From the NCBI GenBank assembly GCA_016871315.1, contig VFZE01000025.1, forward strand, positions 1 through 64,000: 64,000 bases of DNA, read 5' to 3'. This DNA comes from Acidimicrobiia bacterium (lineage in GTDB: Bacteria; Acidobacteriota; Terriglobia; Bryobacterales; Bryobacteraceae). This document shows, piece after piece, positions 1-64,000 of this stretch (position 1 is its first letter; each line of letters begins with the position of its first letter). The notes beneath the pieces are model-generated. The model saw only the letters and a list, made by a program, of their open reading frames with translations, had not been told where the DNA came from and made no database searches. The translations under genes were made by a program, and so were the position numbers.

Positions 1-1137
1 AACACCAAGGGCTACAAGTTCACCGAGTTGGAGGCCAAGGCGCTGCGTGGAGTGCCGGCGCTGATGAACAGCCGCACCACCCCGAAGAATGTCGGCTATG
101 AGCAGGTAGTGGACTCGCGGCCCTGGTACACCAAGACCGGGCGGCTGGAGTTCTATCGCGAAGAGAACGAGTTCATCGAAGCGGGTGAAAACCTGCCCGT
201 GCACCGTGAGCCGGTGGACTCCACTTTCTACGAGCCCAACGTCATCGTCGCGCCCAGGCATGAAGCTCTGCGCCCGGCCAAACCGGAAGATTACGGCGTC
301 AAGCGCGATGACCTTTCGTGCGAAACACGCTGCGGCCGGAACGTCGTGCTCACCTGGTCCGAGACCAAGAACACGAAACATCCGCTGCACAAGGACGGCT
401 TCCGCTACATCTTCCACACGCCCAAGTACCGCCACGGCTCGCACACCACGCCGATCGACACCGACATGATCGCCGTGCTGTTCGGCCCGTTCGGCGATCT
501 GCACCGCCAGGACAAGCGCAGCCCGTTTGTGACCGAAGGCTACGTCGATATCAACCCCACCGACGCGCGCGAGCTTGGCATCGAGGACGGCGACTACGTC
601 TGGATCGATCCCGATCCGGAGGACCGCCCGTTCCGCGGCTGGCAGAAGAACAAGCGCGATATGCAATTCGCTCGGCTGCTCTGCCGCGCGCGTTATTATC
701 CCGGCACGCCGCGCGGCGTCTCGCGCATGTGGTTCAACATGTACGCCGCCACGCCCGGCTCTGTGGAAGGCCAGGCGGCGCGCGCCGACGGCATCGCGCG
801 CAACCCGCGCACCAACTACCAGGCGATGTTCCGCTCCGGCTCGCACCAGTCGGCCACGCGCGGCTGGCTGAAGCCCACCTGGATGACCGATTCACTCGTG
901 CGCAAGGGCCTGTTCGGCCAATCGATCGGCAAGGGCTTCCTGCCCGACGTGCATTGCCCCACCGGCGCGCCACGCGAGGCGATCGTCAAAATCACCCGCG
1001 CCGAGCCCGGCGGCATCAACGGGCAAAAACTATGGCGGCCCGCCGCCATGGGCATCCGGCCGCAGTATGAATCCGCCGCGATGAAACGCTATCTGGCCGG
1101 CGGCTTCGTCCAGGTCAAAAAGGAAAGGGAGAAATAA
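1..1137 (+). CDS. Molybdopterin oxidoreductase alpha subunit, type II DMSO reductase family (5' partial)
   Basis: C-terminal 378 residues of the catalytic subunit; the frame is open from base 1, so the true start lies upstream and no internal start is meaningful. The visible part is the C-terminal molybdopterin-dinucleotide-binding region, with stretches such as [48 protein letters not shown] and CPTGAPREA. From memory these resemble NxrA-type nitrite oxidoreductases and related nitrate reductases more than NarG. The Mo-ligand Asp and the first Fe-S cluster are outside the window, so the substrate cannot be fixed. The gene is followed 2 bases later by the beta subunit, with a purine-rich GGAAAGGGAG ribosome-binding site inside its end. 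The enzyme would act in the periplasm if the unseen N-terminus carries a Tat signal. Confidence 0.85.
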
Positions 1138-1139
1138 CC

Positions 1140-2267
1140 ATGGCACGCGTATTCAACTGGCAATTGGGCCGCGAGATGTCCTACTGGTATCCGGAGAGCC
1201 GCCCCAAGCGGCAGTTCGCCGCGGTGTTCGACATCAACAAGTGCATCGCGTGCCAGACCTGCACGCTCGCCTGCAAGACGACGTGGACTTCCGGCAAGGG
1301 CCAGGAGTACATGCTCTGGAACAACGTCGAATCCAAACCCTACGGCTGCTATCCGCTGGCCTGGGACCTGAAGTTGATGGAGATGCTCGACGGCCAGAAC
1401 TGGGAGGGCCGGCGCTATGACGGCCGCACGCTGTTTGAATCGGCTCCGGCGGGCGAGCGCGTCAACGGCTGGCGGCCGGAGTCGCAGGATTACGCCTACC
1501 CGAACGTCGGCGAGGATGACTGCACCGGCCAGGTGGATAAAGGCGCCAGCCTGATGACGCCGCACATGAACTGGTTCTTCTACTTGGCGCGGATTTGCAA
1601 TCACTGCACCTATCCGGCGTGCCTGTCGTCGTGTGCGCGCGGCTCCATCTACAAGCGGCCCGAAGACGGCATCGTGCTGGTGGATCAGCAGCGCTGCCGC
1701 GGCTATCAGGATTGCGTCAAGGGCTGCCCCTACAAGAAGATCTTCTTCAATCCGATGACCGGCACCTCGGAAAAATGCATCGCCTGTTACCCGAAGGTGG
1801 AGCAGGGCGTGCAGCCGCAGTGCTTTGAGAATTGCATCGGCAAGATTCGCCTCGGCGGTTGGATCTCGCGGCCCGAACAGGCGCGCGCCGACAATCCCAT
1901 CGATTACCTCGTCCATATCCGCAAGATCGCGCTGCCGCTGTTTCCGCAGTTTGGTCTCGAGCCCAACGTCTACTACATTCCGCCCATTAACGTGCCGCCC
2001 GCCTATTTGACGCAGATGTTTGGCCCGGGGGTGGAGCAGGCGGTGGCGGCCTACAAGTCGGCGGCCACGGACAAAGATCTGGCCGGGCTGCTCTGCCTGT
2101 TCGGCTCCACCGAGAGGATCGTGACGCGCTGGAGCCGGCAGGGCGACATCGTTACCGGCACGGAGGAAAACGGCAGCGTGGTGATGCGCGTGCCGCTGAA
2201 TGAGCCCGTGCACGTCCGGCCGGCGTACGACCGGCTCTACCAGATCGCGCGCGTCAACTGCCCGTAA
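1140..2267 (+). CDS. Iron-sulfur beta subunit of type II DMSO reductase family enzyme (NxrB/NarH-like)
   Basis: A 375-residue electron-transfer subunit with four Cys clusters in the NarH/NxrB order: C35-C38-C41-C45; C153-C156-C161-C165; C186-Y189-C192-C196; C213-C216-C228-C232. Tyr189 stands where a fourth Cys would be (Trp in E. coli NarH), so this cluster is predicted to be [3Fe-4S] and the others [4Fe-4S]. The start [15 protein letters not shown] and the segments [17 protein letters not shown] and [12 protein letters not shown] are typical of NxrB-like proteins as I remember them. It would pass electrons between the molybdenum subunit and the haem subunit encoded next. No signal peptide is visible; such subunits are usually exported together with the alpha subunit. 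Confidence 0.9.
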
Positions 2268-2279
2268 GGAGGTTTTCCC

Positions 2280-3143
2280 ATGAAACTCATCTCTTACTCA
2301 TTACTCGCGGCAGGGATGCTGATCACCGCGGGCTGCTCGCGCGAGCCAAAGCGCGTCAACGAAGTGGTCGCGATTCCGGCTGCCGCGATTCCTTCCGCGC
2401 CCGGCGATTCGGTCTGGGACCGCGCGCCGGAGCATGCGGCCAAGCTCCTTCTTCAGGATCTGGTCGAGCCGCGCCTGATGGAGCCCTCCACCACCGAGGT
2501 GCGCGTGCGCGCCGTGCGCACGCCTTCGCAGATCGCCTTCCGCCTGGACTGGAACGACGCGACGCTCGATGAAATGGCCAAGCCCGGGATGTTCGTGGAT
2601 GGCTGCGCGATCCAGCTGCCGAAGGCAAACAACGGGCAGGCGCCCGATCCGCAAATGGGCCAGCAGGGTCAGACGGTGGAGATCACCTTCTGGCGCGCCG
2701 ACTGGCAGGCCGCCGTCAACGGACGCGCGCCCACCAAGATTCAGGACTTCTACCCCAACGCCACCATCGACCACTATCCGTCGGAAGCCAAATCGCTCGA
2801 GCCCGGCTCCGCCAAGCAGAAGGAAATGGAGCGCCTCTATTCGCCGGCCCGCGCGCTGGGCAACCTCCGCTCCGGCCCGCGTGAATCGGCCGTGGAGGAG
2901 ATGATCGCCGAAGGCCCCGGCACGCTGTCGCGCGCCGCAGCCTCCAACAATTCCAAGGGCAACGGCACGCGCACCAAGACCGGCTGGCAGGTGGTGATCA
3001 GCCGTGCCGCGCCGCAGGGCCTTGCGCCGCGGCAGCGCTCGCAGATCGCCTTCGCGGTCTGGGAGGGCTCGCACAAAGAGGTGGGCGCGCGCAAGATGCG
3101 GACCGGCTGGATCCCGCTGCTGCTGGAGGAATCCCCCAAATGA
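2280..3143 (+). CDS. Haem-binding gamma subunit (ethylbenzene dehydrogenase-type domain), lipoprotein
   Basis: A 287-residue protein starting behind a strong AAGGAGG site. It has a lipoprotein signal peptide with lipobox ITAGC (Cys19), so it should be anchored to a membrane on the periplasmic side. The rest fits the b-haem-binding gamma subunits of type II DMSO reductases (EbdC, DdhC, SerC, NxrC): an early AFRLDWND stretch and, near the end, IAFAVWEGSHKEVGARKMRTG, where the family has its haem-ligand Lys region. I did not assign the axial ligands with certainty. The lipid anchor differs from the soluble EbdC/DdhC subunits and would keep the complex at the membrane. The stop overlaps the chaperone start (ATGA). 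Confidence 0.8.
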   Translation: MKLISYSLLAAGMLITAGCSREPKRVNEVVAIPAAAIPSAPGDSVWDRAPEHAAKLLLQDLVEPRLMEPSTTEVRVRAVRTPSQIAFRLDWNDATLDEMAKPGMFVDGCAIQLPKANNGQAPDPQMGQQGQTVEITFWRADWQAAVNGRAPTKIQDFYPNATIDHYPSEAKSLEPGSAKQKEMERLYSPARALGNLRSGPRESAVEEMIAEGPGTLSRAAASNNSKGNGTRTKTGWQVVISRAAPQGLAPRQRSQIAFAVWEGSHKEVGARKMRTGWIPLLLEESPK

Positions 3144-3748
3144 CCCCTTTGCTCCGCGACGCCGCCCAGTGGCGCATGATCTCGCTGCTGTTTGAGTGTC
3201 CGCGTGAAGGCTGGCATGAGCAGGTTCGCGCATTGGCGCGGGAAGTGGATGATCCTCAGTTGAAGGAGGCATCCGAGCAGGCGCTAGCCGAAGCCGATGA
3301 GGGCCTGTACCACTCGCTGTTTGCTCCCGGCGGACCCGCGCCGCCACGCGAGGCGACCTACAAGGATTCGCTCCAGCTTGGGCATCTGCTTTCGGAGCTG
3401 AACGCCTTCTACAGCGCCTTCGCCTACACGCCGCGGACATCGGAGCCTGCCGATCACGTTTCTGTCGAGGCCGGTTTTCTCGCCTACCTTCGCCTGAAGC
3501 AAGCCTACGCGCTGGCCAATGGCGATGAGGAGCACGCCGAAACCACGGCCCAGGCGGCCACTGATTTCCTACGTGAGCATCTCTCCCGCATCGCCGATCC
3601 TCTGGCCAAGAGCCTGGCCCACTCCGGCATCCCCTACTTGTCCACCACCGCCGCCGCGCTGCGGCAGCGCACCGGTCCGAGCATTGTAGTGAAAACGGAA
3701 TTCCCGATTCTGCCGGATGAAGAGGCCGGCTGCTCGTTCGAGGAGTAG
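3140..3748 (+). CDS. TorD/NarJ-family molecular chaperone for the molybdoenzyme
   Basis: A 202-residue, mostly helical protein with family hallmarks: an early RMISLLFECP stretch, a central ADHVSVEAGFLAYL segment matching the conserved E/DH..E motif, and FLREHLSRIADPLAKSL near the end. Such proteins bind the Tat signal and help insert the molybdenum cofactor before export. It overlaps the gamma subunit gene by four bases (ATGA), which implies translational coupling and makes it the dedicated chaperone of this operon (the NxrD/DdhD/SerD role). The operon ends here: the next gene is convergent and begins 7 bases beyond the stop. Confidence 0.85.
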   Translation: MTPLLRDAAQWRMISLLFECPREGWHEQVRALAREVDDPQLKEASEQALAEADEGLYHSLFAPGGPAPPREATYKDSLQLGHLLSELNAFYSAFAYTPRTSEPADHVSVEAGFLAYLRLKQAYALANGDEEHAETTAQAATDFLREHLSRIADPLAKSLAHSGIPYLSTTAAALRQRTGPSIVVKTEFPILPDEEAGCSFEE

Positions 3749-3755
3749 CAGAGAA

Positions 3756-4079
3756 TCAGGCGGGCCGCGTCAGCTGCTGCTGCTCAAACAGCGCCGTGCC
3801 TTCCGGTGACAGCAGCACCCAGAGTCCGTAGACGCCCAGCGCGGTGCCGAACGGAAAATCCAACAGCCCCAGCACGCTGATGACGATGGTGAGAATCCGC
3901 GCCCAGCCGCGGTGTTGCAGGAGTCCGATACCGGCGATCAGCCGTGGCAGAGAGAGGATGGTCATGATCAGGCAGATCAGGCCGCCGATGCCGACCAGGA
4001 TCGGGCCGGCGATGGCGCGCGGCCAGTAGCCCGTTTCCTTTCGGAACCCGTCGCCGCGCGAGCAGGCCGCCCTGTCCAT
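3756..4079 (-). CDS. Small integral membrane protein, possibly N-terminally shortened
   Basis: A 107-residue protein with hydrophobic segments at about residues 20-45 and 60-85, ending in the motif FGTALGVYGLWVLLS. I remember acidobacterial proteins with the same end (GIGLL..R.WARIL, then GTALGIYGLWVLLS) that carry one further membrane segment at the N-terminus, so this copy may lack about 40 residues. The ATG at 4079 is chosen over an upstream TTG at 4085. It is divergent from the NHL-repeat gene and shares a palindromic -10-like element with it. Function unknown. Confidence 0.55.
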   Translation of the reverse strand: MDRAACSRGDGFRKETGYWPRAIAGPILVGIGGLICLIMTILSLPRLIAGIGLLQHRGWARILTIVISVLGLLDFPFGTALGVYGLWVLLSPEGTALFEQQQLTRPA

Positions 4080-4107
4080 TGACAATCCCCGGCCCCTCGC
4101 GATTTTT

Positions 4108-4117
4108 GATTATAATC
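4108..4117. promoter_or_regulatory. Palindromic, bidirectional -10-like element
   Basis: GATTATAATC is a perfect 10-base palindrome and so presents TATAAT on both strands, between the divergent genes starting at 4079 (-) and 4154 (+). No convincing -35 hexamer lies at 17 bases on either side; a TTGACA at 4079-4084 is 26 bases away from the + strand TATAAT, too far to pair with it. Confidence 0.4.
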
Positions 4118-4153
4118 TCAACCTGGGTCCGCGACCTGCCAATTATCACGATC

Positions 4154-7100
4154 ATGTCGATCTTCCGATTCTGGATATTGGGCTGCGTGGCCCTGGCGGC
4201 GTGTCAGGCGCAAGGGATCATACGGACCCATGCGGGAACCGACTGGGTGTTCACAGCCAACGGCCGGCCGGCGCTGGAGGCGCCGATCGGCGGGGCCCGC
4301 GGCCTTGCGATCGACCGCGACGGCAACTTGTTCGTCGCCGACCAGTTGAACAACATGGTGTTCAAGGTGTCGCCGGACGGGATCCTCACGGTGGTGGCCG
4401 GTAACGGCTTTAGGGCGTTCTCGGGCGATGGTGGTCCCGCCACGGCCGCGGCGTTGAATAGTCCGTACGATGTCGCGGTGGCGAGCGATGGCTCCCTTTT
4501 CATCGCAGACGCCGCCAACCACCGGATCCGGAAAGTATCCCCGGAGGGGATCATGTCTACAGTCGCAGGCACTGGGACACCGGTCACGAGCGGCGACGGG
4601 GGACCGGCGGTACGCGCGGGCTTGTTGAACGCGCAATCGGTGGCGCTGGATTCGCAGGGCAATGTTTACATTGGCGAGATTAGTTATGGGGTGCGCCGGG
4701 TGGACCTGAACGGAGTGATCACCACCATTGCAGGAACCGGGCAGACGGGGGACACCGGCGACGGCGGGCCTGCGACGGCGGCGACTTTCAATCGTGTTAG
4801 CAACGTTCGGATCGACGCCCAGGACAATGTGTACATCCTGGACGGCGGCCGCTCGTGCCGCGTGCGCAAGGTCACGCCCGACGGAATCATCGCTACGGTG
4901 ATCGGCACAGGGATCTGCGGATTCAGCGGCGATAGTGGACCGGCAGTTAGCGCCTCCATCGCGGAACCAGTGGGCGTGGCTTTCGATCGCGGAGGCGCGA
5001 TCTATGTGGCGGAGGGCATCCGGGTTCGAAAGATTACACCCGACGGGATCGTCTCTACGATCGCCGGCGGCGGGCCCGGTACGGGCGACGGAGGCCCCGC
5101 CAGATCCGCCGCGCTGGGCTCTGTGACAGGGTTGGCCCTGGATGCAGCCGGCAATGTGTTTGTCGCCGGGCCGCTGACCAGAATCAACAGGGTGACGACG
5201 GCTGGGACGATTTTCCGGCACGCGGGCAATGGTGGGTTTCGCGTCGTCCCGGAAGGAAGTCCGGCGGCTGAGGCCTTCTTGTACCGGCCGCTGGGGATTT
5301 CGCTCGACGCAGGCGGCAATGTGCACATCGCCGACCAGTTGAACTCCCGTACCCGTCGAATCGGACTCGACGGACAATTCAATACCACCGCCGGTTCGGG
5401 CCAAACGTTTTGCCAATCCGGTACTCCGGCGGCTCTGAGCGCGGCTATTAACTTCCCGGCCGACGTGGCCGTGGATGCCTCCGGCGCACCGCACCTTTCC
5501 TCGATCGAGTGCAATCGTGTCGCCAGGGTGGATCCCGATGGAATCCTGCGCTTCGTAGCCGGTTCCACCGGGGGCCCCGGCTTCGGCGGCGATGGCGGTC
5601 CCGGCCCAAGCGCGTTATTGAGAGGTCCGCAAGAACTGACCTTCGACCCCGCGGGCAACCTGTACATCGCCGACACGAACAACCACCGGATTCGCAGGCT
5701 AGCGCCCGACGGCATTATCAGTACGGTGGCTGGTAACGGAACGGCCGGCTTCGTGGGCGACGGCCAGCCGGCCTTAAGCGCGTCGCTCAACGCACCCCAG
5801 GGCGTCGCGTTCCAGGGCGGCTTCCTCTACATCGCCGACACCAGGAACCACCGCATCCGCCGCGTCGCGCCGGACGGAACGATCTCGACAATCGCCGGCG
5901 CCGGGCTGGCCGGGTTCTCCGGCGACGGCGGCCCTGCGATTCGGGCCACCCTGCGTTCCCCACGAGGCATCGCGCTCGACGCGGCCGGCAACCTCTACAT
6001 CGCCGACCAAAACAACCATCGCGTTCGCTGGGTGACGCCCGCCGGCAACATCACGACCATCGCCGGTGACGGGCGGGCGAATTTCAGCGGCGACGGCGGC
6101 CCGGCCGCGAGCGCCTCACTGAACCTGCCGGTTGACGTGGCCGTGGATGCCGACGGCAGCATCTACATCAGCGACAGCAACAACGACCGCATTCGCGTGG
6201 TGACCAACACGGCGCCGTTTTTCCAGGTGGCGCCGGGAACGCTGAGTTTTTCCGCGCGCAGCAGCGGAGCGGCGCCGCCTGAGCAAAGCCTGCAACTGGC
6301 GGCTTCGGCTGCGGGCTTGCCTTTCTCGGTAACAGTGGAGAACGCGCCTTGGCTGCGGGTCACGCCCGATAACGGCCTGATGCCGGCGACCTTGCAGGTG
6401 TCGGCGGACCCTTCGCGGCAACCGGCGGGCTCCTACTTCGGGACGATTACGGTGAACGCTCCGGGGGCCGCCCCGGCTATGCGTCAAATCAGCGTCAGCT
6501 TCCGGGTGGATGCCGCTCTGCCGCCGCAATTGGGCGCCGAACCGGCCGGGCTGTCGTTTTCCTTTGTCGAGCGGCGGGCGGCCGAGAGCCAGCAGATCAA
6601 TGTATTGAACCTGGGCGGGGGCTCGCTGGACTTTACCGCGACCGCGGCGGCATCGGCAGGTGGCAGGTGGCTGCGGGTTACCCCGGGCGCCGGATCGGCG
6701 ACGGCCTCGGCGAAGGCGTCGCTGACGGTGACAGCCGATTCGACGGCGCTAGGGGCGGGCGTTTACACGGGCAACATCTTGATCGCCAGTCCTTCCTCGC
6801 CGCGACCGATTACGATACCGGTGACCATGACCATCAGCGGCAGCGTACGCACCATCCTGTTGTCGCAAACGGGCCTGAGCTTCACGGCGGTGGCCGGAGG
6901 CGGCGTGGTGCCGCCGCAGACCTTCGCCGTGTTGAACGCCGGCGATGGCGTAATGCACTGGACGGCGTCGTCGACGGTTCTCTCGGGGGGTGCGGGCTGG
7001 TTGCAAGCGTCGCCGGCGAGTGGGTCGAGCAACGCCTCATCCCTGACGGTGCCTTTCGTCGAGGTCGGGATCAACCCGGCGGGCCTTGCGCCGGGAGAGT

Positions 7101-8572
7101 ATTACGGGCAAGTGCAGGTGTCGGCGCAGGGGGCCGACAATACGCCGCAGGTGGTTTCCGTGGTGTTGAACGTATTGCCGCCGGGCAGCGATCCGGGACC
7201 GCTGGTGCGCCCGACCGGGCTGGTTTTCACCGGGGTGGCGGGCGGCACATCACCTGGTTCGCAGACGGTTGTGGTGTCCAATCTCAGCAGCCGGGCTACA
7301 AGCTTCGTATCCGGGCGGCTGACCTCGGACAACCTCAACTGGTTCGGCACCGCGCCGGCGGCGGCGGCCACATCGCCGCAGCAGCCGTCGCGAATCGTGG
7401 TGCAGCCGGATCTGGAAGGTCTCACGCCCGGAATCCGGCGGGGAACGCTGACTTTGCAGTTTGAGGACGGAACGCCGCGCACGGTCGGGCTGCTGCTGGT
7501 TCTGATTCCGAATGCGGCGACGGCGCCGCGGGCTGCGGAAGGGTGCACGCCCACGCGGCTGCTGCCGGTGTTTACGCTGCTGCCGCCCAATTTCGCGGTA
7601 CCGGCCTCCGCGCCCAATCCGGTGGAGGTACGTGTAGTGGACGACTGCACCGATGCGCTGACCACCGGCTCGGTCGTGCTGACATTCTCAAACGGCGACG
7701 CTCCCTTGCAACTGGTGTCATTAAAGGACGGTCGCTGGAGCGGTACCTGGCAGCCGCGCAACACCACCACGTCGCAGATCACCGTGGTGGCCACGGCGCA
7801 GACCGCGGATGGGCGGTTACGGGCGGCGGCGCAGGTTACCGGTGGGCTGCGCGCCAGTCAGGATGCGCCGGTGGTGGGGTCGGGGGCGGTGGTCAGTTCC
7901 GCCAGCTATGCGGCACAGGCACCCCTGGCGCCGGGGAGCCTGATTTCCATCTTCGGCAGCCGTCTTTCCGATGCGGCGTTGACCTCGTCACAGTTGCCGC
8001 TGGAATCCTCGCTGGCCGGCACGGCCGTGGTGATCGGCGGCCGCGCACTGCCCCTGCTGTCCACCAGCCAGGGTCAGATCAACGCGGTGATTCCATACGA
8101 TCTGACCACGAACACACGGCATCAGGTGGTAGTGCGCCGGGGCATCAGTTCTTCGGTGCCGGAACCGGTGGCGATCGCCGCGGCACAGCCGGGGGTGTTC
8201 ACCAAGGACCAAACAGGCAGGGGACAGGGGACCATCGTGGACACCTCCAACCGCCTGGTGGAGCCCGGCAACGCGGCTCGCGCTGGTGACGCCGTCGTTA
8301 TCTACTGCTCCGGCCTGGGCGCCGTGGATCCACCGGTGACGGCGGGCACGAGAGCGCCCGCTTCGCCTTTATCGCAGGTTGTGAATCCGGTTTCACTGAC
8401 CATAGGGGGCCTGGAGGCGCAGGTCTTATTCGCCGGCCTGACGCCGGGAAGCGCGGGCCTTTACCAGGTGAACGCGATCGTTCCAGCCGGGATCGCGGCC
8501 ACCGATGAGGCGCCGGTGGTGCTGCGGGTGGCCGGGCAGGAAAGTCCGCCGGTGACCATGGCGGTTCGATGA
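4154..8572 (+). CDS. Giant secreted NHL-repeat protein with Ig-like modules and C-terminal TIGR03437 domain
   Basis: A 1472-residue protein. The start at 4154 (MSIFRFWILGCVALAAC) gives a clean signal peptide, possibly a lipoprotein signal (LAAC); an upstream in-frame start at 4079 would put unlikely residues before it. Residues about 25-680 hold 12 NHL-type repeats of about 55 residues, each ending in a G-D-G-G-P-A turn with NLYIADxxNHRIRR-type strands, enough for two six-bladed propellers. Next come four or so BACON/Ig-like modules of about 100 residues (WLRVTP, GSYFGTITV and GVYTGNILI motifs). The last about 225 residues are the TIGR03437 domain (GSLISIFGSRLS ... GLTPGSAGLYQVNA). It is probably extracellular or surface-attached; the ligand is unknown. 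Confidence 0.85.
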   Translation: MSIFRFWILGCVALAACQAQGIIRTHAGTDWVFTANGRPALEAPIGGARGLAIDRDGNLFVADQLNNMVFKVSPDGILTVVAGNGFRAFSGDGGPATAAALNSPYDVAVASDGSLFIADAANHRIRKVSPEGIMSTVAGTGTPVTSGDGGPAVRAGLLNAQSVALDSQGNVYIGEISYGVRRVDLNGVITTIAGTGQTGDTGDGGPATAATFNRVSNVRIDAQDNVYILDGGRSCRVRKVTPDGIIATVIGTGICGFSGDSGPAVSASIAEPVGVAFDRGGAIYVAEGIRVRKITPDGIVSTIAGGGPGTGDGGPARSAALGSVTGLALDAAGNVFVAGPLTRINRVTTAGTIFRHAGNGGFRVVPEGSPAAEAFLYRPLGISLDAGGNVHIADQLNSRTRRIGLDGQFNTTAGSGQTFCQSGTPAALSAAINFPADVAVDASGAPHLSSIECNRVARVDPDGILRFVAGSTGGPGFGGDGGPGPSALLRGPQELTFDPAGNLYIADTNNHRIRRLAPDGIISTVAGNGTAGFVGDGQPALSASLNAPQGVAFQGGFLYIADTRNHRIRRVAPDGTISTIAGAGLAGFSGDGGPAIRATLRSPRGIALDAAGNLYIADQNNHRVRWVTPAGNITTIAGDGRANFSGDGGPAASASLNLPVDVAVDADGSIYISDSNNDRIRVVTNTAPFFQVAPGTLSFSARSSGAAPPEQSLQLAASAAGLPFSVTVENAPWLRVTPDNGLMPATLQVSADPSRQPAGSYFGTITVNAPGAAPAMRQISVSFRVDAALPPQLGAEPAGLSFSFVERRAAESQQINVLNLGGGSLDFTATAAASAGGRWLRVTPGAGSATASAKASLTVTADSTALGAGVYTGNILIASPSSPRPITIPVTMTISGSVRTILLSQTGLSFTAVAGGGVVPPQTFAVLNAGDGVMHWTASSTVLSGGAGWLQASPASGSSNASSLTVPFVEVGINPAGLAPGEYYGQVQVSAQGADNTPQVVSVVLNVLPPGSDPGPLVRPTGLVFTGVAGGTSPGSQTVVVSNLSSRATSFVSGRLTSDNLNWFGTAPAAAATSPQQPSRIVVQPDLEGLTPGIRRGTLTLQFEDGTPRTVGLLLVLIPNAATAPRAAEGCTPTRLLPVFTLLPPNFAVPASAPNPVEVRVVDDCTDALTTGSVVLTFSNGDAPLQLVSLKDGRWSGTWQPRNTTTSQITVVATAQTADGRLRAAAQVTGGLRASQDAPVVGSGAVVSSASYAAQAPLAPGSLISIFGSRLSDAALTSSQLPLESSLAGTAVVIGGRALPLLSTSQGQINAVIPYDLTTNTRHQVVVRRGISSSVPEPVAIAAAQPGVFTKDQTGRGQGTIVDTSNRLVEPGNAARAGDAVVIYCSGLGAVDPPVTAGTRAPASPLSQVVNPVSLTIGGLEAQVLFAGLTPGSAGLYQVNAIVPAGIAATDEAPVVLRVAGQESPPVTMAVR

Positions 8573-8797
8573 TCGGCTCAGGGCGTAGAGCCTAAGAATC
8601 GGCTCCTTAAGATGAGGGAAAGGGGGCATCAGGAAACGGCTTTCCGGCCCGTGGCGGAAGCTGCTTGGGGCAGGAAATTTTCAACCGGCGCTGTCATGCG
8701 GCCGCTGAACCTTGAAAACGACCAATTCCCAGCCTGTCAAGAGGCAACGCCCTCATGATGTGCGCGTGACCAGCAAGGATCGAATGGCGCTTCCCTC

Positions 8798-8803
8798 TAT
8801 AAT
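8798..8803 (+). promoter_or_regulatory. TATAAT -10 element, leaderless-type spacing
   Basis: A perfect TATAAT sits 6 bases before the GTG start at 8810, so transcription would begin at or next to the start codon. There is no ribosome-binding site and no clear -35. Confidence 0.5.
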
Positions 8804-8809
8804 GGTCCG

Positions 8810-9475
8810 GTGAAATCGGGCTTGCTCCTGTTGACGTGGTCTGTGGTTCTGCCTGCGGCTTCCCTCGAACTGGTTTCCGTGCAACGCATCTGGGACCAGG
8901 CTCCGCACAGCGCATTCGGTGACATCATTCGTTTCCGCGATCAGTTCTTCTGCGTCTTCCGCGAAGGGCGCTGGCACGTGGCCAAGCCGGGCGAGGAAGA
9001 CGACGGGAAACTGCGAGTCATTACCAGCAAGGACGGGGACGCCTGGCGCCCGGCGGCCTTGATCGCGGAAAAGGGAATCGATCTCCGCGACCCGCACCTG
9101 TCCATTACCGCCGGCAATCGGCTCATGATCGTGGCGGGTGGATCAAGGTATCCCAACGGTGTCTACGAGGGCCGCCAGCCTCGCGTTTTTTTCTCCCAGG
9201 ACGGCTCCACATGGACTAAGCCGCATCCGGTGTTGGAAGAAGGGCACTGGTTATGGCGCGTCACCTGGAACAAGGGGCGAGCCTGGGGAGTGTCCAAGTA
9301 CTCGACGCTGGGCAAGGAGATCACGGCCGAGTCGCGCCGCACAAGACTTGTCTCCAGCGCCGATGGGGTGGAATGGAAAACGGCCGCCGAATTTGGCCAG
9401 GAATTCACTTTTGGCGCGGTTGGCATCCTCCGCCGTCCGGCGCGCCACGTCCAACTCCTTGGCCTTTTGCCGTAG
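8810..9475 (+). pseudogene. Exo-sialidase/BNR-repeat-like protein, 3'-truncated
   Basis: Starts with GTG and a short signal peptide (KSGLLLLTWSVVLPAASLE), then a beta-propeller-like sequence: FGDIIRFRDQFFCVFREG, SKDGDAWR, LRDPHLSI, FFSQDGSTWT and VSSADGVEWK, the last three resembling Asp-box turns. Real homology appears to stop at residue about 194-199 (bases 9393-9406). Beyond that the frame runs antisense through the truncated histidine kinase gene to a chance stop at 9475. Members of this fold normally need about 350 residues, so the propeller is about half complete and unlikely to fold. See the junction finding. Confidence 0.6.
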
Positions 9476-9886
9476 AAGCTCCGTATCGGCCAGCCCCTTC
9501 CAGTAGCTTTCGTGCAGATGCTTGCCTTGCAGCAGCAGGAATCCCAGTGTCAACCCGGAACAGGTGGCCACCGTGTAGCCTTCCACGCCGCCTATGTACA
9601 GGCTTGTCAGAAAGGCCGGCAGCAGGGAACAGCAACTGTGGATGCGCCCATAGAGGAGGGAGGGAGAGAAGGTGATGGTTCCGCCCATGCAAATCGCGGC
9701 AATGGCGCTGAGAGAAATGAGGGACTGCCAGTCCTCCAGACCCAGGCGGAGGAAGACCCATGCCAGCCCCAGTCCCCAGGCGAGGGAAGCAACGATCACG
9801 CTGGCAAGCAGGCTGGCCGACCAAAAGGGCCGGCGATTGAACCGGCGGGCGTTGGCGGGCAAGACCAGCCAGAGGCGGACAGACAC
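9251..9886 (-). pseudogene. Membrane sensor histidine kinase, truncated before its phosphoacceptor
   Basis: Starts with GTG 10 bases after the upstream lipoprotein gene. Residues about 20-50, 55-75, 85-103 and 106-122 are hydrophobic (membrane sensor part), followed by a coiled linker ELLRQKAKELDVARRTAED and ANRAKSEFLA, the classic lead-in to a HisKA domain (ANRAKSEFLANMSHE). The sequence changes exactly at residue 165 (Lys instead of the usual Asn). The rest of the frame to 9251 is antisense to the BNR gene, so the phosphoacceptor His and the ATPase domain are lost. It cannot signal as a kinase. Confidence 0.65.
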
Positions 9887-9896
9887 GTAGATCGCA

Positions 9897-10802
9897 CTAC
9901 CGGCGGGAGGGGAACATGGCTATTACCTGCTCTACCAACTCCAGTGGGAAATCGGCGTGAAACCGCACCTCCGCGCCCTCCTGCAAAACCTCCACCCCAT
10001 CATAGAACCGCAGTAGTTCTGCGCGATCCTGCGGCGTCGAAAGCCTTCCCAGCCCGATCAACGCCTTGAGTCCGCCGCGCACTTGCTTCGCCGCCTCCTC
10101 GCTGGTGCAGGAGCCGGCCGCCCTCAGTTTCACCCCGCTCTCCAGGTCCACCCAGAAGACCGCTGTCTCCAGCGACGCATAGATCTTGTGCAAGTTCCCC
10201 AGCATTCCCGTTTGCGGAAGTTCCAGCGGAGGCAGCCCGCCGGCGGTGACCGCCCACAGATGCGGCCTTTCAGTGATCCGCTTTATCTGCTGCACTAGCG
10301 GTTCGGCGAGGCCGCTGCTGACAGCCGCTCCTTCCAGCGCCGCCTTCACCGCGGCTTGCGTTCCGCCCACCGCGACCCCGTCCTTGGGAAACGACGCCAC
10401 GGCCTCCTCATTGCCCAGCAAACGCTGGCTCTGGTGCGTGAAGCTCTTCGCGCCCACATCAGTCAGCTTCCGCTCCAGCTTTTCGCGCTGGAACCGCCCT
10501 CTTGCCAGCAGCACAGCGCCCTCGCCCGTAGAGGCGATCAGAAACTCATCCAGGTCGGTGCGGGGGTCCAGTCCCGTTTGCCGTGCAAAATTCTCGAGCG
10601 GCGGTATGCCGCGCCGCGCAATCAGTTTTTCGTAGGTGGTGGTTTCCCGGATCGCCCGGAAATCGCCGCCTATCAGGTGCAACGTACCCGCCGGCACCAG
10701 TTTCGCCAGTTCCGCATCCACGCGAACCTTTCCGGTGTCCTGCCGCGAGCAGGCGGTGGTGACCGCCAAAGCCCCAACCATCAGCCAAAGCAAAGCGCTC
10801 AT
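9897..10802 (-). CDS. Hypothetical lipoprotein
   Basis: A 301-residue protein with signal peptide and lipobox-like VTTAC|SRQ (Cys18 from the ATG at 10802; a TTG two codons earlier is possible). The mature part is soluble and contains LVPAGTLHLIGGDFRAIR, LDEFLIASTGEGAVLLARG and a hydrophobic VFWVDLESGVKLRAAGSC strand. The pattern of a threshold-like opening followed by alternating strands is seen in acidobacterial DUF3352-like proteins, but I cannot confirm membership. It is divergent from the amidohydrolase gene and is followed 10 bases later by the truncated kinase gene on the same strand. Function unknown. Confidence 0.7.
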   Translation of the reverse strand: MSALLWLMVGALAVTTACSRQDTGKVRVDAELAKLVPAGTLHLIGGDFRAIRETTTYEKLIARRGIPPLENFARQTGLDPRTDLDEFLIASTGEGAVLLARGRFQREKLERKLTDVGAKSFTHQSQRLLGNEEAVASFPKDGVAVGGTQAAVKAALEGAAVSSGLAEPLVQQIKRITERPHLWAVTAGGLPPLELPQTGMLGNLHKIYASLETAVFWVDLESGVKLRAAGSCTSEEAAKQVRGGLKALIGLGRLSTPQDRAELLRFYDGVEVLQEGAEVRFHADFPLELVEQVIAMFPSRR

Positions 10803-10846
10803 AACCAATAGACGGGATTAACCCCCTTCCGATTCCCTCCTATTGT

Positions 10847-10852
10847 TACACT
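10847..10852 (+). promoter_or_regulatory. TACACT -10-like element, near-leaderless spacing
   Basis: TACACT lies 10 bases before the ATG at 10863, so the predicted 5' leader is only 3-4 bases. No ribosome-binding site precedes the ATG. Confidence 0.4.
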
Positions 10853-10862
10853 GGCCGTTTCC

Positions 10863-11654
10863 ATGCGGATTGACGCTCAGGTGCAATTCTGCTACCGCGC
10901 CCGTTTCCACTACCCCTGGATGCAGGATTCGGCGCCACACATGCGGCGTGACTTCACTCCTGACGACCTGCGCCGCATTCTTTCCCGCAACAGGTACGAG
11001 GGTGTGGTCGCCAGCGCGCGCTTTGCCGGTGTGGAGGAAACAGACTGGCTGTTGGAAACAACCGCCACCGAGGATTGGATCCTCGGCGTGATCGGCGACG
11101 GGATGAAAGCCACAGCGGCCGATCTGGACCGGTGGCAGCGCCACGAACGGTTCGCCGGTGTCTGGGTGGAACTGGCCGGCTTGACGCCGGAACTGGTCCG
11201 GCGCGGACTGCCTTGCGATGTCTACCTGAAGCCGGAGGAGTGGGAAAACCTGGAGTTGCTCGAAGAAGCCGCCTCCCGGACACCAATGGCGCTAGCCAAT
11301 ATGGGCCGGCCGGACTATGGGCGGGATTTTGACCGCTGGGCTCGGGTGATAGAGCGCGCCGCGAATATCCCCGGCCTGATGGTGAAGATCGCCGGGCTGA
11401 TCAACGACGCCGCCGCCACGGGATGGAAAGCGGAAACCTACCGTCCCTACATCCAGCTCCTGATGAGCCTGTTCGGCCCGCGGCGGCTGATGTATAGCAG
11501 CGACTGGCCGCTTTGCATGCACACCGGCACATGGAAGGAATCGATGGCTGCTTTCACACAGGCGCTCGGAATGCAGACCATCGAGACGAGAGCTTTGTTG
11601 CTTGGGGAAAACGCGGCCCGATTCTACCGGATCACGCTGACAGACTTGAAATAA
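10863..11654 (+). CDS. Amidohydrolase-2 family protein (fuconolactonase-like) lacking metal ligands
   Basis: A 263-residue TIM-barrel protein of the COG3618 lactonase group: start MRIDAQVQFCYR...HYPWM, later VYLKPEEWENLELLE, ALANMGRPDYG, GLMVKIAGL, LMYSSDWPL and NAARFYRI. In active members the first strand reads DAHxHFW, a later strand gives VRH, and another gives LDHLGKP. Here they read DAQVQF, VWVEL and ALANMGRP, so His ligands at three separate places are replaced, while the C-terminal SSDWP Asp remains. It may be a catalytically dead paralogue or use metal-free chemistry. Its end overlaps the convergent DUF1080 gene by 31 bases. Confidence 0.75.
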   Translation: MRIDAQVQFCYRARFHYPWMQDSAPHMRRDFTPDDLRRILSRNRYEGVVASARFAGVEETDWLLETTATEDWILGVIGDGMKATAADLDRWQRHERFAGVWVELAGLTPELVRRGLPCDVYLKPEEWENLELLEEAASRTPMALANMGRPDYGRDFDRWARVIERAANIPGLMVKIAGLINDAAATGWKAETYRPYIQLLMSLFGPRRLMYSSDWPLCMHTGTWKESMAAFTQALGMQTIETRALLLGENAARFYRITLTDLK

Positions 11655-12238
11655 ACCACCGACCGCGCGTCATGGTTTTGCAGCCCGATGTAGCCTGTGT
11701 CGGGCCGCGGCCCGCGCACCGGCTCATACCACTGCTTGCGTTCCGGTACCGGCTGGCTGCCTTCGAATTCGTTCACCTTCTGCCCGTTCAGGATCACCGT
11801 GGTCTTTTGTCCATTCAAGACAATGTCCATCGTGTTCCACTCACCGGGAGGCTTCTGCGGCCCCTTGATGGTCTTCGCCAGCGAATAGAGCGAACCGGTG
11901 GCGTGCCACTCGTCGCCGCCTGCCTCGATCTGCACTTCGTATCCGTTGTGCACCGCGTACCAGGGATCCTTCGGCTTCTCCGGCAGCCGGATGAACACGC
12001 CCGAATTGGACCGGTCCGAACCGGTCTTGAACACCACTCGGACGGTGCAATTACCGAACGGCTCCCGCTCGTAATAGAGCAAGCCCATGCCGCCGACGGT
12101 CTTCAGCGCGCCGTCCTCGACGGCGAACTCGCCCGGCCCCACCATCTTCCAGCCGTCCAGGTTCCGGCCGTTGAACAACTGCTGTTCCGCGGCCGATACC
12201 ACGGTAAGGAAGGCGAGGGAAAACAAGACGTTGCGCAC
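11624..12238 (-). CDS. DUF1080 (3-keto-disaccharide hydrolase) domain protein, secreted
   Basis: A 204-residue protein with signal peptide MRNVLFSLAFLTVVSAAEQ and a single concanavalin-like beta-sandwich of the DUF1080 type: LFNGRNLDGWK, NSGVFIRLPE, NGYEVQIE, GEWNTMDIVLNGQKTTVILNG and GYIGLQNH...VYFKSVSVI. Members occur in large numbers in Acidobacteria and Planctomycetes and act on or bind sugars; some hydrolyse 3-keto-glycosides. It starts 4 bases after the end of rpmE, so both are probably on one transcript although unrelated in function. Confidence 0.85.
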   Translation of the reverse strand: MRNVLFSLAFLTVVSAAEQQLFNGRNLDGWKMVGPGEFAVEDGALKTVGGMGLLYYEREPFGNCTVRVVFKTGSDRSNSGVFIRLPEKPKDPWYAVHNGYEVQIEAGGDEWHATGSLYSLAKTIKGPQKPPGEWNTMDIVLNGQKTTVILNGQKVNEFEGSQPVPERKQWYEPVRGPRPDTGYIGLQNHDARSVVYFKSVSVIR

Positions 12239-12242
12239 GTGC

Positions 12243-12485
12243 TCAGGCTTTGGTCTTGGATTTGCGGGCCGCTTTGGCGGCCGTGGTCTTGGCGTAGCGT
12301 TTCTGGAAGCGGTCCACGCGGCCTTCGGTGTCGATCAACTTCTGCCGGCCCGTAAAGAAGGGGTGGCAGTTGGAGCAGATTTCGACGCGGATATCGCCTT
12401 TGTGCGTGGATCGGGTCTTAAAAGTGTTGCCGCATGCGCAGATGACGCTCAACTCGTTATATGCGGGATGGATGCCTGCTTTCAT
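12243..12485 (-). CDS. rpmE: 50S ribosomal protein bL31
   Basis: An 80-residue ribosomal protein. The start [16 protein letters not shown] is chosen over upstream in-frame codons because an AAAGGA site lies 11 bases before it. It is the zinc-binding form: Cys16, Cys18, Cys37 and Cys40 (CxC and CSNC) followed by [20 protein letters not shown]. The tail [16 protein letters not shown] is a lysine/alanine-rich extension. Zinc-type bL31 binds the central protuberance of the large subunit. Confidence 0.97.
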
Positions 12486-12496
12486 CCGGGGGGAAA

Positions 12497-12502
12497 TCCT
12501 TT
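12497..12502 (-). promoter_or_regulatory. Ribosome-binding site of rpmE
   Basis: AAAGGA, 11 bases before the ATG at 12485. It fixes the start of the bL31 gene. Confidence 0.6.
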
Positions 12503-12520
12503 CTAGGTGTGACTTGGAAC

Positions 12521-12526
12521 AGTATA
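12521..12526 (-). promoter_or_regulatory. Candidate -10 (TATACT) of rpmE
   Basis: TATACT 35 bases before the rpmE start, giving a normal leader with a ribosome-binding site, unlike the leaderless-type genes around it. No clear -35. Confidence 0.4.
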
Positions 12527-12536
12527 GCATGCCACT

Positions 12537-13520
12537 CTAAGCCACTTGCACGGTGTCGGACAGCATCGGCGTCTCCATAAAGGTACGCCGGCGCTCCAAC
12601 ACTCCTTTGCGGAATTTCTCGGCCACCAGCGTCAGCGACGTCTGCGACATGGCCTCCATGTGCTGGTCCAAGCTGATGCCTTCCTTCTTTGTGTCCCGGT
12701 AGAGCTTGCGCGCCCCGCCGTCGCCGCACTGGTTGGCCAGGTCAAGCATGAAGGCCACGCCGCGCTCGGTAGTCATCTCCGGCGCGTAGGAGTGGATGAT
12801 CTGGAGGCTGGCGCGGAACGCCTTCATCGCCGTCTCGATCTGCACTTTCTGCCAGTCGCGCCGTCGCGCCGCTTCCAGGAAGCGGTCCGTCCACGGACTC
12901 CGGATCAGGTTGAACGCGGAATCGGTGGTGCGGCCCGTGTTCGGATCTACGCCCCCGTTGGCAAGCTTGGTGTGCGCCAGCACGCCGTCCCCGAAAATGC
13001 GCGTATATTCGGGCGGATTATCCGCTTGAAATGCCTCCAGGACCTCCGATAGCCTGCCAGGCCTCTGCGCCCATTGAATAATGCCGAAGCTCAGTCCCGC
13101 TTTGTCGGTGTTTTTGTTCAGTGCGCCGAACTGGCCCATGCCCTCCAACAATGAGGTCAGCAGCAGCACCTTCGTCATGCCGGACCAGTTCAGGTCCAGA
13201 CCTAGCGTGACGTAGCTGCGGCTCGCGATCGGTTCCATCGCCTCCACTTCAATCAATTTGCGGAGCATCTCCGCATCCACCAGTTCGCCGGCGGGCAGGC
13301 TTTGTTGCTCGCGGAAGCCCCGCACGGCTTCCTTTGTCTTCGGGCCGAACAGCCCGTAGCTGGAGTGCGCGGCGCCGGGCATGGCCCGGAAACCGTGTCC
13401 GCGCAGCAGGTCCTGAATGGCGCCCACCGACTCGCGGTCCTCATCTTCCGGTGCCAGCGGAGAGCTTCCTGCCGCGGCTTCAAACAGATTGTCGATTCGC
13501 GAAATGCCGGAGCGCGCCAT
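12537..13520 (-). CDS. Peptidoglycan-binding protein with lysozyme-like domain
   Basis: A 327-residue protein without an obvious signal peptide. Residues about 30-92 form a PG_binding_1 module (VGAIQDLLRGHGF ... YGLFGPKTKEAVRGFREQQ). Residues about 105-320 resemble a lysozyme-like fold: Glu126 in LTSLLEGMGQFG and then AGLSFGIIQWAQRPG (144-154), which matches the E...S-x-G-x-x-Q pattern of transglycosylases and lysozymes. The assignment of Glu126 as catalytic is inference. An AAAGGA site about 11 bases before the ATG supports the start. The lack of export signal suggests non-classical release or a role in a contractile or phage-like device, which the neighbours do not support further. Confidence 0.65.
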   Translation of the reverse strand: MARSGISRIDNLFEAAAGSSPLAPEDEDRESVGAIQDLLRGHGFRAMPGAAHSSYGLFGPKTKEAVRGFREQQSLPAGELVDAEMLRKLIEVEAMEPIASRSYVTLGLDLNWSGMTKVLLLTSLLEGMGQFGALNKNTDKAGLSFGIIQWAQRPGRLSEVLEAFQADNPPEYTRIFGDGVLAHTKLANGGVDPNTGRTTDSAFNLIRSPWTDRFLEAARRRDWQKVQIETAMKAFRASLQIIHSYAPEMTTERGVAFMLDLANQCGDGGARKLYRDTKKEGISLDQHMEAMSQTSLTLVAEKFRKGVLERRRTFMETPMLSDTVQVA

Positions 13521-13589
13521 TATGGGGGTCCTTTTGAAAACAGCATAGCAGCAGGGATTGGAGCTTTGATAGGCTCTTGAAGTGAACAG

Positions 13590-15251
13590 ATGCTGACCCG
13601 CAGATCACTGCTTTGCGCGCCGGCGGCCCTGCTCAGGGCGCGCGAACTTGCCTGCGACGTCGCCATCATCGGCGGCGGCCTCGGTGGCTGCGCTGCCGCT
13701 CTTGCCGCCCTGCGCAACGGCATGCGCGTCGTGCTGACGGAGGAGACGCCGTGGGTAGGCGGCCAACTCACCTCGCAAGGCGTTCCGCCGGATGAGCATC
13801 CCTGGATCGAGCAGTTCGGCTGCACGCAAAGCTATCGCGCCTATCGCAACGGCGTGCGCGATTACTACCGCCACCACTACCCGCTCACGGCCGAGGCGCG
13901 CGCACGCGTGCACCTCAATCCCGGCGACGGCTCCGTCTCGCGCATCGCGCATGAGCCGCGAGTTTCCCTCGCTGTGCTGGAACAACTGTTGGCCCCTTAT
14001 CAAAGTGGCGGACAACTGGTAGTGCTGCTGCAGCACACTCCGGTGAAGGCCGGCGTCAGTAACAACCGCGTCCGGGCGGTGACCGTCCGCAGCGCCTCGG
14101 GTACGGAAAAGACCATCTCCGCGCCCTACTTTCTTGACGCCACCGAGCAAGGCGACCTGCTGCCGATGACCAAGACCGAATATGTGGCCGGTTTTGAGTC
14201 GCGCCGCCAGACGGGAGAGTTGCACGCGCCGGAAGAGGCTCAGCCCGCCAACCAGCAGGCCTTCACCGTCTGCTTCGCTGTTGATTACCTTCCGGGCCAA
14301 GACCACACCATCGACAAGCCGGACGAGTATGCCTTCTGGCGCGACTATGTCCCGAAGATGACGCCGCCGTGGCCCGGCAAGCTACTCAGTTGGTCCATGA
14401 GTAACCCGCAGACGCTTCAGGAACGCGCTGTCATGTTCGATCCGACTGCCGAGCGCAACCCGCAAGGACTGCTGAACCTGTTCATCTACCGCCGCATCGC
14501 CAACCAACACAACTTTACCGAAGGCGCCTATAAGAGTTCCATTTCCCTCATTAACTGGCCGCAGAACGACTACTGGCTGGGCAACCTCCACGAGGTCAGC
14601 GCCGAGGAAAGCGCGCGCCACCTGATGCGCGGCAAGCAACTTTCCTTATCGCTGCTCTACTGGATGCAGACGGAGGCGCCACGGTCCGGCGGCGGCCAAG
14701 GCTGGCGAGGCCTCCGGCTGCGCGGCGACCTGCTTGGCTCCGAAGACGGCCTCGCGCTCTATCCCTACATCCGCGAATCACGACGCATTTTGGCCGAGTT
14801 CACTGTCGTCGAGGAGCATGTCGGCACGGAGGCGCGCATGAAAGCCACAGGCAAGAAGCGCGAAGAGGTCACCGCCGAGCCGTTCCCCGATTCGGTCGGC
14901 ATCGGCAGCTACCGCATCGACCTCCATCCCAGCTCCGGCGGCGACAACTATATCGATGTCAGCTCGCTGCCGTTCCAGATTCCACTCGGCGCCCTCATCC
15001 CCAAGCGCGTCGAAAACCTCCTGCCCGCCTGCAAAAACCTCGGCGTCACGCACGTCACCAACGGCTGCTACCGCCTGCATCCGGTGGAATGGAACATCGG
15101 CGAAGCGGCCGGCGCCCTGGCGGCGCATGCCATCGCCATCGGCGCAACGCCGCGCCAGGTCCGCAACCAGGAAAAGCTGCTGCGAGATTTCCAGACGAAG
15201 CTGGTTGCGCAAGGTGTGGAACTCAGTTGGCCGCGCCCGATGCCGCGCTGA
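13590..15251 (+). CDS. FAD-dependent oxidoreductase (FAD_oxidored family), secreted
   Basis: A 553-residue protein. A twin-arginine-like start (MLTRRSLLCAPAALLRAREL) is followed directly by the FAD-binding motif VAIIGGGLGGCAAALAAL at about residue 25-42 and EETPWVGGQLTSQG. The end has the second flavin motif: LGVTHVTNGCYRLHPVEW and IGEAAGALAAHAI. This is the PF12831 family, often called xanthan-lyase-associated or FAD-dependent oxidoreductase in Acidobacteria and Planctomycetes; substrates are mostly unknown. It is a single gene, divergent from the lysozyme-like gene. A weak -10-like TAGGCT lies at 13570-13575. Confidence 0.85.
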   Translation: MLTRRSLLCAPAALLRARELACDVAIIGGGLGGCAAALAALRNGMRVVLTEETPWVGGQLTSQGVPPDEHPWIEQFGCTQSYRAYRNGVRDYYRHHYPLTAEARARVHLNPGDGSVSRIAHEPRVSLAVLEQLLAPYQSGGQLVVLLQHTPVKAGVSNNRVRAVTVRSASGTEKTISAPYFLDATEQGDLLPMTKTEYVAGFESRRQTGELHAPEEAQPANQQAFTVCFAVDYLPGQDHTIDKPDEYAFWRDYVPKMTPPWPGKLLSWSMSNPQTLQERAVMFDPTAERNPQGLLNLFIYRRIANQHNFTEGAYKSSISLINWPQNDYWLGNLHEVSAEESARHLMRGKQLSLSLLYWMQTEAPRSGGGQGWRGLRLRGDLLGSEDGLALYPYIRESRRILAEFTVVEEHVGTEARMKATGKKREEVTAEPFPDSVGIGSYRIDLHPSSGGDNYIDVSSLPFQIPLGALIPKRVENLLPACKNLGVTHVTNGCYRLHPVEWNIGEAAGALAAHAIAIGATPRQVRNQEKLLRDFQTKLVAQGVELSWPRPMPR

Positions 15252-15320
15252 CCGAGCAATTCGCTCGAATATGCATTTGAATTTCTAAATCTTCTCGAAC
15301 TGTTACTAGGTTTGTGGTAA

Positions 15321-15641
15321 GTATTCTCTTTATCTCCCCGCGGATCGATCATCATCCTCTACCTCACCGGGGAAGGCCGCACGGTGCCTGATGGCATCGA
15401 TGGCAAGCCAGCCATCGACGTCTTCCCCAAGCCTGTGCTTCCGGTTTCGGTGAAGATCGGCGGTGTGGAGGCCGAGGTCGTCTACGCGGGAGCGGCGCCG
15501 GGCTTTGTCGCCGGCGTGATGCAACTCAACGTCCGCGTCCCGCTCAACGTGGCGCTGGGCAATGTCCCCGTTGTAGTCACCATCGGCGGCTTTGACAGTC
15601 AGGCGGAGGTTACTCTGTCGATTTCCGAGGTGCTCGAATAG
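15321..15641 (+). pseudogene. Fragment of a TIGR03437-domain protein
   Basis: The open frame from 15321 (after a stop at 15318) encodes SIIILYLTGEGRTVPDGIDG, then VSVKIGGVEAEVVYAGAAPG and QLNVRVPLN, the last about 95 residues of a TIGR03437 domain. There is no start codon at a suitable place and no upstream protein, so only the 3' end of a large surface protein gene survives. It overlaps the convergent peptidase gene by 32 bases. The AT-rich stretch 15252-15320 before it holds nothing I can recognise. Confidence 0.7.
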
Positions 15642-17097
15642 CTTCCGCCGCCTTACGGTAGCGCTCGGTCCGCGGATTCTCCGCGTTCCACTCCGGCGCA
15701 ACAGGATCATCGGCCGTCAGCAGCAGCCCCAGCGCCACGGCGCGCACCACGCGGGCCATATTGTCGTAGTCAATCTTGTCCCAGTGGTCGCCCAGACCGT
15801 GGTAATCGGGGTAGTTGTAGGCCACGCTGAGTGTGTGGGAAGGTACGCCGGCTTCGGCCAGCGCGATGTTGTCGCTCCGCGAGAAAAATGCGTCCGAACT
15901 CGCCTCGTGTTTCCACACGCGCACGCCGGCCTGCTTGCCCGCCTCCACAAGCCGCCGCGACAGATCGGAAAAATCAAAGCCCGTCAGGTTCGCCGAATTG
16001 ATCTGCGGACCTTCGGTGGAGTCCGTTCGGCCAGTCTGCTCCAGCGTCAGCGCCGCGGCGATGCGCCCGATCGGGAACGGAGGATTCCTCGCAAACTGCC
16101 GTGCGCCGAGAATCCCCTTCTCTTCACCAAAGAAAGTGCCGAACAGGATCGAGCGCTTAGGCCGAACCGGTAGCGCTCCCAAGGCGGCGGCCACCTCCAG
16201 CACGGAAACCGTGCCACTGCCGTCATCGTTGGCGCCGTTGTAGACGCGGTCGCCTGGTCCGGGCGCCAGCGTGCCGATGTGATCGTAGTGCGCATTTACC
16301 ATCACGTAGGTTTCCCGCAATGCCGGATCGCTGCCGCGCAGCAGGCCCAGCACGTTGCGAAGCTTGACGGTGGCCAGTCGCGGCTCCGGGACACGCAGGC
16401 GCGCGGTTGCCGGTTCGGAGCTCGCCAGCATCCGCGCCACTTCTGTGTTGCGTACTGACACCATCTCGAACCCCGCCGGTGAGGGAATCGACGCCGGCTC
16501 GGTGGCGTAGGGCCGTTTCCGGCCCACCGTGCCGGTCAAGTAACCATCGGGATCGGCCAGAATCACGCAGGCCGGCTTCAGCTTCTGCATCGCGGAACGA
16601 AAGGCAAAGAACGGCCGCATCAGGTTCGGCTGCGACGGAACCACCAGCACAACCACCTTGCCCGCGACGTCCGTGCCCGCAGGCTCCGCGCCGCCAAGCT
16701 CCACCTTGAATACAGGCGCGGCGGCGATGTCGATGGCGCGGCTCACGTTCAAAACCGCCTGGCTTACCGGAACCGATATCTTGCGGGCGCCCGACTCCAA
16801 CTCCAACTGGAACCCGTCGCTCCCTTGCTCCACCACGTACCAGGTGGACGTGTGGAAGTAGCCTTCATTCCCCGCCGGCTCAAGCCCCGCGCGCCGGAAC
16901 TGCGCGGCGATATATTCCGCCGCGATGTCCAGTCCTTGTGACGGCGTGTCTCGGCCCTCCAGCAAATCAGAAGCCAGAAAAGAAAGATGCCCTTTCAGGC
17001 TGTCAGCCGAGACGCGGTTCAGCGCTGCCTGCCAGTCAATCGGCGTCTGCGCGGCCGCGGCCGCGCACACAAGCAGTGTCAGTTTTGCGATTCGCAT
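15610..17097 (-). CDS. M28-family zinc peptidase (aminopeptidase), secreted
   Basis: A 495-residue protein with signal peptide MRIAKLTLLVCAAAAAQTP. A PA-like insert (about residues 135-250: AGKVVVLVVPSQ...VILADPDG) precedes the catalytic domain. Zinc-site motifs are present in order: AHYDHIG (His, Asp), GANDDGSG (bridging Asp), FGEEKG (general base Glu and ligand), LEQTGR (usually an Asp in nLDmiGr; here Glu) and DYHGLGDHWDKIDY (His ligand). It lies 8 bases downstream of the serine hydrolase gene on the same strand. Confidence 0.9.
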   Translation of the reverse strand: MRIAKLTLLVCAAAAAQTPIDWQAALNRVSADSLKGHLSFLASDLLEGRDTPSQGLDIAAEYIAAQFRRAGLEPAGNEGYFHTSTWYVVEQGSDGFQLELESGARKISVPVSQAVLNVSRAIDIAAAPVFKVELGGAEPAGTDVAGKVVVLVVPSQPNLMRPFFAFRSAMQKLKPACVILADPDGYLTGTVGRKRPYATEPASIPSPAGFEMVSVRNTEVARMLASSEPATARLRVPEPRLATVKLRNVLGLLRGSDPALRETYVMVNAHYDHIGTLAPGPGDRVYNGANDDGSGTVSVLEVAAALGALPVRPKRSILFGTFFGEEKGILGARQFARNPPFPIGRIAAALTLEQTGRTDSTEGPQINSANLTGFDFSDLSRRLVEAGKQAGVRVWKHEASSDAFFSRSDNIALAEAGVPSHTLSVAYNYPDYHGLGDHWDKIDYDNMARVVRAVALGLLLTADDPVAPEWNAENPRTERYRKAAEAIRAPRKSTE

Positions 17098-17105
17098 GCG
17101 GATGT

Positions 17106-18167
17106 TTATGGGGTTGCGGATTTGGGAAGCTCGTATTTTTCGTTGAACAGAATGGCGGCCACATCGCGGGCCACGGGACCGGCAGGAGCGTTCATGTAAT
17201 TGCCGAGAACAACGATCAGCGCCTTTTCGTCAGGAAAGCGGCTGATCGCCGTCGAAAAACCATTGATCCCGCCGCCGTGCGCAATGAGCTTCCGGCCGAA
17301 CTGCTTGTTGATCATCCAGCCATACCCGTAGTTGTTCCGCACCGGCGTGAACATCTTCTCCAGCGTCTCCGGCTTCGCCAGTTTGTCCGAGTAGAGCGCC
17401 TGATCCCACCGCAGCAGATCGAGTGCCGTCGAATACAGGTCGCCGCCGCCGATCGGGATCGTCATGTCGTGATAGGCGGAATTGCGCACCTCGCCGCGCT
17501 CGTTCCAGTATCCGGTGGCGCGGTGCTTCAGGATGGGCGAATGCGAGTCGTGCCCGGAATCCTTCATCCCCGCCGGTTCAAAAATGTTCTTCTGCAGGAA
17601 CTCCTCATAGCCGGTTCCGGATGCCTTCTCCAGAATCAGCGCCAGCAGGATATAGCCGGAGTTGGAGTAACTCATCTTCTCGCCCGGAGCGAATTCCAAC
17701 GGCTTGCCGCGGAACCGCTCCATGGTTTTCGCCGGCGGCGATTCCAGCATCCATTGATTCCGGTAAGCCGGGTCGTTGGTGAAATTCCATATGCCTGAGG
17801 TGTGAGAAAGCAGATGATGAATCGTCACCGGCTTCCAGGCCTCAGGGCAATTGCCGATGTAGAGGCAGATGGAATCGGTGACCTGCAATTTGCCGCGCTC
17901 CTCAAGTTGGAGGATGGCCAGCGCCACAAACTGCTTGGTGATGGAGCCGAGCCGGAACTTCGTTTCCGGCTTGTTCGGCACGTCGTGCTCCAGGTTGGCG
18001 CAGCCGTAGCCTTTGGCGTGCAGCACCTTCCCGTCCCGCGCTACCAGCACCGTACCCATGAACTTGTTCGACTTCTGGTAAGCACCGACTAACTCATCCA
18101 CTTTGGAGGGGAGGCCCTGGGCGAAGCATAATGCAGCACCGGCGATGAGCAGCAACAGGCGGGTCAT
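17106..18167 (-). CDS. Serine hydrolase (beta-lactamase/DD-peptidase class C fold), secreted
   Basis: A 353-residue protein with signal peptide MTRLLLLIAGAALCFAQG. The class C penicillin-binding fold motifs are complete: SITK (Ser75, Lys78), YSN (Tyr167-Asn169) and HGG in LIAHGGGINGF. Members include DD-peptidases, esterases and class C beta-lactamases. In a polymer-degrading acidobacterium an esterase or peptidase role is as likely as antibiotic resistance. A TAGACT hexamer 7 bases before the ATG suggests its own leaderless promoter inside the end of the upstream HupE-like gene. Confidence 0.9.
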   Translation of the reverse strand: MTRLLLLIAGAALCFAQGLPSKVDELVGAYQKSNKFMGTVLVARDGKVLHAKGYGCANLEHDVPNKPETKFRLGSITKQFVALAILQLEERGKLQVTDSICLYIGNCPEAWKPVTIHHLLSHTSGIWNFTNDPAYRNQWMLESPPAKTMERFRGKPLEFAPGEKMSYSNSGYILLALILEKASGTGYEEFLQKNIFEPAGMKDSGHDSHSPILKHRATGYWNERGEVRNSAYHDMTIPIGGGDLYSTALDLLRWDQALYSDKLAKPETLEKMFTPVRNNYGYGWMINKQFGRKLIAHGGGINGFSTAISRFPDEKALIVVLGNYMNAPAGPVARDVAAILFNEKYELPKSATP

Positions 18168-18174
18168 AGGATTC

Positions 18175-18180
18175 AGTCTA
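18175..18180 (-). promoter_or_regulatory. TAGACT -10-like element, leaderless-type spacing
   Basis: TAGACT, 7 bases before the ATG at 18167; it overlaps the stop codon of the preceding gene. Confidence 0.35.
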
Positions 18181-19134
18181 CCCTTTCAGCCGCAGAAAGA
18201 ACCATCCCAGCCCGATTACCAACAGCGCGGCCGAGGCGATCCTTGCGGGTTGTATGAAGGCCAGCGCTGCACCGATGCGTGAAAACACTAGCGCAAAGAG
18301 AGAAATCAGAGCCACCTCAGCCACCGCCACGCCCGACAGCACCCAACCCGGGTTGTACTCCGCGCCGGCTAAAAACAGCGCGAAATAGAGCCCGTGAATC
18401 AGACCCAGCACCGCCACAACCAGCCATCGCTGCCCCGCCTTCGGTAACAATAGAACCTCCACCGCCAGATAGGCGATCGTCAGCGCCGCCGCCGCCTCCA
18501 CGAACGCCGGCGCCGGCTGCCACAACATCCCGGGTACGATCAAGCTGGTGGCGAACTCGCCCATCAGAAACATTCCCGTCAGCAGCATCAACTCGCGCCG
18601 ACTCCGCGCCGCAATCACCAGCGCCGCCAGAAACAGCAGTTGCGCCGGACCTCCCGCTGCGCGCAGGGCGCCGGCCGTGGTGTGCCGCATGGCGATCTCC
18701 CCCGTGGTCGGCGGCCGGAAGCGGATCTCCGCCTTGGGAAAGGATAGATCGAGCACCGCTTGATCCGTCTTATCGCCGCGCACGGCGCGCAGCAGGTGCA
18801 CATGATTCGGCACCGTCACCGTATGGAAAGAGGAGCGCGCCTCCAACACCTCCACCGGGGCAGGGAACTCGAACTCCGCTTCGCACAGCAGCGCGCCTTC
18901 GGCCTCCACTTTGCGGCAGCCTCCCTTGCGCCTCACCGCGGGAGCGCCGTCGGAGGAAAAAGCGATCGATTCCAGCAGCGTCCGCTCTGGATTGCGCACA
19001 TGCGCCACCTCATAAAACGGCATCCGCATTTCGTACGTTGCCCGCGCCCCGTCTATGCGGATCTCGCCCGTCGAAATGCTCACCATGTGAGCCGAAACCG
19101 GGATGGCGGCGCACAGTACCGCGGACCACTTCAT
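18178..19134 (-). CDS. HupE/UreJ-like membrane protein with periplasmic N-terminal domain
   Basis: A 318-residue protein. The start at 19134 (MKWSAVLCAAIPVSAHM) gives a signal peptide and overlaps the stop of the AI-2E gene (ATGA); a longer in-frame reading to 19521 is only antisense-quality sequence and is rejected. Residues 17-155 form a soluble beta-rich domain (MVSISTGEIRIDGARATYEM). The rest has about six or seven membrane segments of the HupE/UreJ_2 type, including LIHGLYFALFLAG. Relatives are proposed nickel/cobalt carriers, but this subgroup with an exported domain is uncharacterised. Confidence 0.75.
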   Translation of the reverse strand: MKWSAVLCAAIPVSAHMVSISTGEIRIDGARATYEMRMPFYEVAHVRNPERTLLESIAFSSDGAPAVRRKGGCRKVEAEGALLCEAEFEFPAPVEVLEARSSFHTVTVPNHVHLLRAVRGDKTDQAVLDLSFPKAEIRFRPPTTGEIAMRHTTAGALRAAGGPAQLLFLAALVIAARSRRELMLLTGMFLMGEFATSLIVPGMLWQPAPAFVEAAAALTIAYLAVEVLLLPKAGQRWLVVAVLGLIHGLYFALFLAGAEYNPGWVLSGVAVAEVALISLFALVFSRIGAALAFIQPARIASAALLVIGLGWFFLRLKG

Positions 19135-20162
19135 ACCGCGTGCCGGGCCCGCCGGTAACAAACATAGACCACACGCATCGTGGCGATGATAGGGATTGAC
19201 AGGAACATGCCCGCGATTCCCCCCATTTGCTCCCCCGCCAGAATCGCCACGATCACGATCACCGGATGCAGTGCAACGCCCGCGCTCATGATATGCGGCA
19301 GAATCGCGTAGTCGAGAATCAGCCGGTAGATGATCAGGAACGCGACGACCCACAGCAGATGCGGAAAGCCGGCGAACCCCGCGATCAGCAGAATGGTCAG
19401 CGACGCGGCCAGCGGCCCCGCCGCCGGAACAAACTCCAGCACACCCGCCAGCGAAGCCAAGGCCGCCGAGTTCGGCACGCCGACCGAAGCGAGAAACAGC
19501 CAGTAAACAAGAAACGTGCACAAGCTCAGCAGCACCATCGCCCGCACATACTGGATCAGCATGATGTGCACGTCATCCACGATGTTCTCCGCCAGCCGGC
19601 GCGTCTCGGCATTGTCGATCTGTTGCAGCGCCAACTCGCGAATCGTGGCGGAATCCTTAAGCAGGAAAAACGAGAAGATCGGCACCAGAACCACCAGCAA
19701 CGTGTTGCCTGCCACGGTCGCCAGTTGCCGCCCCGTCCTTTGCAGCAGTGGAACAACCTGCCCTGCTTCCGGCGCCAGCGCCTCTTTCATCCACTGCCGC
19801 AGAGGCTCTTCGTAAGGCGCCAGCACTTCCGGCAGAAACGGCTCGCCGCTTTCCAGATACCGCGGCATATCGCGCGTAAGATTCATCGCATCGTCCAGCA
19901 CCAATTCGCCCATCGCGGCGCCGATGCCCACTACCGCGCTTAGCAAAACGATGTAGACGATCACCAGGGATACATTGCGCGGCACGCGCCGTACCGGAAA
20001 ACGTTCCAGCAAACTGACCACCGGAGCCAGCAGATACGCCAGCAGGATGGCGCATACCAGGACCAGCAACGTGCGCCGGATCACATATAGCCCAAAGAGC
20101 AACGCCGCGGTGAAACAGACAGTCCAGGCGATCCGGAACGTTTTCGAGTCCAGGCCGAGCAT
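19131..20162 (-). CDS. AI-2E family (PerM-like) membrane transporter
   Basis: A 343-residue protein with about seven membrane segments: VCFTAALLFGLYVI, LLVLVCAILLAYLLAP, VSLVIVYIVLLSAVVG, TLLVVLVPIFSFFLLKD, ALASLAGVLEFVPAAGPLAA and IIYRLILDYAILPHIM. These are signatures of PF01594. I start it at 20162 (MLGLDSKTFRIAW) because a TAGCAT -10-like box sits 8 bases before; a longer reading to 20282 would run through the end of padR and the ADOP stub. Family members export varied small molecules; the name AI-2E does not establish autoinducer transport. Confidence 0.8.
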   Translation of the reverse strand: MLGLDSKTFRIAWTVCFTAALLFGLYVIRRTLLVLVCAILLAYLLAPVVSLLERFPVRRVPRNVSLVIVYIVLLSAVVGIGAAMGELVLDDAMNLTRDMPRYLESGEPFLPEVLAPYEEPLRQWMKEALAPEAGQVVPLLQRTGRQLATVAGNTLLVVLVPIFSFFLLKDSATIRELALQQIDNAETRRLAENIVDDVHIMLIQYVRAMVLLSLCTFLVYWLFLASVGVPNSAALASLAGVLEFVPAAGPLAASLTILLIAGFAGFPHLLWVVAFLIIYRLILDYAILPHIMSAGVALHPVIVIVAILAGEQMGGIAGMFLSIPIIATMRVVYVCYRRARHAV

Positions 20163-20170
20163 TCCCAGAT

Positions 20171-20176
20171 ATGCTA
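20171..20176 (-). promoter_or_regulatory. TAGCAT -10-like element, leaderless-type spacing
   Basis: TAGCAT, 8 bases before the ATG at 20162. Supports the short start of the AI-2E family gene. Confidence 0.3.
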
Positions 20177-20191
20177 GCGCGTCCCGCGCGG

Positions 20192-20260
20192 CTATGGCTC
20201 CAGGTCGCGCTCCATGCGCCGGCGGTTTAGCAGATACCAGATCCTGAGCAGCCACCTCAT
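20192..20260 (-). pseudogene. 5' stub of an ADOP-type ABC transporter permease
   Basis: An ATG overlapping the padR stop (ATGA) opens a 22-codon frame, MRWLLRIWYLLNRRRMERDL plus EP, then TAG. That is the characteristic N-terminal opening of acidobacterial duplicated orphan permeases (about 800 residues: RxLWYLLNRRRxERELxEE). PadR followed with overlap by an ADOP permease is a standard acidobacterial module. Here everything after codon 22 has been lost and the AI-2E gene follows. Too short for usual gene finders. Confidence 0.6.
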
Positions 20261-20586
20261 GCCGACTCCAGCAGCTGATCAATGGCGCGGGACGTTCGCC
20301 GGTATTCGCTAAGCTCCTGCTCCAGTTGCCGCTGCCCGGCCGCGGTCAGCCGGTACTCGCGCACGCGCCGGCCGCTTTCCGAGACGGTCCATGACGCCTT
20401 CACCCAGCCGTTCATCAGCAACTTTTGGAGCGCCGGGTAGAGCGAGCCTTCCTCGACGCGCAACTCTTCGCTCGACAGATAGTGGATCCGCTGAGCGATG
20501 GCGTAGCCGTGCAGGGGTCCGTTGCGGAGGATGCGCAGGATGAGCATGATGAGGGTCCCGGGTGGGAGACCAGTTTCTCTAGGCAT
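20257..20586 (-). CDS. PadR-family transcriptional regulator
   Basis: A 109-residue winged-helix repressor: GPLHGYAIAQRIHYLSSEEL, then RVEEGSLYPALQKLLMNGWV and REYRLTAAGQRQLEQEL, ending with a short dimerisation helix. PadR proteins of this subgroup usually repress themselves and a downstream membrane protein. A perfect inverted repeat covers the ATG and the likely -10 region, which points to autorepression. Its normal partner permease has been reduced to a stub directly downstream. Confidence 0.95.
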   Translation of the reverse strand: MPRETGLPPGTLIMLILRILRNGPLHGYAIAQRIHYLSSEELRVEEGSLYPALQKLLMNGWVKASWTVSESGRRVREYRLTAAGQRQLEQELSEYRRTSRAIDQLLESA

Positions 20587-20601
20587 AGATTATCTATGCC
20601 T
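20581..20601. promoter_or_regulatory. Perfect palindromic operator over the padR start
   Basis: Arms AGGCATAGAT and ATCTATGCCT flank a single central base (21 bases in total). The padR ATG (20584-20586) lies inside one arm, and a TATAGG -10-like hexamer for padR overlaps the other end, so bound protein would block both transcription and initiation. The most likely ligand is PadR itself. Confidence 0.7.
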
Positions 20602-20645
20602 ATAGTGCGCGGATTTGCCGGCCGTGTCAAGGAGAATGTAGGGGT

Positions 20646-21185
20646 TTAGATCTGATCCAGCAGTTCGCCGATCGGGATCGATACGCCGGGTACCTGTTCC
20701 GGCGCGAAGAGGTCCGTCTCGCCGAGGATCACCTGGCCTTTATCGGACAGGTGGACAGCCTGGCGCAGGTCGATGGAAAAGATCCAGACTTCCTTGGTGC
20801 CACAGCGGCGATAGCGGTTCGCTTTGGCCAGCAGTTTCTCGAACGTATCGGTCGTCGAGGCGATCTCGATCGCAAGGTCGGGCACAAAGCGCTGAACCCG
20901 CTTGTTGCCGTCCAGGAGACGCCGCTTTTCCCTGCTATATGTGCTGACGTCCGGGCCGTGAGCATTGCCGCCGAAGTCGTATTCCTGTTCGCTGATGACG
21001 TAGCCAAGTCCGGCTTTTTTCACCACAGGCAGCAGGAGATGGACCAATAGGTCTCGGAGGTGATTGTGATTCGGTGTATTTCCAGACACGTCGACCAACT
21101 CTCCATCTACCAGCTCATGATTCCGGGCCAGGGCCTCGGGGAGCTTTTCGAATTCCTCGATCGTGATTCCCGTCAGAGAGGCCAT
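20646..21185 (-). CDS. Uma2-family (DUF820) putative endonuclease
   Basis: A 179-residue protein of the PD-(D/E)XK-like DUF820 family: ITIEEFEKLPE, NHELVDGELVDVSG (early Glu), GPDVSTYSREK (the PD motif), FVPDLAIEIASTTD (D-x-E core) and RYRRCGTKEVWIFSID. Members are widespread and multicopy in cyanobacteria and Acidobacteria with unknown role. It has its own TAAAAT box 9 bases before the ATG and no tie to the formate dehydrogenase operon that ends just upstream. Confidence 0.85.
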   Translation of the reverse strand: MASLTGITIEEFEKLPEALARNHELVDGELVDVSGNTPNHNHLRDLLVHLLLPVVKKAGLGYVISEQEYDFGGNAHGPDVSTYSREKRRLLDGNKRVQRFVPDLAIEIASTTDTFEKLLAKANRYRRCGTKEVWIFSIDLRQAVHLSDKGQVILGETDLFAPEQVPGVSIPIGELLDQI

Positions 21186-21194
21186 ACTGCTCTC

Positions 21195-21200
21195 ATTTTA
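21195..21200 (-). promoter_or_regulatory. TAAAAT -10-like element, leaderless-type spacing
   Basis: TAAAAT, 9 bases before the Uma2 ATG at 21185, squeezed between it and the fdhE stop. Confidence 0.4.
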
Positions 21201-21201
21201 C

Positions 21202-21756
21202 TCACACCCCAGCTAGGTTCGGCGGGGTCTTCTCCAAACCATGTTCCACTGCCCAAAGATCCATCGGCAGCGCCACAAGTTCATCCACCTCCGCCACCGC
21301 CCGCGGCTCCCTCCCCATATCGATCACCTGTAGATACCGCCGGCACGATTCACACACTCGCGTCTGGATGTGCGGAATCGTCTCATTCTTATACCACGCG
21401 ATTTCGCCTGCCTCGCAGTGCGGACAAGCCTCCCGAGGGAATGAGTACTCCTCCTTGCACGTGTCGCAGAAAAGAAGGAATGCGGCGCCGTCGCCTTCCG
21501 GGCGTAGCACTCCCAACAGCGGCGTGTGCGACGTGCACACCCGCGCGTGCAGCCGCTCCATAAACGAGACCGCCGGCTCGCGCTTTTCTCTTGCCGCCTC
21601 CGCCAGCGCCGCCGGAGCATGCTCGATCAGCAACTGCCGCAACGCCTCCGGCTTCGACAACACCGCGCGCGCATACAACTCCAGCACCTCGCGGGCATGT
21701 GGATAGCGCTCCGCCAAGTGGCGGGCTCTTAGCGCTCGCTGCTCTCCCGATACCAT
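21202..21756 (-). CDS. fdhE: Formate dehydrogenase accessory protein FdhE (short form)
   Basis: A 184-residue protein with three CxxC pairs typical of FdhE: C97-C100, C111-C114 (CDTCKEEYSFPREACPHC) and C135-C138 (VCESCRRYLQVID), and the end ELVALPMDLWAVEHG. E. coli FdhE is about 309 residues; this copy is shorter mainly at the N-terminus. FdhE binds an iron centre and is needed for activity of respiratory formate dehydrogenases. The gene overlaps the gamma-subunit gene by 28 bases and is last in the operon. Confidence 0.85.
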   Translation of the reverse strand: MVSGEQRALRARHLAERYPHAREVLELYARAVLSKPEALRQLLIEHAPAALAEAAREKREPAVSFMERLHARVCTSHTPLLGVLRPEGDGAAFLLFCDTCKEEYSFPREACPHCEAGEIAWYKNETIPHIQTRVCESCRRYLQVIDMGREPRAVAEVDELVALPMDLWAVEHGLEKTPPNLAGV

Positions 21757-22346
21757 TTCCGGTGATGAGACGCCGCCCAGGAAGGTGTCACCCAGCCCTG
21801 CACCATGCTGCGCAGCGCGCCGGGCACCGCCGCCGTCCCCATATAGATATGGATGATGATCCCGCCGATCGAGCCGATCGCCGCCAGCGGGTGAATCAGC
21901 ACCGCCGCCAGCCGCAGCGTCCTAGGCATCACCTCCGGCCACCAAAGAACAAGCCCTGTCGCGAAAAGCAAAACCGTCGCCAGCGCCTGGCTCCAGAACA
22001 GCATCTTCTGCCCTGCGTTGAAGCGGCCCGACTCCGGCACGCCCTCTTCCTCGTGCACAGCGTACTTGTGCGCCTTGCGCAGCCACTCCCGGTCATCCGT
22101 GTCCAGCTTCATCTGCCCGGCCCACTTCCGGAACATCACCGCCAGCACAACCGCGAAGATCGTCCCGCCCCACGGATGCAATCCGCGAACCGTCACTCCC
22201 CCGCCGAACACCCACGCCAGCCAGTACAGCTTGTGCGACCACAGCGCCAGTCCCGTCAGCGCCGCGTAGAGATAACTCAGCGCCGCCAGCCAGTGCACCG
22301 TCCGCTCGTAAAGATCGAACCGCGCCATCCGCCGTTCACTCTGCAT
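21729..22346 (-). CDS. fdnI: Formate dehydrogenase gamma subunit, cytochrome b556
   Basis: A 205-residue four-helix membrane cytochrome. The ATG at 22346 is chosen because an AAGGAG site sits 7 bases before it. Candidate b-haem His residues lie in YERTVHWLAALSY, VRGLHPWGG, LIHPLAAIG and GIIIHIYMG, as expected for two haems that pass electrons from the Fe-S subunit to quinone. The start overlaps the end of the fdnH-like gene by 11 bases. Confidence 0.9.
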   Translation of the reverse strand: MQSERRMARFDLYERTVHWLAALSYLYAALTGLALWSHKLYWLAWVFGGGVTVRGLHPWGGTIFAVVLAVMFRKWAGQMKLDTDDREWLRKAHKYAVHEEEGVPESGRFNAGQKMLFWSQALATVLLFATGLVLWWPEVMPRTLRLAAVLIHPLAAIGSIGGIIIHIYMGTAAVPGALRSMVQGWVTPSWAASHHRKWYRESSER

Positions 22347-23124
22347 CGGCGTGCTCCTTCTTCGGGCCGTAGCGCACATAGTGGAAAAACGCGCCCAGGA
22401 TTCCCCCGGCCACCACCAGCGAACCCAGCCACTTCACCGGACCCTTCCATAGACGCACCGCCAGCGGAACCGACGGGTCACGCGGCAGTCCGTAATCCTC
22501 CGGCCGCGCCGCGTTGGCCAGCACGTACAGCACGTGGGTCCCGCCGACGCCTGCCGGGTTGTAGACGCCCGCCGCGGCCACGCCATCCGCCTGCAACTCC
22601 GCCGTGCGCGATTGCGCCTTCTCCAGCAGATCCTCCCTCGTGCCGAACGTCAGGCAATTGGTCGGGCACGTCTTAATGCAGGCCGGCTCCAGCCCCACCG
22701 CCGTGCGGTCCGAACACAACGAGCACTTGTAGACCTTCTTCGTCGTCGGACTCAGCCGCGGCACATCAAACGGACAGCCCGTGATGCAGTAGCCACAGCC
22801 GATGCAATTGTCATGGTTGAAATCGACAATGCCGTTCTTCAGATGCACGATCGCGCCCGGCGCCGGACACGCGCGCAGGCAGCCCGGATCCACGCAATGC
22901 ATGCACTGGTACTTCGACATCAGCCAGCTCAGCTTCCCGCCGCGCTCGAATTCGTTGAACTTGATCAGGTTCCAGAAGTTGGGCGCCAGGTCCGGCAGCG
23001 TCTGGTAGGAGCCGTCGAAAGTCCCCAGCGTGAACTCCTGATCGTTCCACGTCTGGCAGGCAACCTCGCATGCCTTGCAGCCGATGCACAGCGTCGTATC
23101 GATCAGTTTGGCCACGGTGTGCAT
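22336..23124 (-). CDS. fdnH: Formate dehydrogenase iron-sulfur (beta) subunit
   Basis: A 262-residue protein with four [4Fe-4S] motif sets: CIGCKACEVACQTWN, CMHCVDPGCLRACPAPGA, CIGCGYCITGCPFDVPR and CSLCSDRTAVGLEPACIKTCP. A single C-terminal membrane helix (about residues 225-248, WLGSLVVAGGILGAFFHYV) anchors it to the membrane, as in FdnH/FdoH. Its ATG overlaps the stop of the alpha gene by one base. It carries electrons from the Sec-containing alpha subunit to the b-haems. Confidence 0.93.
   Translation of the reverse strand: MHTVAKLIDTTLCIGCKACEVACQTWNDQEFTLGTFDGSYQTLPDLAPNFWNLIKFNEFERGGKLSWLMSKYQCMHCVDPGCLRACPAPGAIVHLKNGIVDFNHDNCIGCGYCITGCPFDVPRLSPTTKKVYKCSLCSDRTAVGLEPACIKTCPTNCLTFGTREDLLEKAQSRTAELQADGVAAAGVYNPAGVGGTHVLYVLANAARPEDYGLPRDPSVPLAVRLWKGPVKWLGSLVVAGGILGAFFHYVRYGPKKEHADAE
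22354..22359 (-). promoter_or_regulatory. Ribosome-binding site that decides the fdnI start
   Basis: AAGGAG inside the fdnH coding end, 7 bases before the ATG at 22346. Confidence 0.6.
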
Positions 23125-26100
23125 CAGGAGATCTTCTCCAGGTTCACCAGGAACCCCTTGTACTCCGGCGTGCCCGAGTTGGGATCAAACACCGACGCGG
23201 TCAGATTGTTGATCAGCGGACCGGTCACCTTGCCCAGCCAGCCCCAGTGAATCGGCAGCCCGATCTGATACACCGTCTTTCCGCTCACCTTCAGCCCCGG
23301 GATGCGTTTGGTCACCAGCGCCGGACCTTCCACCTTTCCGCGCGCCGAGCTGACACGAACCATATCGCCGCTCGCGATCTTCTTCTCCACGGCCAGATCG
23401 TGCGGCACTTCCACGAAGAACCGGCTCTGCAACTCGGAGCTGGAAGCAATGTGCTTGGTCCAATAATGGAAATGCTCCGTCAGCCGGTAGGTCAGCCCGA
23501 CGTAGGGGAACTCGGCTGCCGCACCCAGCTTGTCCATCACAAAGGCCGCCGGGTTGAAGCTGACCTTCGGATGCAGCGCATTCTCAACCGGCGATTCCGC
23601 AGGTTCGTAGTGTTCCGGGAACGGACCCTCGGCGAAATCCGGCGTGAACAGCTTCGCCACGCCTTCCGGCAGCATCAGAAACGCCCCGTGCGCTTGCGGC
23701 GCCGCATCGGCCTTGTAGTCTGCCGCGTCGCCTGACCAGCGTGTGCCGTTCCACCGGATCGGCGCCCGCGTCGCGTCCCACGGCTTGCCCTCATGATCGA
23801 GCGAGGCGCGGTTATAAAGGACGCGCCGGTTGGCCGGCCAGCTCCAGCTGTAGTTGGGATACAGGCCCAGCCCCGTCGGATCATCCTGTCCGCGCCGCGC
23901 CATCATGTTGCCGGCCTCGGTATAGGAGCCCGAATAGAGCCAGTTGCCGCATACCGTCGACCCGTCATCCTTCAATTCGCCGAAGCCATTCAACTGCCGC
24001 AGCGTGCCCGTCTCGCGCCCGTTCACCTCGCGCGCCACCTCAACCAGCGATGGCGACAGCGGATTGGCATAGTTCCACGACATGTTCCGTAGGGGCTCGG
24101 CGCCGGCGCCGCCCTCCTTCTCATTCAGCTCGCGAATCTTCAGAAACAGCCTCGCGATAATCTCCTGGTCGCGCAGCGCTTCGCCCGGCGGATCCACCGC
24201 CGCTTCTTTCCACTGCAGCCAGCGCGACGAGTTCACGAACGCCCCGTCCTTCTCCGCAAAGCAAGCCGCCGGAAGCAGGAACACCTCCGTCTGGATCTTC
24301 GAAGCCTCGCCCGAATCCGGATAGTATTCATCCGCCAACTCGCGCGCCCGCCAGAAGGCCGCCGTCTCCGTCTCGAAATTCTCGGCCACGATCAGCCACT
24401 TCAACTTTGACAGTGCCCCGATCATCTTCTCTGTGTTCGGCCCGTTGGCCACCGGATTCATGCCGAAGCTGATCAGCCCCTCCATCCCCCCGCGATGCAT
24501 GCGGTCAAACAGAAAACCCCAGCTATGGTTGTCGTTCTCGCCCGCCTTCGGCAGCCAGTTGTAGCCGTACCCGTTCGCCGCCGTTGCCTTCTCGCCGTAG
24601 TAGGCCTTCAACAGGCTCACCATGAACTTCGATGTGTTCGACCAGTAGTTCAGCGAATCCGGCCGCAGCGGTTTCGGTGTGTTCGCCTTGACGTACTCAT
24701 CGAGCGTCGCCCAGTTGGCGCGCGGCAGTTTCAGATAACCCGGCAGCATGTTCCAGGCGCCCATATCGGTCGAGCCCTGAATGTTGGCGTGGCCACGCTG
24801 CGCATTTACGCCGCCACCGGGCATGCCGATGTTGCCCATCAGCAGCTGCACCACCGCCGCGGCATGTATCAGCTGCACGGAATGCGAATGCTGCGTCCAA
24901 CCCAGCGCGTACAGCACCGTTCCACTCTTGTCGTTGGCCGCCGCGACCGTGACCATCTCCGCCGCCTTCAGGAAATCCTCTTTCGTGCAGCCGCAGATGG
25001 CAGCCACCACCTCCGGCGTGTACCGCGCGTAGTGCTTCCTCATCAGCTGGAACACCGACCGCGGATGTTCGAGCGACGGATCCACCTTCGCGTAACCCTG
25101 TCCGTCCACCTCATACGCCCAGGTCGATTTGTCGTAGCGCTTGGCCTCCGCGTCCCATCCGGAAAAGTGGCCGTCCTCGAACCCGTAGCCTTCCTTCACC
25201 AGAAACGCCGCGTTGGTGTGCTGCCGCACATACTCCGCCTGAAACTTGTCGTTCGAAAGCGCGTAATGGATCAGCCCGCCCAGAAACGCGATATCGGACC
25301 CCGCGCGGATCGGCACAAAGCAGTCCGCCACCGTCGCCGTGCGGTTGAACCGCGGATCCACCACCACCAGCTTCGCCTTCCGCTTCCGCCTCGCCTCCAT
25401 CACAAAGCGGAAACCCACCGGATGATTCTCCGCCGGATTGCCTCCCATCACCAGCACGACATCGGCGTTGGCGACATCGGTCCAGCCGTTCGTCATCGCC
25501 CCTCGTCCGAACGTGGCGGCCAGACTGGCCACCGTCGGGCCGTGTCAAAGACGGGCCTGATTTTCGTAGGGAACAATCCCCAGCCCGAACCGCAGCTTGC
25601 CGAGCAGATAATTCACCTCGTTGGTGTCGGTGCAGCCGCCGATCATGCCCACCGTCGCCAGACTGTTCACCGTCCGCCCTTGCGAATCGGCCGCCACGAA
25701 GCCCCGGTCGCGCGAATCCTTGATCAGCCGCGCCATCCGCGTCAGCGCATCATCCCACTCGATCGGAGTCCACTGCGAGGAGCCCGGAGCGCGATGCAGC
25801 GGCCTTGTCAGCCGACGGTCGCTGAGCACGAACTCCTTGAGCGACGCTCCCTTCGGACACAGCGTCCCGCGATTAATCGGACTTGCCGGATCGCCTTCAA
25901 TATGCACAATCGCCGGTTTGACGTTATGCGCCTTATCGCCCAGCGTGTGGATCACCACCGAGCAGCCCACCGCGCAGTAGGGGCACACCGATTGCGTCTG
26001 CGTCGTGCGCGAAATCTTCAGCTCGCGCACCATCGCCGCCGCCGGCCGCAGATCAAATCCCAGCGCCGTGGCCGCCAGCGCAGCCGAGGAGCCCAGAAAG

Positions 26101-26126
26101 CCCCGCCGGTTCATTTGCCCGTCCAT
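23124..26126 (-). CDS. fdnG: Selenocysteine-containing formate dehydrogenase-N alpha subunit
   Basis: One 1000-residue gene read through an in-frame TGA at 25545-25547 (Sec194). Before the TGA: Tat signal NRRGFLGSSAA, [4Fe-4S] motif CPYCAVGCSVV...GTLCPKG, and ENQARL. After it: HGPTVASLAATFGRGAMTN, exactly the context of Sec196 in E. coli FdnG (NQARV-U-HGPTVASL). Sec is the molybdenum/tungsten ligand. The full length is close to FdnG (1015), and both halves are in the same frame with no other stop. A SECIS-like hairpin follows the TGA. An annotation pipeline would likely split this gene in two or call it a pseudogene. Operon: fdnG-fdnH-fdnI-fdhE. The start could also be the MNRRGFL at 26114. 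Confidence 0.92.
25515..25547 (-). promoter_or_regulatory. UGA selenocysteine codon and bacterial SECIS hairpin
   Basis: In the mRNA the UGA (25547-25545) is followed after 11 bases by GGUGGCC, loop AGUCU, GGCCGCC: a 7-pair stem (one U-G) with a GUCU-type loop. E. coli fdhF and fdnG carry the same loop sequence at nearly the same distance, where SelB binds. The hairpin lies within coding sequence, as bacterial SECIS elements do. Confidence 0.85.
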
Positions 26127-26132
26127 TGGGGA

Positions 26133-26138
26133 AGTGTA
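26133..26138 (-). promoter_or_regulatory. TACACT -10-like element of the formate dehydrogenase operon
   Basis: TACACT, 6 bases before the ATG at 26126. With this spacing the operon transcript would be leaderless. Confidence 0.4.
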
Positions 26139-26183
26139 CCTCGCCGAAGCCGCTAAAAGCTGACCGGCCGCAAAGCGCGGTTC

Positions 26184-29100
26184 TCACCTCACGCCCATCG
26201 TCACCGTTGCGCTCGTCTGCCCGCCGGCTTGCACCACAACCGGAACAACGGCTCCTGGCACGACTCCGGCGGGAATCACCGCGTTGATCTGATACAGGCC
26301 TGCCGACCCCGGCGTCAGCCCGGCGAACTGCACCTGCGCAGCCTGGCCCCCGATCGTCACTTGAACCGGCGCCACCACATGACGCAGTGGTGAGGCGGGA
26401 GTTTCAGCCCCGGCGGCGATGAGTGGCTCCACGGAGCCCAAGCCTTCGCAATAGATCACCACAACGGAGCCGCGATCGGCTGGGTTCGCGGCGTCCGCCA
26501 GCAATGCCAGATTGGCTCCGTGCACAATCGCTCCTTGTCTGGATCCACCGCCACCGCTGACGAATACCGCCGGCGCTGTTTCCGCCACCGCCACCTCTGC
26601 GTCCGCCTGCGCGGTGCCGAGGTTGACGCGAAGGGGATGGAGGATGTTTGGAGTCAGTCCGTAGGGAAGAATCGCGTTCACCTGGCTGGGTCCAGCGAAG
26701 AACAGAGGCGCCGGCAGCAGCGGTCCGGACAAGGTGAGCCTCGTCAGGCCGAGCCGGAACGGAAGCGGCAAGCTCGCCGCCGCTGCCGGGCTTTCCGCCA
26801 AGCCCGATCCGAAAACGGCGACAATTCCGCCAGGCGCCACAGGAGCTCCGGCGAGAAAGCTGGCCGCACTTACCACGGAGCCCTCGCTGATGAATGGCCC
26901 CAGCGCGCCCGTCAGCGTGCCGGACGCCTCCCGGCAACCCGTCAGCGTGCCGTTCTCGTTTGCCGCCAGTACACGTAAGGTTGCCGGAGTTAACGCGCCG
27001 CCGGCGAACAGTGTTCCGCTCCATCGGCCGGCGTCCAACGGGTCGGCAGTCAAGCTGCTGATCCGTGCCGTTCCTGTGAGGGAAGCCGTCACTTCGCCGG
27101 AGCGTAAAGGCTGGCCGTCATTGCCTGTCACGCGAACCTCGACCGGCAGGGGCGCCTGCACGGGCGAACTAAAGCCACCGGCATGGCGGAGCAGGCTGAC
27201 TTGCAATCCGCCGGGCGGGCAAACCGCATCGGCGTGTCTTTCCATTTGCGCCGAGGCCGCCCGCGGCGCGTTGTCACTTACGATGAGGGCAAGATCCACG
27301 ACGCGGACCCTGAGATCGCCCGCCGCGCGCAGCGACAGGGCGGTGCGGTATGTCCCGGCGCGCAGGTTGGCCGCGTTGGCCAGGATATCGAGCTCGAGTG
27401 AGCCGCCCGCGGCCACGTTTCCGGAACTCGCGCCGGGCAGGCTCCAGATGCCGTTGCCTTGCAGCTGCGCTTCGATCCGCAGCGGCGCCGAGCCGGTGTT
27501 GTGTACGCGCACGGATTGGCGCGGCAGAAGGCCTTGGCCGGTCCGCGCAGTTAACAGCAGGCCCGCCGGACGCGCCTCCCACAGGACCGTGCCGGGTTCG
27601 ACCGTCAGACTGACCACGACTACTCGGGGGGAATTGTCCACTCCTTCGGCGCGCACAACGACGTCGCCGAAGTAGGATCCTGGCGCCAGCCCGGCGGCGT
27701 TCACCTGGACCTCGGTTTCGAGCGGCCTGTCCGGACTGCTGTCTCCCGCCGTCCGCGACAGGCTGAGCCATTGCGGCAGATCCGGCTCCACCCGCGTTTG
27801 CGCCGTCCAGGGGAATGCCCCTCCGGCAGCGCGGATTTGGAAACTCTGTGGCGGCAGCCGCTGGGCGCCGGCGCCTGCCTGGAAGGCGAGGCCGGTTTGC
27901 GAAAGCTCTATGAGACGGTCTCCATTGCTGACCGCCAGCAAAACCGGAACTCGAAGTTGCTCCACCGCCGCGGCGCCGGTTTCGAGATCCAGCTGAAGCG
28001 CCGCGCGGTAGACGCCCGGTGCGAGGCCGGCGGGGAGAAACGAGAACAGCACGCGGAGTGAGGAGCCGGCGGCGATCAAGGCGTTTAATGGCGTTGCCCT
28101 TACCCATCCCTGCCCGGTGAGGAACTCCAGGCTCCCTCCGTATCGAACCGGCGATGCGCCCCGGTTGAACAAAGTGAGCCCTTTGCTCAGCTGTCCGGCG
28201 CCGTGGGGCGCGCCCGCCTGCACCGCGGCGGGTTCGGCCACAAGCTGAGGCAGCGGCGCGCGGCCGACGAGAAAGCGTACGGGAATCCTGCGGCCGGCCG
28301 CGTTAACCTCTGCCTGATAGGAGCCCGGCGTCAGCCGCGACGGGTCGCCCACAACTTCAAAGAGCATCGGCGAGCGGCCCACGGCTGGGTCGACGCTCAG
28401 CCAAGGGGCCCCGCCACCGGCGGAAACCTCAATCCCCTGCCCAGGTACGTCCCCCGCCGCGCCGACTGGATGCCGGACCGGCGGTCCGCCGCTGTAGCCG
28501 CGCAGCGTCAGTTCCACCAATTCCACCTGCACAGGCCCACCTACGAGCAACGAGCAGCTCTTGCGGCCGATGGCCTGCCCGCTGTCGAGCGCCTGCACCG
28601 TGAATTCGAACAGCCCGGTTTCCGACGCCGTCCCCGATATGGTTCCGTCCGGGGAAAGAGCGAGGCCGCGGGGAAGGCGTCCGTGGAACATCTGGAAAAC
28701 GTAAGGGGGCCTTCCGCCGGCGGCCTGGAAGCGCTGTTGAAAGGCTGCGCCGATGCCGGTTTGCGGCAGCGGGCAGGGCGTTTCGATGGTGACCGGAGGC
28801 AGCACGCGCAGCGTGTATCTTCGCCGCGCTGTCCGTCCCAGTTCGTCGGTCATTTCTATTTCCAGCTCGGACTGCCCTTCCCGTTCCGGCACGCCGGAGA
28901 TCGCGCCTGTCTCAGCGACGCGCAAGCCCGGGGGCAGCGTGCCGCCGCTCTGACGCCACCGCAATGCTCCCACGCCGCGGCCGGAGAGTTGGACAAAATA
29001 CGGTACGCCGGTCACGCCGTCGGGAAGCGCGGGAGTGAGGATTTCCGGTGGCGGTAAACTCGGAGGGCAAGGCAGAATCTGACCCGCCTGGAAGTCCGGT

Positions 29101-30506
29101 GCGAGTTGGAAACGTGGCAACACCTGGCCGGCCGCCGTATTGTTGTCCGACACCGGGCCCAAGCCGGCGCGCATGCGCAGCGGCACAGCGGGGCCGCCCT
29201 CGGCATAGGCGACCACCACGGGAATCTCCACGCGATCAATGCCGCCGGCGCTTTCATGCAGGATCTCGAAGACCGCCATTTGGTGGGTTCCGAAATCGGC
29301 CAGCGGCGCGAGGCCGCCGTCCAGCGCGGTGGTCGGCGCGGTGGGGGTAAAGGCGCCCGCGCCGTTCCCGTCGGTATCGATTCTCCGCGCCACGCCGGTT
29401 TGCGTAGCTCCTGCCATCACCGCCGCCCTTACGGCCGTGAAGATCCGCACTCCCGCCGGCATCACATCAAAACGCAAGTAGAGTCTCGTTCCGGAGCCGG
29501 CCAGTCCCGCCGTACTCAGGCCTCCGGTGGCGGGCGAGGCCGGATCGTACAAACCGGACTCGGTTCCATACGCCGATCCGAGAATATCCTGCGCCACGGG
29601 AGGAGGAGCAGTCTCCCCGGTAGTGGGCGGCGAAGGCGTGGCGGTGGTTCTGCGCCGGAACACCGAGGGGAACAACTCTTCCAGGCGGACCATCATTGTC
29701 CGCCCTTGCGGATAAGCCAAGCTGGCAGGGCTGGCCGCCAGCGAGCCGTTATTATCGGCGCACTGGGGGAGCGTAAACCCTCCAGGCAAGACAGCCGCGC
29801 CAGCAGCATCGAGCAGAGTCACGCCGAGCGGTGTCATCGCCTGCGCGACCGTCTGGGCGGGATTCGCGATCGGCAGCGCGGCCGACGTGGAGATGACGAA
29901 AATGAGCGAACCGGTTCCTGGCGGCAGCAACCCGCGCAGATTTGTGAAGCGGAGGATCCTCGTCCCTAATCCAGGCGGGTCAAAAGTCACCCCCTGCCAA
30001 AGCAAGGAGTTCGCGGATGCGAGGAGTGACGGATATACATTGTGGACTGTCTGGCCGGCATTGCTTGGATGACCGGGCGTCGCATAGATGATCCCGGTCC
30101 CGACACCGGTAAGTCCGCAGCTAAGGAGGGGATCGGGGCATACCTGGCGCTGGCTGGGAGCGGGATTATCGATGAACAGGAGAGCCTCGGTTCTGGCCGG
30201 GGAGACCTGTAGCAGCCGGCTTGTAACCGTGGTGTTGGCAAGAAGCTGGATGTTCACCCGCGGAACCGGCTGACCGGTTATCGTGGGTGTCCCGCCGGTG
30301 CAGGCCACGAGAACATCGCCGCCCAGCTCCGCAGAAGACCCGACCCGCGAAGCCACGTTTGCCGCGGCACTGGCAAAGCAAGCCAGGGATTGTGCAAAGG
30401 CTTGGCTCATGGCCATCGCCATTCCCAGCAACACGATGGCCAATCTAGCCTGTCTGCCCGAGAATCCTCGATGACCTCCGACTCCGCATTGCCGAATTGC
30501 AACCAT
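26184..30506 (-). CDS. Giant secreted protein with putative-Ig and BACON-like modules and TIGR03437 domain
   Basis: A 1440-residue protein. An N-terminal signal peptide ends at about residue 39 (LAIVLLGMAMAMSQAFAQ). Residues about 40-490 are beta-rich and unrecognised. Residues about 490-670 hold two putative-Ig (He_PIG) modules (LPPGLRVAETGAISGVPE; LPRGLALSPDGTISGTASE). Then come four or so BACON-like modules with GSYFGDVVV and GTYRTALSL strands. The last about 225 residues are TIGR03437 (GGIVAVFGSGLAESPAAAAS ... GLTPGSAGLYQINAVIPAGV). The architecture parallels the NHL protein at 4154 without a propeller. Likely cell-surface or extracellular; function unknown. Confidence 0.8.
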   Translation of the reverse strand: MVAIRQCGVGGHRGFSGRQARLAIVLLGMAMAMSQAFAQSLACFASAAANVASRVGSSAELGGDVLVACTGGTPTITGQPVPRVNIQLLANTTVTSRLLQVSPARTEALLFIDNPAPSQRQVCPDPLLSCGLTGVGTGIIYATPGHPSNAGQTVHNVYPSLLASANSLLWQGVTFDPPGLGTRILRFTNLRGLLPPGTGSLIFVISTSAALPIANPAQTVAQAMTPLGVTLLDAAGAAVLPGGFTLPQCADNNGSLAASPASLAYPQGRTMMVRLEELFPSVFRRRTTATPSPPTTGETAPPPVAQDILGSAYGTESGLYDPASPATGGLSTAGLAGSGTRLYLRFDVMPAGVRIFTAVRAAVMAGATQTGVARRIDTDGNGAGAFTPTAPTTALDGGLAPLADFGTHQMAVFEILHESAGGIDRVEIPVVVAYAEGGPAVPLRMRAGLGPVSDNNTAAGQVLPRFQLAPDFQAGQILPCPPSLPPPEILTPALPDGVTGVPYFVQLSGRGVGALRWRQSGGTLPPGLRVAETGAISGVPEREGQSELEIEMTDELGRTARRRYTLRVLPPVTIETPCPLPQTGIGAAFQQRFQAAGGRPPYVFQMFHGRLPRGLALSPDGTISGTASETGLFEFTVQALDSGQAIGRKSCSLLVGGPVQVELVELTLRGYSGGPPVRHPVGAAGDVPGQGIEVSAGGGAPWLSVDPAVGRSPMLFEVVGDPSRLTPGSYQAEVNAAGRRIPVRFLVGRAPLPQLVAEPAAVQAGAPHGAGQLSKGLTLFNRGASPVRYGGSLEFLTGQGWVRATPLNALIAAGSSLRVLFSFLPAGLAPGVYRAALQLDLETGAAAVEQLRVPVLLAVSNGDRLIELSQTGLAFQAGAGAQRLPPQSFQIRAAGGAFPWTAQTRVEPDLPQWLSLSRTAGDSSPDRPLETEVQVNAAGLAPGSYFGDVVVRAEGVDNSPRVVVVSLTVEPGTVLWEARPAGLLLTARTGQGLLPRQSVRVHNTGSAPLRIEAQLQGNGIWSLPGASSGNVAAGGSLELDILANAANLRAGTYRTALSLRAAGDLRVRVVDLALIVSDNAPRAASAQMERHADAVCPPGGLQVSLLRHAGGFSSPVQAPLPVEVRVTGNDGQPLRSGEVTASLTGTARISSLTADPLDAGRWSGTLFAGGALTPATLRVLAANENGTLTGCREASGTLTGALGPFISEGSVVSAASFLAGAPVAPGGIVAVFGSGLAESPAAAASLPLPFRLGLTRLTLSGPLLPAPLFFAGPSQVNAILPYGLTPNILHPLRVNLGTAQADAEVAVAETAPAVFVSGGGGSRQGAIVHGANLALLADAANPADRGSVVVIYCEGLGSVEPLIAAGAETPASPLRHVVAPVQVTIGGQAAQVQFAGLTPGSAGLYQINAVIPAGVVPGAVVPVVVQAGGQTSATVTMGVR

Positions 30507-30566
30507 ACCTGAGCTTAGTACCAGAGTCTATGTGAATTGTGTTGCTTTGAGTGGAGCCGCCTCAGA

Positions 30567-31640
30567 TTACGTTCCCGTCATATCCTTGAGCAGCCTGAAA
30601 AAGCCTTGCTTGCGCTCCGTGTTGAGCCCCCAGTTCACCGGCGGACACTGATAGCCGTCTGAGTAATCACTCTTGCCAGGATCAAAGTAGCCCCACGAAG
30701 CGTACTCCTTCACCGCCGCCAGCATGTTGTTCTCCGGCTTGTCGAAGTCGAAGTGGTCGTCCTCATTGAACAGAATCGGCATCGGACGGTAGCCCTCCAC
30801 CTCGCGCGACTGCCGCACCATCTCGGAAATCCGCTTCGGATCCTTCACGCCGTTGCCGTGGATCAGCAGAAAGTCCGAACTCTTCACCACGTTCGCCTTT
30901 GGCACCGTTCCGCCGCCGTAGCTGGTGCCAACCAGCAGACGCCGCCCGCCCTTCGTCATCCCCTTCGCCATCTCGATCAGCTCATGCACCCGCGCCGGCT
31001 TCAGTATCTCGTGATCGTAGGCCCGCACGTCGCATTCGTTGTTGATCTCCACCAACACATGGCGGTAGTCGCGCGCCAGCAGCCAGTTCATCGCGTTTTC
31101 CACCGCACGCTTCACCGCCGCTTCGTCCTTCACCCGCTGGTCTTGTCCGAAGTAGAAAAAGCCGAGGATCGGAATCATGCCAAGTTCATCGGCGCGATTC
31201 AAGATCCTTTCTGTGCGCTGCATATAGGCAGGCCGCAGGTTGCCATCGGGATCGATCGCCGTGTTCTCCCACGGCTGCAACCTCGAATAACCCTCCGGCG
31301 ACCCTCCCTGCAGGTTGATCGTGAAGCTCAGCAGCCCGTGCCGCTTCCATTCCGGCATCGCCGCCAGAAACTCCTTTACGTTGCGCTCCGGATCCCACTT
31401 CCCCGTGTCCGGATAGGCCCACTTGCCGCGCGTCTCCGGATTCAAATCGTCGAAGGTGCCTTGCACCATGCGCGAGTTCATGAGCAGCCCTTCGATCTTC
31501 ATCCCCTTCCAGCTGCGTCCGGCGTAAGTCAGCTTGCCGTTGATCTTGAACTGATCTCCATCAATGGAAACCTCTGTCCGGCGCTTCTGCGCCATCGCCG
31601 CCCCGGCCAGGGCCGTCTGTAAGAATGTGCGTCTTTGCAT
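30567..31640 (-). CDS. Putative glycoside hydrolase, clan GH-A fold
   Basis: A 357-residue protein starting with a twin-arginine-like signal MQRRTFLQTALAGAAMA. It shows the two clan GH-A landmarks: acid/base Glu202 in VLVEINNECD and probable nucleophile Glu293 in PILFNEDDHFDFD, separated by about 90 residues as expected. The family number is not clear to me. It lies 3 bases after the galM-like gene, behind GGAGTAGGC, so the two are coupled and probably act in the same sugar pathway. Confidence 0.75.
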   Translation of the reverse strand: MQRRTFLQTALAGAAMAQKRRTEVSIDGDQFKINGKLTYAGRSWKGMKIEGLLMNSRMVQGTFDDLNPETRGKWAYPDTGKWDPERNVKEFLAAMPEWKRHGLLSFTINLQGGSPEGYSRLQPWENTAIDPDGNLRPAYMQRTERILNRADELGMIPILGFFYFGQDQRVKDEAAVKRAVENAMNWLLARDYRHVLVEINNECDVRAYDHEILKPARVHELIEMAKGMTKGGRRLLVGTSYGGGTVPKANVVKSSDFLLIHGNGVKDPKRISEMVRQSREVEGYRPMPILFNEDDHFDFDKPENNMLAAVKEYASWGYFDPGKSDYSDGYQCPPVNWGLNTERKQGFFRLLKDMTGT

Positions 31641-31643
31641 TGC

Positions 31644-32771
31644 CTACTCCACGGAGAATTTGTAAATCGTCGTCGTCTTGTACTGTTCGCCCGCTTTCAG
31701 AACAACCGGCGGGAACGATGGCTTGTTCGGCGAATCCGGATAGTGCTGCGTCTCCATGCAGAAACCATAGCGCTGATCGTACCGCTTGCCGCCCTTGCCC
31801 GTGATCGATCCGTCCAGGAAGTTGCCTGTGTAAAACTGTAAACCCGGCTCCGTGGTGTGGACCTCCATCACCCGCCCTGTTCGTGGCTCCTTTACACGCG
31901 CCGCCAACGCCAGCGTCCCACCCTGGTTGTTCAGTACAAAGTTATGATCATAGCCCTTGCCGCGAATCAACTGCTCGTCCTTCTGTTCGATCCGCTCGCC
32001 GATCCTGCGCGCCTGCCGGAAGTCGAACGGGGTCCCCTCCACCGGACGCAGTTCCCCGGTCGGAATCAATCCGCTATCGACGGGAGTGAAACGGTCCGCC
32101 TGCACGGTCACTTCATGCCCCAGCACATCGCCCTCGCCGTGTCCTGCCAGGTTGAAGTAGGAATGATTCGTCAGATTGACCACCGTTTCCTTGTCGGTGG
32201 TGGCGAAATAATCGATGCGCAGCGCATTATCGGTCGTCAGCGAATAGGTCACCTTTACATCCAGGTTCCCCGGGTATCCTTCCTCGCCGTCCTTGCTCGT
32301 GTAGCTCAGCTCGAGCGATTCCGCGCCACCGGCCTTCCACACCACCTTGTCAAATCCCACCAGCCCGCCGTGCAGATGATTCTCTCCGTTGTTCCGCGCC
32401 AGCTTGTACTCCACGCCGTTCAGGGTGAACAAACCCTTGCCGACGCGGTTCCCGTAACGCCCGATCATGGCTCCGAAGTAGGGATGCTCCTTCAGATACC
32501 CGTCCAGGGAGTCGAAGCCAAGCACCACATCCGCGCTGTTGCCTGTCCGGTCCGGAACCTTGATTGACGTGACGATGCCGCCATAAGTCGTGATAGAAAC
32601 TTCCATCCCTGCGCCATTGCTCAGCGTGTAGAGATCCACTCCCTGCCCCGCGGCAGTCTTGCCGAAAGCCTGTTTGCGCGTGGCGGACTTGTGCGGCTGT
32701 GGAGGAGGGGAGGAGGAGCAGGAGGTGAGAATGGCGGCACTCAACAGGGCCCGGAATGCAAAGGTCTGCAT
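31644..32771 (-). CDS. galM: Aldose 1-epimerase (galactose mutarotase), lipoprotein
   Basis: A 375-residue protein with a lipoprotein signal (LLSAAILTSC|SSS, Cys18), so it is exported. The GalM fold is clear: ITTYGGIVTSIKVPDR, GAMIGRYGNRVGKG, NNGENHLHGGLVGFDKVVW, NLTNHSYFNLAGHG (His of the active site) and GLQFYTGNFLDGS. It interconverts alpha and beta anomers of hexoses. Periplasmic versions serve uptake of sugars released by secreted hydrolases, which fits the downstream glycosidase gene. Confidence 0.93.
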   Translation of the reverse strand: MQTFAFRALLSAAILTSCSSSPPPQPHKSATRKQAFGKTAAGQGVDLYTLSNGAGMEVSITTYGGIVTSIKVPDRTGNSADVVLGFDSLDGYLKEHPYFGAMIGRYGNRVGKGLFTLNGVEYKLARNNGENHLHGGLVGFDKVVWKAGGAESLELSYTSKDGEEGYPGNLDVKVTYSLTTDNALRIDYFATTDKETVVNLTNHSYFNLAGHGEGDVLGHEVTVQADRFTPVDSGLIPTGELRPVEGTPFDFRQARRIGERIEQKDEQLIRGKGYDHNFVLNNQGGTLALAARVKEPRTGRVMEVHTTEPGLQFYTGNFLDGSITGKGGKRYDQRYGFCMETQHYPDSPNKPSFPPVVLKAGEQYKTTTIYKFSVE

Positions 32772-32779
32772 GGCGATCT

Positions 32780-32785
32780 ATTTTA
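32780..32785 (-). promoter_or_regulatory. TAAAAT -10-like element, leaderless-type spacing
   Basis: TAAAAT, 8 bases before the galM ATG at 32771; no ribosome-binding site. Confidence 0.4.
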
Positions 32786-32877
32786 ATATCCAACGCCAAA
32801 GGCTTGTGGAGACACTTCAGGCGCGGCAGTGCGTTTGGATGATTCGTTGAGGGGCGATGCGGAGAAGTTTGGTGTGG

Positions 32878-33525
32878 TTACCTCCCGGATTCGGGTTGGC
32901 TCGGAGGGGCGGAAGCAGGTTTTGGGGCGGGATAAAGAGTTTGGAGGGCCGGTTCGAGCTCGTTTGCGGGCGGAATTGGGTTTGTTTTGTAATTCCGCGT
33001 AACGGGCTGAGGGGAAGGAGCTTTGGCCAGTTCCTTGACGAGTTTGCGGCGGAGGGCCTGGAGTTGGAGGAGCTGTTTGAGGGCCTGATTGTAAGCGCGG
33101 CGGGCTGCGGACTCATAGCGGGAGAGTTTGAGGATGGACTGGTTGGCCTCGGAGTCGTTATAGAAAAGGTGGGCGGCGATGTTTAAGGGATCGGTGTCTG
33201 GGGGGAGGTGGCTGAGCAAATCGCGGCTGGGGGAGAAGAGGCGAATTTCCATTTGGGCGATGCGCTTGAGTTTCCACTGGGCTTGAGCGATTTGTTCGAC
33301 GAGGAGGGATTCGGTGATGCCGGAAGGATGGAGGTCGGCTTGGAAGTCGGCGAGGAGGGCATCGTATTGAGCGGGATCCTCGCCGAGGATGATGATGTGA
33401 GCGCCGGAGAGGCCGTGCTTGACGGCGTTGGCGGCAACTTTGCGTTTGCCGGAATCGGTGCGTGGGCCGGTGGATTGCTGGGCGTTGAGACGGTTTGCGG
33501 CAAGCTGAGCAGCGGAAGTCGACAT
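32878..33525 (-). CDS. Hypothetical protein of the NAxxSTGPRT...NAVKHGL family
   Basis: A 215-residue, helical, charged protein behind a good AGGAGAA site. The N-terminus ANRLNAQQSTGPRTDSGK...AANAVKHGLSG is a motif I recognise from a large acidobacterial and planctomycete family that often occurs in many copies per genome. The middle is a helical bundle (LVEQIAQAQWKLKRIAQMEI) and the tail after residue 175 is proline-rich and probably disordered. No enzyme motif is visible. High copy number in relatives suggests a mobile or domesticated origin, but that is inference. Confidence 0.75.
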   Translation of the reverse strand: MSTSAAQLAANRLNAQQSTGPRTDSGKRKVAANAVKHGLSGAHIIILGEDPAQYDALLADFQADLHPSGITESLLVEQIAQAQWKLKRIAQMEIRLFSPSRDLLSHLPPDTDPLNIAAHLFYNDSEANQSILKLSRYESAARRAYNQALKQLLQLQALRRKLVKELAKAPSPQPVTRNYKTNPIPPANELEPALQTLYPAPKPASAPPSQPESGR

Positions 33526-33712
33526 AAAAATTCTCCTGAATGGTGAAGTGTGCGCGGGCGGGCGGCCGGGCGGTGTGGATAGAGAGCTATCCGATGGGAG
33601 TGTAGCGGGCGGGAGTGCGGGGCGGGCAGATTGAAATCTGTAAGGTGTTAAGCCGAGGGAGAAAATGTTTTTGGAAGAGTTGTGATGAGTGGCAGGGGGA
33701 TAGGGAATTGGC

Positions 33713-33742
33713 CACAGATGAACACAGATGAACGCGGATAAG
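33713..33742. repeat. Tandem CACAGATGAA intergenic repeat
   Basis: Two exact copies of CACAGATGAA (33713-33722, 33723-33732) followed by a diverged third unit CGCGGATAAG. I have seen this phrase as a dispersed intergenic repeat in unrelated GC-rich bacterial genomes. It sits in the 271-base gene-free stretch 33526-33796, where nothing else is recognisable. Confidence 0.5.
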
Positions 33743-33796
33743 AGGAAACCACTCGCTGAGGCGCGGGTTCTGTGACCTCGTGCAAAGATTGAACCG

Positions 33797-34998
33797 CTAT
33801 CTCCCTCCCGGCGGAACCTTGCGGCTCAGCTCGTCGAAGAAGTGAAAGAGGAATGTGACCTGCTGACGGGAGGCGTCGCCTTGTTCGGCGCCCATCAAGA
33901 CGGCGAAGCGCCTGCCGTCCGGCGCGATGTCGAAATTCGAGAACTGCGCGGCGGGGGCAAACTGCTTGTCCGACCACAGTCGCGGCTTATCCGGCGCAAA
34001 GCTCCCGCCGGCAACCCGGTAAGCGGCCGCCATGATCCGGTTGCCCGGCGCTTCATAGTAGGTTCTGGCGTGACCCCACATCCCCGGACTGGTAGACAGC
34101 TGTGCCGGTGAGCGAGTATTCGAAATAAGCCCGGCCGATCGACTCAGAAACCCCCTCGAGGATTGGCGAAGGGGAGCCTCCGGCTTCCAGGCGGTCCAGG
34201 GAGAATGGCACGGCAAACAGCGTACCTTTGTGGAGGAAGATGAGGTGACCGGTGGGCAGGTAGCGGCCCCAGGCCGCGCCCTTGTGGACGGTCTTGCGGA
34301 TGCCGTCGGAGAGGTTGACGACATCCAGATTGGCGTCGTCATAGACGTTGGCTCGATCGCTGGCGGTGAACAGCACTGCCTTTGCGCCGGGCAGAACCTG
34401 TGGCCAGCGATGGCGGATTTCGTTGCGCGCCTTGTCGAAGCGGGTGATGGGAGCCGGCTTTCCGCCGGAAGCGGGAATCCGGAACAGGCCGCTGGAGAGC
34501 TCAAGCGAGGCGATGATGTTGCCGTCCTCTCCCCAGGAGCCGCCGCGCAGATTGGGGGCATCGCACAGCGTGAGTGAAGCGCCCCCTTCGACGGAGATTC
34601 TCTTCAGCTTGCGCCCGGCGCTGAAGGCGAGCCACTGGCCATCGGGGGAAGTGCGGCAAGCGTCATGGCTCCGGCTATCATCTTCCAGGGCAGCGCCCCG
34701 GGCGCGGGGGGAGCCGGAGGCGCGGACTCGCCGGGTTCCTGCCAGGCGTCGGCGATGTCACGGAGACGTTTCCTGGGGTCACGCTGGAGGCAGCGCCGCA
34801 GCAGGCTGTGGATGTGAGGCGGCGTCTGGCTGGGAAGCGCGGTGAAGTCGATTTCTTTCTTGAGAACCTCGGCGAGGGTGTCGCTGACGGTCTCCCCGCC
34901 GAAGAGGCGCTGGCCGGTCAGCATCTCGTACAGCACTACGCCGAAAGCCCAGATGTCGGCGCGCTTGTCCACGTTCTGGCCACGGGCTTGTTCGGCTC
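33797..34998 (-). pseudogene. Decayed Ser/Thr protein kinase with TolB-like propeller
   Basis: Three pieces in different frames, read on the minus strand. About 34998-34660: kinase C-lobe from EQARGQNVDKRADIWAFGVV to RCLQRDPRKRLRDIADAW and the membrane helix; the N-lobe and catalytic loop are missing. About 34655-34080: SPDGQWLAFSAGRKLKRISV and further WD40/TolB strands to GTAVYQSG. About 34075-33797: YYEAPGNRIMAAAYRVAGG to FDIAPDGRRFAVLM and the usual tail FHFFDEL. Intact acidobacterial homologues have about 850-900 residues; the joins show at least two deletions with frameshifts plus loss of the 5' end. No functional product. Confidence 0.75.
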
Positions 34999-35090
34999 CT
35001 CGCCTGAAACTGCACACGCGAATTGCCATTCTCTCAAAAATCTTCCCGCTCGCCACGCCCTCCTGCTCACATCAATCCCTCGGAACCCGC

Positions 35091-35096
35091 TACAAT
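35091..35096 (+). promoter_or_regulatory. TACAAT -10-like element, near-leaderless spacing
   Basis: TACAAT, 9 bases before the ATG at 35106. It fixes the start of the following gene, which otherwise could be read from further upstream. Confidence 0.4.
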
Positions 35097-35105
35097 AACG
35101 GCTTC

Positions 35106-35609
35106 ATGCAAGTCATACAGGCCGGCTCGCAAAAGCTGCTGCTTCTCGAGCTGGACAACGAAATCATCAACGACATCACCAAGCAGCTTGGTTTCCAGTG
35201 CCGCATCCAGGAGTCCCGCCGCGCGCTCACGCTGGATCTGGTCGCCGCGGACCGCCAGTCTCCGCTGCTCCTGTTCGACGCCGCCGACCCTGGCAACCTC
35301 GGCTGGTTCTCCCGCTGCCAGTTCTACGTCGACGCCACCACCGCTGCCGTACTCCAGACCCCATTTACCATTGCCAACCAGAAGGACCATGCCGGTTATG
35401 TCATCCCCAACGCCGTGCGCGTCCAGATCAATCGCGAGCTGCCGGAGACTTTCCGCATGCCCGCCAAGCAGCCCGTCAACGAGCAAATCGTCTATAACGT
35501 CCTGTTCAACTTTCTGAGCGCATTGCTGCAAAACGGTGTGGCGCTTTGCGGTTCCGGCATCGTCAAGCCGCTGGCGGGCCGCGGCGATTCCTCCGCGCCT
35601 CGCGGCTGA
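35106..35609 (+). CDS. Hypothetical protein
   Basis: A 167-residue soluble protein, MQVIQAGSQKLLLLELDNE at its start, with a cysteine pair at FQCRIQESR and WFSRCQFY and an alternating strand pattern in the middle (QFYVDATTAAVLQTPFTI). The frame stays open about 260 bases further upstream, but that part is antisense to the kinase pseudogene and is not included. I do not recognise a family. No signal peptide and no membrane segment. No operon partner is evident. Confidence 0.6.
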   Translation: MQVIQAGSQKLLLLELDNEIINDITKQLGFQCRIQESRRALTLDLVAADRQSPLLLFDAADPGNLGWFSRCQFYVDATTAAVLQTPFTIANQKDHAGYVIPNAVRVQINRELPETFRMPAKQPVNEQIVYNVLFNFLSALLQNGVALCGSGIVKPLAGRGDSSAPRG

Positions 35610-35618
35610 TTCGCGTCT

Positions 35619-35720
35619 ATGCCTAACCCTGCTGTACCGGCAGCCACTGGTACTGGCTCCTCGCAAATCGGTACCACCAACTATTGGATGCGCAATCTCT
35701 TCATGGCATCCTCGAAGTAA
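35619..35720 (+). CDS. Possible 33-residue small protein
   Basis: ATG to TAA frame coding MPNPAVPAATGTGSSQIGTT then NYWMRNLFMASSK, 9 bases after the preceding gene. There is no ribosome-binding site and no recognised homologue; it may be chance. It is listed only because the 241-base gap before the next gene holds nothing else. Confidence 0.15.
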   Translation: MPNPAVPAATGTGSSQIGTTNYWMRNLFMASSK

Positions 35721-35850
35721 GCGGTTTGGGCTGGCAGCGGAGACAGCCCAGGATACGATCGCGTATCCCAATGCCGGCGTCCGGTTTTCTGGAGGAGGAC
35801 GGGCGCCGGCTCTCCGCATTTTTCCTCGCTAAAATCAAGAGGAGCCTCTT

Positions 35851-38505
35851 ATGCGCTGCCTCTTGCTTCTCTTACTCCCCCTGCTCGCTTGCGCCCAGTC
35901 CACTTACTTCCCCTTCTCCATCGATCAGGACTCTCTTCAGGGCGCACCCGATTTCAGCTTCCTCAACCACCCCCTCACCGCCGCCGACCGCCTCTTTGTC
36001 CGCGATGGCCACTTCTACCGCATCGGTCCCGACCTCAGTCCCAACTCCGCCGACGACGAGCGCGTCCATCTATTCGGCATCAACTTCTCCTTCGGCGCCA
36101 ATTTTCCCGCCGAAGCCGATGCCGTCCGCATCGCTCAGCGTCTCCGCCGCATGGGCGTCAACCTCGTCCGCCTGCATCATCTCGATACCTCGCCGGACCG
36201 CCTGCCGGAGAATGCCGGCAGCATTCTCACCACCGATCCCTACCCAACCATGAACCCGGTTGCCGTGGCGCGTCTCCGGCGTTTCCTCAGCGCGCTGCGC
36301 CAGGAGGGCATCTATGTCAACTTGAACCTCAAGGTCGGCTACGTCTTCCGTCCCTCCGTCGACCGCATCCCCAACATCACGCCATTTCCCGATCAGAGCA
36401 AGCCGCTGCACATGATCCACCCGCGCATGATCGAGCTGCAAACCGAGTTCACCCGCAACACCATCGATGCGCTGGGCCTGGCCGAAGATGCCGTTCTCGC
36501 CATGGTCGAAATCAACAATGAAAGCTCGCTGCTCTATAGCTGGCAGACTTCGCAGCTTGACCGCCACCTCGTCTCCGACTACCACGACGAATTCCACCGC
36601 CAGTGGAACGCTTTTCTCCGCGCGCGGTACGACACCACCCTCGCGCTTGCCGAAGCCTGGCGGGGCGGGGAAGAAGACGGCGTCAACCTGCTCGGTCCGG
36701 AGTGGCGCGTGGAAAATCAGAGTGGCGAGCCCGCCACGCTTGAGCGCGCCGAGCTCGACGGCCACACCACACTCACCGTCCGCCATTCCGCCTCCACGCG
36801 GCCCATCATCTTGAAGCAGGTCGGCTTCTCCGTCACCGAAGGACGGCAATACCTTGCCGAATTCGAACTGCGCGCCGACCTTCCCGCCGGCGTCGAGCAA
36901 ACCGTCTATTGGGACGTCAAGCAGGACGTCAACCCCTGGCAGACCATCATGGGCCGCAACGTTGCCATCTCGCGCGACTGGAGAAAATTCACCATTCCGC
37001 TCACCGCCGGATTCTCCATGAACGGGATCGGACGCTTCGGCCTCTCCATCGAACGTGTCACCGCTCCGGTCCATCTCCGCAACGCCCGCCTGCTTTTGGT
37101 TGGCCGCCGCGGCCTGGCCGCCGGCGAAAGCTTGGAGGATGGCAATGTCTCGCTCCCTCGCGAAACCGAAGCCTCCATTGACGCACGCGCCAACGACTAC
37201 CTGCTCTTCCTCGCCGATCGCGACCGCTTCTACCTGAACGAAATGCTGCACGCCGTCCGCGAAGCAGCCCACCCGCTGGTCCCCGTCGCCGGAACCCAGA
37301 TGAACTACGGCGGCCTCCTCAACATGGACTCACACGACGATCTCCAGTATCAGGACGCCCACTTCTACGTCGATCACTACAACTTCCCCAACCTCGCCTG
37401 GGACAACCGCGACTGGCGTATCCGCGACGGTTCCAACCTCGGCGCCGGCTCCACGCCGTTCCTCAACATGGCCGCCAGCCGCCAGGCCGGCCGTCCCTAC
37501 ACCGTCAGTGAGTTCAACCAGAACTGGCCCAATACCCATGCCGCGGAACTCAATCCCACTCTCTCCGCATTCGCGCGCTTCCAGGACTGGGATTCCATCA
37601 TGCACTTCGCCTATGCGCACAACCGCTCCTGGGATCTGGGCGGCCCGCAAGGCTTCGACATGAATGGCGACTGGACCAAGTTTCCCGCCTTTGGCCAATC
37701 GGCGTGGCTGTTCCGCTCCGGCGCTATCGAAGCGGGCTCCAACCCCGTCGACATCCCCCTCACGCTCGACCATCGCCTCCGCTCGGGCCGCGAAAAACGC
37801 AACGGCAACATCCCTGCATTCCTCACCTCGGCCTTCGGCTACGATCCCTACACGGCCTTCGTCCATCCGGTGCGCCTCGTCAAGGACGCCGAAGGCGCGC
37901 TTCCGGAGAACGCCCGCTCTCATCTTCCCCCCTACCTTGCCGACAACGGCCAGTTCACGTTCGACCGCAACAACCGACGCTTCCTACTCCATGCGCCCGC
38001 GGCCGCCGGAGCCTACGGTTTCCTCGGAGCCGGCGCCGTCACCACTGGCGCCCTCGACGTGCAGCTCGCTCCCGGAACACGCGGATTCGCCGCCGTCACC
38101 CTCACTCCGCTTGACGGCCTCCCCATCGCCGAGTCCCGCCGCATGCTGCTCTCCAACCCCGGCGCCGCGTTCGGCTCCCAGCCCGGCGCCGACCCTCCTC
38201 GCCCGCAGCAACTGGTCCGCTACCAGGGCCAGGCCGACTGGTTTACCGCCGAGCCCGACCAGTCCAACAAGCCCTCCGGCCAGCGCGGCTTCTCCCTGCG
38301 TCCTACATGGATGGAGCGCGTCGAGCTGTTCCTCACTCTCCGCACCAGCGCCTCTTCCCTTACCGTCTACACGCTCGACGGCGCGGGCAACCGCACCGGC
38401 GTTCTCACAGACCCGCACCTGATCCGCGTCGAAGGTGGCTTCCGCATTCACCTTCAAGCCGACGGCCAGCAGTTGACACCCTGGTTTGAGATTGCCGCGG
38501 AGTAG
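35851..38505 (+). CDS. Secreted glycoside hydrolase, clan GH-A fold with inserted carbohydrate-binding-like domain
   Basis: An 884-residue protein with signal peptide MRCLLLLLLPLLACAQS and an AGAGGAG site before the start. Residues about 65-270 begin the barrel (LFGINFSFGANFP, MGVNLVRLHHLD) with acid/base Glu224 in AMVEINNESSL. Residues about 285-430 form a beta-sandwich insert of CBM type (ITLKQVGF-like strands, GVEQTVYWDVKQD). The barrel then resumes with probable nucleophile Glu554 in YTVSEFNQNWP. The C-terminal part is beta-rich. Insertion of a binding module between the two catalytic halves is unusual. The substrate is unknown. Confidence 0.8.
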   Translation: MRCLLLLLLPLLACAQSTYFPFSIDQDSLQGAPDFSFLNHPLTAADRLFVRDGHFYRIGPDLSPNSADDERVHLFGINFSFGANFPAEADAVRIAQRLRRMGVNLVRLHHLDTSPDRLPENAGSILTTDPYPTMNPVAVARLRRFLSALRQEGIYVNLNLKVGYVFRPSVDRIPNITPFPDQSKPLHMIHPRMIELQTEFTRNTIDALGLAEDAVLAMVEINNESSLLYSWQTSQLDRHLVSDYHDEFHRQWNAFLRARYDTTLALAEAWRGGEEDGVNLLGPEWRVENQSGEPATLERAELDGHTTLTVRHSASTRPIILKQVGFSVTEGRQYLAEFELRADLPAGVEQTVYWDVKQDVNPWQTIMGRNVAISRDWRKFTIPLTAGFSMNGIGRFGLSIERVTAPVHLRNARLLLVGRRGLAAGESLEDGNVSLPRETEASIDARANDYLLFLADRDRFYLNEMLHAVREAAHPLVPVAGTQMNYGGLLNMDSHDDLQYQDAHFYVDHYNFPNLAWDNRDWRIRDGSNLGAGSTPFLNMAASRQAGRPYTVSEFNQNWPNTHAAELNPTLSAFARFQDWDSIMHFAYAHNRSWDLGGPQGFDMNGDWTKFPAFGQSAWLFRSGAIEAGSNPVDIPLTLDHRLRSGREKRNGNIPAFLTSAFGYDPYTAFVHPVRLVKDAEGALPENARSHLPPYLADNGQFTFDRNNRRFLLHAPAAAGAYGFLGAGAVTTGALDVQLAPGTRGFAAVTLTPLDGLPIAESRRMLLSNPGAAFGSQPGADPPRPQQLVRYQGQADWFTAEPDQSNKPSGQRGFSLRPTWMERVELFLTLRTSASSLTVYTLDGAGNRTGVLTDPHLIRVEGGFRIHLQADGQQLTPWFEIAAE

Positions 38506-38512
38506 TAAGCAT

Positions 38513-39133
38513 TCAGCGGATTCCCATGCGCCCGCCTCCGCTGCGCACCTGCATCCGCAGACGCTGTGGCCAGTCGCCCTCCACATGCTCGGCCCATAAG
38601 TCCCATTCGCGGCTATTTCCGAAATAGACCAATCGGAACTTGCCTCTGTTCGCCATGGCCCGCACCCTTGGGTCATCGCCGTTCAATACGGCCACTCCAT
38701 CCTTGCCCAACCCTCCCAACAGGTCCGACTTCTCTTTCGCAGTCACCTCCAGCGTCGGAAAGTTCTCGCTGTGCTCGGCCGCGATGGATGTGATCACCGC
38801 GATATCTGGCCTCGTCAGCAGCGCCGCGCGCCACATTTGTCCAGGCGCTTCGATTCCCACTTCGATCACCGCGAACCGGTGCCAGGGCCGAACTCGTAGA
38901 ATCGTACGGATCAACCCTGCTCTCCCATTTGCGTTCCCTTCCGTTTTCAGCGTCCGGTGACGGGCAGATAGAATCCTCGCCAGAATCTCCTTCGTGGTTG
39001 TCTTTCCGTTGGAGCCGGTGATCGCGATGAACGTGGTTCTCCATAGCAGCCTTCTCCAGATCAGCGCCGCCGCGGCCAGGGGAAGATTCACCAGGAAGCT
39101 GCGCCGCAAGTGATACAGCAAATCGCTCGTCAT
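38513..39133 (-). pseudogene. Mur ligase-family protein, C-terminally truncated
   Basis: A 206-residue frame holding only the central ATPase part: ITGSNGKTTTKEILARIL (P-loop), EGNANGRAGLIRTIL, FAVIEVGIEAPGQM, ITSIAAEHSENF and LNGDDPRVRAMA. Relatives of the MurF type need about 450 residues with a C-terminal domain that holds the second substrate. Here the protein ends at MGIR in the middle of a strand, 7 bases from the end of the convergent hydrolase gene. It starts 4 bases after the DUF3604-type gene. Probably non-functional. Confidence 0.6.
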
Positions 39134-39137
39134 CCCT

Positions 39138-41891
39138 CTACCGAACCCACACCGGCGAACTCCAGCACAGCTGCCCGTCCTGCTGCTCCGCCCGGATGTA
39201 GTAGTACGATTCCCCTTCTCCCGCCGCCTGATCCGTAAACGCGAACCGCAACTCTGGACCCCGGCCCGCGGCCGTGTAGATCACCCGGTTGTTCTTCACC
39301 ACCTCCACGTGTTTGAGTCGCGCCGTTCCGCGCACGTACGCCTCCAGCCTCCGCCGCGGAGGCGCCGCCATCGCCACGCCCATCATCCCGTTGCCCATCC
39401 GCAGATCAACGATCAGATTGTCCGTCGCCGCGTACGTGCGCCGCGCCTTCATCGCCGCCACAATCGACTCGCGATCCAGTGTCTCCACGTACACCGCCGC
39501 GTAGGAGATATGGGTCGACACGTGATCGGAGCTCGATTGCACTCCCATCTTGATCCCCTTCGCCCACGCGTTCCACACATAGCCGCCCGCGTAGCGCGCC
39601 TCTTCCCCTGCCGCCGGAGAGCGCGGCGTGCCCGGACCTTCATAATTCCGGCGGTATCCCTGGTAGATCTCCACGACCGGCTCCAGTTCTTCGTTGCTGT
39701 CGCGCCAGTCCGTTCCCGCCCCCGTCGCCGAGGTGTGCGAACTGGTCAGCCCACCGAACCGCCGAAGATACTCGTACAGCTTTCCCGCTCCCTCCTTGCC
39801 GCGCCGCTCCGCTTCGCCAATCTCCAGCACCGGACGGCCGCGCTTGGCGAACACCACGTTGCGGTGCCCGTTCGGCCACGTCAGGCTGCGTTCATAGCTG
39901 TACAGCGGCGCAAACCGCCCGCGAATCGCGTACAAGTCCGCCGCCTTCTGAATCCGCCACCAGTTGTACGGAATCATGTTGCCCGCCTGGTGATCGCATA
40001 CGCCCAGAAAATCGAACGCCACCGCGTCCAGTGCGTAGCGGTAACTGTCCTCGAGCGACCCATCGCGATTGCCGTCCCAGCTGATATCGGTGTGCCGGTG
40101 TATATCGCCGCGCGCGATGCGGTACGTCCTGCCTCCCACGCGGGAGCGGTAGGCCCGCACTCGCGCCACATCCTCGGCCTCTCGTGCGTGCGACGGTTTC
40201 AGCGACTCGCGCCGGTGTTGAAACGCCGACAGCGGCGGTCCGCCGCCTGCCATCCCGCCGGGCGCCCGCGCCTCCATCAGGTTCTGTTCGCGCGGCGCGC
40301 CGGAGGGCCACTGCCGCCCCTCCGAGGTCCACGCCACTGCGAAGTCTTTCCTCCCTGTCCACACCGCCGCCAGCGGCGAATCAATGCGGCCCCATCCCTC
40401 CGGGAACTCCACCATCGGCGCCCATCGCGATCCATCCAGCCACGTCATCCCGATTCGCCACATCGCGCGGCTCGACTCCTCGCCGCCGCCACGCTGTGGC
40501 AGATTCACCCGGTAGTGGAAAAACACCGCCGGATTCCCGTCGCCGTCCAGCACCAGCTTCGGATTGTGAAATACCTGCCGCAGTTCTCCCGGCACCGCCG
40601 CGCCCAAATCGGCCGCGGGTTCCATCAGATGCCCTCCTACCAGAGCCGCCACTCGTGTCTGCCGCCTTACCAGCAGCCCCCTCCCGTTATCCTCAATCCC
40701 TTGCCCGTAGTCCTTGCCCCAGTTGGAATCACCTTCATCCCAGGCCATCCACAACCGCCCCTGCTTGTCATACTGTCCACTAACTCGCGATTCCATGGCC
40801 TCGCTCCAGGTGATCCTGCGCAAGCTCCCGAGCCGGCTCCCGCGCCACTCCTTCATCGCGATATCGTAGTTGCCTCGCTCATAGGTGTCCCAAAGAATCG
40901 CCACCCCTCCTCCCGGGGCGGCGGCCAAGGCAGGCTCCCAATCATTAGCGGGCGTTGTGGACACTCGCAATTCCTGGGACCACCTCTCGCCGTCGAACCG
41001 CTTCGCATAGATGTCGAAATTGCCGTTCCGCGCACTCTGCCATGCCAGGTACATCTGCCCGTCCTGTCCGTAAGCAAGCGTGTGGTAAATGTCGGAGCCC
41101 CCAGACTCCGTCAGCCGGTGTATCGCCGACCACTGCTTGCCGTCCCACCTCCGGCCATGCAGATCGAAGTCTCCCTTCACCTGCGCCGACCACACCACCC
41201 AGATCCCGCCTCCCTTGTCTTCGCCCAGCGCCGTCCGGAAATGATCTCCTCCCGCGGGGGCCACTTCCTCCGGCGCTTGCCGGTTCCTGCGAACCAGCAC
41301 GCGGTCGCCGCTGCCTTCATGCTCCTGCCAGGCGACCCACAAGTTCCCATCGCGCGCTTCCAGCATCGAGGGATAATCTTCCGCCGCTGGGCCGCTGGTG
41401 ACGGCTTGTGCGGCAGGGACCATGCGCACTTCCACCCGCCCGCCCAGGAACATGCGCGCCGCCTTCCAGGCTTCCAGACCTCCCGCAATCGTGAAACTGC
41501 CCTGCGCCGTCTGTACTTGAAACGACTGCCCCGCGTCGAACTCCACCACCAAGCCTTTTGCCGCCACCCGCTCCCGCCTCGAGGTCGGCTGCATGGTCTT
41601 TTCATACGGCGTGTCCCAATAGGGCTCGCGTTTGGTCTGGCACTTCCAGCTGGAGCCGGACACCTCCTCTCCCGCTCCGAATTGCCAGCTCCGCAGCCCT
41701 CGCGGCGCTGGAGAGATGCTGCCGCTCCAATCTACGTCTGCCTTCCCGTCAATGCCAAAGCGGATCAGCAGCGCCTGTCCGCCAGCTTCCTGAGCCTTAA
41801 CCGCCACGGGTTGCCGGAAGCGCGTCGCCTGCCACGCCGCCACTGCCAGTGCCCCGGCCGCCACCACCCATACATGCCTGCCGAATCTCAT
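39138..41891 (-). CDS. DUF3604/PHP-like phosphoesterase with N-terminal beta-propeller
   Basis: A 917-residue exported protein (N-terminal helix VWVVAAGALAVAAWQA). Residues about 170-490 are propeller-like with repeated NLWVAWQEH, GIWVVWSAQ, MYLAWQSARNGNFDIYAKRF blocks. From about residue 590 the PHP-like metal-dependent domain begins: YRIARGDIHRHTDISWDGN, DFLGVCDHQAGN, LTSSHTSATG and SSSDHVSTHISYAAV supply the usual metal-binding His/Asp residues. The end (YYYIRAEQQDGQLCWSSPVW) is typical of DUF3604 proteins. The substrate is unknown. Confidence 0.8.
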   Translation of the reverse strand: MRFGRHVWVVAAGALAVAAWQATRFRQPVAVKAQEAGGQALLIRFGIDGKADVDWSGSISPAPRGLRSWQFGAGEEVSGSSWKCQTKREPYWDTPYEKTMQPTSRRERVAAKGLVVEFDAGQSFQVQTAQGSFTIAGGLEAWKAARMFLGGRVEVRMVPAAQAVTSGPAAEDYPSMLEARDGNLWVAWQEHEGSGDRVLVRRNRQAPEEVAPAGGDHFRTALGEDKGGGIWVVWSAQVKGDFDLHGRRWDGKQWSAIHRLTESGGSDIYHTLAYGQDGQMYLAWQSARNGNFDIYAKRFDGERWSQELRVSTTPANDWEPALAAAPGGGVAILWDTYERGNYDIAMKEWRGSRLGSLRRITWSEAMESRVSGQYDKQGRLWMAWDEGDSNWGKDYGQGIEDNGRGLLVRRQTRVAALVGGHLMEPAADLGAAVPGELRQVFHNPKLVLDGDGNPAVFFHYRVNLPQRGGGEESSRAMWRIGMTWLDGSRWAPMVEFPEGWGRIDSPLAAVWTGRKDFAVAWTSEGRQWPSGAPREQNLMEARAPGGMAGGGPPLSAFQHRRESLKPSHAREAEDVARVRAYRSRVGGRTYRIARGDIHRHTDISWDGNRDGSLEDSYRYALDAVAFDFLGVCDHQAGNMIPYNWWRIQKAADLYAIRGRFAPLYSYERSLTWPNGHRNVVFAKRGRPVLEIGEAERRGKEGAGKLYEYLRRFGGLTSSHTSATGAGTDWRDSNEELEPVVEIYQGYRRNYEGPGTPRSPAAGEEARYAGGYVWNAWAKGIKMGVQSSSDHVSTHISYAAVYVETLDRESIVAAMKARRTYAATDNLIVDLRMGNGMMGVAMAAPPRRRLEAYVRGTARLKHVEVVKNNRVIYTAAGRGPELRFAFTDQAAGEGESYYYIRAEQQDGQLCWSSPVWVR

Positions 41892-41897
41892 GTATGG

Positions 41898-41903
41898 AGT
41901 GTA
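41898..41903 (-). promoter_or_regulatory. TACACT -10-like element, leaderless-type spacing
   Basis: TACACT, 6 bases before the ATG at 41891, in the 21-base gap after the fucosidase gene. Confidence 0.4.
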
Positions 41904-41912
41904 CTCCTCAAC

Positions 41913-44276
41913 TCACCGGCGCCGGGCGCTGAAATCCTGCTCGCTCCATTGGCGTGTTTCTCCCCGTTGCAGCCGCAAATCGATCTCCTCCCCTTTGTAC
42001 CGCACACGCAACGGCCGGCCGAGACCCGAAGTAATGCGCGACTGTTTCAGCTTTCCATCCTCCCACTCGATGTTCACTTCAAAACCGCCTCGTGCCCGCA
42101 AACCCGTAACCGAACCCTTACTCCAACTCTGCGGCAACGCCGGTAGCAAATGCAGAAAACCCGCCTTGCCGCCGTGCACCCTGCCCGGGTCCGATGGCGT
42201 TGCGTACGGATCGTGGCTTTGCAGCAGCATCTCCGCAATACCCGCCGTTGCGCCGAAGTTCCCGTCAATCTGGAACGGCGGATGCGCATCGAACAGGTTC
42301 GGATAGGTGCCGCCCGACCACGGACCGGACCGTCTTGGCCCTGTGCTGGCCGGCCGCAGCAGATTGCGCAGGATTCTCATTGCGTGGTCGCCGTCCAGCA
42401 GCCGCGCCCAGAAGTTCACCTTCCATCCCATCGACCAGCCCGTCCCTTCATCCCCGCGGAATTCCAGTGTCCGAATCGCCGCGCGGAACAGATCCGGCGT
42501 CCCGTAGGGCGTGATCTCCGCGCCCGGATGCAACCCCCATAGGTGCGATACGTGCCGGTGCTTGTTCTCCGGATCGTCCTTGTCTTCCAGCCATTCCTGC
42601 AACTGCCCGAACCGGCCAATCCGGTTCGGCGCGATCCGCGCCCGCAGCTTCGTCCAACTCGCACGCGACTCCTTATCCACGCCCAGATCCTCGGCCGCCG
42701 TGATCGCGCTTGAAAAAAGCGCCCGTACAATCTGGTGGTCCATCGTCGGCCCCATAACCAATCCGCCGATCTCCGGTGAATTGCTCGGTCCGCTCACCAG
42801 CCAGTTGCGTCCCGGCCGCTCCACCAACACCGCCGCGAAGAACTCCGCCGCGCCCTTGATCAGCGGATACGCCTCCCGCCGCAGGAATTCCCGGTCGCCG
42901 GAAAACAAATACTGCTCCCACAGATGCAGCGCCAGCCACGCCCCGCCCGTCGGCCAGATCCCGTGGTTGGATGCATTGATCGGAGCCGAGCCGCGCCACA
43001 GGTCAAAGTTATGATGCAGCACCCACCCCGGCGCGTTGTAATGCTCCCGCGCCGTAATCGCCCCTGATTCGGCCACCTCGCGCAACGCGGCAAACAGCGG
43101 CCGGCTGCACTCGGCCAGCGCCGTCACCTCCGCCGGCCAGTAGTTCATCTCCGTGTTGATGTTCACCGTCCATTTGCTGTCCCACGGAGGCTCCCGCAAC
43201 GCGTTCCAAATCCCTTGCAGATTCGCCGGCTGCGATCCCTCACGGCTGGAAGAGATCAGCAAATAGCGGCCATACTGAAACACCAGCGCGATCAGGTGAG
43301 GATCCTTGCCGCCGGCAAACCCGGCTATCCGCTCATCCGTCGGCCGCTCCGCGGCGTCGCTCGTCCCCAGGTCCAGCGTCACCCTCTGGAACAGGTTCTG
43401 GTAATCAGCTATTGCCGCTCGCTTGACCGCTTCATACGCCGCCTCGCGCACACCTTCCATCTTTTCCTCTGTCCTGACGGATGGGTCGCCCGACACATCT
43501 CGATAGCTGCGGAAATTCGTCGCCGCCGCAACATAGAGCGTAACCGCGTTGGCGTTCTCAATCTCCAGGCCGGCCTCTCCGGCTCGCATCACGCCGCCCT
43601 CGGGAACCGCCATCAAACGCGCTTCATACCGAATCGCTCCTCCCTCCACGCCTCCGCGCAGCCTTAATCCGTAGTCTCTTGTTGTTTCGGTGGTTGTGCC
43701 CGAGTGCGCCGGTCGGAACGTTGCTCTCAGATGAATACTGCCAGGCTTATCGGCCGACAGCCGCACCGCAATCACCTGCCGCGGGTGGCTCGCCAGCACC
43801 TCCCGCCGGTAGTTCACTCCCCGATGACGGAACGCTACCGAAGCCACCGCCGTTTGAAGATCCAATTCGCGACGGTAGTTGCTCACGGCCTCCTCTTCCA
43901 GGCCGGGAAACAGAAGCACCAGATCGGCCAGCGGCTGATACGCCATCTGCCGCAGCGGCGCACTCATGAACTCGCGTCCGGCCAGCGCTTCGGCTTCCTT
44001 CTGCTTGCCCTCCCACAGTAGCGTGCGGATCGCCTCCAAGTGACGGTGCGCCCCTGCCCGCGCGTAGCTGCGCGGCTCCCCCGTCCACACCGTGTCTTCG
44101 TTCAGCTGCAGCCGCTCCATCTCCACACCGCCATGCACCATCGCGCCAAGACGCCCATTGCCTACCGGCAGCGCCTGCACCCATTCGCGCGCCGGCTTGG
44201 TGTACCACAGCGTCAACGGTTCGGCGGCGCTGGCCATCGCCGCAAGCATCAGGGAAAGCAGCACCCGTAGTCCCAT
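41913..44276 (-). CDS. GH95 family alpha-L-fucosidase (or related glycosidase), secreted
   Basis: A 787-residue protein with signal peptide [20 protein letters not shown] behind AGGAGGAG. The full GH95 layout is visible: N-terminal beta domain [40 protein letters not shown] and VWTGEP; the (alpha/alpha)6 barrel with [39 protein letters not shown] and [19 protein letters not shown]; and the end [22 protein letters not shown]95 enzymes release L-fucose (some L-galactose) from plant and algal glycans. It stands alone upstream of the DUF3604-type gene. Confidence 0.93.
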
Positions 44277-44443
44277 CCCGGAATTCTCCTCCTGTCCACA
44301 CTATCACCGCCATGCGCCTCAAGCCCCAACCGGTTGGGTGACTTCGCGCAGTTCCCCTCTCCCCGCACAGCGCATTTTCACCACTTTGGCCATATTTCGC
44401 TATGGAGCCTCAATTGCTCTCTCTTTACGAAGGAGTCAGATCT

Positions 44444-44899
44444 ATGCGTCATTCCAACTCTCAGGGCAAGTCGCCGGCTTTCTTGCAAGGCGTGCTGCTT
44501 GCTATCGTTATCGCCATCGGCGCCGTCGTGCTCTACGCACAGAAGACCGAAATCGTGACCGTGCAGCCCAGGCCCACTTCCCCCGCATCCGGAGCAGAAA
44601 TGTTCACCGCATACTGCGCCGTTTGCCACGGCAAGGATGCCAAGGGCAACGGCCCGGCAACTCCGGCGCTCAAAGTGGAACCTCCAAACCTGACCATGCT
44701 CTCCAAGCAGAACAAGGGCAAGTTTCCCGAGATGAGCATCTACTCGATGATCAACGGCGACTCCACGGTCACGGCTCACGGCACCCGCGAAATGCCCATC
44801 TGGGGCCAGGTGTTCCGCGACATGGGCCGCGATGAGGCTCAGGCCAAACTGCGCGTGCGCAATTTGACCAAGTACATCGAGTCGTTGCAGGCGAAGTAG
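44444..44899 (+). CDS. Cytochrome c, class I, membrane-anchored or exported
   Basis: A 151-residue protein. The ATG at 44444 is chosen because a GAAGGAG site precedes it. The N-terminal hydrophobic helix (FLQGVLLAIVIAIGAVVLYAQ) has no clear cleavage site, so it may act as an anchor. There is a single haem motif CAVCHGKDAKGNGPA (about residue 63-67) and a probable Met ligand in TREMPIWGQVF. It could carry electrons for a periplasmic oxidoreductase, but no terminal oxidase is in view. Confidence 0.9.
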   Translation: MRHSNSQGKSPAFLQGVLLAIVIAIGAVVLYAQKTEIVTVQPRPTSPASGAEMFTAYCAVCHGKDAKGNGPATPALKVEPPNLTMLSKQNKGKFPEMSIYSMINGDSTVTAHGTREMPIWGQVFRDMGRDEAQAKLRVRNLTKYIESLQAK

Positions 44900-44904
44900 C
44901 CGCT

Positions 44905-46497
44905 CTAACGCTGCGCCCGGCTCGCCGCCAGCTTGGAGAACACATCTCCAAACGCGGGGACATTCGATTTCAACTGATCGAAATCGGCCTTCGAGATCAG
45001 CAGTACATCCATCGCCGTTTGCGCCCTTACCGTCGCGTTGCGCCCGTGCCCGCTCAGCACCGCCATTTCGCCGAAATACTCGCCCGGCCCCAGCGTCGCG
45101 AGTAAATGCTCCTGCTCCCCATTCATCCGCAGAACATCGCAGGCGCCCTTCCGGATCACATAAACGCAATCGCCGACGTCGCCCTGATGAAACACTACCT
45201 CTCCGGGCTCGAAATGCTGCTCCAGGATTCCACCCTCCGCCCGCAGGCTCAGCTGCACCAGGTCCGGCGGGAACAACAGCGCGATGAACCAGTCCGCCGC
45301 GATCCTCACCTTCCGGTTCAGTCCCGGCATCTTCATCAGGTAAATCGACCGCCACAAGAACCATGCCAGAAGCCCGGAAATCTTGAACCCGAACACCTCC
45401 GCCACCGCCGAATTGTGCCCCAGCGCTCCCAGCTTCCCCAGCCCTTCAAATGCGAACACGGTCTTGCTGCCGCCGCGAATAACCGCTGCCATGTTGTGCG
45501 CCGCCGTTTCGGCTTCCCGCGTGGCATGCTGCGCCGTCGGTGGAGCCACGTTGCCCGCCGCTGTCTTGATCGAGGCGCAGTCGCCCAGCGCCCACACCAC
45601 TCCCTCCTGCCCCTGCACCTCCAGGTGCCCGTTGACCAGTAGCCGGTCCTTCTCCTTCGCGCACTCCAATTGGCGCAATACCGGCGACACCGCCGACGGC
45701 ACCGTCGAAACGATCGTCTTCGCCGGAATGTCGCCGCCGGTCTTCAGAATCGCCTTCTCCGAAGTTGCCGCCACCAGCCGGTCCTTGAGCCGCAGCTCGA
45801 CGCCGCGCTTGGCCAGCAGCCTCTGCGCGAACTCCGCCAGCGCAGGATCCATTTCCGGCAATATCCGCTCGCCGGAATGCACCAGCACGCACCGTATCTC
45901 CCCCGCCGGAATGTTGCGGTAGCGCCGCGCCACCGCGCGCACAAAATCGTTCAGTTCCGCGATCACCTCCACCCCGCTGAAGCCCCCTCCTCCCACCACG
46001 AACGTCAGTAGCCGCCGGCGCAGTCCCGCGTCCCGCTCCACATCCGCCTCTTCCATGCAGCTGATCACACGGTTGCGCAGCGTCAACGCGTCCACCAGCG
46101 TACGGAACGGCAGCGCATGCTCGAACATCCCCGGCATCCCGTAAAAGTTCGTGATGCCTCCCAGCGCGATCACCAAATGGTCGTAGGGCAGCTCCAGCCG
46201 CCGCGGATGGAAACCAGGACTCACCGTCACCACCCGCCGCCCCAGGTCGATCTCCTCCACCTCCCGCATCACCAGGTGCGTCCGGGGGCACAGCAGCCGG
46301 ATCGGACTCACAATGTCGGTGATCCCGATCGAGCCCGAAATCACCTCGGGCAGCATCGGCTGGTAGACGAAATAATTCTCGCGGTTCACCAGCGTGATCG
46401 AAGCCTCATCCGGCTGCAGCCGTTTCTCCAACGCGCGCGCCGTGTACACACCCGCGAAACCTCCGCCCAAAATCACAATCCGCTTCCCTGCGCTCAC
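44905..46497 (-). CDS. Type II NADH dehydrogenase fused to a cyclic-nucleotide-binding domain
   Basis: A 530-residue protein. The GTG start at 46497 overlaps the stop of the patatin gene (GTGA). The NDH-2 part (residues 1-405) has the FAD motif IVILGGGFAGVYTARAL, the NADH motif FVVGGGGFSGVEVIAELND, and VWALGDCASI, with a membrane-associating stretch KISGLLAWFLWRSIYLMKMPG. Residues about 415-525 are a CRP-type cyclic-nucleotide-binding domain: FEPGEVVFHQGDVGDCVYVI, GEYFGEMAVLSGHGRNATVR. A respiratory dehydrogenase with a cNMP sensor suggests direct allosteric control of NADH oxidation. Ligand unproven. Confidence 0.9.
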   Translation of the reverse strand: MSAGKRIVILGGGFAGVYTARALEKRLQPDEASITLVNRENYFVYQPMLPEVISGSIGITDIVSPIRLLCPRTHLVMREVEEIDLGRRVVTVSPGFHPRRLELPYDHLVIALGGITNFYGMPGMFEHALPFRTLVDALTLRNRVISCMEEADVERDAGLRRRLLTFVVGGGGFSGVEVIAELNDFVRAVARRYRNIPAGEIRCVLVHSGERILPEMDPALAEFAQRLLAKRGVELRLKDRLVAATSEKAILKTGGDIPAKTIVSTVPSAVSPVLRQLECAKEKDRLLVNGHLEVQGQEGVVWALGDCASIKTAAGNVAPPTAQHATREAETAAHNMAAVIRGGSKTVFAFEGLGKLGALGHNSAVAEVFGFKISGLLAWFLWRSIYLMKMPGLNRKVRIAADWFIALLFPPDLVQLSLRAEGGILEQHFEPGEVVFHQGDVGDCVYVIRKGACDVLRMNGEQEHLLATLGPGEYFGEMAVLSGHGRNATVRAQTAMDVLLISKADFDQLKSNVPAFGDVFSKLAASRAQR

Positions 46498-47360
46498 GAT
46501 GCCTCCGCCAGCCTCCGCTTCAATTCCGGCATCGCCTCCAACGCCGCCTGCCGCCCGGCTTCGATGATCTCGCCCGCCTTCTCGAACCCATCCCATTCAA
46601 ACCGGCTCACGTCCGGGGTGATGATCACGTCCGATTGCCGCTGCCACTGCTCCTCGGTCCGCTCTTGCAGGATCTGGAAACAACGATTCACCACGCTCAG
46701 CATGTTTGTGCTGTCGAAGGAGCAATCCGGCGCGCGCAGCGGAACCGACGCAACACAGGCCGGATTCAGCAGCTGTATCGCTTCCGCGGGAACATCCATG
46801 CTGATCGCCCCGTCCACCAGGTTGTAGCCGTCCAGTTTCACCGGCATGAACAGACCCGGATAGGAACAGCTTGCGCGGATCGGACCGATCACATCGCCGC
46901 GATCCTTGAAGATCACCGGGTCCCCGCACGCCAGATCCGTCGCCACTACTGCCAGCGGAATGCGCATCTTTTCGAACTCATACACCGTCAGCAGCCGCTT
47001 GAGAAACCCCGCCATCCGCTCGCTGGTCACCAACCCCATCCGCGACACCGTCCACCGCGCCACATCGCCGAACCGCATCTTCCGCGCGATCCGTTCAATT
47101 TGATCCAGTGGCGTGCCGCTCGCGTAAGCCCCCGCCATGATCGCCCCGGCGCTCACCCCCGCAATCGCCGATACGGGAATCTTCTGTTCCTCGAAAACCT
47201 GCATCACGCCAATATGCGCAATGCCGCGCGCGAAGCCCCCACCCAGCGCAAGTCCAATCCCTCCGCGCCGCTCCCGCAGCCATCCCGACAGGCGCAGAGC
47301 ACGCCCCACTCTTCCCAGTGCGCCGCCGATTGTCTGCCCCACCCTCGATGCCGAGCCCAT
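46494..47360 (-). CDS. Patatin-like phospholipase
   Basis: A 288-residue protein with a complete Ser-Asp dyad: oxyanion GGG in IGLALGGGFARGIAHIG, Ser70 in AIAGVSAGAIMAG and Asp183 in NLVDGAISMDVP. Relatives include RssA and bacterial acyl hydrolases. There is no signal peptide; a basic amphipathic N-terminus (RVGRALRLSGWLRERR) may bind the membrane. It overlaps the NDH-2/cNMP gene by four bases, so the two are translationally coupled, and it follows the MBL gene by 5 bases. Confidence 0.9.
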   Translation of the reverse strand: MGSASRVGQTIGGALGRVGRALRLSGWLRERRGGIGLALGGGFARGIAHIGVMQVFEEQKIPVSAIAGVSAGAIMAGAYASGTPLDQIERIARKMRFGDVARWTVSRMGLVTSERMAGFLKRLLTVYEFEKMRIPLAVVATDLACGDPVIFKDRGDVIGPIRASCSYPGLFMPVKLDGYNLVDGAISMDVPAEAIQLLNPACVASVPLRAPDCSFDSTNMLSVVNRCFQILQERTEEQWQRQSDVIITPDVSRFEWDGFEKAGEIIEAGRQAALEAMPELKRRLAEAS

Positions 47361-47365
47361 TCAAT

Positions 47366-48208
47366 CTATCTCTCCAACTCCCTCCACAACCCCGCGTAAC
47401 TGCGCTCCCACAGCCGGCTCGCGCTTTCCCACCTCGGCAGATCGTCGAACCGAAGCAACCCGCCCGCCTCCTGCTCTGTCTTCCCCTGACGCTTCAATTC
47501 CAGCAGCCGGCTCTGCACCGTCGCGAACGACTTCCTCCATTCGGCCAGGTCCGCCTTCTTCATCACCGGCCCGTGGCCCGGGATCACTGTATCGAAATCC
47601 AGCTTCAGCACCGCATCTAGCGTCTTCACCCACGCCGCCCCGCTCCCACCGGACGAATAATCGATGAACGGCCGTCCCGCCACAAACAGGTCGCCCGTGT
47701 GGATCGTCCGCAGCGCCGGGAACTGGATCACCGCGTCGCCATTGGTGTGTCCCGCACCCCAATGCCACGCCTTTACCTGCTTGCCGCCCAGATGCACCCC
47801 CGCCGACTCGGTGAACGTCACGCGTGGCAGCCCCGGCATCTTTCCCCTGTCCATATTCGCCCGCGCGTTCTCATGCGCGATCACGTCCGCTCCATGCCCT
47901 AACAGCTTCGCGTTCCCGCCCGTGTGGTCCCCGTGCTGGTGCGTGTTCAGTACATACTTCACCGGCTTGCTGGATAGCCCCGACACCTTCTCCAGAATCT
48001 GCGGCACGTTCTGCTCGAACTTATCGTCCACCAGAATCACGCCTTCCTCGGTCGTATAGACAGCCACATTCCCGCCCGATCCGACGATCACGTGAAGGTC
48101 ATCGGCAACCTTGGTTACCGTCAGCTCGGCCGGCTGCTGGCTCAACGCCACCCACAACCCGGCAAGAAAAACCACTGCCCCTGCGCTTCGTACGTATTTG
48201 ATCTTCAT
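47366..48208 (-). CDS. MBL-fold metallo-hydrolase, exported
   Basis: A 280-residue protein; the ATG at 48208 is preferred to a GTG three codons earlier because a TAGAGT box lies 7 bases before it. Signal peptide YVRSAGAVVFLAGLWVALSQQ. The metal motif NTHQHGDHTGGN, the later His in GAGHTNGDAV, the Asp in TIHTGDLF and the last His in VIPGHGPV are all present. This is the subgroup near glyoxalase II and class B beta-lactamases seen in Acidobacteria; the substrate is unknown. First gene of a three-gene run with patatin and NDH-2. Confidence 0.9.
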   Translation of the reverse strand: MKIKYVRSAGAVVFLAGLWVALSQQPAELTVTKVADDLHVIVGSGGNVAVYTTEEGVILVDDKFEQNVPQILEKVSGLSSKPVKYVLNTHQHGDHTGGNAKLLGHGADVIAHENARANMDRGKMPGLPRVTFTESAGVHLGGKQVKAWHWGAGHTNGDAVIQFPALRTIHTGDLFVAGRPFIDYSSGGSGAAWVKTLDAVLKLDFDTVIPGHGPVMKKADLAEWRKSFATVQSRLLELKRQGKTEQEAGGLLRFDDLPRWESASRLWERSYAGLWRELER

Positions 48209-48215
48209 GGGAAGC

Positions 48216-48221
48216 ACTCTA
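48216..48221 (-). promoter_or_regulatory. TAGAGT -10-like element, leaderless-type spacing
   Basis: TAGAGT, 7 bases before the ATG at 48208. Confidence 0.35.
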
Positions 48222-48251
48222 TCAAACCCCGCGGTGCGCCATCATAGTCAC

Positions 48252-49166
48252 ATGCTGGAGCTCATGCTAAGCGCCGCCTTCCCCGGCGCCCGCCTGCTTC
48301 ATCATGAGCCTTTACCGGACGGCCACCGCAACACCAACTACAAGCTGCAAATCGACCGCCTCGCCGTTCCCGTCGTCCTCCGCATCTACCAACACGAAGC
48401 CTGGCTTTGCCGGAAAGAACTCGACCTGCTTCAACTGCTGCGCCCCTCGGTCCCCGTTCCCGAAGTCATCTACGCCGCACCCGAAGGCATCGACGACTCG
48501 CTTCCCTTTCTCCTCATGAGCTTCATCGACGGCGTCAGCTTCCGTCAACTGCGCCGCGCCGGAGAGACCGATGCCATCGCCCAGGCAGCCTTCTCTGCTG
48601 GCGAGACCCTTGCGGCCATCGGCCGCACGAGCTTCTCCAAGCCTGGCTGGCTCGGCCCTGGTCTCTCGGTGATTGCTCCCTTGCTCGAAGGCGACGACCC
48701 GATCCCGCGATTCATCGACCAATGCCTTGCTTCCGGCCCCGCTCAGCTCCGCCTCACAGCGAACCTCCGCGCTCGGATCCACAGCCTCATCTGGTCGCAG
48801 GCTCCCGCATTGGCCGATGCTGCCCGTCAATCCCGGCTCGTCCACGGAGATTTCCACAAACGCAACCTCCTGGTCCACCAACTCCACGGCCGTTGGAAAG
48901 TCGCCGGAGTGCTCGACTGGGAGTTCTCCATCTCCTCTTCTCCCCTCACCGACATCGGCAATTTCCTCCGCAACGAACCCGCCTCATTCCCCCTCGCCGA
49001 ACCTCACTTCTCCGCTGGGTTCCTTCACGCTGGCGGAACACTCCCCGAGGACTGGCGCCGCCAGTCCCAACTCATCGACCTAACCGCCATCTGCGAACTG
49101 CTATCCCGCACCGATCTCCCCACCCACATCACATCCGAACTCCTCCAAGTCCTCCAGGCCACCTAG
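48252..49166 (+). CDS. Aminoglycoside phosphotransferase (APH) family kinase
   Basis: A 304-residue protein of the APH/choline kinase fold: PLPDGHRNTNYKLQI (nucleotide loop), PVVLRIYQHEAWLCRKELDL (Lys/Glu region), PFLLMSFIDGVSFRQLR, the catalytic LVHGDFHKRNLL and the metal-binding GVLDWEFSISSSPLTDIG. The family phosphorylates many small alcohols; resistance is only one option. An in-frame ATG at 48264 is an alternative start. It is divergent from the MBL gene with 43 bases between starts. Confidence 0.85.
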   Translation: MLELMLSAAFPGARLLHHEPLPDGHRNTNYKLQIDRLAVPVVLRIYQHEAWLCRKELDLLQLLRPSVPVPEVIYAAPEGIDDSLPFLLMSFIDGVSFRQLRRAGETDAIAQAAFSAGETLAAIGRTSFSKPGWLGPGLSVIAPLLEGDDPIPRFIDQCLASGPAQLRLTANLRARIHSLIWSQAPALADAARQSRLVHGDFHKRNLLVHQLHGRWKVAGVLDWEFSISSSPLTDIGNFLRNEPASFPLAEPHFSAGFLHAGGTLPEDWRRQSQLIDLTAICELLSRTDLPTHITSELLQVLQAT

Positions 49167-49177
49167 GGGGAATCGTC

Positions 49178-49183
49178 TACACT
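49178..49183 (+). promoter_or_regulatory. TACACT -10-like element, leaderless-type spacing
   Basis: TACACT, 8 bases before the ATG at 49192; no ribosome-binding site is visible. Confidence 0.4.
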
Positions 49184-49191
49184 GATTTGAT

Positions 49192-51675
49192 ATGGCCCAT
49201 CGGCTTCCCGCGCTCCTGGCGCTGATCGCTTTCCTGCTGCCGGCGCAAGAGCCCCGCGGAGCCGCCGCTGTCAAGGCTGGACTTGACCGCCTGCAGGTGC
49301 TTGGTAGCGTGCTGATGATCGCCGCCCATCCCGACGATGAGAACACCGCCCTGCTTGCCTGGTGCGCCCGCGGCCGCCATCTGGAAACCGCCTATCTTTC
49401 GCTCACACGCGGCGAGGGCGGCCAGAACCTGATCGGTTCCGAGCAAGGCGACCTCATGGGCGTCATCCGTACGCAGGAGCTGCTCGCCGCCCGCCGCGTC
49501 GATGGCGCACGCCAGTTCTTCACACGAGCCATTGACTTCGGTTTCTCCAAAACAGCGGAGGAAACCCTCGCCAAATGGGGCCAGGAACAGGTGCTCGCCG
49601 ACGTCGTCTTCGTCATCCGCAAGTTCCGGCCCGACGTCATCGTGCTCCGCTTCTCCGGCACCCCGCGCGACGGCCACGGTCATCATCAAAGCTCCGCCAT
49701 CCTTGGCAAGGAAGCCTTCACCGCCGCCGCCGACCCCAATCGTTTCCCCGAGCAGCTCAAACACGTCAAGCCCTGGCAGGCAAAACGCGTCCTCTATAAC
49801 GTCTTCGCCTTCGGCCGCCAAGGCGGACAATCTCCACCTCCGGCCAACCAGATCACCATCGATACCGGAGAATACAACGCCCTGCTCGGCATGTCCTACG
49901 GTGAATTGGCCGGCGTCAGCCGCAGCCTCCACCGCTCCCAGGGGATGGGCTCCTCTGAGCGCAAGGGCTCCGTTCCCAACCAGCTCCTTCACGTCGCCGG
50001 CGACCCTGCCTCCACCTCCATCCTCGACGGCGTCGACACCACCTGGAAGCGTGTCACCGGCTCCCAACGTGTCGCCGGACTTCTCGCCCAGGCCGCCCGC
50101 GAATTCCATCTCGATCGCCCCGCTGAAGTGGTCCCCACCCTCGCCGCCGCACGCGCTGAAATGGCCCGCCTCGACGACCCCTGGGCAAAAATCAAACTTG
50201 TGCAGACCGATGAACTGATCGCCGAAGCCGCGGGCCTCTGGCTCGACGCCAACGCTGCCCGCTACTCAATCGCTCCCGGCGGCGAACTCAAAATCTCCCT
50301 CACCGCCCTGAACCGGTCCAACCAGCCCGTCTCGCTCAACTCACTTCACCTTGACGGCGCCCAACCGGTCACCTTGGAGGAAACTCCACTCGCCTACAAC
50401 AGGCCCTTCACGCGCGAGCTCGCCCTCCGCATCCCCGCCCATGCGCCGCCCTCGCAGCCCTACTGGCTCCGCCGCCCCCACGACGGAACCCTCCACGCCG
50501 TCGATGATCCCCATCTGCTCGGCCTCCCCGAAGGCGCTCCGGTTTCCCGCGCCCGCTTCGCCCTCCGCATCGCCGGCGTCGACATCCACCTCGAACGTCC
50601 CGTCGCGCATCGCTGGGTAGATCGCGTCCGCGGCGAGCTCACACGCCCCGTCGTTGTCACCCCCGCCGTTGCCGTTGAGTTTGCGGAAGCCGCACTCGTT
50701 TTCCCCTCCCGCGATCCTCGCAAAGTGGAAATCGAAGTGAAGGCCGTTACCGGCTTGGCATCCGGTGAAGTCACCCTCGATGCCCCCGCCGGCTGGAAAG
50801 TCACACCCGCCGTCGCTCCCTTCCAGCTCGGTGACGATGAAACCTGCATCGTCGCTTTCGACGTCACCCCGCCCGCCGAACCCGGACGCGCCGCACTCCA
50901 CGCCTCCGTCCGCATCAACGGGGCCGAAACACGCGCCGGTCTCCGCGTCATCGCCTATGAGCATATCCCGCCTCAATCGCTCTTCCCGCGCGCCGAAGCG
51001 TCGCTCGTCCGCCTCAACGCCGTCACCCGCGCGCGCCGCATCGGCTATGTCATGGGAGCCGGCGACGACGTCCCGAAAGCGCTCCGCCAAATGGGCATGG
51101 AAGTCACTCTCCTTTCCGATGAGGATTTGAGCCGCGGCGATCTCTCCCGGTTCGACGCCATCGTCACCGGCGTCCGCGCCTACAACACCCGTGCCCAACT
51201 CCGCGCCAACCAGCCGCGCCTGATCGACTATGCCGCCAAGGGCGGCACGCTCGTCGTCCAGTACAACGTCCTCGAAGGCGGATTCGGCGGCGGCGATCCC
51301 AGGCTGCTCGAAAAAATCGGCCCCTATCCTTTGAAAGTCAGCCGCGACCGCGTCACCGTCGAAGAGGCTCCCATGACCCCAGTGCAGGAGGATCACGCCC
51401 TGCTCCAATCCCCCAACCGCATCACCGCCGCCGATTTCGATGGCTGGGTGCAAGAGCGCGGCCTCTACTTCGCCTCCGAATGGGACCCCAAGTACCAGCC
51501 CATCTGGCGCGTCCACGATCCCGGTGAAAAGCCGCTCGAGGGCTCGACTCTCTTCGCCCGCCACGGCAAAGGCGTCTACATCTTCACCGCGATCAGCTTC
51601 TTCCGCCAGCTCCCGGCCGGAGTGCCTGGAGCCTACCGCATCTTCGCCAACATGCTCAGCGCCGGCCGCCCATGA
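49192..51675 (+). CDS. PIG-L family deacetylase, multidomain, secreted
   Basis: An 827-residue protein with signal peptide LPALLALIAFLLPAQEP. Residues about 40-290 are the LmbE/PIG-L zinc deacetylase domain: VLMIAAHPDDENTALLAW (His, Asp, Asp ligands) and the distal His site GHGHHQSS. The C-terminal half contains a NEW3-like beta domain and a segment resembling the class I amidotransferase-like fold (FDAIVTGVRAYNTRAQL, LIDYAAKGGTLVVQYNV). PIG-L enzymes deacetylate N-acetylglucosamine conjugates. Its stop overlaps the start of a 44-residue membrane peptide gene, followed by a sodium symporter, suggesting sugar release and uptake. Confidence 0.9.
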   Translation: MAHRLPALLALIAFLLPAQEPRGAAAVKAGLDRLQVLGSVLMIAAHPDDENTALLAWCARGRHLETAYLSLTRGEGGQNLIGSEQGDLMGVIRTQELLAARRVDGARQFFTRAIDFGFSKTAEETLAKWGQEQVLADVVFVIRKFRPDVIVLRFSGTPRDGHGHHQSSAILGKEAFTAAADPNRFPEQLKHVKPWQAKRVLYNVFAFGRQGGQSPPPANQITIDTGEYNALLGMSYGELAGVSRSLHRSQGMGSSERKGSVPNQLLHVAGDPASTSILDGVDTTWKRVTGSQRVAGLLAQAAREFHLDRPAEVVPTLAAARAEMARLDDPWAKIKLVQTDELIAEAAGLWLDANAARYSIAPGGELKISLTALNRSNQPVSLNSLHLDGAQPVTLEETPLAYNRPFTRELALRIPAHAPPSQPYWLRRPHDGTLHAVDDPHLLGLPEGAPVSRARFALRIAGVDIHLERPVAHRWVDRVRGELTRPVVVTPAVAVEFAEAALVFPSRDPRKVEIEVKAVTGLASGEVTLDAPAGWKVTPAVAPFQLGDDETCIVAFDVTPPAEPGRAALHASVRINGAETRAGLRVIAYEHIPPQSLFPRAEASLVRLNAVTRARRIGYVMGAGDDVPKALRQMGMEVTLLSDEDLSRGDLSRFDAIVTGVRAYNTRAQLRANQPRLIDYAAKGGTLVVQYNVLEGGFGGGDPRLLEKIGPYPLKVSRDRVTVEEAPMTPVQEDHALLQSPNRITAADFDGWVQERGLYFASEWDPKYQPIWRVHDPGEKPLEGSTLFARHGKGVYIFTAISFFRQLPAGVPGAYRIFANMLSAGRP

Positions 51676-51806
51676 CGCCTGAACCGCCGGACATCGATCC
51701 CCCGCCCATCCTCGGTACGTGGGGCCGGCTCTACCTCGCCGTCGCACTCTTCCTTGCCCTGTTGATCGTTCTCTTCGCCGTCTTCACCGAGGTGTTCACC
51801 CCATGA
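51672..51806 (+). CDS. 44-residue single-span membrane peptide between PIG-L and symporter genes
   Basis: The frame starts in the PIG-L stop (ATGA) and ends in the symporter start (ATGA), a two-sided overlap that is hard to get by chance. The peptide MTPEPPDIDPPPILGTWGRL then has one hydrophobic helix YLAVALFLALLIVLFAVFT. I recall similar PPxLGSWxxLY...LF..FT peptides directly upstream of sodium:solute symporters in Acidobacteria and Bacteroidetes, by analogy to the DUF4212 small subunit of other symporters. Likely a small subunit or assembly factor. Confidence 0.75.
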   Translation: MTPEPPDIDPPPILGTWGRLYLAVALFLALLIVLFAVFTEVFTP

Positions 51807-53461
51807 GGCCTCTTGACTGGTGGGTGCTGGCCGCCTCACTCGTCTTCATCATCTCTTACGGCCTCTATCGTTCCCGCGACACCGGCAGCGTCAACAAGTA
51901 TCTCCTCGCCGGCAAGACCATGCCTTGGTACGCCATGGCCTTGTCCATCATGGCCACGCAGGCCTCCGCCATTACCTTTATCTCCACCTCCGGCCAAGCC
52001 TACGTCGATGGCATGCGGTTCGTGCAGTTCTACTTCGGACTGCCACTGGCGATGATCATCATTTCCGCCACCGCCGTCCCGCTGTTTCACCGTTCCAACG
52101 TCTACACCGCCTACGAATATCTCGAGCAGCGCTTCGACGCCAAGACGCGTGTTCTCGTCGGCATCATCTTTCTTATCCAGCGCGGCATCGCCGTCGGCGT
52201 CGCCCTCTACGCGCCGGCGCTTGTCCTCACCGTCATGCTCGGATGGCCCGATCAGTACACCACTGTCATCATGGGCACGCTCGTCGCCGCCTACACCACC
52301 TTCGGTGGCATCAAGGCTGTCACTTGGACCGACTTCCAGCAGATGCTCGTCATGTTCTTCGGGCTTTTCCTCGCTCTCGGCATGGCCATCTATCTGTTGC
52401 CCTCCGACGTCGGCCTCGGCGGCGCGCTTCAACTGGCGGGCGCCGCTGGCAGGCTCAACGCCGTAGTCACCAGCTTTGATTGGAACGACCGTTACAACCT
52501 CTTCAACGGCCTCCTCGGCGGCATGTTCCTCGCGCTCTCTTATTTCGGTTGCGACCAGTCCCAGGTACAGCGCTACCTCACCGGCCGTTCCATCGCCCAG
52601 TCGCGCCTCAGCCTCCTGTTCAACGCCGTCGCCAAAATCCCGATGCAGTTCTTCATCCTCGCCATCGGCGCCATCGTCTTCGTCTTTTACACTTTCGAAA
52701 AACCCCCGCTCGTCTTTCACCAGGTCGAACTTTCCAACATCAGCCGCGAATCGGAGTACCCGGCGCTCGCCGCGCGCTACGACAACGCCTTCGACGGCCG
52801 CCGCCAGGCCGCCCGCCAGTATCTCAACGCGCCCGGCGAGGAAACCCTCGCCGCCTACCGTCAGGCCCAGAAAAACTTTGAAGGTGTCCGCAAGGACGGT
52901 GTCGCATTGATCGAGAAGAAATCCGGAGCTGGATTCAACGACACCAACTACATCTTCCTCAGCTTCGTCATGAAGTATCTGCCCGCCGGCCTGGTCGGCC
53001 TCATTCTCGCCGCCATCTTCGCCGCCGCCATGTCCACCATCTCCGCCGAGATCAACTCGCTCGCCACCGTTACCGTCATCGACATCTACCAGCGCCACAT
53101 CCGCAAGGGCGCCACCGACTCCCACTATCTGCTCGCCTCCCGCCTGGCTACCGTCTTTTGGGGCATCTATGCCATCGTCACCGCCGGCTTCGGACGCAGT
53201 CTCGGTTCGCTCATTGAAGCCGTCAACATGCTCGGCTCTCTCTTCTACGGCGGCCTGCTCGGCGTCTTCGTCCTCGCCTTCGGATTCCGCCGCGTCGGCG
53301 GTACGGCAGCCTTCATCGGCGTCCTCGCCGGCGAAGCGGCCATCTTCTACGCCCGCTTCTTCACGGAAATCTCTTTCCTCTGGTACAACGTCATCGGTTG
53401 CGTCGTGGTCGTCGCCGTCGGTCTTGCCCTTAGCCTGCCGCGTTTGCACGCACGGGCCTGA
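51803..53461 (+). CDS. Sodium:solute symporter (SSS family)
   Basis: A 552-residue protein starting MRPLDWWVLAASLVFI, translationally coupled to the 44-residue peptide. About 13 membrane segments with SSS hallmarks: KYLLAGKTMPWYAMALSIMA, SAITFISTSGQAYVDGMRFV, GGIKAVTWTDFQQMLVMFFG, GCDQSQVQRYLTGRSI and AAIFAAAMSTISAEINSLATV. A soluble loop of about 80 residues (LSNISRESEY to KKSGAGFND) is inserted between late helices. The substrate is probably a sugar or amino-sugar, judged by the PIG-L neighbour only. Confidence 0.92.
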   Translation: MRPLDWWVLAASLVFIISYGLYRSRDTGSVNKYLLAGKTMPWYAMALSIMATQASAITFISTSGQAYVDGMRFVQFYFGLPLAMIIISATAVPLFHRSNVYTAYEYLEQRFDAKTRVLVGIIFLIQRGIAVGVALYAPALVLTVMLGWPDQYTTVIMGTLVAAYTTFGGIKAVTWTDFQQMLVMFFGLFLALGMAIYLLPSDVGLGGALQLAGAAGRLNAVVTSFDWNDRYNLFNGLLGGMFLALSYFGCDQSQVQRYLTGRSIAQSRLSLLFNAVAKIPMQFFILAIGAIVFVFYTFEKPPLVFHQVELSNISRESEYPALAARYDNAFDGRRQAARQYLNAPGEETLAAYRQAQKNFEGVRKDGVALIEKKSGAGFNDTNYIFLSFVMKYLPAGLVGLILAAIFAAAMSTISAEINSLATVTVIDIYQRHIRKGATDSHYLLASRLATVFWGIYAIVTAGFGRSLGSLIEAVNMLGSLFYGGLLGVFVLAFGFRRVGGTAAFIGVLAGEAAIFYARFFTEISFLWYNVIGCVVVVAVGLALSLPRLHARA

Positions 53462-53610
53462 AACTGCTAACATATTCCTAGTTATTTGTTTTTTGTCGGC
53501 GTCCCGTCCCTGGGCGAAGGGCGATGCCGGCATAACCCCAAACAAACCCATACAAAGGAGTCACTTGTTTACTGCTCTCTTCCTGCCCAGGCGGAAAAGC
53601 TACCTAAGTT

Positions 53611-54015
53611 ATGAGACGCATCATTGGACTCGGGCTGCTTCTGGCTGCCTCCTCGCCGATGAGGTTTCCTTTGCAGCAGCCCGCCGAAGTGCTGCAAAGC
53701 CCTTATGAAGACTCTTTCGAGCAGTGGATGAATCAGCTCGCCGAGACCGAATCCGGCAACGATCCCACTCTCAGAATCCTCGACACCAACCGCAAATACT
53801 CCTACGGCTGCCTTCAGTTTCAGCTATCCACATTCCGCCAGTATTCCCGCGAATTCTCCCTCTTTGAAGATAGCCGTGCCGTAAACCTGCGCGAGGAGAT
53901 CTACAACTGCGAAAACCAGCGCAAACTCGCCGCTCTCATGATCCGCGAAGACTACGGCAACTGGCGCCATTGGCGCAACAGCGTCAAGAAGATCGGCATG
54001 CCCCCCCGCCTCTGA
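53611..54015 (+). CDS. Small secreted lysozyme-like protein
   Basis: A 134-residue protein with a short signal peptide (RRIIGLGLLLAASSP). The core MNQLAETESGNDPTLRILDT followed by NRKYSYGCLQFQLSTF gives the E...S-x-G-x-x-Q pattern of the lysozyme/lytic transglycosylase fold, with Glu45 or Glu47 as the candidate catalytic residue. Two Cys (SYGCLQ and IYNCEN) could form a disulfide. It is much shorter than usual transglycosylases. Peptidoglycan cleavage is inference. Confidence 0.6.
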   Translation: MRRIIGLGLLLAASSPMRFPLQQPAEVLQSPYEDSFEQWMNQLAETESGNDPTLRILDTNRKYSYGCLQFQLSTFRQYSREFSLFEDSRAVNLREEIYNCENQRKLAALMIREDYGNWRHWRNSVKKIGMPPRL

Positions 54016-54022
54016 GCCGATC

Positions 54023-54826
54023 CTAAAATTGCTTCAACGAACGCAGCATCGGCTCCGTATTCCGTCCGCCTGGCAGCTCCACCGCGTGGATGATACGCCA
54101 CTTCGCGTCCTTGGCCCCGATGTAGTGCGCCGTCTCCCGGTCCGCCCCCATCAAAATAACAATGATGCCCGCCTTCCTGTAATGCAGCGCGCGGTATTGC
54201 CGCTCCCCCAGGTCAGACTTCCAGCGGTCCTCATCCGGCTTCCCCAGTTTCCTCACTACGTCAAAATAGTCGTTCTGCCCCGTGAACCCAAGATCCGCCT
54301 GCAATACGGGCTGGAACTCCACTGTTCCGCCCGTCGATCGTAGCCGCAGCACCGCGACCGCCGCCACGGTGATAAGCAGCCCGACCACCAGCGCCCCCAC
54401 GATCATCCGCCCCATCCCCGATTCCGTGCCTGAACCGCCGCTGCGCAGCGCCGCCACGGCCTCCGCCACTGGCGAGGACTGCTTCACCGGCGCCTCACCC
54501 ACTGGCGGCCCGCCGCGCGCCACCGTCTTCGATGCCGGCATCGGCAACACCCGCCGCGTATGCGGCCACACACCTCCGCCCTTGTACTCCAGTTCCCGCC
54601 GCAGCCCCATAATCATCACCGGCTCTTCCACTTTCGAGATCTCCCCCAGGTAACTCCGCGCGATCCAGATCTCCGCCTCGCTCTTGGTGTTCTTCACCAG
54701 AATCTCGCTCCAGTTCCCCCGCACAAAAGTCCATTCGTTATGCTCGACGTTCACGATCGGCGGATAGAAGGAGAACTTCCTCTCGCCCAGGTCGTCGATT
54801 TGCGGCGGCACAGGTGTGGAAGCCAT
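54023..54826 (-). CDS. Hypothetical protein with one membrane helix
   Basis: A 267-residue protein. Residues 1-90 form a cytoplasmic beta-rich domain (RKFSFYPPIVNVEHNEWTFV, SEAEIWIARSYLGEISKVEE), then a Pro/Ala linker, one membrane helix at about 141-165 (MIVGALVVGLLITVAAVAVL), and an exported domain (GFTGQNDYFDVVRKLGKPDE, YRALHYRKAGIIVILMGADR). I do not recognise a named family; the cytoplasm-to-periplasm layout suggests a sensor or scaffold. It is divergent from the MerR gene. Confidence 0.7.
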   Translation of the reverse strand: MASTPVPPQIDDLGERKFSFYPPIVNVEHNEWTFVRGNWSEILVKNTKSEAEIWIARSYLGEISKVEEPVMIMGLRRELEYKGGGVWPHTRRVLPMPASKTVARGGPPVGEAPVKQSSPVAEAVAALRSGGSGTESGMGRMIVGALVVGLLITVAAVAVLRLRSTGGTVEFQPVLQADLGFTGQNDYFDVVRKLGKPDEDRWKSDLGERQYRALHYRKAGIIVILMGADRETAHYIGAKDAKWRIIHAVELPGGRNTEPMLRSLKQF

Positions 54827-54912
54827 GAGGGTTGCCGTTCATATTATCTCAAAGCCTATGCCGCACAGCCGCCTCTTGCCCTGTCTATCGCTCGAGGGTT
54901 CATCATGGAATC

Positions 54913-55270
54913 ATGCTGAGCGTTTCCAGGCTCGCCCACGCCTGCGGCTTGAGCCGCAGCACTGTGCTCTATTACGAGTCCATCGGCCTGCTCCGCCCCT
55001 CCTCGCGGAGCCCGGCCGGCTACCGCCGCTACGGCCCCTCCGAACTCGACCGCCTCCGCTCTCTCTGCGCCTACCGCGGCGCCGGACTCAAGATCCGCGA
55101 CATCGCCGAAATCCTCTCCAGGCCGTCTAACGACGCCGCCGGCGTGCTGCACCGCCGCCTGCTCGAAATCGCCGATGAGATCAACAAACTGCGGGAACAT
55201 CAGCTTCCTTCACATCCCGGGCCCTGAAATCGCCGACATCCGCGATTGGAGCCGTCAGCACAACTCCTGA
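54913..55270 (-). other. Antisense strand of the MerR remnant: no gene
   Basis: The minus strand here carries only shadow frames; the gene on this stretch is the plus-strand MerR remnant described in the next entry. Confidence 0.3.
54913..55270 (+). pseudogene. MerR-family regulator with internal deletion
   Basis: The ATG at 54913 opens a 104-residue frame with an intact DNA-binding domain: SVSRLAHACGLSRSTVLYYE, GLLRPSSRSPAGYRRYG and LKIRDIAEILSRP, then a coiled helix to LREHQ and a stop at 55225. One base out of frame, from 55202, the sequence continues as SFLHIPGPEIADIRDWSRQH and stops at 55268, which matches the usual C-terminal end of such regulators (FL..LG...EI..IR.WS). About 80 or more residues of effector domain are missing with a frameshift. 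A short DNA-binding product may still be made. Confidence 0.6.
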
Positions 55271-57115
55271 TCAGGGCTGGATGGCGATATCCACCTGGTC
55301 GTGGAACGCGTCCTGCGTCTCGATGCCCACCGGAATCCCCGCCCCGCCGGGCGCATTCGCCGGAATGACGACGTTCAACTGGTACAGCCCCGCCAGCCCC
55401 GGAGCCAGGCCCTTGAACGTCACCTGCGCCGCCTCCCCGCCGATGTAGACATTCACTGCCGCTGTCACCAGGTTCAGCGGATTTGCCCCGCCCGCCGCTC
55501 CATCCGGCACCGCCGGAGACACCGCCCCCAGCCCCGTCAGGAAGATCAGCACGGTCTCCCCGCGCCGCGCCGGATTCGCAGAGCTCACCAGGCTGAAGTT
55601 CGCCTTCGTAATCGCGCCCGGCCCGAATCCCGCCGGCGGCACCGAAAAGATCCCCGGCGATGTCCGCGCCACAGGCACTTGAATCTCATTGGACCGCGCC
55701 GCATTGTTCACCACCACGATCACCGCCTGACCCGTCGTCTCGGTCGCCTGCGGTACCAGGAAGCTGATCTGTGTCGCGCTCACCAAGTACACCGGCGAAG
55801 GCCGGTTGTTCACCAGCACCTGCACTCCGTTCAGCTGCGCCGGAAACGGCAGGCTTGCCGCCGTCGCCGCGCTCTCCGCCAGCCCCGAACCGAACAGCGT
55901 CACGAACTCACCCGGCGAAATCGGATTCCCCACCGGCGCAAAGCTCGCCGCGTTCACCGCACCATAGGGATGCAGAAACACCCCCGTGCCCGCCGTCACC
56001 ACCGGAGCGCGCACCCCGAACACCAGCTCGTAATTGTTCCCATCCGCCAACGCCACCCCCGAGCCCAGAAACGCGTTGCCGCCCGCCCCCACCGCCACGC
56101 TGTTCAGCTCCAGACGTCCCGTCCCGTCCCCGCCCAGCGTGTACCGGTTCACCCCGCTGAAATCCGTCACTCCATCCAGAGCCCGCACCCGCCGGCTCAT
56201 CAACAGCACACCTCCTCCGGTGGAATTGTTCGATCCCGTATGCGCGTTGAACCGCCCTCCCTCCAGCCGGATCCCCGCGCTGTAATAAAGGTCCCGCCAA
56301 CTCCCGTTGTTCGCCGTTCCCGTCAGCGGCTTCATCCCGATCAGAAAATCATGCACGCCCGCCTCGCTTGAACCCATGAGGAAAAAGTTGCCGTCGCGGG
56401 ATACATGTAGCGTCTTGGCCCCGCTCAGCAGCCGCTGGCCCGCCTGCGCCCCCGCGGGCAGCGGGAAACTCGCCGTCCCGCTTCCATCCGCTGTCATCGT
56501 GTACGTCGCCCCCGTCACCACCTGCGTCACCGGACGCGTGTCCAGGTTCGCCGCCTGCCCCGTTACCGCCGGATTCCCGAACTGCCCGTTGTTACCTGTC
56601 AGCGCAAAGAAGCTTCCCCGCGCCTGTCCTACGGCGCCGTTCCGGTAATCTACCCCGGCCACACGCCAAGCCCCATTCAGCGCCGCTGCCGTCACCGCCG
56701 CCGTCGGCGCAGGTATCGCGACCAGCATGTCGAACACCCCACCCCCCGCTTCCGTCGAACTCGCCACCACCGCCTGCGCGCTGAACCGCCCGTTCATCGT
56801 TGCCGCCGCCCTCAGCGGGTTCGTTAAATTTATTACACCGTTCGATGCCACGGTATAGGTCCCGTTTCCCGATGCAGGAGCGGGGACGCTGCTGCCTACC
56901 GCCTGCTGCCCCGTGAAACTGAATCCGCCTTGACCATCAAATGTCGCACTGCCGGAAATCGACCGGATCTCAGCCACGTTCCCCGGTCCGTTGCTCACTG
57001 CAAGTACTTGACGCAGAAAATACTTGCCGCTCAGCGAGGCATTGTTCAGCCCTTGTCCCAACACCGGCCCGCTCAACACCGCCAATCCCATTACGATCAT
57101 CTCTAAATGGCGCAT
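55271..57115 (-). CDS. Secreted beta-rich protein with C-terminal TIGR03437 domain
   Basis: A 614-residue protein behind an AAGAGGATC site. Signal peptide MIVMGLAVLSGPVLGQG. Residues about 20-385 are beta-strand repeats around GKYFLRQVLAV, NGTYTVASNGVINL, GSFFALTGNNGQFG and SRDGNFFLMGSS, repeated blocks typical of acidobacterial surface proteins. Residues about 385-614 are TIGR03437: NAASFAPVGNPISPGEFVTL, FGSGLAESAATAASLPF, GLGAVSPAVPDG and GLAPGLAGLYQLNVVIP. Exported; role unknown. Confidence 0.85.
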   Translation of the reverse strand: MRHLEMIVMGLAVLSGPVLGQGLNNASLSGKYFLRQVLAVSNGPGNVAEIRSISGSATFDGQGGFSFTGQQAVGSSVPAPASGNGTYTVASNGVINLTNPLRAAATMNGRFSAQAVVASSTEAGGGVFDMLVAIPAPTAAVTAAALNGAWRVAGVDYRNGAVGQARGSFFALTGNNGQFGNPAVTGQAANLDTRPVTQVVTGATYTMTADGSGTASFPLPAGAQAGQRLLSGAKTLHVSRDGNFFLMGSSEAGVHDFLIGMKPLTGTANNGSWRDLYYSAGIRLEGGRFNAHTGSNNSTGGGVLLMSRRVRALDGVTDFSGVNRYTLGGDGTGRLELNSVAVGAGGNAFLGSGVALADGNNYELVFGVRAPVVTAGTGVFLHPYGAVNAASFAPVGNPISPGEFVTLFGSGLAESAATAASLPFPAQLNGVQVLVNNRPSPVYLVSATQISFLVPQATETTGQAVIVVVNNAARSNEIQVPVARTSPGIFSVPPAGFGPGAITKANFSLVSSANPARRGETVLIFLTGLGAVSPAVPDGAAGGANPLNLVTAAVNVYIGGEAAQVTFKGLAPGLAGLYQLNVVIPANAPGGAGIPVGIETQDAFHDQVDIAIQP

Positions 57116-57239
57116 GATCCTCTTATCCTAATCGTTGGTTTGTCCGCTCACCAACAGGTGTCCCGCTTAAGTTTCCCTAATGTGTCATCTAAGGTTCTGT
57201 ATTACAGAAACTCTATGGCATCTGCCGTGTTCATTCAGG

Positions 57240-57268
57240 CATAATCGAATCATCGAGGGGTGATTCGA
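57240..57268. promoter_or_regulatory. Promoter-overlapping inverted repeat upstream of the DUF1549 operon
   Basis: A -10-like CATAAT (57240-57245) is overlapped by a perfect inverted repeat TCGAATCA (57245-57252), 8-base spacer, TGATTCGA (57261-57268). The spacing of 16 bases between arm starts and the position over the expected transcription start suit a dimeric repressor. It could instead form an RNA hairpin before the ATG at 57282. Confidence 0.45.
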
Positions 57269-57281
57269 AAAGGGACTCAAG

Positions 57282-59243
57282 ATGACGAAAACAAAGAAAT
57301 TCGCGTTCGGAGCAGTATGCCTTCTCGCCGGTTCCGGCCTCGTTCTCAGTTGGGCCCAGGAACCCGATGAGCTCGAAGTCAACCACGCCGATTGCGTCTT
57401 GTTCTCCACCAAGGGACGCGAGCTGAGCGAGTCCGGCCTCAACGCCGAATCCCGCCGCCGCTTCCGCCTGAGCCAGCTCACCGAGGAGGTCCTCGCCGCA
57501 AGCGCCACCAAGAACCTCAAGCGGGAAGTCATCCCCGGCGGCAGCCGCACCAACATTTTTCAGGAACTCGACAAGATGGGAACCATTGACTCCCATCTGT
57601 TCCGCGCCATGCAGGACGCCGGCGCCACCCCCTCCGCCAAGACCGACGATTACACCTTCGCCCGCCGTGTCAGTCTTGACCTCACCGGCCGCGTCCCCAC
57701 TTACGAACGCCTCGTTCAATTCATCAACAATCCCTCACCGGACAAGCGCGCCCGCTACATCGATGAGCTGCTGGAAACTCAGCCCTGGGTCGACAAGTGG
57801 GCCATGTTCTTCGGCGATCTCTACAAGAACGTCGCCAACAACACCCAGGTCAACAAGTACAACGAAGGCCGCAACGCCTTCCACTTCTACATTCGCGACT
57901 CGCTCGCCGTCAACAAGCCCTACCACGTCATGGTCTCGGAGATGATCTCCGCCGCCGGCGATCACAACTGGGAACGCGGAGAACTCAACTGGATGGTCAA
58001 CGGACAGACCACCGGCGGCCCCGTCCAGGATCACTATGACCAGCGCGCCGCCTTCGCCGCCGAGATGTTCCTCGGTAACGCCCACTTCAACTGCATCCTC
58101 TGTCACGACGGCCGCCGCCGCATGGATCCGCTCAGCCTTTGGGGCAAATCGGAAACCCGCCTGGAATCCTGGCAGATGGCCGCCTTCTTCGGCCGCTCCA
58201 CCGCCCAGCGCGTCGCTGTTTCGCAAACCCCCAACCTCGGCTACTACCGCATCGTCAACAACAACAACGCCGATTACCCGCTCAACACCACAACCGGCAA
58301 CCGCTCCCCGCGCCAGCCCATCGGCAACATCCGCAACGTCGCGCCCGAATACCCGTTCGCCGATGGCGGAAGGCCCAACCCCGGCGAACCCTACCGCGTC
58401 GCTCTCGCCCGTTTCCTCACCAACGATTTTCAGTTCGCCCGCGCCACCGTCAACTACTTTTGGAAGGCGTTTTTCGGCCGCGGCCTCGTCGACCCCGTCA
58501 ACCAGTTCGACCCGGACCGCCTTGATCCCGACAATCCGCCGCCCGAGCCCTGGACTCTCCAGGCATCTCACCCTCGCCTGCTCAACGAGCTGGCCCGCGA
58601 CTTCATCAACTCCGGCTACGACCTCAAGGCCCTCATGCGCCAGATCACCAACTCCGAGGGCTACCAGCTCTCCTCCGCTTATGACGGCCAATGGAAGGCC
58701 GAGTGGCAGAATCTCTACGCCCGCAAGATGGTCCGCCGCCTCTGGGCCGAGGAGATCTTCGACGCCATCGTCCAGACCTCCAACGTCCGCAACAGCTTCA
58801 CCGTCCCCGGCATGGATCCCCTTAGCTGGACCATGCAGGCCCCCGATTCCCGCACCCCAGGCGGCAACCTCGGCTCTTTCCTCGACAGCTTCCTGCGCGG
58901 CAACCGCGTCGATACCGAGCGCCGAACCGATGGCTCCGTTCCCCAGGTGCTCAACCTCATGAACGATACCCTCGTTCACACCCGCACCCGCGCCTCCGGC
59001 GCCGGCAACACCGCCAGCCTCGCACGCCAGCTCCTCAATAAATACACCGCCGCCAACAATGAAGCACTCGTCGAGGAGGCATTTCTCACCGTCCTCAGCC
59101 GCCCGGTTACTGCCGACGAGAAACGCCCAGCGCTTGAAAAGCTGAACGCCGCAACCGCAACCGCCACCGCCACCCGCCAGCAGCGCGTCGAGGACCTTGT
59201 CTGGGTCCTGTTCAACAAGGTGGATTTCATCTACGTTCTCTAA
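57282..59243 (+). CDS. DUF1549/DUF1553 domain protein, exported
   Basis: A 653-residue protein with N-terminal helix FAFGAVCLLAGSGLVLSWAQ and an AAGGGA site. DUF1549 covers about residues 105-300 (DYTFARRVSLDLTGRVPTYE, RYIDELLETQPWVDKWAMFF, then CILCHDGRRRMDP, a haem-like CxxCH without a cytochrome domain). DUF1553 follows (PYRVALARFLTNDFQFARAT, NYFWKAFFGRGLVDP, LMRQITNSEGYQLSS). Such proteins always sit next to a DUF1501 gene, as here 10 bases downstream. Function unknown; the pair is abundant in Planctomycetes and Acidobacteria. Confidence 0.9.
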   Translation: MTKTKKFAFGAVCLLAGSGLVLSWAQEPDELEVNHADCVLFSTKGRELSESGLNAESRRRFRLSQLTEEVLAASATKNLKREVIPGGSRTNIFQELDKMGTIDSHLFRAMQDAGATPSAKTDDYTFARRVSLDLTGRVPTYERLVQFINNPSPDKRARYIDELLETQPWVDKWAMFFGDLYKNVANNTQVNKYNEGRNAFHFYIRDSLAVNKPYHVMVSEMISAAGDHNWERGELNWMVNGQTTGGPVQDHYDQRAAFAAEMFLGNAHFNCILCHDGRRRMDPLSLWGKSETRLESWQMAAFFGRSTAQRVAVSQTPNLGYYRIVNNNNADYPLNTTTGNRSPRQPIGNIRNVAPEYPFADGGRPNPGEPYRVALARFLTNDFQFARATVNYFWKAFFGRGLVDPVNQFDPDRLDPDNPPPEPWTLQASHPRLLNELARDFINSGYDLKALMRQITNSEGYQLSSAYDGQWKAEWQNLYARKMVRRLWAEEIFDAIVQTSNVRNSFTVPGMDPLSWTMQAPDSRTPGGNLGSFLDSFLRGNRVDTERRTDGSVPQVLNLMNDTLVHTRTRASGAGNTASLARQLLNKYTAANNEALVEEAFLTVLSRPVTADEKRPALEKLNAATATATATRQQRVEDLVWVLFNKVDFIYVL

Positions 59244-59253
59244 GGAGGAAATC

Positions 59254-60630
59254 ATGAAGGGCCAGGAAAAATTCGATCGTTTTATCCAGAAGCATCCGCA
59301 TTCCCACCGGTTCTTCTTTGAGCGGCCTCATGTCACCCGCCGCGACTTCTTCCGCTGGGCCGGAGCAGGACTCACCGGCTCCGTCCTCGCCGGACCCCTC
59401 CGCGCCGGCGAAGCCTCCAAGCCTCTCGCCACCCCCATCAATAAGGCGAAGAACACCATCTTCCTCCTCCTCTCCGGCGCCATCAGCCACATCGACACCT
59501 TCGACTTCAAGCGCACGCAGGACACCCCACTCGACGTCATGAAGCCGGAAACCTTCAGCGGCATCGAGTTCCCTGCCGGCATCATGCCCAGGCTCGCTGA
59601 AAACGTTCCTGACATGGCCATCATCCGCAGCGCCCGCTCCTGGGCCCTTCAGCACAACCTTGCTCAAACTTGGACGCAAATCGGCCGCTCACCCGCCTCC
59701 GCACTCGGCGAGGTCGCTCCCAACACGGGTTCCGTCGTCGCGCTCGAATATCTCTCCCGCCGCAAGCCCACCGACACCTTCCCCACTTTCCTCGCGCTTA
59801 ACTCCGGCAACGCCATCGGCAGCGGTTACCTCCCCTCCACTCATGAGCCCTTCCGCATCAACCCGGAAGCCAACGGCCTGCCGGACACCAACAATGCCGA
59901 TGGCCAGACCCGTTTCAACGACAAATACGCGTGGCTCAAGCAAATCGACGCTCATCGAACCTCTTCCCCTAACAGCCCCGACCTGGTCGATTACGACAAG
60001 TTCTACAACAACGCCCGCGGCCTCATGTTCAATCCCGTCGTCGATCAGGCCTTCCGCTTCACCACCCAGGAATCCCAGCGCTACGGCGCCACTGGCTTCG
60101 GCAACGCCTGCCTCACCGCTGGTAAAGTGCTCGCCGCCGATCAGGGCACACGCTACATCCAGATCACCCTCGGCGGCTGGGATCATCATCAGAATATCTA
60201 CACCGCCCTGCCGCCCCTGGCCCGCACGCTCGACAACGGCCTCTCCGCACTCATCGCCGACCTCAAATCCAGCGGCCAATTCAACCAGACCATGATCGTC
60301 ATGATGGGCGAATTCGGCCGCACCGTTGGCCGCATCACCGGCCAGCAGGGACGCGACCATTTCCTCCAGCAGTTCATCCTGTTTGCCGGCGCGGGCATCC
60401 GCGGCGGCCGCGCTCTCGGCGCTACTGATGAAACCGGCGCCCGCTCGGCCACCATGGCCTGGTCCCGCGACCGCGACGTCCGCCCCGAGGACGTCGAAGC
60501 CACCATCTACTCCGCCATGGGCATCGATTGGACCACTATCCGCTACGATGATCCCTTCGGCCGCGGCTTTGAATACGTCCCCTACGCCCGCGAGGACGTC
60601 TACGGCCCCATTCACGAACTCTGGAGCTGA
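59254..60630 (+). CDS. DUF1501 (sulfatase-like fold) protein, Tat-exported
   Basis: A 458-residue protein; the ATG at 59254 follows an AAGGAGG site. A twin-arginine motif VTRRDFFRWAGAGLTGSVLA sits at about residue 28, so export in folded form is likely. The DUF1501 core has NTIFLLLSGAISHIDTFDFK, FSGIEFPAGIMPRLAENVPD, TLGGWDHHQN-like metal-binding residues (ITLGGWDHHQNIY) and MMGEFGRTVGRITGQQGRDH. The fold resembles alkaline phosphatases/sulfatases. Cotranscribed with the DUF1549 gene. Confidence 0.92.
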   Translation: MKGQEKFDRFIQKHPHSHRFFFERPHVTRRDFFRWAGAGLTGSVLAGPLRAGEASKPLATPINKAKNTIFLLLSGAISHIDTFDFKRTQDTPLDVMKPETFSGIEFPAGIMPRLAENVPDMAIIRSARSWALQHNLAQTWTQIGRSPASALGEVAPNTGSVVALEYLSRRKPTDTFPTFLALNSGNAIGSGYLPSTHEPFRINPEANGLPDTNNADGQTRFNDKYAWLKQIDAHRTSSPNSPDLVDYDKFYNNARGLMFNPVVDQAFRFTTQESQRYGATGFGNACLTAGKVLAADQGTRYIQITLGGWDHHQNIYTALPPLARTLDNGLSALIADLKSSGQFNQTMIVMMGEFGRTVGRITGQQGRDHFLQQFILFAGAGIRGGRALGATDETGARSATMAWSRDRDVRPEDVEATIYSAMGIDWTTIRYDDPFGRGFEYVPYAREDVYGPIHELWS

Positions 60631-60636
60631 GTAAGC

Positions 60637-60642
60637 TAGACT
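60637..60642 (+). promoter_or_regulatory. TAGACT -10-like element, leaderless-type spacing
   Basis: TAGACT, 6 bases before the TTG start at 60649. Supports the unusual start codon of the following gene. Confidence 0.35.
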
Positions 60643-60648
60643 GTTGAA

Positions 60649-62157
60649 TTGCTCCACCGCCTGCGAACTTCCATCGTCCCGGTGGCGGCGCTCCTGCTCA
60701 CCGCGTCGATTCTTGCCGCCGTGGTTTCCATTGGCGCCGTCCACACACGCTCCTATACGCCGGACATCTTCTTCGTCCTCAACGGCGCCTGGCGCGTCTT
60801 GAACGGCCAGATCCCGCACATCGATTTCTACTCCCCCTTCGGCCCGCTCATCTTCCTGCTGGTTGCCGCCGGCCTCAAGCTTTCTTCCTTCGGCGTCGAA
60901 GGTTTCGGCTACGGTATCGCCATCGCCGGCCTCCTCGTCGCCGCCCTCGGCTACCGCCTTATCACACGCCGCCTGCCTCCCCTCGCCTCCGTCTTCCTGC
61001 TTATTGATCTCGTCCTGCTCGCTGTCACGCCTTACCCGCTCGGCATGGATCCGGAACGCGGCAGCCACGCCATGTCCTATAACCGCATCGGCTATGCGCT
61101 GCTCGCCCTCGTCCTGCTCGAATCCTTCCACCCGGCCAGACACCGCCTGGACGCCTTCCTCGCCGGAGCAACCGCCGTCGCACTTCTCTTCCTCAAGGCC
61201 AGCTTCTTCTTCGTCGCCTGTCCTCTGCTTGCAATCAGCCTCCTCGGAAAACCCTTCCCCAAACACCGCCTCGCCCCGCTCGCCTCCGGAGCCCTCCTCT
61301 CCCTCGCTATCTTCCTCGCCTACCTCCGCTTCGACATTCCCGCCATCCTCGCCGACCTCCGCATCGCCGCAGCCGCGCGCTCCGGCGCTCTCTCCTTCTC
61401 ACTCGTCATCGATTCCCTCTGGATACACTCCTTCGACTTCATGCGCCTCGCCGCCATCCTCTTCATCGCACGCCGCCATGACTTCCTTTCTCTCTTCTAC
61501 GCCCTCGCTGTCCTTGGCGGCTCCCTCCTGCTTATGCTCACCAATAACCAGGGGCCTGTCCTGCCGCTGGTCGACGTCATCGTCCTCCTTCTTGCCGCCG
61601 CTGCTCCCCGCACAAAACCCGCTATCATCGTCGCACTGCTCGCCCTCGCTCCCGCCTTCTGGCAAGCCGGCCGCGATGTCTACGGGCTGGTTCAGGCCGC
61701 CATGGAACCAGCCGCCGCTCCCACGCTCTCCTCTCCGCACCTCGCCCGCCTCCACCTTTACCCCTACCAGGGCCCCTCGCCCGAACCGGAAGGCACCAAC
61801 GGCCGTTCCTTTGTGCATCACATCAACGACGGCCTGCGCCTTCTCTCGCAGCACGCCCGGCCCGGGGAAACCGTCGTCACACCCGAACTCGGCGACCCCT
61901 TCGCCTACGCCGCCCTCCGCCCGCCCGCACCGGGCGGCTTCGTCCTTCTCGCCTACGGCTACACTTTCAACGATCAGCACCGCCCCTCCAACGACAGGCT
62001 CTTTGCCGGCGCCGATCTCATCCTTCTTCCCAAACTAACCGTCATGACCGGCACCGATTTCGCCCACCACGCCCGCCTTTTCTTCCCCTACATCCAAGCC
62101 CACTTCCACACCATCGCCGAATCCGATGAGTGGTTCCTCTACCGCAAACGGCGCTAA
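60649..62157 (+). CDS. Polytopic membrane protein, GT-C glycosyltransferase-like
   Basis: A 502-residue protein with a TTG start. About ten membrane segments, with a conserved-looking first periplasmic loop YTPDIFFVLNGAWRVLNGQI and PHIDFYSPFGPL, where the Asp resembles the catalytic loop of GT-C mannosyl/arabinosyltransferases (DE/DD-type motif reduced to single Asp residues). A soluble C-terminal part (residues about 370-502, ending SDEWFLYRKRR) is outside the membrane. Substrate unknown. It lies directly before the microcompartment genes but has its own start signal. Confidence 0.6.
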   Translation: MLHRLRTSIVPVAALLLTASILAAVVSIGAVHTRSYTPDIFFVLNGAWRVLNGQIPHIDFYSPFGPLIFLLVAAGLKLSSFGVEGFGYGIAIAGLLVAALGYRLITRRLPPLASVFLLIDLVLLAVTPYPLGMDPERGSHAMSYNRIGYALLALVLLESFHPARHRLDAFLAGATAVALLFLKASFFFVACPLLAISLLGKPFPKHRLAPLASGALLSLAIFLAYLRFDIPAILADLRIAAAARSGALSFSLVIDSLWIHSFDFMRLAAILFIARRHDFLSLFYALAVLGGSLLLMLTNNQGPVLPLVDVIVLLLAAAAPRTKPAIIVALLALAPAFWQAGRDVYGLVQAAMEPAAAPTLSSPHLARLHLYPYQGPSPEPEGTNGRSFVHHINDGLRLLSQHARPGETVVTPELGDPFAYAALRPPAPGGFVLLAYGYTFNDQHRPSNDRLFAGADLILLPKLTVMTGTDFAHHARLFFPYIQAHFHTIAESDEWFLYRKRR

Positions 62158-62171
62158 CATCCCCCCTGCGC

Positions 62172-62177
62172 TATCCT
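62172..62177 (+). promoter_or_regulatory. TATCCT -10-like element before the microcompartment genes
   Basis: TATCCT, 8 bases before the ATG at 62186. Probable leaderless start of the PduS-PduT transcript. Confidence 0.35.
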
Positions 62178-62185
62178 GTGAGTTC

Positions 62186-63496
62186 ATGCTTTCCCAACTG
62201 TTGCGCCGCTGCGGCGTAGTCGGCGCCGGCGGCGCCGGCTTCCCCACACACGTAAAGGCGCAATCCCATGTCGAATTTGTCATCGCCAACGGTGCCGAGT
62301 GCGAGCCCCTCATCCACAAGGACGCCGAGCTCATGGAGCAGTACCCCGCTGAAATCCTCAGCGGCATGCGCGCCATGATGGAGGCAACCGGCGCGCCCAC
62401 CGGCAAGTTCGGCATCAAGACCAAGAACGCTGCCGCGGTTCAGGCAATCGAACCCCACCTCAACCGTCCCGCCATCGACTTCGTCATGCTCGGCGACTTC
62501 TACCCCTCTGGCGACGAGTACGAACTCGTCTACTCCGCCACCGGCCGCCTCATTCCGCCCGCCGGTATCCCTCTCCAGGTCGGCTGCGTCGTCAACAACG
62601 TCGAGACTCTCTATAACGTCCACCTCGCCACCCAAGGCGCGCCCGTCACGGGAAAATTCCTCTCCGTCTGCGGCGCTGTCCAAGAACCCAAATGCTTCTG
62701 GGCCCCCATCGGTGCTACCTTCCGCGAGCTGCTCGAAGCCGCCGGAGGGCCCACCGTCCCCCAGCCCGCTCTCTTCGTCAGCGGCATCATGATGGGCACG
62801 CTCACTTTCGATCTCGACGAGGTCGTCACCAAAACCACCGGCGGCCTCATTGTTCTGCCCGCCGATCACTACCTCATCACCCGCCGCAACCGCTCTCAGC
62901 AGGAGATGAACCGCATCGGCAAATCGGCCTGCGACCAGTGCAGCTACTGCACCGAATTCTGCCCCCGCTACTTGCTCGGCTACGAAGTACAGCCCCACAA
63001 GGTCATGCGCAGCCTCGGCTTCACCCTCACCGGCGGTGATATCTGGAACCAGTGGGCCGAGCTCTGCTGCGCCTGCGGCCTCTGTACCCTTTACGCCTGC
63101 CCCGAGGATCTCTATCCCAAGGAAGCCTGCGACCAGGGCAAGACCGACATGCGCGCCGCCGGCATCAAGTTTGTACAGCAGAAACCCGTCGAAGTCCATC
63201 CCATGAAGGAATACCGCCGCGTCCCGCTCGCGCAGCTACGCAAGCGCCTCCAGGTCGATCAATACGAAGCCGAAACCCCCTATTCAGACCTCACCCTCAA
63301 ACCCGCCCAGGTCCGCATCAAACTCAAGCAGCATGCCGGCGAACCCGCTGCCCCCACCGTCAACTCCGGCGACCGTGTCCGCAAAGGCCAAGTAATCGCT
63401 CGCGTCCCGGACGACAAGCTCGGCGCCGACATCCACTCCAGCATCGACGGCACGGTACAGCACATCGCCCCCACTTTCATCGCCATCGGAGCATAA
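62186..63496 (+). CDS. pduS: PduS-like flavin/iron-sulfur protein (RnfC-like)
   Basis: A 436-residue protein; the ATG at 62186 gives the start MLSQLLRRCGVVGAGGAGFP, the usual RnfC/PduS/NQO1 glycine motif, as opposed to a longer frame from 62126. The FMN region follows (FVIANGAECEPLIHKDAELM, NNVETLYNV). Two [4Fe-4S] sets: C249-C252-C255-C259 (CDQCSYCTEFCPRYL) and C294-C297-C300-C305 (CCACGLCTLYACPEDLY). A C-terminal barrel-sandwich region (VNSGDRVRKGQVIARVP, SSIDGTVQHIAP) closes it. In Salmonella PduS is a cobalamin reductase that contacts the shell protein PduT, whose homologue is encoded 3 bases downstream. Confidence 0.92.
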   Translation: MLSQLLRRCGVVGAGGAGFPTHVKAQSHVEFVIANGAECEPLIHKDAELMEQYPAEILSGMRAMMEATGAPTGKFGIKTKNAAAVQAIEPHLNRPAIDFVMLGDFYPSGDEYELVYSATGRLIPPAGIPLQVGCVVNNVETLYNVHLATQGAPVTGKFLSVCGAVQEPKCFWAPIGATFRELLEAAGGPTVPQPALFVSGIMMGTLTFDLDEVVTKTTGGLIVLPADHYLITRRNRSQQEMNRIGKSACDQCSYCTEFCPRYLLGYEVQPHKVMRSLGFTLTGGDIWNQWAELCCACGLCTLYACPEDLYPKEACDQGKTDMRAAGIKFVQQKPVEVHPMKEYRRVPLAQLRKRLQVDQYEAETPYSDLTLKPAQVRIKLKQHAGEPAAPTVNSGDRVRKGQVIARVPDDKLGADIHSSIDGTVQHIAPTFIAIGA

Positions 63497-63499
63497 ACA

Positions 63500-64000
63500 A
63501 TGGCCAAAAACTCCCTCGGTCTCATCGAACTCACCTCCATCGCCGCCGGCTTCCAGGTCTGCGACACCATGCTCAAGACCGCCGACGTCGATCTCGTCCT
63601 TTCCCGCTCCATCTGTTCCGGCAAATACATGGTCATGATCCGCGGCGACGTCGCCGCCGTCCGCGCCAGCGTTACCGCCGGAGTCTCCACCGGCAACTTC
63701 TCCATCGTCGACAGCTTCATCATCCCCAACCTCCACGACGCCGTCTTCCCCGCCATCAGCGGAGCCATCAAGCCCGCCGCCATGGAAGCCCTCGGCATTG
63801 TCGAATCCTTCTCCGTAGCCTCCTTGATTGAAGGCGCCGACGCCGCCGCAAAAACCGCCAACGTTCATCTCATGGAAATCCGCCTCGCCATGGCCCTCGG
63901 CGGCAAAGCCTTCGTCACTCTCACCGGCGACGTCGCCGCCGTCCAAAGCGCCGTCGACGCCTGCGCAAGAGTGATCGGCGAACGCGGCATGCTCGTCAAC
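63500..64000 (+). CDS. pduT: BMC-T microcompartment shell protein, PduT-like (3' partial)
   Basis: 167 residues are visible and the frame is still open at the window end. Two BMC domains in tandem: SLGLIELTSIAAGFQVCDTM ... VSRS-type strand, then ALGIVESFSVASLIEGADAA and VHLMEIRLAMALGGKAFVTL. Cys39 in SRSICSGKYMVM matches the PduT Cys38 (SKTICPGKF) that, three per trimer, holds a [4Fe-4S] cluster in the central pore. With PduS it would move electrons across the shell. As in PduT a short tail should follow beyond the window. The rest of the microcompartment locus is expected to the right. Confidence 0.95.
   Translation, partial: MAKNSLGLIELTSIAAGFQVCDTMLKTADVDLVLSRSICSGKYMVMIRGDVAAVRASVTAGVSTGNFSIVDSFIIPNLHDAVFPAISGAIKPAAMEALGIVESFSVASLIEGADAAAKTANVHLMEIRLAMALGGKAFVTLTGDVAAVQSAVDACARVIGERGMLVN

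Follow-up and report, generated by a model that had tools for sequence, protein, structure and literature searches.

The question raised by this locus is whether a single in-frame TGA in a formate dehydrogenase gene ends translation or is read as selenocysteine (Sec). The window, the whole stretch of 64,000 nucleotides that was analysed, carries on its minus strand a frame that a first-pass annotation had described as two halves of FdnG split only by a TGA, with flanks matching the Sec site of E. coli FdnG. The annotated features of the gene and its operon are:

23124-26126, minus strand: fdnG/fdoG-type catalytic (alpha) subunit of formate dehydrogenase-N, 1000 aa, predicted Sec at residue 194
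25545-25547, minus strand: in-frame TGA, predicted selenocysteine codon of residue 194, motif UHGP, from the read-through and the alignment with 1kqf_A
22336-23124, minus strand: formate dehydrogenase beta (iron-sulfur) subunit, 262 aa, TIGR01582, 366.2 bits, cut-off 334.7
21729-22379, minus strand: formate dehydrogenase gamma (cytochrome b) subunit, 216 aa, TIGR01583, 179.4 bits, cut-off 115.85
21202-21756, minus strand: short FdhE-like accessory protein, 184 aa, PF24860, 29.5 bits, cut-off 27

The gene and its operon

The frame from 26126 to 23124 was open throughout except for the TGA at 25547-25545, and its read-through translation gave a protein of 1000 aa with U194 as the only internal TGA. 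The TGA is preceded by ENQARL and followed by HGPTVASLAATFGRG. The protein matched TIGR01553 with 1333 bits (curated cut-off 814.2) and contained the Pfam domains Molybdop_Fe4S4, Molybdopterin and Molydop_binding, the last being the dinucleotide-binding domain. Its N-terminus, MNRRGFLGSSAALAATALGF, resembles a Tat signal, a putative motif recognized by eye. The operon order is alpha-beta-gamma-FdhE-like. The profile score, the UGA at the UHxP site and an operon that also encodes the beta and gamma subunits all place the protein in the Sec form of TIGR01553. Both TIGR01553 with the motif UHxP and SelD with UxxK are among the verified selenoproteins in the accessible part of PMC13188914.

E. coli formate dehydrogenase-N (FDH-N) has the same domain types and the same alpha-beta-gamma subunit set. 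Its FdnG (1kqf_A) could be aligned over residues 12-998 with 1088 bits, and the TGA residue fell on the X in ARV-X-HGPTVASL, which we take to be selenocysteine. Both the single frame and the match of the flanks were thus as annotated. The alpha subunits of the Sec formate dehydrogenases 9qm0, 8cm4 and 6sdr (PDB) scored lower, with 890-898 bits over residues 7-999. A difference from the E. coli system is the small size of the FdhE-like protein (184 aa); its match was confined to the C-terminal part of FdhE, and with the whole-protein model TIGR01562 it reached 30.2 bits, under the cut-off of 187.65.

The host had been called an acidobacterium, and its relatives agree with this: the closest named one is a Terriglobia MAG, with 81% protein identity. 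Adjoining fdnG, a 1440-aa protein (26184-30506, minus strand) carries a C-terminal Solibacter domain (TIGR03437), which fits an acidobacterial origin.

The codon at residue 194 in other loci

A total of 135 loci was gathered, 110 of which could be aligned across residue 194. The codon was TGA in 102 of them, spanning several phyla, TGC in 7 and TGT in 1. All TGA loci were at least 43% identical over the N-terminal third; the 8 loci with a Cys codon had 29-34% identity over this part and are distant paralogues. At least four genomes were present twice with identical sites (L026/L107, L027/L109, L030/L114 and L036/L115), and one locus, L106, is the window itself. Therefore, the hairpin was analysed on 61 distinct sequences of 42 nt.

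A second, shorter molybdoenzyme with a TGA aligned with residue 194 was observed at four loci of relatives (L141, L142, L143 and L144, in genomes G040, G032, G004 and G060), where a hairpin with the loop GGUCU comes after the TGA. The protein of L142 matched TIGR01591 (Fdh-alpha) with 624 bits, just below the cut-off of 666.

The hairpin downstream of the TGA

Two features were identified at the TGA:

25515-25533, minus strand: SECIS hairpin, 7-pair stem GGUGGCC/GGCCGCC with loop AGUCU, starting 11 nt past the TGA
25492-25550, minus strand: Rfam SECIS_3 (RF01989) match, 63.8 bits, gathering score 63, E 1.5e-12

The hairpin that had been drawn by eye, with its seven pairs, loop and distance of 11 bases, was recovered at 25533-25515. 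The stem includes one U-G pair among its seven. Folding of the mRNA had been proposed as a check. When the 19-mer was folded with ViennaRNA, the hairpin was present with -13.4 kcal/mol (z -3.98), and the outer A and U of the loop paired as well, so that the stem grew to 8 pairs and the loop shrank to 3 nt. Longer stretches were of unremarkable stability (z -0.82 for 51 nt and -1.44 for 40 nt), therefore folding energy alone is no proof of the hairpin; across relatives the folding-energy test was weak, with a mean z of -0.69. The proof comes from position and conservation. For bacterial SECIS elements, the accessible text of PMC13188914 gives a loop of 3-9 nt with a G within its first two positions, a UGA-to-loop distance of 16-37 nt and an energy of at most -7.5 kcal/mol. 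The fdnG hairpin lies within these ranges, with its AGUCU loop, a distance of 18 nt and the energy of the 19-mer.

The SECIS_3 model was matched over its full length (1-59). This was the sole Rfam match in the window and the sole SECIS_3 match in the whole genome, with a score barely above the gathering score, compared with 84.3 bits in two enterobacterial loci. Among 15 distinct FdnG-type loci, the gathering score was reached by 6 (L060, L064, L066, L079, L101 and L112) and missed by 9 (L031, L055, L107, L108, L111, L114, L118, L120 and L127), all of the latter acidobacterial or from MAGs near acidobacteria. As proteobacterial loci pass this model whereas most of the acidobacterial ones do not, it serves poorly as a yardstick for acidobacteria. 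In Serratia sp. Ag1 the Rfam FdoG1_thermometer (RF02778) was found close upstream of the gene (L066, 5784-6027); an Rfam search gave no match to it within the window.

Across the 61 distinct TGA sequences, the core pairs 2, 4, 5, 6 and 7 were kept in 61, 61, 60, 61 and 61, respectively. Pairs 4, 5 and 7 were kept with several pair types, for example GC, CG, AT, TA and GT at pair 4 and CG and AT at pair 7. Pairs 1 and 3 were kept in no more than 32 and 34 sequences, respectively. At pair 3 the 5' base was U in all 61; in the window it stands opposite G, compared with C, A or U in 31 of the 61 sequences. A bulged U at this position is known in E. coli, although the middle base of a conserved valine codon coincides with this U. 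With the stem in register 87% of the cells were paired, which dropped to 30-59% when the register was slid by 1-3. The core stem together with a G at loop position 2 was observed in 60 of 61 sequences, against 5.1 ± 2.1 expected when synonymous codons were resampled from each gene's own usage; for the organism's own protein sequence (L106) the chance of this combination was 0.03. The serine codon in the loop was AGT in 48 of 48 cases, a codon with a 7.4% share of the serine codons in the same genes. The 8 Cys paralogues retained 0-4 of the 7 hairpin pairs.

Genes for selenocysteine decoding

The prediction that the organism has selA, selB, selC and selD was borne out in its genome (6.25 Mb in 166 contigs, completeness 98.34, contamination 3.05), where all four were found above their own cut-offs, on four different contigs (C86, C21, C36 and C12). 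SelA scored 485 bits, SelD 353 bits and SelB 382 bits, the last with the winged-helix domains wing_2 and wing_3. The tRNA-Sec (selC) scored 69.5 bits and was called tRNA-SeC with anticodon tca by ARAGORN. A second tRNA-Sec match, just above the cut-off, is a tRNA-Ser according to ARAGORN. The selD gene is itself a selenoprotein gene: it has a TGA in AAG-U-ASK, the usual site of the family (L023 at about 2394, contig C12 at about 114925), and the hairpin after it has the loop AGUUA.

In a set of 61 genomes, made up of relatives and its own, selA was above the cut-off in 55, so that co-occurrence of selA with the TGA gene has little power; selD was above the cut-off in 53. One genome with 10% contamination (G031) has the TGA gene and no selA above the cut-off, and in another (G007) selA is split in two pieces at contig ends. 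In genomes from another family of the order (G038, G040-G052, G055 and G056), the open frames that hold SelD are about 750-830 aa long and have no TGA, which suggests a fusion protein.

Distribution of FdhD

FdhD is a sulfurtransferase, a maturation factor that lies outside the definition of the enzyme family. According to the accessible part of a review, fdhD is required by the formate dehydrogenases of E. coli (PMC10609526; see also the accessible parts of PMC8808070 and PMC6239281). In enterobacterial loci (e.g. L066 and L101) fdhD adjoins the operon, whereas FdhD was not found in the window's genome with TIGR00129, with PF02634 or with a profile from four aligned acidobacterial FdhDs, for which E values up to 1 were allowed. 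As a control, the search recovered FdhD in 8 of 14 known genomes.

FdhD was present in 11 of the 61 genomes of relatives. The TGA gene occurs in 22 genomes (G000, G001, G002, G004, G005, G007, G009, G010, G014, G015, G023, G024, G027, G031, G034, G035, G037, G039, G048, G050, G057 and G058), and FdhD was found in five of these (G005, G009, G031, G034 and G058). When only TGA genes with at least 53% identity were counted, FdhD was found in 3 (G005, G031 and G034) of 17 genomes, including its own, and not in the remaining 14, of which 11 are at least 90% complete; many of the genomes searched for FdhD are drafts. A further sample comprised 50 genomes reached via named loci and chosen from 80, 4 of them repeats of earlier ones. 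FdhD was present in 15 of 30 genomes for loci L026-L055, adjoining the formate dehydrogenase gene in L043 and L044. Of 20 proteobacterial isolates 18 had it, L061 among them with no more than a fragment matched; the two that gave no FdhD match, Thiocapsa sp. KS1 (L060) and Thiocystis violacea (L062), both have a Sec formate dehydrogenase. Since FdhD occurs in half of the L026-L055 genomes, and next to the gene in two of these loci, its absence follows no clean rule; it is patchy and not a property of the whole group.

No stand-in for FdhD could be found among the operon neighbours at 23 loci, 11 without and 12 with a genomic FdhD; 8 of 31 candidate loci were omitted (L027, L039, L040, L046 and L055 without FdhD; L050, L052 and L053 with it). 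Judged from position and sequence only, the clusters common to the neighbours resemble antisense shadows, the enzyme's subunits and the FdhE-like protein. Of these, the cluster resembling FdhE occurred at 8 of the 11 loci without FdhD and at 7 of the 12 with it. A literature search for fdhD absence together with a formate dehydrogenase in Acidobacteria returned nothing.

The failure of all three FdhD profiles would also be expected if the system were decaying, with selenocysteine inserted and the enzyme not matured to full activity because FdhD is missing. This is improbable, as relatives that share the lack of FdhD carry an intact and similar gene, unlike in decay, and as organisms with a formate dehydrogenase and without fdhD are mentioned in the accessible part of the review (PMC10609526). 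As a tentative and rather doubtful proposal, this acidobacterial lineage might mature its Sec FDH-N without FdhD, either because another factor supplies the sulfido ligand of the metal or because none is needed. The absence of FdhD is a lead and not a result, and as such it is more interesting than the selenocysteine finding itself.

Discussion

Residue 194 of the alpha subunit is, as judged from sequence, almost certainly selenocysteine. The frame, the TGA codon, the conserved hairpin, the complete set of Sec genes and the subunits of the enzyme count for this, and selenocysteine insertion is by far the best explanation. Weighing against it are the marginal SECIS_3 score, which most acidobacterial orthologues did not even reach, the unremarkable folding energy of longer stretches, the weakly kept pairs 1 and 3, the missing FdhD and the one contaminated genome (G031) with the TGA gene and no selA above the cut-off. 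A lone TGA in an otherwise open frame could also originate from a recent nonsense mutation or a sequencing error, leaving a real stop and a broken gene, but the chance of this is negligible given that 102 of the 110 aligned loci, which come from several phyla, carry a TGA at the identical residue, that the hairpin is maintained through compensatory changes and synonymous choices, and that the frame past the TGA is open and similar across 800 aa. Equally remote is the possibility that UGA stands for an amino acid other than selenocysteine, through general readthrough or a reassigned code: readthrough alone would likewise keep the frame open, but the same gene terminates at a TGA (U1001), the genome holds the full Sec set including tRNA-Sec, and the TGA coincides with the X of E. 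coli FDH-N.

With selenocysteine at this residue, the expected course of events follows that of the family. When the ribosome meets UGA 194, SelB with Sec-tRNA-Sec would bind the downstream hairpin and deliver selenocysteine into residue 194, which would then become a ligand of a molybdenum or tungsten cofactor, the metal being assigned by analogy. The product would be a periplasmic, membrane-bound formate dehydrogenase-N, exported like other members of its family. Formate would probably be oxidised on the outer face of the cytoplasmic membrane, from where electrons may pass via the iron-sulfur subunit and the cytochrome b to quinone, with reaction direction and quinone reduction as in related enzymes.

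Literature searches for Solibacter selenoproteins and for Bryobacter selenocysteine gave nothing relevant, and in a term search 'acidobacteria' was absent from the accessible parts of PMC5029168 and PMC5330540. In the accessible part of PMC1794560, FdhA is reported in 67 of 75 Sec-using organisms, and 3 selenoprotein families with 4 selenoproteins are listed for Acidobacteria as of 2006 (Table 2). No bacterial selenoprotein is more widespread than Sec FdhA, and the present gene is a standard member and not novel. Because Sec formate dehydrogenase is well known from many bacteria, the finding is ordinary and of low interest: the first-pass reading of the TGA as selenocysteine was favoured by both computational checks, while the interest attached to it was overstated for a standard member of the commonest family. 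In practice, annotation should treat the two frames as a single gene, a well-formed addition to the commonest family of bacterial selenoproteins.

Follow-up and report, generated by a model that had tools for sequence, protein, structure and literature searches.

The window, the whole stretch of DNA analysed here, comprises 64,000 bases (positions 1–64000 of contig C25, which is 81,709 bp long) of a Bryobacteraceae genome, G000, that is 98% complete. Two adjacent genes at its right end were predicted to encode a PduS-type oxidoreductase and a tandem shell protein of a bacterial microcompartment (BMC), as shown in Table 1. The open frame of the former spans 62126–63496, and translation from its probable start, an ATG that is kept in the aligned relatives, gives a protein of 436 amino acids. 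PduS has been defined by four Pfam domains (PMC6325248), all of which were found: PF01512 (Complex1_51K; E = 5.6e-42), PF10531 (SLBB), PF13534 (Fer4_17), and PF13375 (RnfC_N). Both tetracysteine motifs, CDQCSYCTEFCP and CCACGLCTLYACP, are present and are unchanged in 14 of 14 aligned sequences. Against RnfC, the protein scored 225.8, which is under the cut-off of 245.95.

Table 1. Predicted genes at the right end of the window.
Feature	Coordinates	Strand	Basis
PduS-type FMN/2x[4Fe-4S] oxidoreductase (predicted)	62186..63496	+	Pfam domains, two tetracysteine motifs, start and cysteines kept in relatives
Tandem BMC shell protein, PduT type (BMC-T)	63500..64000, on to 64051 of the contig	+	two PF00936 domains, PDB matches, Cys39

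The gene of the shell protein begins with an ATG 3 bases past the PduS stop and is cut by the end of the window; in full it encodes 183 amino acids. The protein holds two BMC domains (PF00936; E = 1.2e-48) and is thus a tandem protein (BMC-T), and its closest PDB chains, 3NWG, 3PAC, and 3N79, are also tandem BMC proteins, the latter two being PduT. Chance matches to the BMC domain in BMC-T and to Complex1_51K in PduS are excluded by the E-values. Cys39 lies within ICSGKY and is unchanged in 28 of 28 aligned sequences, and CSGKY fits the published pore-cysteine signature of PduT, C-P/S/A-G-K/R/S-Y/F (PMC6325248). Because the score against the NCBI PduT equivalog TIGR02526 (124.8 bits) is under the cut-off of 250.3, the protein is named PduT-type rather than an equivalog. 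These results agree with the earlier note, which had described a PduS-like protein with both Fe-S motif sets 3 bases before a tandem BMC protein with a PduT-matching Cys39. It had placed both genes correctly in the stretch 62172–64000; position 62172 itself is out of frame with the likely PduS start.

The same note had read the pair as the left border of a BMC locus continuing to the right, and this reading had to be given up. The contig goes on for 17.7 kb to the right of the window, and searches with PF00936 and PF03319 up to its end found no shell gene other than BMC-T, including the stretch of about 15 kb downstream on which the claim of a locus had been staked; the pair is therefore not the border of one, and its identification as PduS–PduT stands. 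In the whole genome, PF00936 has four matches, namely the two halves of BMC-T, a single BMC-H on contig C43, and another on C62, and PF03319 (BMC-P) has three, all on C43, so that the shell genes are spread over three places. A satellite locus has a shell gene apart from the main locus and lacks one of the shell classes, and BMC-T is the sole shell gene on C25; PduS and BMC-T form a stand-alone two-gene satellite, away from the rest of the organelle genes. To the right of the pair lie genes for a carboxymuconolactone-decarboxylase-like protein, a cytochrome c protein, PQQ dehydrogenases, an amidohydrolase, and others, none of which is typical of BMCs. The PQQ-dehydrogenase and cytochrome genes were rejected as members of the unit because other copies of the pair are found without them alongside.

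The remaining organelle genes fall into two units. Contig C43 carries a class II aldolase, BMC-H, and three BMC-P genes in one strand order, and C62 carries BMC-H, a CoA-acylating-type aldehyde dehydrogenase (ALDH), and a conserved 164-aa protein beside recJ. The main text of Sutter 2021 (PMC8217296) describes the acidobacterial ACI type as having a PF00596 aldolase, BMC-H, a BMC-P triplet, and an aldehyde dehydrogenase on a satellite. The same aldolase, BMC-H, and triplet were found here, as in most main loci of the family that were read, and ALDH lies on a satellite locus in this genome. Judged by its gene content, the compartment is predicted to be an ACI-like aldolase microcompartment, and the expectation that the pair belongs to an acidobacterial BMC rather than to a locus with PDU order was borne out. 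The ALDH–164-aa–recJ unit recurs in 22 loci of the family, with BMC-H ahead of it in nearly all. ALDH is nearest to acetylating acetaldehyde dehydrogenases (closest, 5J78). ACI aldolases have a C-terminal encapsulation peptide; the aldolase here runs about 45 residues past its FucA-like part, ending TREELIALVDEAVKARGVA, a stretch that may or may not serve as one. Its class points to sugar phosphates of the fucose/rhamnose type. Different from the ACI type, no hydroxyacid dehydrogenase (PF00389/PF02826) was found among the scanned neighbours of the main unit. The idea that an NAD-dependent dehydrogenase is conserved next to the main unit was rejected, since none recurs in the 20 loci read; a GFO/IDH/MocA-type oxidoreductase occurred in one genome only, among ten neighbours scanned. 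The scanned neighbours of the units also contained no alcohol dehydrogenase.

Two further features of the ALDH unit were observed. The C-terminal tail of ALDH (L009:11030-12787) is long and contains two helix-like stretches that resemble each other, SAAVEKFLAQRG and TAAVVDRFLAKKG; from their sequence, both look like encapsulation peptides. In every locus read, the 164-aa protein (L009:10539-11033, alignment A3) is encoded between ALDH and recJ; its C-terminus is conserved, about GGYFSxN. It matched no Pfam or NCBIfam family; its AlphaFold2 model is confident (pLDDT 89.8), and a fold search with it gave no convincing match.

In each of the 30 Bryobacteraceae loci examined, BMC-T stands next to PduS. 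Of 81 further PduS loci, several of them cut off by the end of a contig, 76 also contain a BMC-T, and the pore motif was found in 74 of the 75 BMC-T proteins beside PduS in these further loci, the exception being a split frame. Of 61 Bryobacteraceae genomes, 45 have BMC-P, and 34 of these also have a close PduS, versus 1 of the 16 that lack BMC-P (PduS+BMC+/PduS+BMC−/PduS−BMC+/PduS−BMC−, 34/1/11/15; Fisher p = 1.4e-6, not corrected for phylogeny). A phylum sample gave 28 of 106 versus 3 of 141 (28/3/78/138 in the same order; Fisher p = 1.2e-8, likewise uncorrected). The lone family exception, G025, keeps the BMC-H/ALDH unit. A close PduS is missing from 11 family genomes with BMC-P, ten having none and G028 a homologue of 48%; PduS is thus not required for the BMC type in general. 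Five genomes without PduS (G004, G009, G013, G021, and G042) have just two BMC matches each, with no tandem one among the rows read, and the pair therefore appears to be gained or lost as one. Over 21 genomes, PduS and ALDH distances correlate (r = 0.66, Mantel p = 0.0005). Vertical descent would produce such a correlation, which alone is no proof of interaction.

The nearest named relatives belong to Bryobacterales/Bryobacteraceae, followed mostly by Ignavibacteria/Melioribacter (about 57–65% identity) and then by Verrucomicrobia (about 48–55%). In most of these the stretch read again shows the pair with no further BMC genes around it, and many of the stretches end at contig ends. In G028, another member of the Bryobacteraceae, PduS–BMC-T directly adjoins a PVM-type aldolase locus composed of ackA, phosphotransacylase (PTAC), three BMC-H, three BMC-P, ALDH, aldolase, and DeoR genes. 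The pair likewise lies beside a complete PVM-type aldolase locus on three Verrucomicrobia contigs (L239, L256, and L258).

Searches of the whole genome gave no match to diol dehydratase (PF02286), glycyl-radical enzyme (PF02901), EutB (PF06751), or PduL-type PTAC. Of the cargoes proposed in the earlier note, propanediol and glycyl-radical types accordingly lack a match in this genome, and a fucose/rhamnose type is favoured by the class II aldolase.

PTAC (PduL) was found in just five of the 61 family genomes (G015, G028, G037, G058, and G059; L278-L282). In G028 it sits in the PVM-type locus; in the other four it has BMC-domain matches next to it, which suggests a second compartment.

With a probability of roughly 0.6, we propose that PduS–BMC-T is a detached satellite of the ACI-like aldolase microcompartment that re-oxidises NADH and exports electrons. 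The sequence shows what the parts are, to which families they belong, and how they are dispersed and co-occur; we infer the substrate, the encapsulation, and the direction of electron flow. Within the shell, the class II aldolase would split the phosphate of a deoxysugar, with fuculose-1-phosphate or rhamnulose-1-phosphate as the probable substrate, into dihydroxyacetone phosphate and L-lactaldehyde, and the CoA-acylating-type ALDH would oxidise the lactaldehyde, yielding NADH. PduS would sit on the inner face of the PduT-type trimer and re-oxidise this NADH via its FMN and its pair of [4Fe-4S] clusters; the [4Fe-4S] cluster of the pore would then pass the electrons to a cytosolic acceptor, so that NAD+ could be regenerated without alcohol formation. 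It is known that PduS homologues carry FMN and two Fe-S clusters, that Citrobacter PduS is reduced by NADH, that a PduT homologue holds a pore [4Fe-4S] cluster with an Em of +99 mV, and that PduS and PduT interact (PMC6325248). Compared with −320 mV for NADH, the potential of PduT suits an outward flow (PMC6325248). Given an NAD-dependent ALDH and units in which no alcohol dehydrogenase was seen, the simplest role is to re-oxidise NADH and export the electrons. Encapsulation of an alcohol dehydrogenase or a Pta encoded elsewhere in the genome could still occur; the genome-wide search covered PTAC of the PduL type.

Supply of reducing power within the shell to reactivate a radical cofactor, either B12 or a glycyl-radical activase, is a published role or proposal for the PDU and GRM homologues (PMC6325248), and 14 of 35 family genomes with PduS encode diol dehydratase, a glycyl-radical enzyme, or EutB somewhere. 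We regard this role as unlikely here, because the other 21, the present genome and 20 further drafts, match none of the three families, and because the pore cluster, should its potential resemble the +99 mV of Citrobacter, would be too oxidising for low-potential reduction. Still less likely is that PduS itself reduces aldehyde to alcohol in the shell and stands in for the missing alcohol dehydrogenase, as has been suggested for one GRM5 locus and Atribacteria by Axen 2014 (PMC4207490). The lack of an alcohol dehydrogenase among the neighbours scanned would fit such a reductase, but PduS is an RnfC/NuoF-like flavo-Fe-S protein with no alcohol dehydrogenase domain, and such a role would not account for why it is always paired with an Fe-S pore protein. 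The least likely reading, that the pair is a separate redox assembly or a relic with a job unrelated to the aldolase compartment, draws on the two genes lying alone, with no conserved neighbour but each other, and is opposed by the almost strict nesting of PduS in BMC-P genomes, the conserved pore cysteine, and the position of the pair beside aldolase BMC loci in G028 and in Verrucomicrobia.

Each part of the system is of a known kind. The pair shares domain make-up, adjacency, and pore cysteine with PduS–PduT of the Salmonella and Citrobacter PDU systems, but here it is a separate satellite in a genome with no match to diol dehydratase, EutB, or PduL-type PTAC. As in GRM loci, especially GRM5 with its fuculose-phosphate-type aldolase (PMC6325248), it is present without B12; the GRM systems differ in their glycyl-radical enzyme, to which the present genome has no match. 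PVM and PVM-like BMCs (Axen 2014, PMC4207490) are also built on a class II aldolase, and PVM loci with an adjacent PduS–BMC-T were found in this analysis (L164, L239, L256, and L258), whereas the main unit of the present genome has neither PTAC nor acetate kinase and its shell genes lie in three places. Ca. Solibacter usitatus is classed as PVM-like with split loci in the main text of Axen 2014 (PMC4207490). According to the main text of Sutter 2021 (PMC8217296), ACI-type BMCs occur mainly in subdivisions 4 and 6, compared with Bryobacteraceae here. Neither that main text, nor that of Axen 2014, nor the literature searched describes a PduS–PduT satellite in aldolase compartments; ACI members with one may already be drawn in the supplement of Sutter 2021.

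Ever since PduS–PduT turned up in B12-free compartments its role has been in question, and in GRM loci the activation of radical enzymes is a confounding factor. The genomes studied here couple the pair to an aldolase compartment, and no B12 diol dehydratase, ethanolamine lyase, or glycyl-radical enzyme could be detected in them; redox balance is left as the main candidate role and becomes a testable one. This soil acidobacterial lineage could therefore reveal the purpose of the predicted electron-carrying pore. More tentatively, and at rather less than even odds, PduS–PduT may be a portable electron-export unit of aldolase compartments that have no radical enzyme, PduL, or alcohol dehydrogenase; NADH would then be balanced through the shell instead of by alcohol, and a metabolosome would be wired to respiration. 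The case also suggests that the shells of one lineage are built from separate units of gain and loss.

Other arrangements were observed among the relatives. A DHDPS-family aldolase and a second kind of tandem BMC protein adjoin in seven of the seven loci read (L170:9455-11235, L166:9235-10880, L167, L168, L169, L171, and L191). Two copies of this second tandem type were read and have no PduT pore-cysteine motif, and no such BMC-T occurs in G000. This satellite, which like the PduS–PduT one is absent from the main text of PMC8217296, may supply the same shell with a further substrate. In Elusimicrobia (L253, L255, L264, and L271) and in L270, PduS–BMC-T opens a locus with PTAC, BMC-H, BMC-P, ALDH, and a second BMC-T.
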